Shown here: one piece after another, positions 1 through 20,671 of the stretch
Layout of the letters: each line of letters starts with the position of its first letter
How positions within the stretch are numbered: the first letter of the stretch is position 1
Source of the DNA: a virus
Length of the DNA stretch: 20,671 nt
Reading direction: 5' to 3' (one strand)
IMG/VR virus record: IMGVR_UViG_3300020463_000176
Location: 1 to 20,671 of that record
The notes under the pieces: generated by a model
What the model was told of the DNA's origin: nothing
The model's database searches: none
The model's input: the letters and a program-made list of their open reading frames with translations, nothing else
Program-made: the position numbers and the translations under genes

Positions 1-556
1 AGAATAGTTTTTCCCATCCGTACTCGGAGTCTGGAGCTGCGGGGTAAGCTGATTCTTCACGGCAATCAGGGTTGTCAGGATCTAGTTGGTTGTGTTCTGG
101 ATACATACATGCCGAACCAGAGTAGAAGATCTTTGTCTTGTTCTCTCCTTTGGTTTCATTGAACACACGTTGTTCTTCAAGGACATTCAGATTGATGGTG
201 ACAGAGTTACGCATGATGTCAGCATCATTTTCACCAGTGAAAACGAATCCCGCACCACCCATGTCAGCAGCAAACTGGTAGATCTCATCAAACGTTTCCT
301 GATATCTATCAGGAACACTGGCATAAAAGTTACCTTGATATCCTTTGAATCGGATAACACGACGAACGAATGTAGGGTCAGTCAGATCACCCTGAATGAA
401 CTCATTAGCTTCTGTTTCAGAGAACTCAGGTCTCTTCAGGTCAACACCACGAACCCAGTATCCTTCTCTTCGTAGTCGTTTTACCATGTGACTACCAATG
501 AATCCACCCGCACCAAGAACTAGTGCGGTCTTATTATACTCAGTCATAACATCCAT
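1..556 (-). CDS. GDP-mannose 3,5-epimerase-like SDR (3' part outside window)
   Basis: This would interconvert GDP-mannose and GDP-L-galactose/GDP-gulose, or act on a related GDP-sugar. It is an extended short-chain dehydrogenase. The 185 visible residues show the NAD-binding glycine motif (GAGGFIGS, about residues 15-22), an AADMGGAGF segment (96-104) characteristic of plant GDP-mannose 3,5-epimerase, a SACMYPE segment holding the presumed catalytic Cys150, and the Y179/K183 pair. About half of a normal-length enzyme lies beyond the left edge. I read two possible ATG starts, at 556 and 547; an AAGGA sits about 15 bases upstream of the first. It is the last visible gene of the nucleotide-sugar operon, 28 bases after the preceding stop. 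The family call is fairly firm from the AADMGG and SACxYPE signatures; the exact substrate is inference. Confidence 0.8.
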   Translation of the reverse strand, partial: MDVMTEYNKTALVLGAGGFIGSHMVKRLRREGYWVRGVDLKRPEFSETEANEFIQGDLTDPTFVRRVIRFKGYQGNFYASVPDRYQETFDEIYQFAADMGGAGFVFTGENDADIMRNSVTINLNVLEEQRVFNETKGENKTKIFYSGSACMYPEHNQLDPDNPDCREESAYPAAPDSEYGWEKLF

Positions 557-584
557 GAATTACTTACTATGTATCCTTAAAAAA

Positions 585-1415
585 TCAATATACTTCACAC
601 ATCATATCAAGTCCTGTGTCAATGTCAAGTTTGGGAACGAAACCATAACTCTCTAGTTTATCAACGTTGATCGTCATGTTCTTAATCTGTAGATATTGTT
701 GTTCATCGGGGAAGGGAACATCAATAATCTCACTTGTGCTACCTACCTTATCCTTACAGTATTCAATAATTTCCCTGAAGGTACGACTTACACCTGAACC
801 GACATTGTAGATTTGATTAGGAGCACTCCATACCATAAGCGTATCAAGTGCGGTACATACATCATCAACATACATGTAATCCTTCAAATAATCACCACCA
901 CCATATAATTTAATCGGCTCATTCTTCTTTAAAGAACGAATCATATAACCAAGAACATTTTTACCAGGAGTCACAGTGGGATCGATACCAAAGACATTCG
1001 CAACTCTGAAGATACGATATTGAGCACCAAAAGTTTTACAGTATGAGATGACCAAAGACTCGGCACATCTTTTAGTAATAGAGTAAAACCCTGTAGGATT
1101 ACAGGGGTCATCTTCCTTGGCATCCAAGAAGTCATTACCATACACAAAACCAGAACTAACAAAGTTGAATACAGTATCTGTTCTCTTACAGTGTGACAAT
1201 ACCTCTGTCAGAATCTTAAGGTTAACATCAATATCAACCTGAAGGTCTTTGAATACATTTTGATTGGTTGTAGTGCTGATAAAGTACAGGATATCAGCCG
1301 AATCAGGATGTCTTTGTCCTCTAGGAATTGCAATATTATCAGGGTACATCCTACAATAGTGACTGCCAATATAACCAGTGGCACCAAATACAGAAAGATT
1401 AATCATATTTTTCAC
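585..1415 (-). CDS. NAD-dependent nucleotide-sugar reductase/epimerase (extended SDR)
   Basis: A 276-aa extended SDR with a Rossmann glycine motif (GATGYIGS, residues 11-18), an SSGFVYG strand near residue 88 and the catalytic YSITK (Y111, K115). The C-terminal half carries a DYMYVDDVC segment and YNVGSG, as in sugar epimerases/dehydratases. Its start overlaps the end of rmlC by 17 bases. Coming after RmlB and RmlC it is well placed to be the 4-keto reductase that finishes dTDP-L-rhamnose (RmlD role) or makes a related 6-deoxyhexose. The sequence looks more like a generic NDP-sugar epimerase than canonical RmlD, so no symbol is given. An ATG at 1406 (fourth codon) is an alternative start. Confidence 0.85.
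   Translation of the reverse strand: MKNMINLSVFGATGYIGSHYCRMYPDNIAIPRGQRHPDSADILYFISTTTNQNVFKDLQVDIDVNLKILTEVLSHCKRTDTVFNFVSSGFVYGNDFLDAKEDDPCNPTGFYSITKRCAESLVISYCKTFGAQYRIFRVANVFGIDPTVTPGKNVLGYMIRSLKKNEPIKLYGGGDYLKDYMYVDDVCTALDTLMVWSAPNQIYNVGSGVSRTFREIIEYCKDKVGSTSEIIDVPFPDEQQYLQIKNMTINVDKLESYGFVPKLDIDTGLDMMCEVY
601..628 (-). promoter_or_regulatory. possible internal sigma70-like promoter
   Basis: The minus strand has TTGACA (628-623), 16 bases, then TATGAT (606-601), upstream of the GDP-mannose epimerase-like gene. It lies in the coding end of the SDR gene and may be chance, but follows the same layout as the better promoters of this window. Confidence 0.35.
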
Positions 1416-1935
1416 ACTCTTTAAAAGTTTTAGCGTATTTGTCCTTGGCAGATAAGAACGGACTATCTATACCCCAGTCTATACCAAGGTCAGGATCATT
1501 CCATAGAAGTGATCTATCATACTCCTTATAGTAAAATTCGGTTGTCTTGTATGATACATGTGCATGCAAACTATACACATAGAATCCATGTGCAAACCCT
1601 TCTGGTACCCATAACATCACCTCAGGACGATATAGATGAACACTATAGTGTTGTCCAAACGTGAGTGATGATTGTCTCAGGTCCACAATCACATCAAGAA
1701 TAGAACCTTTAACACATCTAACCAGTTTACCTTGGGGTTTGACTACCTGATAATGAAGTCCTCTTAAGACATGTGGAGATGACATCGAATGATTGTCTTG
1801 TACAAATTCCACGTCCAGACCAACACTCGTAAAGTCTCTTTTATTGTAGGTTTCAATAAAGTGACCTCTATCATCTTCGTGTCTGTTCTGTTCAATCAAA
1901 ACAGCATCTTTGAGTGGTGTCTTAATTATCTTCAT
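1399..1935 (-). CDS. rmlC: dTDP-4-dehydrorhamnose 3,5-epimerase
   Basis: Second enzyme of dTDP-6-deoxy-L-sugar synthesis: it epimerises C3 and C5 of dTDP-4-keto-6-deoxyglucose. The 178-aa product has the usual family length and the hallmark VLRGLHYQ segment with catalytic base H61, a DDRGHF segment near residue 21, WVPEGFAHGFYV (109-120, cupin strand) and YKTTEFYY (129-136) with the tyrosine expected to act as general acid. It ends with the family-typical LLWNDPDLGIDW. It overlaps rmlB upstream by 14 bases and the SDR gene downstream by 17, so the genes are probably translationally coupled. Confidence 0.93.
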   Translation of the reverse strand: MKIIKTPLKDAVLIEQNRHEDDRGHFIETYNKRDFTSVGLDVEFVQDNHSMSSPHVLRGLHYQVVKPQGKLVRCVKGSILDVIVDLRQSSLTFGQHYSVHLYRPEVMLWVPEGFAHGFYVYSLHAHVSYKTTEFYYKEYDRSLLWNDPDLGIDWGIDSPFLSAKDKYAKTFKECEKYD

Positions 1936-2845
1936 AATAGAGAATTGTTTTGAGAAGTCCAGTTGTAATGTCGGTGGAAACAGACCACTTTGTTTCAGTT
2001 GTTATTTTTTTGTTTGAAGTGGAGTATCTAACGTCATGTCCAGGTCTATCAGTAACATGTTCTATACGATGATCCTCCTTACTCATTAACTTACAAATCA
2101 TCTTGACAAGATCAATATTCTTTAGTTCACATTCTCCACCAATATTATATCTCTCTCCTACCTTACCGTTAATCCACAGTTCAATCAAGGCATCACAATG
2201 GTCTTCAACATAGATCCAATCCCTCACCTGTTGTCCATCACCATAGACAGGGATAGGAGTTCCATTCTTGATGTTCCTGATGGTCGTAGGAATCATCTTC
2301 TCATCATCTTGTCGTGGTCCATAATTGTTTGAACAGTTCGTGATGGTGGTGGGAAGACCATAGGTGATATTATAGGCATTTACAAAATGATCACTGGCTG
2401 CCTTGGATGCAGAGTAAGGATTTCTAGGTTGATACCTTGACTCCTCATTGAATGATCCATCTTTGAAGTCGATAGATCCAAACACCTCATCAGTAGAGAT
2501 GTGCATAAAACGATCTACCTCATGGTCCAATGATGCTTGTAAAAGATTGACCGTACCAATTACATTAGTATCAATGAATGGTTTAGGATTATTGATTGAA
2601 TTGTCTACGTGACTCTCTGCTGCTAGATGGAAAACAGTATCGAATGTCTCTTGTTCAAACAAATATCTAACTGCGTCATCACTGGCAATATCAATCTTAT
2701 AGAATTCAACATTGTCAGGTAAATTTGATTTCTTACCAGCATAAGAAATCTTATCAGCAACTACTAATCTCTCACCAAACTTACCCAGAGATCTGAGTAG
2801 TTGACTTCCAATGAACCCAGCTCCCCCTGTGACTAGAATGGACAT
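1922..2845 (-). CDS. rmlB: dTDP-glucose 4,6-dehydratase
   Basis: Converts dTDP-glucose to dTDP-4-keto-6-deoxyglucose using bound NAD. The 307-aa product has the N-terminal GGAGFIGS (7-14), AAESHVDNSI (76-85), the catalytic STDEVFGS with T118-D119-E120, and YSASK with Y144/K148. NNYGPRQ and WIYVEDHC follow, all signature blocks of RmlB rather than other SDRs. The 13-14-base overlaps on both sides indicate one polycistronic message. No RmlA (glucose-1-phosphate thymidylyltransferase) is visible, so dTDP-glucose must come from the host or from a gene outside the window. Confidence 0.94.
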   Translation of the reverse strand: MSILVTGGAGFIGSQLLRSLGKFGERLVVADKISYAGKKSNLPDNVEFYKIDIASDDAVRYLFEQETFDTVFHLAAESHVDNSINNPKPFIDTNVIGTVNLLQASLDHEVDRFMHISTDEVFGSIDFKDGSFNEESRYQPRNPYSASKAASDHFVNAYNITYGLPTTITNCSNNYGPRQDDEKMIPTTIRNIKNGTPIPVYGDGQQVRDWIYVEDHCDALIELWINGKVGERYNIGGECELKNIDLVKMICKLMSKEDHRIEHVTDRPGHDVRYSTSNKKITTETKWSVSTDITTGLLKTILYYEDN

Positions 2846-3339
2846 GTTTCCTCGTATTTGTGTAGTAGTTCTGGTGAGTATTGAAGACCATCTTCATCTC
2901 CCAGTACAAGTTCTGTTCTCTTCAATTCTTCCAGACTATGAACTCTGTTCCTCAACTCTGTAGAAGAATACTTATGTTGTCTCTTGTGGTAATGAATCTC
3001 AATATCATTGTCGATACAATATTGTTTACCGGTAAAGTCTCTGTCCTTATACTCCTCACTCAAGAAACGAATATCCATTTTCTGTGTCTTAATCATATTC
3101 AACAGATCTTCCTCTGTCTCATACACCAATATCTCATCTACGTATCTACATCCTTGCACCTGAACATACCTCTCATACACACTCTGTATGGGTTTGTTCT
3201 TGATACCCGGTCTATCAATCGTAGGGTCCACTTGTAAGGCAACTATCAAATAGTCACACAAATCTTTCTCCATCTTCAACATTGTCACATGTCCGGCATG
3301 AAACAAATCAAAGGAACTACAATTAAATCCTATCTTCAT
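2833..3339 (-). CDS. TagD-like cytidylyltransferase family protein
   Basis: A single-domain nucleotidyltransferase of the glycerol-3-phosphate cytidylyltransferase (TagD/GCT) type. Numbered from the ATG at 3339 (168 aa), it shows the nucleotide-binding FDLFHAGH (H14, H17 of the HxGH motif) and the second signature SSTELR (125-130). Such enzymes activate a phosphorylated alcohol or sugar with CTP (occasionally ATP). The substrate cannot be read from sequence. A GTG one codon earlier (3342) is possible, but the ATG is preferred; neither has a clear Shine-Dalgarno. It is the first gene of the nucleotide-sugar operon, about 20 bases after the predicted transcription start, and overlaps rmlB by 13 bases. 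A CDP-activating enzyme beside dTDP- and GDP-sugar enzymes is unusual. Confidence 0.82.
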   Translation of the reverse strand: MKIGFNCSSFDLFHAGHVTMLKMEKDLCDYLIVALQVDPTIDRPGIKNKPIQSVYERYVQVQGCRYVDEILVYETEEDLLNMIKTQKMDIRFLSEEYKDRDFTGKQYCIDNDIEIHYHKRQHKYSSTELRNRVHSLEELKRTELVLGDEDGLQYSPELLHKYEETCPF

Positions 3340-3365
3340 CACGAAAGATCTACCACATAGTATGT

Positions 3366-3394
3366 ATTGTATTAAAAAAGGAGGCCTTTGTCAA
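3366..3394 (-). promoter_or_regulatory. sigma70-like promoter of the nucleotide-sugar operon
   Basis: On the minus strand the -35 TTGACA (3394-3389) and -10 TACAAT (3371-3366) are separated by exactly 17 bases. The predicted start is near 3359, about 20 bases before the ATG at 3339. The -35 box lies in the loop and the spacer in the 3' arm and T-tract of the terminator at 3374-3402, so the same DNA ends one unit and begins the next. Confidence 0.75.
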
Positions 3395-3402
3395 GACCTC
3401 CT
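3374..3402 (-). terminator. Rho-independent terminator
   Basis: On the minus strand an 8-bp stem (AGGAGGTC with GGCCTCCT, one G-U pair) closes an 8-base loop (TTGACAAA) and is followed directly by six T residues (3379-3374). It ends the unit of small genes transcribed from 4238 down to 3495, about 93 bases beyond the last stop codon. Confidence 0.85.
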
Positions 3403-3494
3403 GAGCTCCATGCACGCCACTTACTCTTGAGAGAAGTAAGAAACTCTAAGGGTTATCCCGACCAGTGCTGTTACAGTCCATCCGTGACTACTAC

Positions 3495-3719
3495 TTACAG
3501 AACACCCTTAGAAAGTTTCTCAATGTTAAGTTCAGGGTTCATCTTAAGAACTCTGATCAACTCATCGAGTCTTGCATCACCACCACCGGACGAATGCTTT
3601 GCTTCACATGCAGCCTTAAGTGCCTTTACTTCAGCTTCAAGAGCCTTAAGTCTTACCTCAACCTCATTGTCATACTGGGACATAAAAGCACCAGATGCAG
3701 ATGTCTTTCTCGTTGCCAT
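3495..3719 (-). CDS. small coiled-coil protein
   Basis: A 74-aa protein with a heptad-like helical stretch (about residues 17-42, VEVRLKALEAEVKALKAA), a short GGG linker and a second helix. No known catalytic motif, membrane segment or signal peptide is seen. It resembles short conserved cyanomyovirus proteins of unknown role. It is the last gene before the terminator at 3374-3402. The 92 bases between its stop and the terminator hold a weak inverted repeat but no gene I can support. Confidence 0.75.
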   Translation of the reverse strand: MATRKTSASGAFMSQYDNEVEVRLKALEAEVKALKAACEAKHSSGGGDARLDELIRVLKMNPELNIEKLSKGVL

Positions 3720-3738
3720 AGTTTTAATTAAATCTACT

Positions 3739-3975
3739 TTATTTAGATTTGATTACGTCTCTCACGTAGGAGGGAACACCATCAGGATCTAACCAACAGG
3801 TGTAATTAAAGTCCGCCATGGCTGTCATCAGTTGCATTGAGTTATCACATAGATACATGTCTTTGTACCTACGAGTGTGTTCATCAAACTTCTGAATCCT
3901 ACAATCAGGTTTTCCGTTTTCTAGATCACCGTTCTCAACGTAACGATAGGGATATTTCTCAAGTAGAATATTCAT
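3739..3975 (-). CDS. hypothetical small protein
   Basis: A 78-aa soluble protein rich in aromatic and charged residues. It has two cysteines in the first half (C25, C43) and one later in a FNYTCWLDPDG segment. I do not recognise a domain. It starts with ATG inside the last codons of the upstream gene (4-base overlap, start 3975 against stop 3972), which argues for translation as part of the same message, and is followed after 19 bases by the coiled-coil gene. Confidence 0.7.
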   Translation of the reverse strand: MNILLEKYPYRYVENGDLENGKPDCRIQKFDEHTRRYKDMYLCDNSMQLMTAMADFNYTCWLDPDGVPSYVRDVIKSK

Positions 3976-4187
3976 GCTACCTCTGTCTTCTCAAGATCTT
4001 CTGCCAGACAATCAATGAGAATATCATAGTCATCCAGAGGGTCACCAGAAAAAGTTACACCATCGTTCTCATAAAACTTACGAACCTTTTTGAAAAGTTT
4101 CGGATTCTTTACGTCAAGGAAGAAGTCCCCTTTCACTGCGGATCGGAGAGTCGTGATGTCCTTTTTGAACTTAGAAGTGATAGTCAT
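3972..4187 (-). CDS. hypothetical small protein, first gene after an early promoter
   Basis: A 71-aa protein beginning MTITSKFKKDITTL, with a basic N-terminal half and an acidic C-terminal tail (DPLDDYDILIDCLAEDLEK). The open frame extends upstream to a TTG at 4238, but that TTG is part of the -35 box of a strong promoter (4210-4238) whose predicted start is near 4203. The upstream codons would therefore not be in the mRNA, and the ATG at 4187 is chosen. Function is not recognised. Confidence 0.75.
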   Translation of the reverse strand: MTITSKFKKDITTLRSAVKGDFFLDVKNPKLFKKVRKFYENDGVTFSGDPLDDYDILIDCLAEDLEKTEVA

Positions 4188-4209
4188 TGTCTTTCGTATT
4201 GACCTTAGT

Positions 4210-4238
4210 AGTATAAGGGATTTGGCATTTGTAGTCAA
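4210..4238 (-). promoter_or_regulatory. sigma70-like promoter
   Basis: The minus strand has -35 TTGACT (4238-4233), a 17-base spacer and -10 TATACT (4215-4210). The predicted start near 4203 is about 16 bases before the ATG at 4187. It sits just after the stem-loop at 4240-4261 that follows tRNA-Met, so it starts a new unit of three small genes ending at the 3374-3402 terminator. Confidence 0.8.
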
Positions 4239-4239
4239 G

Positions 4240-4261
4240 AGGACAGTTGAAAAACCGTCCT
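4240..4261 (-). other. stem-loop after tRNA-Met 3' end
   Basis: A 22-base hairpin with nine pairs (AGGACGGTT with AACTGTCCT, one G-U) and a TTTC tetraloop. It begins three bases after the tRNA discriminator base. No T-tract follows, so it is not a classical terminator. It may help end transcription or guide tRNA 3' trimming. Confidence 0.55.
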
Positions 4262-4263
4262 GA

Positions 4264-4336
4264 TGGGGATCGTGGGGATCGAACCCACCTCCGCCGAATT
4301 ATGAGTTCGGTGCATTCACCAGATTGCTAGACCCCC
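4264..4336 (-). tRNA. tRNA with CAU anticodon (Met, or Ile2 if lysidine-modified)
   Basis: A full 73-base cloverleaf: acceptor GGGGGTC/GATCCCC (one G-U), a D-arm with three pairs, anticodon stem CCGAA/TTCGG around loop CTCATAA, T-arm GTGGG-TTCGATC-CCCAC, discriminator A. The 3' CCA is not encoded. It lies two bases after tRNA-Ile(UAU). Because that neighbour already reads AUA, elongator Met is the simpler reading, but CAU tRNAs cannot be assigned with certainty by eye. Confidence 0.93.
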
Positions 4337-4338
4337 GA

Positions 4339-4410
4339 TAGGACTGCCGGGAATTGAACCCGGTTTACCCCGTTATAAGCAGAGAGCATTAACCAATATG
4401 CGACAGTCCC
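4339..4410 (-). tRNA. tRNA-Ile (UAU anticodon)
   Basis: A 72-base cloverleaf: acceptor GGGACTG/CAGTCCT (first pair G-U), D-arm GCAT/ATGC with an 8-base loop, anticodon stem CTCTG/CGGGG (two G-U pairs) around loop CTTATAA, a four-base variable loop, T-arm CCGGG-TTCAATT-CCCGG, discriminator A. The UAU anticodon reads AUA directly. Most bacteria use a lysidine-modified CAU tRNA for that codon, so this is a notable phage tRNA. Its 5' end directly abuts the stop codon of the Phd-like gene. Confidence 0.88.
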
Positions 4411-4584
4411 TCAAGGTCCTTCGTTATTATCTTCTTTATAAAGTTTGTACAAAGCATCGTCAGTAGACATCATGACACATGCCGCGCCATTCTCATTCAC
4501 GATTCCTATATGTTCTCCGTTCTCTACTCTCTGAATCAGTTCATCCCAGTTTTTTTGAAACTCTTGCACGGTGAAGATTTCCAT
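4411..4584 (-). CDS. Phd/YefM-type antitoxin-like protein (orphan)
   Basis: A 57-aa protein starting MEIFTVQEFQKNWDELIQ. This matches the N-terminal pattern of Phd/YefM antitoxins: a strand, a helix with xFxxxxxxLxxxVExGE, then a GIVNENG-x-ACVMMS strand. Family members bind DNA and neutralise a RelE/Doc-type toxin. No such toxin is visible beside it. The frame extends to a TTG at 4623 that overlaps the upstream gene; the ATG at 4584 gives the usual family N-terminus and is chosen, although an AAAGG precedes the TTG. The stop codon touches tRNA-Ile, so mRNA and tRNA probably share a transcript. Confidence 0.75.
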   Translation of the reverse strand: MEIFTVQEFQKNWDELIQRVENGEHIGIVNENGAACVMMSTDDALYKLYKEDNNEGP

Positions 4585-4606
4585 AGCTAAATTATATAGA
4601 AGATTT

Positions 4607-4789
4607 TTAAGACCAGTAACCAATTACCTTTAATAGACCATGTGCGTAGAAAAATAACAACACTGATCCAATACTAGCACTGATAACTGTGGCAGTTTTG
4701 TTGTGTTTGTCGATAGCTTTATCGATAAGATCCTGACACTGTTTATAAGTGACCATGTGTTCAGGTTTAATCTCGGGTAGGCGTGACAT
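4607..4789 (-). CDS. small single-span membrane protein
   Basis: A 60-aa protein with a charged N-terminal half and one hydrophobic helix (about residues 33-54, TATVISASIGSVLLFFYAHG). No enzyme motif is seen. The perfect -10 box at 4795-4800 puts the predicted transcription start at about the ATG at 4789, so either this ATG is used on a leaderless message or translation begins at the internal ATG at 4756 (49 aa, membrane span kept). It precedes the Phd-like gene; whether the two work together is unknown. Confidence 0.65.
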   Translation of the reverse strand: MSRLPEIKPEHMVTYKQCQDLIDKAIDKHNKTATVISASIGSVLLFFYAHGLLKVIGYWS

Positions 4790-4794
4790 GTGTA

Positions 4795-4822
4795 ATTATA
4801 CTACAGTAGATGGAAATGTCAA
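4795..4822 (-). promoter_or_regulatory. consensus sigma70-like promoter
   Basis: The minus strand has perfect hexamers TTGACA (4822-4817) and TATAAT (4800-4795) with a 16-base spacer. The -10 overlaps the stop codon of the 2OG oxygenase (TAA, 4798-4796). It should drive the membrane protein, the Phd-like gene and the two following tRNAs. Confidence 0.78.
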
Positions 4823-5377
4823 CTCTTTATAGGTATAAGCCACGGTCAATCGTGGTACCTTACATAGTACGTTAGGTGCATATCCCATATGATCGAGATG
4901 TGCTGGGAATAGGATTCCATTATTTGGTATATATGTTTCGTAATAATACTGATTTGGTTTAGTTGTCAGGATAAACTCACCTCCCCATTCAGTTTTCCAA
5001 TATGGACATGCAAATATATTCAAGGTCCAAGTGGATTCACCACCGTCCGTATGGAAGGAAGACTCTTGACCAAAGAATTGAATATTTGTATTAACTCTCT
5101 TGAGTTTTAAAGGACATCGTAAAATTTTCTCACAATGATACTTCAATATAGAACCAAATTTAATCAGTGTCAAATTGTCTCCGATGGTAGATACCGTTGA
5201 TCGTAGAGAAGAAGGTTTTTTTATGCACCCCATCGGTGGATGGTCCAATCCTCCATCGTTTTTGGTGAATCTCCAAGTATTATATTGTGAATTGAACTCA
5301 TCGTACAACGAAAAAAATTGATTAACAGACAAAATATCTTGTAGTCTGTAGAAATTATCAACCTTATCGTACCTCAA
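4796..5377 (-). CDS. 2OG-Fe(II) oxygenase superfamily protein
   Basis: A 193-aa double-stranded beta-helix dioxygenase candidate. It has the iron-binding HxD motif at H109-D111 (SSFHTDGGES), a WGGEF strand (131-135), then GILFPAHLDHMGYAP with the distal histidine (H163, or less likely H160) and R176 as probable 2-oxoglutarate anchor. Such enzymes hydroxylate proteins, nucleobases or small molecules. The substrate is unknown; cyanophages often carry several. It overlaps the Cys-rich gene upstream by 14 bases, so it is read in the tRNA-Val unit. Confidence 0.82.
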   Translation of the reverse strand: MRYDKVDNFYRLQDILSVNQFFSLYDEFNSQYNTWRFTKNDGGLDHPPMGCIKKPSSLRSTVSTIGDNLTLIKFGSILKYHCEKILRCPLKLKRVNTNIQFFGQESSFHTDGGESTWTLNIFACPYWKTEWGGEFILTTKPNQYYYETYIPNNGILFPAHLDHMGYAPNVLCKVPRLTVAYTYKELTFPSTVV

Positions 5378-5612
5378 AATCTAATCTCCTGACCTTTCTC
5401 CTTCTCCTCTCCTCTTGATAGGAAAGATCACTAGAGGTCAGAACATTACCGTCCTCTACCTTATTACTAGAATTAATCATAACCACCTTGGTAAGGTCTA
5501 CAGCAGTGACCTTATCCTCAATGACTGTCATCATATTGGGACACCCACAAGAGTGGGTATGATGGTCACTTCTGATTTCTTTGTTGCATTGTTTGCATCT
5601 TACAGTAATCAT
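5364..5612 (-). CDS. small Cys-rich (zinc-ribbon-like) protein
   Basis: An 82-aa protein with a CKQC pair (C6, C9) and a later CGC (C22, C24) plus several histidines (H17, H18, H20). This suggests a small metal-binding knuckle. The rest is polar and ends in a very basic helix (EERRRRKVRR). Function is not recognised; similar short proteins occur in cyanomyoviruses. ATG start, 24 bases after the 3' end of tRNA-Val. Confidence 0.72.
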   Translation of the reverse strand: MITVRCKQCNKEIRSDHHTHSCGCPNMMTVIEDKVTAVDLTKVVMINSSNKVEDGNVLTSSDLSYQEERRRRKVRRLDFEVR

Positions 5613-5635
5613 GGGTCATGTTTGGAATTCGACAA

Positions 5636-5707
5636 TGGGAGATACTGGGATCGAACCAGTGACATCTTCGGTGTAAACGAAGCGCTCTACCGCTGAGCTA
5701 ATCTCCC
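5636..5707 (-). tRNA. tRNA-Val (UAC anticodon)
   Basis: A complete 72-base cloverleaf: acceptor GGGAGAT/ATCTCCC, D-arm GCTC/GAGC, anticodon stem CTTCG/CGAAG around loop TTTACAC, T-arm ACTGG-TTCGATC-CCAGT, discriminator A, no encoded CCA. All stems pair without mismatch. Confidence 0.96.
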
Positions 5708-5722
5708 TTAACACTACACTTA

Positions 5723-5767
5723 TCAGAATGCTTCCTATGGGGCATTTTCTAAACCCTAACATTCTGA
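5723..5767 (-). other. long stem-loop between tRNA genes
   Basis: Perfect 8-bp inverted repeat TCAGAATG/CATTCTGA with a 29-base loop that itself contains a GGG/CCC mini-stem. It lies in the 70 bases between the tRNA-like element and the 5' end of tRNA-Val. It could be a processing spacer or the remnant of another tRNA. Confidence 0.5.
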
Positions 5768-5777
5768 CAGTTTGTAA

Positions 5778-5848
5778 TGGAGCAAAGAGAGTAACCAACT
5801 CTCAAGATCACAGTGTGGTTAACACCGTCGCGGGCGAGCTCATTCCCC
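5778..5848 (-). pseudogene. decayed tRNA-like element
   Basis: A 71-base stretch of tRNA size in a tRNA row, 6 bases after tRNA-Asn. It has a partial acceptor (GGGGAAT against TTGCTCC, five of seven pairs), GAGCTC at the usual positions 8-13, an anticodon-type arm CGGTG-TTAACCA-CACTG and a T-type arm GAGAG-TTGGTTA-CTCTC, both with 5-bp stems and 7-base loops, and discriminator A. The D-arm does not close, the T-loop lacks TTC, and the variable region is 7 bases with an extra T before the acceptor strand, so it is probably non-functional. Confidence 0.4.
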
Positions 5849-5854
5849 GTCTTA

Positions 5855-5927
5855 CTGGCCCACTAGGACTCGAACCTAGGACAACAGAGTTAACAGCTCT
5901 GCGCTCTACCAACTGAGCTATAGGCCA
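5855..5927 (-). tRNA. tRNA-Asn (GUU anticodon)
   Basis: A complete 73-base cloverleaf: acceptor TGGCCTA/TGGGCCA (one G-U), D-arm GCTC/GAGC, anticodon stem CAGAG/CTCTG around loop CTGTTAA, T-arm CTAGG-TTCGAGT-CCTAG, discriminator G, no encoded CCA. The promoter at 5940-5968 would start about six bases before its 5' end. Confidence 0.96.
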
Positions 5928-5939
5928 ACGTATTCTTTT

Positions 5940-5968
5940 ATTGTATCAAACTTCACCACTTTTGTCAA
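5940..5968 (-). promoter_or_regulatory. sigma70-like promoter of the tRNA-Asn/tRNA-Val unit
   Basis: The minus strand has -35 TTGACA (5968-5963), a 17-base spacer and -10 TACAAT (5945-5940). The predicted start near 5933 gives an almost leaderless tRNA-Asn precursor. The -35 and spacer overlap the end of the 34-aa ORF. Confidence 0.8.
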
Positions 5969-6050
5969 ATAGTGAAATACCCCATGAGAGACCAATGAGG
6001 ACACAGAAACCAAGTCCTGTATATGTGAATAGTGGATAAAGTTCAGCCAT
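5946..6050 (-). CDS. very small single-span membrane protein
   Basis: A 34-aa peptide, MAELYPLFTYTGLGFCVLIG followed by a short soluble tail, with one hydrophobic segment of about 20 residues. The same frame is open to 6146, but that extension overlaps the upstream gene by about 100 bases. The ATG at 6050 overlaps the upstream stop by 8 bases and is preceded by GGGAGAAA, so it fits translational coupling. Function unknown. Confidence 0.6.
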   Translation of the reverse strand: MAELYPLFTYTGLGFCVLIGLSWGISLFDKSGEV

Positions 6051-6228
6051 AAGGGTTTCTCCCAATTTCTTTACAAAGTTTGAAATAAGTTTTGTAGTAT
6101 CTGTCACATATCTTTCTGACAACCATTTGATCTTCTGGGAAGTCATTGATCCTCAGATGATGGTGAGCACTCTCAAGACAACTGATGATTCGTAGGAGTT
6201 CAATCGGGTCCATTAAGCGTGTAGCCAT
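6043..6228 (-). CDS. hypothetical small protein
   Basis: A 61-aa predicted all-helical protein (MATRLMDPIELLRIISCLES...) rich in His and basic residues. No domain is recognised. It overlaps the 2OG oxygenase gene by 16 bases. An alternative ATG at 6213 forms a TAATG stop-start junction with that gene and would give 56 aa. It is likely translated from the tRNA-Arg/2OG message. Confidence 0.68.
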   Translation of the reverse strand: MATRLMDPIELLRIISCLESAHHHLRINDFPEDQMVVRKICDRYYKTYFKLCKEIGRNPYG

Positions 6229-6806
6229 CCCGTGACTATGTATTTAATATCATCAACTGGTGGATAACCACGATGATAATAGTTCCAAAGAGAAGGGAAG
6301 ATACACATTCTCCCAGTCTTTGGTTGTATTTTAGTACCATCTACAAATTCAGTGTAACCATCATTCTTTATATCATTAAGATACCAAATGAATGTGGAAT
6401 GTCTCATTCCATGTTGTCTTACATATTCACCTTGCATACTGTCATGATGCCAGGTGTATCCTGAACTTGGAGATGTACGTTGTATTTGATAACCCGTATC
6501 TTTTAAATGTTCAAAGGAGATACCAAGTGGATCATTTAAAAAATCCGTCTGCTGAAGGTATATTTTAATATGTTTGTTCAGCGCTTTAAATAGAACTTCA
6601 TCTTCATCTTTCCAATCATCAAGACTGGAGATATGGAGATCCATAGAGTCTTTAATAGATCTATCGACTCTTTTATTTTCTTCATCACCAATCATGCCGA
6701 ATTCTATCCGACTATCATTTTCAAATCGTTCAATCAAATGATTACAGAAGTCCTCTGTGAGGACATCATCGACGACGTATATAAAATCGGAAAGGTTTAC
6801 ATTCAT
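6213..6806 (-). CDS. 2OG-Fe(II) oxygenase superfamily protein
   Basis: A 197-aa non-haem iron dioxygenase candidate with HxD at H120-D122 (YTWHHDS), a core-strand segment HSTFIWYLND (136-145), the distal histidine H178 in YYHRGYPP, and K188 ten residues later at the position where Arg or Lys usually binds 2-oxoglutarate. Its N-terminal helical part (VVDDVLTEDFCNHLIERF) is the usual cap of prolyl-hydroxylase-like members. Substrate unknown. It is read after tRNA-Arg; the 28 bases between the two genes show no independent promoter. Confidence 0.85.
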   Translation of the reverse strand: MNVNLSDFIYVVDDVLTEDFCNHLIERFENDSRIEFGMIGDEENKRVDRSIKDSMDLHISSLDDWKDEDEVLFKALNKHIKIYLQQTDFLNDPLGISFEHLKDTGYQIQRTSPSSGYTWHHDSMQGEYVRQHGMRHSTFIWYLNDIKNDGYTEFVDGTKIQPKTGRMCIFPSLWNYYHRGYPPVDDIKYIVTGWLHA

Positions 6807-6834
6807 AATTGATAATAGTATGGGAAGTACCCAA

Positions 6835-6907
6835 CGGGTCAGGAGGGATTTGAACCCCCGACCAACGCATTAGAAGTGCGATGCTCTATCCACTGAGCTA
6901 CTGACCC
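6835..6907 (-). tRNA. tRNA-Arg (UCU anticodon)
   Basis: A complete 73-base cloverleaf: acceptor GGGTCAG/CTGACCC, D-arm GCTC/GAGC, anticodon stem TCGCA/TGCGT (one G-U) around loop CTTCTAA, T-arm GGGGG-TTCAAAT-CCCTC (one G-U), discriminator G, no encoded CCA. It reads AGA/AGG. Confidence 0.96.
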
Positions 6908-6909
6908 AA

Positions 6910-6944
6910 TGACGGTTCCTATCGCCGCTAACCCTGAACCGTCA
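6910..6944 (-). other. stem-loop in the tRNA-Arg 5' leader
   Basis: A perfect 9-bp inverted repeat (TGACGGTTC/GAACCGTCA) with a 17-base loop, ending two bases before the 5' end of tRNA-Arg and inside the leader made from the 6981-7009 promoter. No T-tract on either side. A processing or protective hairpin is plausible. Confidence 0.6.
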
Positions 6945-6980
6945 AAGGGGTCACCGCAGTGGTCTCTCAATCACTCATGT

Positions 6981-7009
6981 ACTATAAGAGGGTATCAGCC
7001 TTCTGTCAA
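6981..7009 (-). promoter_or_regulatory. sigma70-like promoter of tRNA-Arg/2OG oxygenase unit
   Basis: The minus strand has -35 TTGACA (7009-7004), a 17-base spacer and -10 TATAGT (6986-6981). The predicted start is near 6974. The -35 lies in the last codons of the lysozyme gene, whose stop falls in the spacer. Confidence 0.8.
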
Positions 7010-7618
7010 GGGTGTTGTGACCTTTACCATTTTGGCATAGTACTCATGAGCAAAGGTTTCACGATACCCTTTGATACCCCATCCCAACCAATAGTATGCA
7101 GGTGCCATGTACTGATGAATTGACCATCCGGTTCCTTCAAAGTCGGGTAGAACTTTTTGGAAGTGTACTTCATTCACCATGAACCGAGTTTGTCCTTCAA
7201 GACTACTAGGGTCACAACTATATTTTCGACAGAAGTTACCCAGGGCATTGTATCTACCAACTGTGGTCCATTGGATCAAACCATAACCACCGGAGTGACA
7301 CTGGTGATAAGCAACTCTTGCACCACCTTCACAGATATTAGAATGAAAATTACTCTCTGACTTGATGTTACCCATCAGAGTTGAGAGAGCATTACGATCA
7401 GTGATCTTGGTGTAATCTTGAAGTTTGCTCAGAACATAACGTTCGTTAGGATTACAACCGGGGCAGTCCCACTTCTCTACTACCTTTTGAATCTCTACAG
7501 ACTTCTCTTCATTTACGCTGACATCTACTTCTTCCTCCAATGTTGTGGATCCTGCACAGGCAGCAATTGCCCATACTCCAGTTACACTCATAAGAGCAGC
7601 GATAATTCTGTTAGTCAT
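6995..7618 (-). CDS. secreted/lipoprotein-type phage tail lysozyme-like protein
   Basis: A 207-aa protein with an N-terminal hydrophobic segment (about residues 4-20) ending in IAAC, a plausible lipobox with C21 (alternatively a type I cleavage after ACA). A Glu-rich linker follows. From about residue 57 comes a domain resembling the phage tail lysozyme fold (Phage_lysozyme2 type): MGNIKSESNFH with candidate catalytic E88, then GGYGLIQWTTVGR (110-122). It probably cleaves peptidoglycan. Six Cys after C21 could form disulfides outside the cytoplasm. A hydrolase with its own export signal could act from the periplasm at lysis or in superinfection. ATG start in AT-rich DNA without a clear ribosome site. 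Confidence 0.78.
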   Translation of the reverse strand: MTNRIIAALMSVTGVWAIAACAGSTTLEEEVDVSVNEEKSVEIQKVVEKWDCPGCNPNERYVLSKLQDYTKITDRNALSTLMGNIKSESNFHSNICEGGARVAYHQCHSGGYGLIQWTTVGRYNALGNFCRKYSCDPSSLEGQTRFMVNEVHFQKVLPDFEGTGWSIHQYMAPAYYWLGWGIKGYRETFAHEYYAKMVKVTTPLTEG

Positions 7619-7632
7619 AAATTAAAAATAAA

Positions 7633-8061
7633 TTAAACATTAAAATAATCCTTGCGGTAGTACCGTCCGAGGATATTGGAATTGTAGTACAGTGGCGTCT
7701 CATCTGTCAACCGTTGAGACAGCACCTCCTTGAGAAACAGCTGACGGGTCTCCTCAAAGTTTACCTTTCCCTTGGTATTATGTATGGACAAAATCTCACG
7801 GGAGAAATTATCCTTACCATACTTGGTCACATCTTCCTTTAGTTCAGGACATGACCCGTAGTATTTTTTCCAGTCAGACTCTGACTTTGCTTTTCGTTTC
7901 TTCCCTGGTGGTTTTCTAAACGACCAAAAATACTTTCTCCCAATGTACTGTCGTTGGTTTGAGAGATTGGTAATGAGATAAACAAAGCCATAGTTGTCCC
8001 CAATAAGAGACCCATCAAAGGGATTGCCCAGATAGATCCATGGGTTTTCGTAGTCACACAC
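7633..8061 (-). CDS. GIY-YIG-like endonuclease
   Basis: A 142-aa protein with a GFVYLITN strand followed by QYIGRKYFW, the spaced pair of strands typical of GIY-YIG nucleases. SESDWKKYYGS, the helical ELKEDVTKYG and FSREIL then follow, and FEETRQLFLKE provides a candidate metal-binding Glu. This layout matches a family common in T4-like and other phages. The only initiation codon after the upstream stops is GTG at 8061. It follows nrdB closely, where homing-type endonucleases are frequent, but nrdB itself is intact, so it may be free-standing. Confidence 0.75.
   Translation of the reverse strand: MCDYENPWIYLGNPFDGSLIGDNYGFVYLITNLSNQRQYIGRKYFWSFRKPPGKKRKAKSESDWKKYYGSCPELKEDVTKYGKDNFSREILSIHNTKGKVNFEETRQLFLKEVLSQRLTDETPLYYNSNILGRYYRKDYFNV
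7681..7710 (-). promoter_or_regulatory. sigma70-like promoter upstream of the lysozyme gene
   Basis: The minus strand has -35 TTGACA (7710-7705), an 18-base spacer and -10 TACAAT (7686-7681), inside the 3' end of the endonuclease gene. The predicted start near 7674 gives a leader of about 56 bases. Confidence 0.6.
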
Positions 8062-8064
8062 TCA

Positions 8065-8208
8065 CTATTCTTCATAGTCCTGAAATATGTAGTCATCAAT
8101 TTTTTTCGCTTGGATTTTCTGGGCCTCCATGTAGAGACCCAGAGCATAGTCATTCCAGTCACCAATTAGATCAGAGTTTGAATCCTGAGAAGGTGTCGTT
8201 CTTGACAT
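8065..8208 (-). CDS. hypothetical 47-aa protein overlapping nrdB
   Basis: A small acidic helical peptide (MSRTTPSQDS..., then DWNDYALGLYMEAQKIQ) starting at an ATG inside the last codons of nrdB in another frame (38-base overlap) and ending just before the endonuclease GTG. The frame stays open further upstream inside nrdB, but that part is a shadow. It fits a gap that would otherwise be empty and resembles short cyanophage ORFs found after nrdB. Function unknown. Confidence 0.6.
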   Translation of the reverse strand: MSRTTPSQDSNSDLIGDWNDYALGLYMEAQKIQAKKIDDYIFQDYEE

Positions 8209-9364
8209 CCTGTTTGATTCCTCCGACGACGTAACTTTCGACCTCCGTTTCTTGTGGGGCCACTTGAAGACCCTTAGAAGAGATCCAATGCTGTGTCCAA
8301 GGAAGTGGATTATTCTTTGCAGCGACATCGTAAATAGGCTTAAGGCCAATAGCTTTCATTCTACGATTGGCAACCCACTCGACATACTTCTTGAGAAGTG
8401 CATCATTGAGACCAATCATTGATCCATCTTTGAAGAGATAGTCTGCCCATCTCTTCTCTTCGTCAACAGTCTTATCGAACATCATATACAACCACTCTTC
8501 CTCTTCCTTCATGATCTGTTTCATGTCGGGGTCATCACCAGTCTTCCACTTGTTCAGGATATTCTGGGTGATACCTAGGTGTTGGTTCTCGTCACGAGCG
8601 ATGAGGGAGATAATCTTCGCAGAACCCTCCATAAGTTTGAGTTCACCAAATGCAAAGCTACAAGCAAAGCTAACATAGAACCTAATACCCTCAAGAATAT
8701 TAACGTTCGCGACAGCTCTGAATAGCTTTCTCTTAAGATCTTTGACTGCATATTCTCTTGATGGTGAGTCTCTAAAGTCCTCGGTCCACATGTTACCACT
8801 ACCCCACTCCTGTGCGGCATTGATGAAGTCATCATAGGCTTGAGTAACACTCTTGGCTCTCTCAAGAATCCTATCGTCAGTAATAATGTGGTCAAAAATA
8901 TCTGATGGATCGGGGTAGATATTCTTGATGATGTATGTGTAGGAACGACTATGGATCATCTCCATAAATCCCCACACTTCCATACATGCTTCTAGTTCTG
9001 GTAGAGAACAGTATGGGATGAACGCCATACCAGGACCACGACCCTGAATAGAGTCGAGCATGATCTGATACTTCAGGTTGGAAGTGTAGATATGTTTTTG
9101 TTCTGGTCTGAGGGTTTGATAGTCTGCTCTATCTTTCTGGAGAGATACTTCTTCTGGTCTCCAGAAGTATCCTAGTTGTGTTGTTGTCAGCTTCTCAAAG
9201 ATAGGATACTTGTATGAGTCGTATCTTTGAACCCCTAGGGGTTTTCCAAAAAACATAGGTTGTTTTTTGTTGTCATGGACTTCGGTATTAAATACCGTCA
9301 TCCCCTTCACTTTATTCATCTTTTGGTCTTCTACCGATGAAACCTTAAACTGCACAGGATTCAC
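8171..9364 (-). CDS. nrdB: class Ia ribonucleotide reductase, beta (radical) subunit
   Basis: This subunit supplies the tyrosyl radical that NrdA needs to reduce ribonucleotides for phage DNA synthesis. The 397-aa sequence has all six iron ligands of the class Ia family by motif: D104 (MLDSIQG), E135 and H138 (MEMIHSRSY), E225 (ILEGIRFY), E259 and H262 (ARDENQH). The radical Y142 and the FWRPEE tryptophan (W68) are also present. The start is GTG at 9364, 20 bases inside nrdA, and is supported by a strong AGGAGG about 6 bases upstream that lies in the codons for NrdA's C-terminal tail. Confidence 0.96.
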   Translation of the reverse strand: MNPVQFKVSSVEDQKMNKVKGMTVFNTEVHDNKKQPMFFGKPLGVQRYDSYKYPIFEKLTTTQLGYFWRPEEVSLQKDRADYQTLRPEQKHIYTSNLKYQIMLDSIQGRGPGMAFIPYCSLPELEACMEVWGFMEMIHSRSYTYIIKNIYPDPSDIFDHIITDDRILERAKSVTQAYDDFINAAQEWGSGNMWTEDFRDSPSREYAVKDLKRKLFRAVANVNILEGIRFYVSFACSFAFGELKLMEGSAKIISLIARDENQHLGITQNILNKWKTGDDPDMKQIMKEEEEWLYMMFDKTVDEEKRWADYLFKDGSMIGLNDALLKKYVEWVANRRMKAIGLKPIYDVAAKNNPLPWTQHWISSKGLQVAPQETEVESYVVGGIKQDVKNDTFSGFKL

Positions 9365-11645
9365 ACTCTCCCTCCTCTACTGATTCTAGTTCGTCTAATA
9401 AACTATTGAGTTCGGACTTCTCTTCTAACACCTCGTCAGTTTTAATGTCGTAGGTGTTCTGATAGTAAGAAGTCTTCCAACCATACTTATATGTAGTCAA
9501 AAGGTCATTTGCCATTTGTGACACGGGCACTTCATTGTTATCATAGTTCTCTGGATTGTAACTCCAGTTACCAGAGATACCCTGGTCGAAGAACTTTTGC
9601 ATAACAGCAACGACATTAATATACCCTTCGTTACTCTTCATCTCCCAGAGGAGTGTGTAATTGTTCTTAAGTGTACTAAAAGACGGTACAATCTGCTTAA
9701 GGGGTCCCTTCTTACTCTTCTTAATGGACAGATAGTCTCTAGGTGGTTCAATCCCATTTGTTGCGTTTGACACAACGGACGAACTTTCTGATGGCATCTG
9801 AGCAGACAGTGTTGAGTGCCGTAATCCGTGAGCCAGAATCGACTCTCTAAGCGCTTCCCAATCATGGACGAGACCTTGTGTAGTAATCTCATCAACATCC
9901 GTTTTGTATGTGTCGATAGGAAGTAGTCCATCACTGTACTTAGTGCGTCCAAAGTAGTCACAGTGTCCCTTCTCTTTGGCAATTTCATTGGAAGACTTAA
10001 GAAGGTAATACTGGAAGGACTCTGCTAGACCATGGACCGCATCCCAGGCCTCTTGTGAATCATAATTATATCCCAACTTCGCAAGGTAGTGTGCTAGACC
10101 AATGAAACCAACACCAAGAGAGCGACGTGCTTTGGTTGCAATCTCTGCTACCTTTACTGGATACTCTTGGTAGTCAATCAACTCCTCCAGACCCCTTACA
10201 GACAGGTCACACAGGTCTTCTAATTCCTCATCGGTCTTTATCTTACCTACGTTGACAGCAGACAGGATACACAGGGCAATCTCACCTGGCATCTCTTCGT
10301 CGATATGATTGAGTGGTTCTGTAGGGAGGGTAATCTCCTGACAGAGGTTGGACATATTGATTTTATCTTTGAATGAGGAGTGACTATTACAGTGATCGAT
10401 GTTCATGATATACAGACGACCAGTCTCTGCTCTCTCTTTTAGTAGATCAAGAATGAGTTCCTGAGCTCCCAAACTTTTTCTTGGTACAGAATCATCTGCT
10501 TCGTAACGTGTATAAAGCTCATCGAAGCGATCAGTACCAAAAGCATCATAGAGCCCAGGCACATCATGAGGACTGAAGAGGGAAACTTCTCCGTTCTGGA
10601 TGAATCTTTCGTAGAAGAGTTTGGAGAGTTGGATGGAGTAGTCAAGTTTTCTTACACGGTTATCTTCTGTTCCTTTATTGTTCTTGAGAACTAGGATGTC
10701 TTCGATTTCGATGTGCCAGATTGGGAAGTGGACTGTGGCTGATCCACCTCTAATCCCATTTTGCGTGCAACATCGTACAGTTGATTCAAACTTCTTAAGG
10801 AATGGAACAACACCAGTGTGTTGAACTTCTCCGCCTCTGATTTTAGAGTTGATTCCACGGATTCTACCTGCGTTAATACCGATACCAGCCCTCTGTGCGA
10901 CATACCGGCCAATAGCCATATCACTGCTAAAGATACTATCGAGGGTGTCATCAACATCAACGAGAACACAAGATGCAAATTGACGCAAGGGTGTTCTGAC
11001 CCCTGCCATGATTGGTGTCGGGATGTTGATTCTGTGTCTGGAGATTGCGTCATAGTACCTCTTGACGTAAGACATCCTAGTGTCCTTAGGATATTCTTGG
11101 AAGATAGTCAAAGCAATCATGATGTACATGAACTGTGGTGTCTCGTAGACGGTACCACTACTCCTATCTTGGACTAGGTATTTATCCACAACCTGCCTCA
11201 GACCAGCATAGGTAAACATGTAGTCACGGTCATGATCAATATGTGTCTCTGCCTTTTGAATTTCCTCAATAGAATACTTAGAGAAGATTTGTTTGTCATA
11301 TACATTCTCATACGCCAGTTTCTGGATGTGATCTACCAGTGATGGGAGAGTATGCATCTTTCCATACAACTGTTTACGGACAGAGAACAAAAGGAGACGA
11401 GCAGCAACGAACTGATAGTTAGGATGTTCCAGGTCAATCAGGTCACTAGCAGACTTGATAAGGATCTCTTGGATCTCTTCTGTAGTAATACCATCGTAGA
11501 ACTGAATACCTGATGTCATCTCTACCTGACTGGCAGAGACACCTGCTAGACCCTTACAAGCCTCGTCTACCATCTTATGCATCTTGTCCAGATCAAGTCT
11601 CTCAACTGAACCATTTCTCTTCTTGACTTTCAATCCGTTACTCAT
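9345..11645 (-). CDS. nrdA: class Ia ribonucleotide reductase, alpha (catalytic) subunit
   Basis: Reduces NDPs to dNDPs together with NrdB. The 766-aa protein is full length: an N-terminal ATP-cone (about residues 5-95), FASCVLVD with active-site C226, NLCQEI with N433, C435 and E437, IALCILSAVN with C459, and the C-terminal redox pair CESC (C761, C764). The ATP-cone suggests ATP/dATP activity control is retained, though its key residues were not checked one by one. Its start overlaps the primase stop by four bases (ATGA) and its end overlaps nrdB by 20, so primase, NrdA and NrdB are probably translationally coupled. Confidence 0.97.
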   Translation of the reverse strand: MSNGLKVKKRNGSVERLDLDKMHKMVDEACKGLAGVSASQVEMTSGIQFYDGITTEEIQEILIKSASDLIDLEHPNYQFVAARLLLFSVRKQLYGKMHTLPSLVDHIQKLAYENVYDKQIFSKYSIEEIQKAETHIDHDRDYMFTYAGLRQVVDKYLVQDRSSGTVYETPQFMYIMIALTIFQEYPKDTRMSYVKRYYDAISRHRINIPTPIMAGVRTPLRQFASCVLVDVDDTLDSIFSSDMAIGRYVAQRAGIGINAGRIRGINSKIRGGEVQHTGVVPFLKKFESTVRCCTQNGIRGGSATVHFPIWHIEIEDILVLKNNKGTEDNRVRKLDYSIQLSKLFYERFIQNGEVSLFSPHDVPGLYDAFGTDRFDELYTRYEADDSVPRKSLGAQELILDLLKERAETGRLYIMNIDHCNSHSSFKDKINMSNLCQEITLPTEPLNHIDEEMPGEIALCILSAVNVGKIKTDEELEDLCDLSVRGLEELIDYQEYPVKVAEIATKARRSLGVGFIGLAHYLAKLGYNYDSQEAWDAVHGLAESFQYYLLKSSNEIAKEKGHCDYFGRTKYSDGLLPIDTYKTDVDEITTQGLVHDWEALRESILAHGLRHSTLSAQMPSESSSVVSNATNGIEPPRDYLSIKKSKKGPLKQIVPSFSTLKNNYTLLWEMKSNEGYINVVAVMQKFFDQGISGNWSYNPENYDNNEVPVSQMANDLLTTYKYGWKTSYYQNTYDIKTDEVLEEKSELNSLLDELESVEEGECESCAV

Positions 11646-12643
11646 ATCTTTTTCCAGGTGGTAAATTTTAGATTTGCTTGTAGACCTTGATATACATTTG
11701 ATTCTATAACCTTCTGAACGTTCTGTCCAGATAGAATCATGTCATTGATATCCTTCTGTGTAACATTAGAAGGCCAGATGACTACCTTATCTCCTCTATC
11801 GATGGCTTTGGAGATTCTGTTGACGATTTCTCTGTTCCTAGGTTCATTATCAAGAACCCAAATATAATCGCTCCAACCAAACGACCCAACATCAATGTCA
11901 GCCCCACACATGGCAACACTGTTTTCCACGAAGGTGGAGTCGAAGGGTCCTTCGATGATGTAGATTGGTCGTTTGGTGTCAACTGAGTCGAGTCCATAGA
12001 TCTTGGGTGCGTCATCATCAAACATGATGGTTAAGTATTTAATAGGGTTTGAAGAGAGCGCTCTTCCCTGTACCCCTATAAGTTGGTTCTTCCTGACAAG
12101 AGGAATTACAATCCTCTCCTCACCGTAGTTTTTGGTAACAGACTCGGGAAAGGTATCTGGTTTGATTGTATTAACAAACTCTTGAAAGTTCTGAGCATAG
12201 TAGAACTCACCCTTGAAGATTGCACGGGTCTCCAGATAGTCTCTAGACCGTGAGACCATAAAGGCATCAGGTAGATCAATAGCGATTTTCTTTTTAAAGT
12301 TGGGTTTAGAAGAATCCAACTTGGAGAATATCTCCTCAGGCTTTTCAGCAACAAAATTCTTTCCACTCTTTCCATCCTTAAACTTCTCAAACACATACTC
12401 CTTATGTGTCTCAGGATCCAAGTCCTTCAGAAAACTATTGAAAGAAATACTAATACCACAATTGTGGCACTTGTAGTTGGTGTTGTTCTTTACCCTATAC
12501 AGGTAACCACGTGCCTTGTTCTTTTGTTTCTGACTGTCACCACATATTGGGCAGCGGAAGTTGTACAAAAACGATTTTACTTTTTTGAATTTAGGAAGTC
12601 TAGAGGAAATCAGATTGATATATTTGATATCAATGAAATCCAT
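11642..12643 (-). CDS. T4 gp61-like DNA primase
   Basis: Makes RNA primers for lagging-strand synthesis with the replicative helicase. The 333-aa protein has an N-terminal zinc ribbon (FRCPICGDS with C31 and C34, then YKCHNCG with C59 and C62) and a Toprim domain (IYIIEGPFDSTFVENS, followed by WVLDNEPRN with metal-binding acids). This is the T4 gp61 domain order and length. It heads the primase-nrdA-nrdB operon, with a sigma70-like promoter about 20 bases upstream of the ATG. Confidence 0.93.
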   Translation of the reverse strand: MDFIDIKYINLISSRLPKFKKVKSFLYNFRCPICGDSQKQKNKARGYLYRVKNNTNYKCHNCGISISFNSFLKDLDPETHKEYVFEKFKDGKSGKNFVAEKPEEIFSKLDSSKPNFKKKIAIDLPDAFMVSRSRDYLETRAIFKGEFYYAQNFQEFVNTIKPDTFPESVTKNYGEERIVIPLVRKNQLIGVQGRALSSNPIKYLTIMFDDDAPKIYGLDSVDTKRPIYIIEGPFDSTFVENSVAMCGADIDVGSFGWSDYIWVLDNEPRNREIVNRISKAIDRGDKVVIWPSNVTQKDINDMILSGQNVQKVIESNVYQGLQANLKFTTWKKI

Positions 12644-12644
12644 G

Positions 12645-13028
12645 TCACTCGATATAAGGTCTTTCTATTGTAGATACCTCAGGAGTATTTGTCAAGAGGG
12701 AAGGGAAGACTGTCATAACCCTCATACCAACGGTCAAGACAGCGAGACCACCCACTGCCATCCATACACGTTTTTCTAGTTCACGTATTCTTTGCAATAC
12801 GAGCTCATGATCCCCGTCCATTTTATCACGGAGTTTGTCAATTTTAGTAAACAATACTGTGTCGATTTCTTCTTGTTTGGAAATTCTTTCTTCATGTACT
12901 GCAAGCATCCTACTCACAGTTGTATTTACCTCAGATAATTTTTGGATAGCTGTGTCTATTCTGAGGACGATAACCTTCATATCCTCTAGTTTTTGTTCAA
13001 GAACTGCTATCTTAACTTGATTTTCCAT
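12645..13028 (-). CDS. coiled-coil protein with one membrane segment
   Basis: A 127-aa protein with a long amphipathic helix (about residues 1-85, strong heptads of I/L/V) and a hydrophobic helix near residues 89-108 (VWMAVGGLAVLTVGMRVMTV). The layout is like XhlA or other coiled-coil anchor proteins, but I see no diagnostic motif. It is the last gene of the late module. The early-type promoter of the primase operon lies inside its 3' end. It overlaps the preceding gene by 17 bases. Confidence 0.75.
   Translation of the reverse strand: MENQVKIAVLEQKLEDMKVIVLRIDTAIQKLSEVNTTVSRMLAVHEERISKQEEIDTVLFTKIDKLRDKMDGDHELVLQRIRELEKRVWMAVGGLAVLTVGMRVMTVFPSLLTNTPEVSTIERPYIE
12667..12695 (-). promoter_or_regulatory. 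sigma70-like promoter of the primase-nrdA-nrdB operon
   Basis: The minus strand has -35 TTGACA (12695-12690), a 17-base spacer and -10 TACAAT (12672-12667). The predicted start near 12660 is about 17 bases before the primase ATG. Confidence 0.78.
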
Positions 13029-13320
13029 GAGGTTTGAAGTATGGATTAAAGTCCAAAGCTTTTTTTCTTGCCTTTCTATCTTTTCTCTTCTGACTTCTGT
13101 CCATCAAATCCTTGATGGCTTTCTTAACATACTTATTACGACCATCAAATTTCATAGTGGGGTCAAAACCAGCAGTAGGACCAGCAGCAGGGGAGGAGCC
13201 ACTAAATCCCCCAGATCCCCCAGGACCATTTGCCACCATGCCTTCCTCATTGACACTGAACTCACTATACATTGCCGAACGAAACGCATCAATAACTCTG
13301 TCGATTTTGTCTTTATCCAT
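13012..13320 (-). CDS. hypothetical protein with Gly/Ser/Pro-rich linker
   Basis: A 102-aa protein: a helical acidic N-terminus, a flexible Gly/Ser/Ala/Pro linker (about residues 28-52, VANGPGGSGGFSGSS...), and a strongly basic C-terminal region (DLMDRSQKRKDRKARKK). Small proteins with this VAN-PG...GPTAGFDP core recur in cyanomyoviruses; their role is not known to me. The ATG overlaps the stop of the upstream gene by 8 bases. Confidence 0.72.
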   Translation of the reverse strand: MDKDKIDRVIDAFRSAMYSEFSVNEEGMVANGPGGSGGFSGSSPAAGPTAGFDPTMKFDGRNKYVKKAIKDLMDRSQKRKDRKARKKALDFNPYFKPHGKSS

Positions 13321-13693
13321 TAGTTATACCATTAAGAGCATCTAAACAATTTTGATCTAAGTCGATCTCATGAATGTATGACTTTGGGAACTCCGGCAAT
13401 TTATCTAGGAATACTATAAATGTTTTGATCGAAGACCACAAACTCTTATCAATCTTGTAAAATAACATAGGAGTTGTTGCATCACCAAAGATATTATACA
13501 AAATAATGAAATGGTTTATTAAAAGATGAACCTTTAATTCCCCTCCACCCTTGTATCGTTTAAGGAGTCTTTTGATATATCTGAAACGACTCAGATCTTT
13601 ATCAAAATCCTCCCTAGTAACAGCCTGCGGATTTTCATAATTTTTAATAGCGAAGATGAGGAAGTTTTCCTCATTCAATTCATTAAATAACAT
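13313..13693 (-). CDS. conserved phage protein of unknown function
   Basis: A 126-aa soluble, mostly helical protein beginning MLFNELNEENFLIFAIKNYE. It carries a FRYIKRLLKRY segment and HFIILYNIFGDATTPMLFYK in the middle. I recognise the pattern as a conserved protein of marine T4-like phages and other myoviruses, but not a function. It starts four bases after the stop of the virion protein gene and would be translated from the same late message. Confidence 0.8.
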   Translation of the reverse strand: MLFNELNEENFLIFAIKNYENPQAVTREDFDKDLSRFRYIKRLLKRYKGGGELKVHLLINHFIILYNIFGDATTPMLFYKIDKSLWSSIKTFIVFLDKLPEFPKSYIHEIDLDQNCLDALNGITNG

Positions 13694-13696
13694 TTA

Positions 13697-14227
13697 TCAT
13701 TCAGGTGTTGGATAAGGGAATGCAGTGGATGTAGTGATACCCGACATTGCAACGAGAGTTTCTTTCTTAACTCTCAAGTTACCAAGGTTGTCAAGATAGG
13801 TAGTAACACCAACCCAACCTTCAGCAGCTACATTGTATTGAGTGTTGGCACCCAGGAGACCTGGACCATTCTCAACACCATAAACTACAGAGTCATCAGC
13901 TCCGTATGATGCTTCACTAAACTTAGCGCTCAAGACACTTGATTTAGGAAGTTGAGATACGGTAAATTGCTTACCAGCAATAGCTGCACCGCTCAGACCC
14001 ATGGTTGAACCGATGGTCAGTGATGCAGAGTTTGCAATACTTACGATGACAGCATCACCATAATAGGTGTTACCACTACCTCTAGTACCAAATCTGATCA
14101 CATCTCCTTCCGAACAACCACCGTCAATACCAAATGACGTACCGGAACCGGTGACGACCCCTGTGCCATAATTCAGGGAAACTGTACCTGCAGATCCCAC
14201 ATTGTCGTTGTTTCCCCAAAGTGCCAT
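13697..14227 (-). CDS. virion structural protein (cyanomyovirus type)
   Basis: A 176-aa protein poor in charged residues and rich in Gly, Ser, Thr and Val, beginning MALWGNNDNVGSAGTVSLNY and containing GDAVIVSIANSASLTIGS and EGWVGVTTYLDNLGNLRVK. The beta-rich composition, the late promoter in front and similarity of pattern to structural proteins I know from cyanomyoviruses support a virion role. The exact location in the particle is unknown. It is the promoter-proximal gene of the 14227-12645 unit. Confidence 0.82.
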   Translation of the reverse strand: MALWGNNDNVGSAGTVSLNYGTGVVTGSGTSFGIDGGCSEGDVIRFGTRGSGNTYYGDAVIVSIANSASLTIGSTMGLSGAAIAGKQFTVSQLPKSSVLSAKFSEASYGADDSVVYGVENGPGLLGANTQYNVAAEGWVGVTTYLDNLGNLRVKKETLVAMSGITTSTAFPYPTPE

Positions 14228-14260
14228 GTCTTGTGCCCTTGTAAGTTACTTTCTTTTTAA

Positions 14261-14268
14261 TATTTATA
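14261..14268 (-). promoter_or_regulatory. T4-type late promoter
   Basis: Exact TATAAATA on the minus strand, with AT-rich flanks, 33 bases upstream of the ATG of the 176-aa virion protein gene. This is the T4 late consensus, expected to need phage sigma (gp55-like) and sliding clamp. Confidence 0.85.
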
Positions 14269-14278
14269 TAAAGGAAGA

Positions 14279-14479
14279 TTACTCCTCTCTAGCCTTGATA
14301 GCCTTTGTAACCGCTTCAAGAAGTTGATCATCCATATCAGTCTTAGTAAGCTTAACAGCCTTACCCAAGATGACCAAACAAACGTCAATCAATTTCTCAC
14401 CAAGTTCCTCATTCTCAGGAATTTTATTTACTGCGTCAGAAATAATCTTTGATGCAAGTGGAAGTAGAACTGATAACAT
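14279..14479 (-). CDS. small helical, possibly membrane-associated protein
   Basis: A 66-aa protein starting MLSVLLPLASKIISDAVNKI. The hydrophobic/amphipathic N-terminal helix is followed by an acidic helix (PENEELGEKLIDVCLVILG) and a charged tail. The frame continues to a TTG at 14512, but the ATG at 14479 has an AGGTG at a reasonable distance and is preferred. A holin-like or scaffold-associated role is possible; nothing in the sequence decides it. Confidence 0.65.
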   Translation of the reverse strand: MLSVLLPLASKIISDAVNKIPENEELGEKLIDVCLVILGKAVKLTKTDMDDQLLEAVTKAIKAREE

Positions 14480-14516
14480 AGCCACACCTATAAGGTCTAA
14501 ACTATATATCAATCAA

Positions 14517-14768
14517 TCATTCACCCCCGCCGTTTGATCCAGCAGAACTACCCCCATTCCCATTACCACCATTGCCATTACCATTGCCGTTAGAAACACC
14601 ACCATTTTTCTTACCGTTCTTTTTACCGTTTTCAGAATCGTCGTCTTGAGTGTGTCCGGTTTCCTTACGTAGATATCCCGCAGGTCCAACTGACTTGTAA
14701 CCGATTGGAATACGCTTACACTTCTTACTAGTATAACAGTAGTAGTAACCCTTCTTACAATCTTTCAT
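14517..14768 (-). CDS. low-complexity Gly/Asn/Ser protein with Cys-containing head
   Basis: An 83-aa protein whose first 25 residues (MKDCKKGYYYCYTSKKCKRI) hold three cysteines and are very basic. The last third is low complexity, made of short NG, NGG and SS repeats. Heads of this type recur in cyanophage proteins, sometimes at the end of longer proteins. The ATG shares a base with the upstream stop (TGATG), so the two could be coupled, or a fused form could exist in relatives. Confidence 0.7.
   Translation of the reverse strand: MKDCKKGYYYCYTSKKCKRIPIGYKSVGPAGYLRKETGHTQDDDSENGKKNGKKNGGVSNGNGNGNGGNGNGGSSAGSNGGGE
14553..14591. repeat. short tandem coding repeat (Asn/Gly)
   Basis: Imperfect 6-base repeats of the ccatta/ccattg kind encode the NG/NGG tail of the 83-aa protein. 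Such tracts are prone to slippage, so length may vary between isolates. Confidence 0.55.
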
Positions 14769-15490
14769 CAGTCTCTACCGTCAGTTCCTTTGTAGGGATC
14801 ATACTTCATGGGACCGCTCTTTCTATTAGAAGAAATGTTTTTTGCAATCTTCTTGGCTTGTTCAGGTGTTCCCTTGTCTGTTCCTTTCTTATCAGGATGA
14901 TACTGGAATGGATTTAGTGCCGACTCCATTGCTTGTTTACGGATGGTTGCAAAATAAACTTTCTTACCTTCCTCTTTACCGTATTGAGCCTGCATATTCT
15001 TTTTCATATCCGAATCATCATATTTCTTTTTCAATTTGGTATCCTTCTGTTTCTCACCAGGAGTCATGGTTTTCTCCTGCATCTCGGTATTTTGTCCCTG
15101 ATTCTTCTTTGCTTGCTGTTTTTCGACTCTTGCTCTCTTCAATCTTTGCATAGCAATTCTCTTGTCGATATCAGCAAGCTGACCTGCAGGATTACTACCC
15201 TCTTCTACCTTACCAGGCTTTCTACCTTGTTCTTTATCTTTCTTTCTCTGTAACTCTTCCATCTCTTCCTTGGAGAGTTTTTCTTCTTCAATAGAAATGA
15301 TAGTACCACCAAGTTCCTCAAAGGCTTCTGTCATTGGAGGATTGATGACAACCTTATTTTTTACTTCCTTTTCCTCTACCTTTTCTCTTGATTTGGTATC
15401 GGTCTTGGCTTTCTTTGGTGATACGTTTGAGATATCAACGTACTCACTGAGATCGTCTCTCCAATTGGATGACACTACTTGTCTTTTCAT
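14768..15490 (-). CDS. Lys/Glu/Gln-rich late protein, probably virion-associated
   Basis: A 240-aa highly charged protein with a mostly disordered or coiled middle (residues 30-160). A more conserved-looking C-terminal segment, QYGKEEGKKVYFATIRKQAM, is a pattern I associate with cyanophage late proteins. No enzyme motif is seen. It starts 31 bases after a near-consensus late promoter (CATAAATA) and 7 bases after the stop of the nucleotidyltransferase gene. Role unknown; scaffold or internal protein is a guess. Confidence 0.75.
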   Translation of the reverse strand: MKRQVVSSNWRDDLSEYVDISNVSPKKAKTDTKSREKVEEKEVKNKVVINPPMTEAFEELGGTIISIEEEKLSKEEMEELQRKKDKEQGRKPGKVEEGSNPAGQLADIDKRIAMQRLKRARVEKQQAKKNQGQNTEMQEKTMTPGEKQKDTKLKKKYDDSDMKKNMQAQYGKEEGKKVYFATIRKQAMESALNPFQYHPDKKGTDKGTPEQAKKIAKNISSNRKSGPMKYDPYKGTDGRD

Positions 15491-15497
15491 TTTACTG

Positions 15498-16784
15498 TTA
15501 GACGCTCTTTCTCTTGTACCTATTTATGAATTCCCTTATATTTGACTTGGGGCCCTTGTATGCTTTACCACCATCCTGTAGGTTTGTATTCTGTCCTTTA
15601 TCAAACCCTGGTGTCATGTCAGCAGCATACTTAAAATATCCTGTAGTTCCTGAGAGTGTGTTTGGTTTTCCCTTAACTCTTTCTTTACGATCCATCTTGA
15701 CCTCAGAATACTCACGGAGATCACGAATCCAGGACTTAAACATCACATCGTTTTCTGTAACACAGATCAGATAGTTGGTTCCTCTACGAACAATCTTACC
15801 AACTAATCCTGTATTCAGATTCTCTACCAACTCATTGATCTTGAAGATCTTACCAGTCACATAGTTCTCTCTAAGATTCTTCCAGTCAAACTTTGGTGCA
15901 ATCTCCCAGAGTGACCATCCTTCCTCAACTCTCATTGCCTTACGAACAGTATTCATAATCTGTTTCGCAGTCTTATCATCTACATTATCAGGAATACCAG
16001 TCCTGAATGTCTCAAAATCTTCTTCGGCTGCAGCCTTTCTCATCTTAGATGCAGACATTCCACTGACATCATCAGAGTCTTCATCTCTCTCACCAGCTGA
16101 GATAGTTTCAATCTCCTCAAAGTCGTAGAGATCTCCGTTATACTTCTGTGCCAGGTTGTCGAACTCCGATACCCTGTCAGATCCTACAACAATCTTGATG
16201 TTTGAATAACCATCATTGTTTGCAAGTTCCAGTGCATCAAAGATAGTCTTAACACTAGCATCGTTAATAATATTCTCAGAGTGAGAAGGGAACATCTTCT
16301 TCATCAGTTCCGTTTTCTGACCTGGCTCCAGAGGGTTTTTCTTTGGATCATTAGATCTTGAGGGATAGATTCTAACTTCACCATCTCCGGCAACGCTTTT
16401 TGCACCGTCAAGAAGTTTCTTATGTCCCACAGTTGGTGGATTAAATCTACCAAACACTAGGGTTAGTGTCTCTCCGTTTCTATCATCAGTTTTTGATTCT
16501 TCCTCAGGTTCAGTTCTCTCTCTTGGTTCTTCTTCAGTAGCTTTATATTTTTGTCCTGCCTGTTGTTCTGGTCCTTTGTATTGTTGAGTAGTAGTGCCTT
16601 CCTTTTCTTTAGCACCACCTTTCTTATCAGTGAAGACCAGCTGACCACCTTCAGTCCTGGCAACAATGTTACCACCCTTATCTACCCAATTTCCCTGCCC
16701 ATCACCAGTCAGACCAAGTTGCTTCGCTCTCGCAGAAGCCTTAGTCGTTCTTGCCTCGCTAAAAAAGTTTAAGAAACTCTTCAT
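15498..16784 (-). CDS. late protein with HxGH-type nucleotidyltransferase domain
   Basis: A 428-aa multidomain protein. Residues 1-11 (MKSFLNFFSEA) look like a T4-type capsid-targeting peptide. Residues 15-53 carry an LG-x8-W-x-D-x-G...F-x-D module shared with the 858-aa neighbour. A disordered Gln/Glu linker follows to about 103. Residues 107-250 form a nucleotidyltransferase fold with FGRFNPPTVGH (TxGH, H121) and SASKMR (244-249), as in NMN adenylyltransferases and cytidylyltransferases. The C-terminal part has GLVGKIVRRGTNYLICV (326-342), seen in other cyanophage proteins. It is controlled by an exact late promoter 22 bases upstream. The reaction is not known; finding such an enzyme in late/virion context is unusual. 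Confidence 0.8.
   Translation of the reverse strand: MKSFLNFFSEARTTKASARAKQLGLTGDGQGNWVDKGGNIVARTEGGQLVFTDKKGGAKEKEGTTTQQYKGPEQQAGQKYKATEEEPRERTEPEEESKTDDRNGETLTLVFGRFNPPTVGHKKLLDGAKSVAGDGEVRIYPSRSNDPKKNPLEPGQKTELMKKMFPSHSENIINDASVKTIFDALELANNDGYSNIKIVVGSDRVSEFDNLAQKYNGDLYDFEEIETISAGERDEDSDDVSGMSASKMRKAAAEEDFETFRTGIPDNVDDKTAKQIMNTVRKAMRVEEGWSLWEIAPKFDWKNLRENYVTGKIFKINELVENLNTGLVGKIVRRGTNYLICVTENDVMFKSWIRDLREYSEVKMDRKERVKGKPNTLSGTTGYFKYAADMTPGFDKGQNTNLQDGGKAYKGPKSNIREFINRYKRKSV
15521..15528 (-). promoter_or_regulatory. near-consensus late promoter
   Basis: CATAAATA on the minus strand, one base off TATAAATA, 30 bases upstream of the ATG at 15490 and inside the 3' end of the preceding gene. 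Confidence 0.6.
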
Positions 16785-16805
16785 TTCTATCAGAATCCTA
16801 TATCC

Positions 16806-16813
16806 TATTTATA
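16806..16813 (-). promoter_or_regulatory. T4-type late promoter
   Basis: Exact TATAAATA on the minus strand. Its second to fourth bases (ATA) follow the T of the upstream gene's final CTA-TAA, so the promoter overlaps that gene's stop codon. It lies 21 bases before the ATG of the nucleotidyltransferase protein. Confidence 0.85.
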
Positions 16814-17057
16814 GAGTGAGATCACGAAGTGATCTCTTTAATGATTCGATCATCTCTCTTCCCTTCTCTATTTCATTCTTTTCCTCTGTCTCTTCTACCT
16901 TATCCTTGATAAAGGAGTATAACATATCCTCATCCATATCAAATTCTTGGACATACATCATAATATCATCCAATGCCAGACCAACATCATCGGCATCAAT
17001 CACCAATGTGTCGTAGATATTTTGTAAAATAGAAGGAAGATCGTCGAGTTCAATCAT
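16809..17057 (-). CDS. small acidic hypothetical protein
   Basis: An 82-aa acidic, helical protein (MIELDDLPSILQNIYDTLVI..., many Asp/Glu, four Met). It starts with an ATGA overlap of the 858-aa gene's stop. Its small size, charge and tight coupling would suit a chaperone or partner of the large protein, but that is inference only. No known domain. Confidence 0.75.
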   Translation of the reverse strand: MIELDDLPSILQNIYDTLVIDADDVGLALDDIMMYVQEFDMDEDMLYSFIKDKVEETEEKNEIEKGREMIESLKRSLRDLTL

Positions 17058-19630
17058 AGTGCTAGTCCTCTATCGATGTTTTCGAGTGCGTTGAGTAGGG
17101 GTTCAATCTTGTTCCTTTGAGTCTTCTTTAGACTATCAGGATTATCAATCTGTTCTTGTGTAAAACCAGTTGATTTCATCACTGCATCGACCATCTTCTT
17201 GCGAAGAGCCTTTGCATGTTCTTTTGCCTTAGGAGTCATCTTCTCCTGTCTGCCGGGAGAGAATACATCTTTGTCTTTTGATAGAGACCCCGAGTCCAGT
17301 GTCATCATACCCATTATACCCTTAAATGCGTCATCGTCAATAGTGTTTTTCTTCGAGGGAGTCAGCCTTGTATCATATTTTCTATCTGGACTGAGAGGTG
17401 AGTCACCATCTCCTTGAAGATAAGCAAAATTATTTAGCATACTTGCCAAATAATCTTCATACGCTTGGGGATTATTTGGATTATCGATGTAGTTATTTCT
17501 AGCTGCCTTGAATTCTTGATGGTTATTATTAATTTGTTGTTGGATTTTCTTTTTCTCCTCAGGTTCAAAACTATCATCTGCCATAACAGAGTTTTGCATG
17601 GTAGTTAGGTTACCGGACGTAGATTGTGTTCCACCTCTTCCTCTTTCCAACTCCCCATCTTTACTAATTACAGTTCTACCACCAACATCATAGTTGTTAA
17701 AGATGTTTCTTCCCATATATTCCATCATCTTGGACTTATCCACACCAAGATTTTCAGTCATTATATCAAAGATACCATTCATTTGATTGGTTGTCATATC
17801 TACAACCTGTGTATCTCCATCCAATCCATTCTTATCAAGGAATCCTTGAACCTCTTGTTGATATTTTTTAAAGTCTTCTGGTTTAACTTTCAAGTTAGCT
17901 GCAGCCTTCTCACCTAAGTTATCTTGAAGAGCTTGATTAACTGTATTCATAACACCATCACTTGTCAGTGACGACACACTTCCTCCCACAATAGGTGCAA
18001 AGTTGTCATTGTATCTCGATGATCTATATTTCTTCTCAAACTTAGCCCTGGTCTTTGGATTACTCAAGTCAGCCATAAGATCAGCTGCTTTAGTCACTGC
18101 TTGTGCCAAGAATTTTTCAAAGCTTAGGTCTGCTCTAGGCTCATTCACTCTTCTTAAGAGCATAGAGAAGTTTTCAATCTCATCTTTACCACCAGATTTC
18201 AATGGGACAATATGTTCTACTTGGAATTCACCGGGAGATCTTCTCCTACCTGCTGCTGCATATGCATCTTTACCATCCTGCATCACCCACATATGTAATG
18301 CTGCTGATCCTCTAATACGGTTAGCCTTTCCTTGTCGGTTCTTCTCTCTAGGATCATAAAATTTCTTAGGTGATCCACTCTTTGCCAATTCATCTCTAGC
18401 GGGAGTTGGTAACAAGTTATAGACAGCATCAGTAATTGCAGGTGTGACACACTGCATATTAGATTCGGTATCATTTCTCAAGTTATATGCCTTGGTTTGA
18501 ACACCCGCAGCGTCCATAGTTGGGAGATCAGTTCTCTTCTCAATGTGTTTAGCCTCATAATATCCCAAGTTACTGCCTGTCAATTCACTAGATTCACTAG
18601 TCTTGAATTTACCTTTACCATCAACAAAGTTATTGATTTCTTTGTGAGCATTCTTGAAGCAATCCAATTGGGCTTGATCATTGACATCAATACCAGCATC
18701 CAAAAGTATTTGACTTACAGATCTTTTATCTTTCTGTGTGATATTAATTTCCTGAAGAAAGTCTCCATTATTAATAGCATCCATCAATTGTTCAACCTTC
18801 TCATCGGTCTTGGCAATTGAATTCAAGGTGTCTAGACCTTTTCTATTCTCAGAATCGTTAGAGTAATAGTCAAGAAATTCTTTTTGTGACTGTCTACCTT
18901 TGTCGAATCTTTGATCTTCTACATCAGTATTTGCAATCTCTTCCACTCTAGCAATGGATTCCTCACTTGCAATATCAACATCACCCTGTCTCAAAGAACC
19001 GTCAAAATTCTGACCTGCATCTTCAACTGCGGTGTTAAGACTTTTAAATTCTGATGGATCTTTAAGTGGTCCTTCAGGTGTTCCCATCTCCTGACGACGA
19101 GCCTCATCATCTTTTGCTTGTTGATCTGCGGCTGCTTGTGCCTCTGCTTCTTGCTCAGCCTTGGCTTGAGCAGCAAGGTTTCGTGCATCTCGTTCAACTT
19201 GCTTTTCTCTATTTGCAGACATGACAGGGCCACGGCCGCGCTTCATTCCTTTCTCAATTTCTTCTACGTCACCACGGGCAACAGCATCAGGAGTAGGACC
19301 ACCAGGGATGTGCCTACTATTTTGATCAGTTACTGACGCACTTTGTTGTTCTTTTTCGGGTCTAGGTGCGTCTTTTCTAAAGTCTGAAAGATATCTCTCA
19401 CGCTCTGGTTCTGCTTCTTGAGCACCAGAAGATTTGGCCATCCTATCAGGAAGATCATAATCTACAAAACGATTATTATCAAACTTATATTTCTTTCCCG
19501 TCCCTGGATCTTTCCAAACAGATCCCTGAACATAAGTGTATCCAAGACGTTCGGCCTCAATCGATGCAGCTGATTGCTGTTTAGCCTCCAGAAGTTCTCT
19601 AGAGGCTTTCAAATATTTAAATACGTCCAT
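17054..19630 (-). CDS. large late protein with HNH-like nuclease segment
   Basis: An 858-aa protein, probably virion-associated. The N-terminus (MDVFKYLKASRELLEAK) resembles a capsid-targeting peptide with an LLE/A site. Residues 28-59 carry the LG-x8-W-x-D-x-G...F-x-D module shared with the nucleotidyltransferase protein. Residues 140-185 are Ala/Glu/Gln-rich helix. Near residues 440-505 is an HNH-like segment, FQVEHIVPLKSGGKDEIENF then RRVNEPRADLS, with E472-H473, N487 and N496, i.e. an H-N-N pattern; the Zn-binding cysteines of some HNH proteins are absent. The rest has no motif I know. It follows the 273-aa gene by 12 bases in one late operon. Confidence 0.82.
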   Translation of the reverse strand: MDVFKYLKASRELLEAKQQSAASIEAERLGYTYVQGSVWKDPGTGKKYKFDNNRFVDYDLPDRMAKSSGAQEAEPERERYLSDFRKDAPRPEKEQQSASVTDQNSRHIPGGPTPDAVARGDVEEIEKGMKRGRGPVMSANREKQVERDARNLAAQAKAEQEAEAQAAADQQAKDDEARRQEMGTPEGPLKDPSEFKSLNTAVEDAGQNFDGSLRQGDVDIASEESIARVEEIANTDVEDQRFDKGRQSQKEFLDYYSNDSENRKGLDTLNSIAKTDEKVEQLMDAINNGDFLQEINITQKDKRSVSQILLDAGIDVNDQAQLDCFKNAHKEINNFVDGKGKFKTSESSELTGSNLGYYEAKHIEKRTDLPTMDAAGVQTKAYNLRNDTESNMQCVTPAITDAVYNLLPTPARDELAKSGSPKKFYDPREKNRQGKANRIRGSAALHMWVMQDGKDAYAAAGRRRSPGEFQVEHIVPLKSGGKDEIENFSMLLRRVNEPRADLSFEKFLAQAVTKAADLMADLSNPKTRAKFEKKYRSSRYNDNFAPIVGGSVSSLTSDGVMNTVNQALQDNLGEKAAANLKVKPEDFKKYQQEVQGFLDKNGLDGDTQVVDMTTNQMNGIFDIMTENLGVDKSKMMEYMGRNIFNNYDVGGRTVISKDGELERGRGGTQSTSGNLTTMQNSVMADDSFEPEEKKKIQQQINNNHQEFKAARNNYIDNPNNPQAYEDYLASMLNNFAYLQGDGDSPLSPDRKYDTRLTPSKKNTIDDDAFKGIMGMMTLDSGSLSKDKDVFSPGRQEKMTPKAKEHAKALRKKMVDAVMKSTGFTQEQIDNPDSLKKTQRNKIEPLLNALENIDRGLAL

Positions 19631-19642
19631 CAGACCACTATA

Positions 19643-20464
19643 TCAGTCTTCCCAGCTATTTACAATGGTTTCAAATGCCTTAAGTTCTGCTTCGGAGAAT
19701 TGGACACCCTCCTTCTTCATCTTAGTTTTTTTCTTTCCACCCATCTGGTCCTTACCGGTTGCACCAGCAATGACATCTCCTCTAGTTACTTTATCATATG
19801 GAGGATAATTATTAGCAAGGTTACCATCATTCTTCTCATAGATGGATCTGTATGCATCACCCCAACCCTTACGGATTTGTGATACTTCCTCTTTCTTCAT
19901 CATCTTTTGAGCGGTCTTCTCTTTGACACGCTTAGCAGCAGCATCCTGTTCTTTCTTGGGAATCTCAAATCCCTTAATGTCCATGGTGCCTTCTACCAAC
20001 TTAAGAAGTTGAGTCTTTACATTCAGGGACTCAGCAGCAACCAGACGATCATGTGCTCTCTGAATTCTCTTCTCCTGATTGAATCTAACAGACCAGGACT
20101 CTTGGAGTTTCTTGTTATTTCTATACTTAGCAAACTCTTCCAGAGCAACAGTCGATGCTTTAGAATCAATATTATCAAATGCTCTATTCAGTGCTTCACA
20201 CAGTCTCTCAATCTTCTGTTGTCTTCCAGTAATATTTGATTCTTCAAAAGCTTCACCAAATACCTCATGTACAGAATCAACTGTATGACCCTGAGAGAAC
20301 ATTACTTCCAGTACCTGTTCTACAATCTCATCAAGATCTGTATCGGTCAGATCAGAGAGATTCATTTCAGAGATACAATCTCTTGAAGAAGTCAATTCTT
20401 CCTTTGCTTCGGTGTTATGGACAGCTGCATACGCTTCCACAAAGTTACGCATTGATGAAGACAT
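19643..20464 (-). CDS. late structural-type protein with capsid-targeting-like N-terminus
   Basis: A 273-aa mostly helical, charged protein. It starts MSSSMRNFVEAYAAVHNTEA (an ATG at 20452 would give MRNFVEA). It contains an acidic LSDLTDTDLDEIVEQVLE region (36-53), a basic coiled middle and a LysMet-rich stretch before an acidic C-terminal helix. I recognise it as a conserved late protein of cyanomyoviruses without a named function. An exact late promoter lies 31 bases upstream, so this is the first gene of the operon that includes the 858-aa protein. Confidence 0.78.
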   Translation of the reverse strand: MSSSMRNFVEAYAAVHNTEAKEELTSSRDCISEMNLSDLTDTDLDEIVEQVLEVMFSQGHTVDSVHEVFGEAFEESNITGRQQKIERLCEALNRAFDNIDSKASTVALEEFAKYRNNKKLQESWSVRFNQEKRIQRAHDRLVAAESLNVKTQLLKLVEGTMDIKGFEIPKKEQDAAAKRVKEKTAQKMMKKEEVSQIRKGWGDAYRSIYEKNDGNLANNYPPYDKVTRGDVIAGATGKDQMGGKKKTKMKKEGVQFSEAELKAFETIVNSWED

Positions 20465-20494
20465 CTTTTTTACAAATTTACTTTTTCTTATCTT

Positions 20495-20502
20495 TATTTA
20501 TA
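20495..20502 (-). promoter_or_regulatory. T4-type late promoter
   Basis: Exact TATAAATA on the minus strand with AT-rich flanks, 30 bases upstream of the ATG at 20464. The intergenic 20465-20526 holds nothing else that I can identify. Confidence 0.85.
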
Positions 20503-20526
20503 TTGTAGGTAGTCTCTCCCATTTAT

Positions 20527-20671
20527 TCATTTGATGTCAAAAAAGAATGTTTGTGTGAGTCTGCTTGTTTCTAATGTGTTCCCAAAGCCAGGAACTATAC
20601 TTCTATGATACAACACTTTTCCTCGATACGCAACCAGCCTGTTGTAAATATTTCCCACACTAATATTCCTG
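20527..20671 (-). CDS. C-terminal fragment, possible 2OG-Fe(II)-oxygenase-type protein (5' part outside window)
   Basis: The last 47 codons of a gene entering from the right edge, ending in TGA at 20529-20527. The peptide reads ...NRLVAYRGKVLYHRSIVPGFG...SRLTQTFFFDIK. A strand leading to YHRS and an RLTQTFFF end resemble the C-terminal beta-helix of DUF6445-like/2OG-oxygenase-type proteins, where the His and the later Arg bind iron and co-substrate. The family is tentative because only the end is visible. Confidence 0.6.
   Translation of the reverse strand, partial: RNISVGNIYNRLVAYRGKVLYHRSIVPGFGNTLETSRLTQTFFFDIK

Follow-up and report, generated by a model that had tools for sequence, protein, structure and literature searches.

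A stand-alone Phd/YefM-fold protein of T4-like cyanophages recurs beside tRNA-Ile and tRNA-Met genes and lacks the DNA-binding residues of its cellular relatives

Introduction

Stand-alone phage antitoxins are usually named by homology and then left at that. What might such a protein do when no toxin gene accompanies it and its stop codon lies directly against a tRNA gene? This question is raised by a 20,671-base stretch of viral DNA (the window), which is an entire IMG/VR record and probably a genome fragment. The window comes from a T4-like cyanomyovirus, and its top megablast relatives are Synechococcus phages S-H68, RN05-S, RB11-B, S-B43, and S-B05. A preliminary description, made from the sequence alone, proposed that the gene, here called phd, encodes an orphan Phd/YefM-type antitoxin. 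The features of the locus are as follows.

4411..4584, minus strand: phd, a 57-amino-acid Phd/YefM-fold protein without a toxin partner (open reading frame call, profile matches, and fold)
4339..4410, minus strand: tRNA-Ile(UAU), called by ARAGORN, with base 1 at 4410, directly after the phd stop
4264..4336, minus strand: tRNA-Met(CAU), called by ARAGORN, next in the cassette after tRNA-Ile
3972..4202, minus strand: phrog_552 small protein, downstream of the tRNAs, with its own promoter-like site at 4238-4210
4607..4789, minus strand: small membrane protein of 60 amino acids, phrog_1096, the upstream neighbor of phd
4795..4822, minus strand: promoter-like site TTGACA-16-TATAAT, the nearest upstream of phd (12 of 12 positions; a consensus match only)

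Results

The phd product has a Phd fold and is under purifying selection

Translation from the ATG at 4584 gives 57 amino acids, and an alternative TTG start gives 70. Structure prediction supports assignment of the 57-amino-acid protein to the Phd/YefM type. The protein matched Pfam PF02604 (PhdYeFM_antitox) with an E value of 5.3e-6 and 26.5 bits, under the curated cutoff of 29.8, and matched phrog_375, "Phd-like antitoxin," with an E value of 3.2e-10. An AlphaFold2 model, computed from an alignment of 29 sequences drawn from the window and viral contigs only, had a pLDDT of 88.1. In a Foldseek search of the PDB, the best 39 matches were Phd, YefM, VapB46, and RelB-type chains, i.e., chains of the Phd/YefM type. 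The top match was P1 Phd cut at residue 57 (3hs2; TM score, 0.74), and VIA-align 2 aligned 56 residues of the model to the same structure with a Z score of 8.4 and an rmsd of 2.7. By these three methods the Phd N-terminal fold is present, and the RVENGE core signature is kept in the phage Phd proteins. Since Foldseek and VIA-align return Phd-type chains, the objection that the fold might not be Phd-like does not apply.

To place the protein among its relatives, tblastn was run with the window protein and found 26 phage records, several of which are labeled "Phd-like antitoxin" in RefSeq. The S-H9-1 protein led to a second cyanophage Phd clade of 65 records, some of them shared with the 26; this clade includes S-PM2, S-RSM4, and S-RIM44. 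In this S-H9-1/S-PM2 clade, most of the listed phd genes overlap or adjoin talC or a glutaredoxin gene; the two proteins that were read are 67 and 68 amino acids long, and in both loci that were read (S-H9-1 and S-WAM2) phd does not lie against tRNA-Ile, as it does in the window. The phrog_375 and RefSeq "Phd-like antitoxin" proteins of S-SM2, Bellamy, S-SKS1, S-TIM5, and S-PM2 belong to the same family as the window protein. The family is thus already named, and it is not a new kind of system.

From IMG/VR, the best 80 of 166 relatives were kept. In all, 96 complete phd open reading frames, including that of the window, were gathered by similarity, of which 41 were nonredundant at 88%. The median dN/dS of phd was 0.147 (667 of 2,318 relative pairs, with dS between 0.1 and 1.5). 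phd is therefore under purifying selection and is a real gene. It is kept in divergent phages (Kyanoviridae, S-SKS1, and S-TIM5). A close cellular homologue was sought and not found: none of 478 candidate stretches qualified, and among 300 Cyanobiaceae genomes the phage-type Phd profile gave weak matches in 4 (E values of 0.005 to 0.009).

No toxin gene is found beside phd

In the 41 loci, the open reading frames located up to four genes away from phd form 131 clusters. Most of these, together with the window genes, gave 76 neighbor proteins (5 of them neighbors in the window), which were compared with Pfam and PADLOC; mainly short or antisense open reading frames were left out. No toxin family was found among the 76, in agreement with the earlier observation that no RelE-, ParE-, or Doc-like gene stands next to phd. 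The adjacent same-strand toxin gene that marks a type II module is absent among these 76 proteins.

Two neighbors were considered as partners in their own right. The phrog_1096 membrane protein at 4607-4789 had been put forward as an alternative partner; this proposal failed, because members of the family turn up in 238 phage records and in several phages, S-SKS1 and S-TIM5 among them, are encoded kilobases away from phd. DUF7294 (phrog_662) is encoded directly upstream of phd in 22 of the 41 nonredundant loci. It was likewise rejected as a dedicated partner toxin: of the 42 phage records that contain it, many have it at a distance from phd (as in S-SM2 and Bellamy) or come from phages without a detected phd.

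Several other features of these neighborhoods were recorded. In Synechococcus phage DSL-LC02 (L012:4001-4332), a further stand-alone antitoxin gene, of the MazE/AbrB type, directly follows phd with a one-base overlap, and the pair is located between tRNA-Pro and tRNA-Ile. In S-TIM5 (L013:7618-7857), a "plasmid stability" gene (phrog_568) lies amid tRNA genes a few kilobases from phd. A sugar-epimerase gene in L009 is preceded by a wcaG cis-regulatory RNA at 5149-5248 (Rfam RF01761, 92 bits).

A scan of the window for promoter-like sites found 12, with 10.0 expected in shuffled sequences. In 6 of the 41 nonredundant loci (L006, L015, L063, L070, L074, and L076), the TGA stop of phd lies inside a −35 hexamer (TTGACA/G); these stop-overlapping promoter-like sites have 17-nucleotide spacing and face the next gene or tRNA.

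The phage proteins lack the basic DNA-binding residues and have a shortened C terminus

The YefM2-YoeB complex of E. coli requires R10 and R31 of YefM to bind DNA (PMC4803016). We compared these two columns in an alignment that combined 41 phage proteins with 28 Phd/YefM proteins from hosts. At the R10 column, all 28 host proteins have R or K and none of the 41 from phages does (Q in 23, E in 16, and D in 2). At the R31 column, R is found in 26 of 28 host proteins, and a basic residue (R or K) in 7 of the 41 from phages. The window protein has Q and N at the two positions, so the basic patch of autorepressing Phd/YefM proteins is absent from it. The phage proteins are also more acidic, with a median net charge of −11 (−8 for the window protein) versus −4 for the host proteins.

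The phage proteins are 54 to 72 amino acids long versus 75 to 97 for the host homologues, i.e., about 20 to 30 C-terminal residues fewer. In the model, the C terminus consists of a short helix (residues 44 to 51) and a tail, and it ends close to the truncation point of P1 Phd in 3hs2 (residue 57). The tail of the phage proteins ends in NNEA or HEEG; among 29 nonredundant 57-amino-acid proteins, N53 and E55 are invariant and A56 is nearly so. Tail codons 44 to 57 nevertheless have a pN/pS of 0.39 versus 0.23 to 0.26 for the core, and the tail is thus the less constrained part. Because the R10 and R31 columns are mostly nonbasic, the phage protein looks unable, from its residues, to bind an operator, and it looks to be without most of the toxin-wrapping C terminus. 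Lost DNA binding fits a gene outside any toxin operon, while a largely lost tail does not fit a classical neutralizer.

Short open reading frames of 36 to 44 amino acids occupy the phd position before tRNA-Ile or tRNA-Met in some loci (L180, L209, L217, L141, and L330 to L337). They have a phd-like C terminus (NNDAQ or NDDAS) and no Phd domain. Their conserved LTDxYxxLY part coincides with an in-frame TTGACN-18-TATAxT promoter in 8 of 8 loci checked, which explains its conservation. For phd itself, a purely DNA-level promoter effect was ruled out as the cause of tail conservation, since most tail codons vary synonymously.

phd is linked to a tRNA-Ile-tRNA-Met pair

The preliminary description had noted that the phd stop touches tRNA-Ile and that two tRNA genes directly adjoin the gene. 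The coordinates confirm this: the TGA is at 4413-4411 and base 1 of tRNA-Ile is at 4410, leaving a spacer of 0. In relatives the gap ranges from −1 to 43 nucleotides, so the zero spacer is not conserved. It is nothing unusual in tRNA clusters as compact as these; in Bellamy, another open reading frame ends one base before tRNA-Ser. In RN05-S, RB11-B, and L035, the phd stop codon and the tRNA share one base (the final base of the codon and base 1 of the tRNA), and RNase P cleavage at that junction would preclude a mature tRNA and a complete phd message from one RNA molecule.

The same-strand adjacency of phd, tRNA-Ile, and tRNA-Met is recurrent in most sampled relatives. Among 93 loci with at least 120 nucleotides downstream of phd, which lean toward the window arrangement because they were picked by similarity to the window, the first 60 nucleotides held tRNA-Ile(UAU) in 66, tRNA-Met in 11, and no detected tRNA in 16. 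The corresponding counts for the nonredundant set of 40 were 26, 3, and 11, and 4 of these 11 (L040, L051, L036, and L011) have a tRNA or tRNA-like remnant that is visible by eye and was missed by ARAGORN. The order phd/tRNA-Ile/tRNA-Met is kept in S-TIM5 and S-SKS1, where the other flanks differ.

We also examined the linkage in the reverse direction by scanning viral contigs with one tRNA-Ile(UAU) pattern. This returned at least 120 stretches, of which 4 with less than 260 nucleotides upstream were dropped. Among the 116 stretches listed, phd was directly upstream in 68, elsewhere on the locus in 12, and absent from 36. Where tRNA-Met came next, phd was adjacent in 55 of 71 of the listed stretches, versus 3 of 24 where another tRNA came next (Fisher P value of 2e-8 among the stretches listed, with kinship ignored). 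Within this listed set, therefore, phd goes with the Ile-Met pair and not with tRNA-Ile as such.

The tRNA-Ile genes themselves vary. L134 and L144 have a tandem pair of tRNA-Ile(UAU) genes. Downstream of phd in L009 (4179-4271), L007, L037, L062, L070, L074, and L090, a putative tRNA-Ile(UAU) of class II shape, with an extended variable arm, replaces the normal 72-nucleotide tRNA-Ile of other phages; that of L009 matches the Rfam tRNA model with a 21-nucleotide insertion in the variable arm.

A rare codon pair occurs near the end of many phd genes

Nine codons before the end of phd, many relatives (L037, L062, and L073, among others) carry the pair CGA-AUA. Across the 29 nonredundant 57-amino-acid phd genes, all 22 that encode Ile at codon 48 use AUA there, and 19 of the 20 that encode Arg at codon 47 use CGA. 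In open reading frames of at least 120 amino acids from loci L037 to L097, AUA accounts for 18% of Ile codons and CGA for 4% of Arg codons; in all plus-strand neighbors the values are 26% and 10%. Among the matches listed for pattern-derived loci, with 16 hits without the tail motif set aside, CGA AUA was used in 35 of 45 distinct RI tails. AUA is also common in codons 1 to 43 of phd (55 of 130 Ile codons). A count over both strands of 660,890 bases gave 53 copies of the sequence CGAATAYAC, and since 46 of these copies are in phd tails, the sequence was rejected as a general DNA site and is phd specific, with codon-level and DNA-level readings fitting alike.

The adjacent tRNA-Ile(UAU) reads AUA. 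phd, tRNA-Ile(UAU), and tRNA-Met could in principle form a codon-gated counterdefense cassette in which phd output depends on survival of tRNA-Ile(UAU), so that loss of the tRNA, e.g., to a host tRNA-cutting toxin, would be sensed by phd translation. We regard this as a long shot. The window gene has AAA CTT at codons 47 and 48 and would therefore have lost the gate or never had it.

Discussion

The phage Phd family is real and conserved, and it has properties that are hidden by the name "antitoxin." Comparison with characterized systems makes these properties plain. P1 Phd of the Phd-Doc system (PDB 3hs2, 4zm2, and 3k33) is also phage borne and shares the N-terminal fold (TM scores of 0.70 to 0.77), but it is 73 amino acids long (3k33 chain), binds DNA, and has doc as its partner, whereas the window protein has 57 amino acids, no doc, and replaced basic residues. 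YefM of E. coli and of host Synechococcus strains (YefM-YoeB) shares the fold and superfamily; unlike the phage protein, it keeps R10/R31 and a longer C terminus, and in hosts yoeB follows it. M. tuberculosis VapB46 (Phd type, PDB 6jqy) is the best PDB sequence match of the family profile, a weak one (E value of 0.0011, positions 1 to 33), and no VapC is found beside the phage gene.

A parallel by description, as distinct from sequence, is S-CREM1, a T4-like cyanophage with stand-alone antitoxin genes; a counter-toxin-antitoxin role was proposed for its YefM, TacA, and MazE genes (PMC9964418), the available text of which does not mention tRNA linkage, in contrast to the tRNA-linked phd described here. 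Neutralization of a host toxin as counterdefense, which the preliminary description suggested for phd and which is already proposed in print for S-CREM1, is possible for phd as well. Phage tRNAs have been proposed to counter tRNA-cutting defenses (available text of PMC10264068), and the phd-tRNA linkage would fit that proposal, the tie of Phd to such a nuclease being hypothetical. We found no description of the phd/tRNA-Ile linkage in the available text of PMC9964418, PMC5498466, PMC4803016, PMC10264068, PMC5332604, and PMC10665884, and a search for literature that combines phage tRNA clusters with antitoxins and counterdefense returned nothing.

Potential targets exist in the genomes of possible hosts, as a check for matching toxins indicates: Cyanobiaceae carry YoeB and PIN toxins partnered with Phd/YefM. 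Among 300 Cyanobiaceae genomes, PF02604 is found in 133 and YoeB (PF06769) in 80. In a host control, 22 of 28 host Phd genes had an adjacent YoeB match (coordinates compared by eye), and the 5 open reading frames downstream of host Phd that were typed comprised 2 YoeB/ParE and 3 PIN proteins. According to the available text of PMC5498466, Synechococcus CB0101 has seven type II pairs, eight other marine strains have at least one pair, and Prochlorococcus has none; yefM/yoeB, phd/doc, and vapB/vapC are among the pairs it names in CB0101. From these genome counts and strain data, a target is available in many, and far from all, possible hosts.

Our best guess, a tentative one, is that phd encodes an antitoxin-like factor that is directed at the host, is deficient in DNA binding, and is freed from autoregulation. 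It would be a minimal Phd/YefM-fold protein that lytic cyanomyoviruses encode without a toxin partner, in the same stretch as tRNA-Ile(UAU) and tRNA-Met(CAU). The protein would dimerize via its Phd domain, would be unable to repress a promoter, unlike cellular Phd/YefM, and might, in infected cells, act in trans on a host YoeB- or PIN-type toxin, which it would bind with its short acidic C-terminal helix and tail; the linked tRNAs may supplement decoding. The fold, the loss of R10/R31, the acidity, purifying selection, the toxin classes present in hosts, and the absence of an adjacent toxin speak for such a factor; the short C terminus, the less constrained tail, the patchy distribution of host toxins against the wide retention of phd, and the failure to find a close cellular homologue speak against it. 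Ranked close behind is a repurposed Phd fold, a somewhat less favored but still serious reading in which a small acidic dimer has no toxin target and binds another conserved host or phage protein, perhaps in host takeover. Both classical Phd determinants, the DNA patch and the toxin tail, are reduced, the protein is strongly acidic, and phd is kept across Kyanoviridae, S-SKS1, and S-TIM5, in contrast to the patchy distribution of host toxins (133 and 80 of the 300 genomes); yet the phage proteins keep the RVENGE signature and the complete Phd fold, and there is no known alternative target.

The remaining explanations are much less likely. A dominant-negative protein that forms mixed dimers with host YefM/Phd, and thereby releases or disturbs a host toxin-antitoxin operon, would make use of the kept dimerization fold and the lost DNA residues, and host YefM-YoeB operons are present in many genomes; low similarity to host YefM and no clear benefit to the phage make it unlikely. 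It is less probable still that a partner toxin is encoded elsewhere in the phage genome or by the neighboring small open reading frames: the window is only a 20.7-kb fragment, DUF7294 is directly upstream of phd in just over half of the loci, and phrog_1096 is adjacent in the window, but DUF7294 also occurs in phages without a detected phd, phrog_1096 is present in 238 records, and no toxin family was found among the 76 neighbors. Least probable of all is that phd is a decaying or neutral remnant traveling with the tRNAs. The tail-only short open reading frames at the same place in some phages do resemble decay, but the low median dN/dS and the 96 complete open reading frames (selected by similarity) disfavor a passenger.

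In this lineage the DNA-binding residues have been lost and the toxin tail appears to be largely gone; the gene is nevertheless under selection and stands in a recurring block with two specific tRNA genes. If the antitoxin-like factor does neutralize host toxins, it would be a naturally minimal antitoxin, and phage tRNA cassettes would be tied to a toxin arms race. If it neutralizes no toxin, many "antitoxin" annotations in cyanophages would be misleading.
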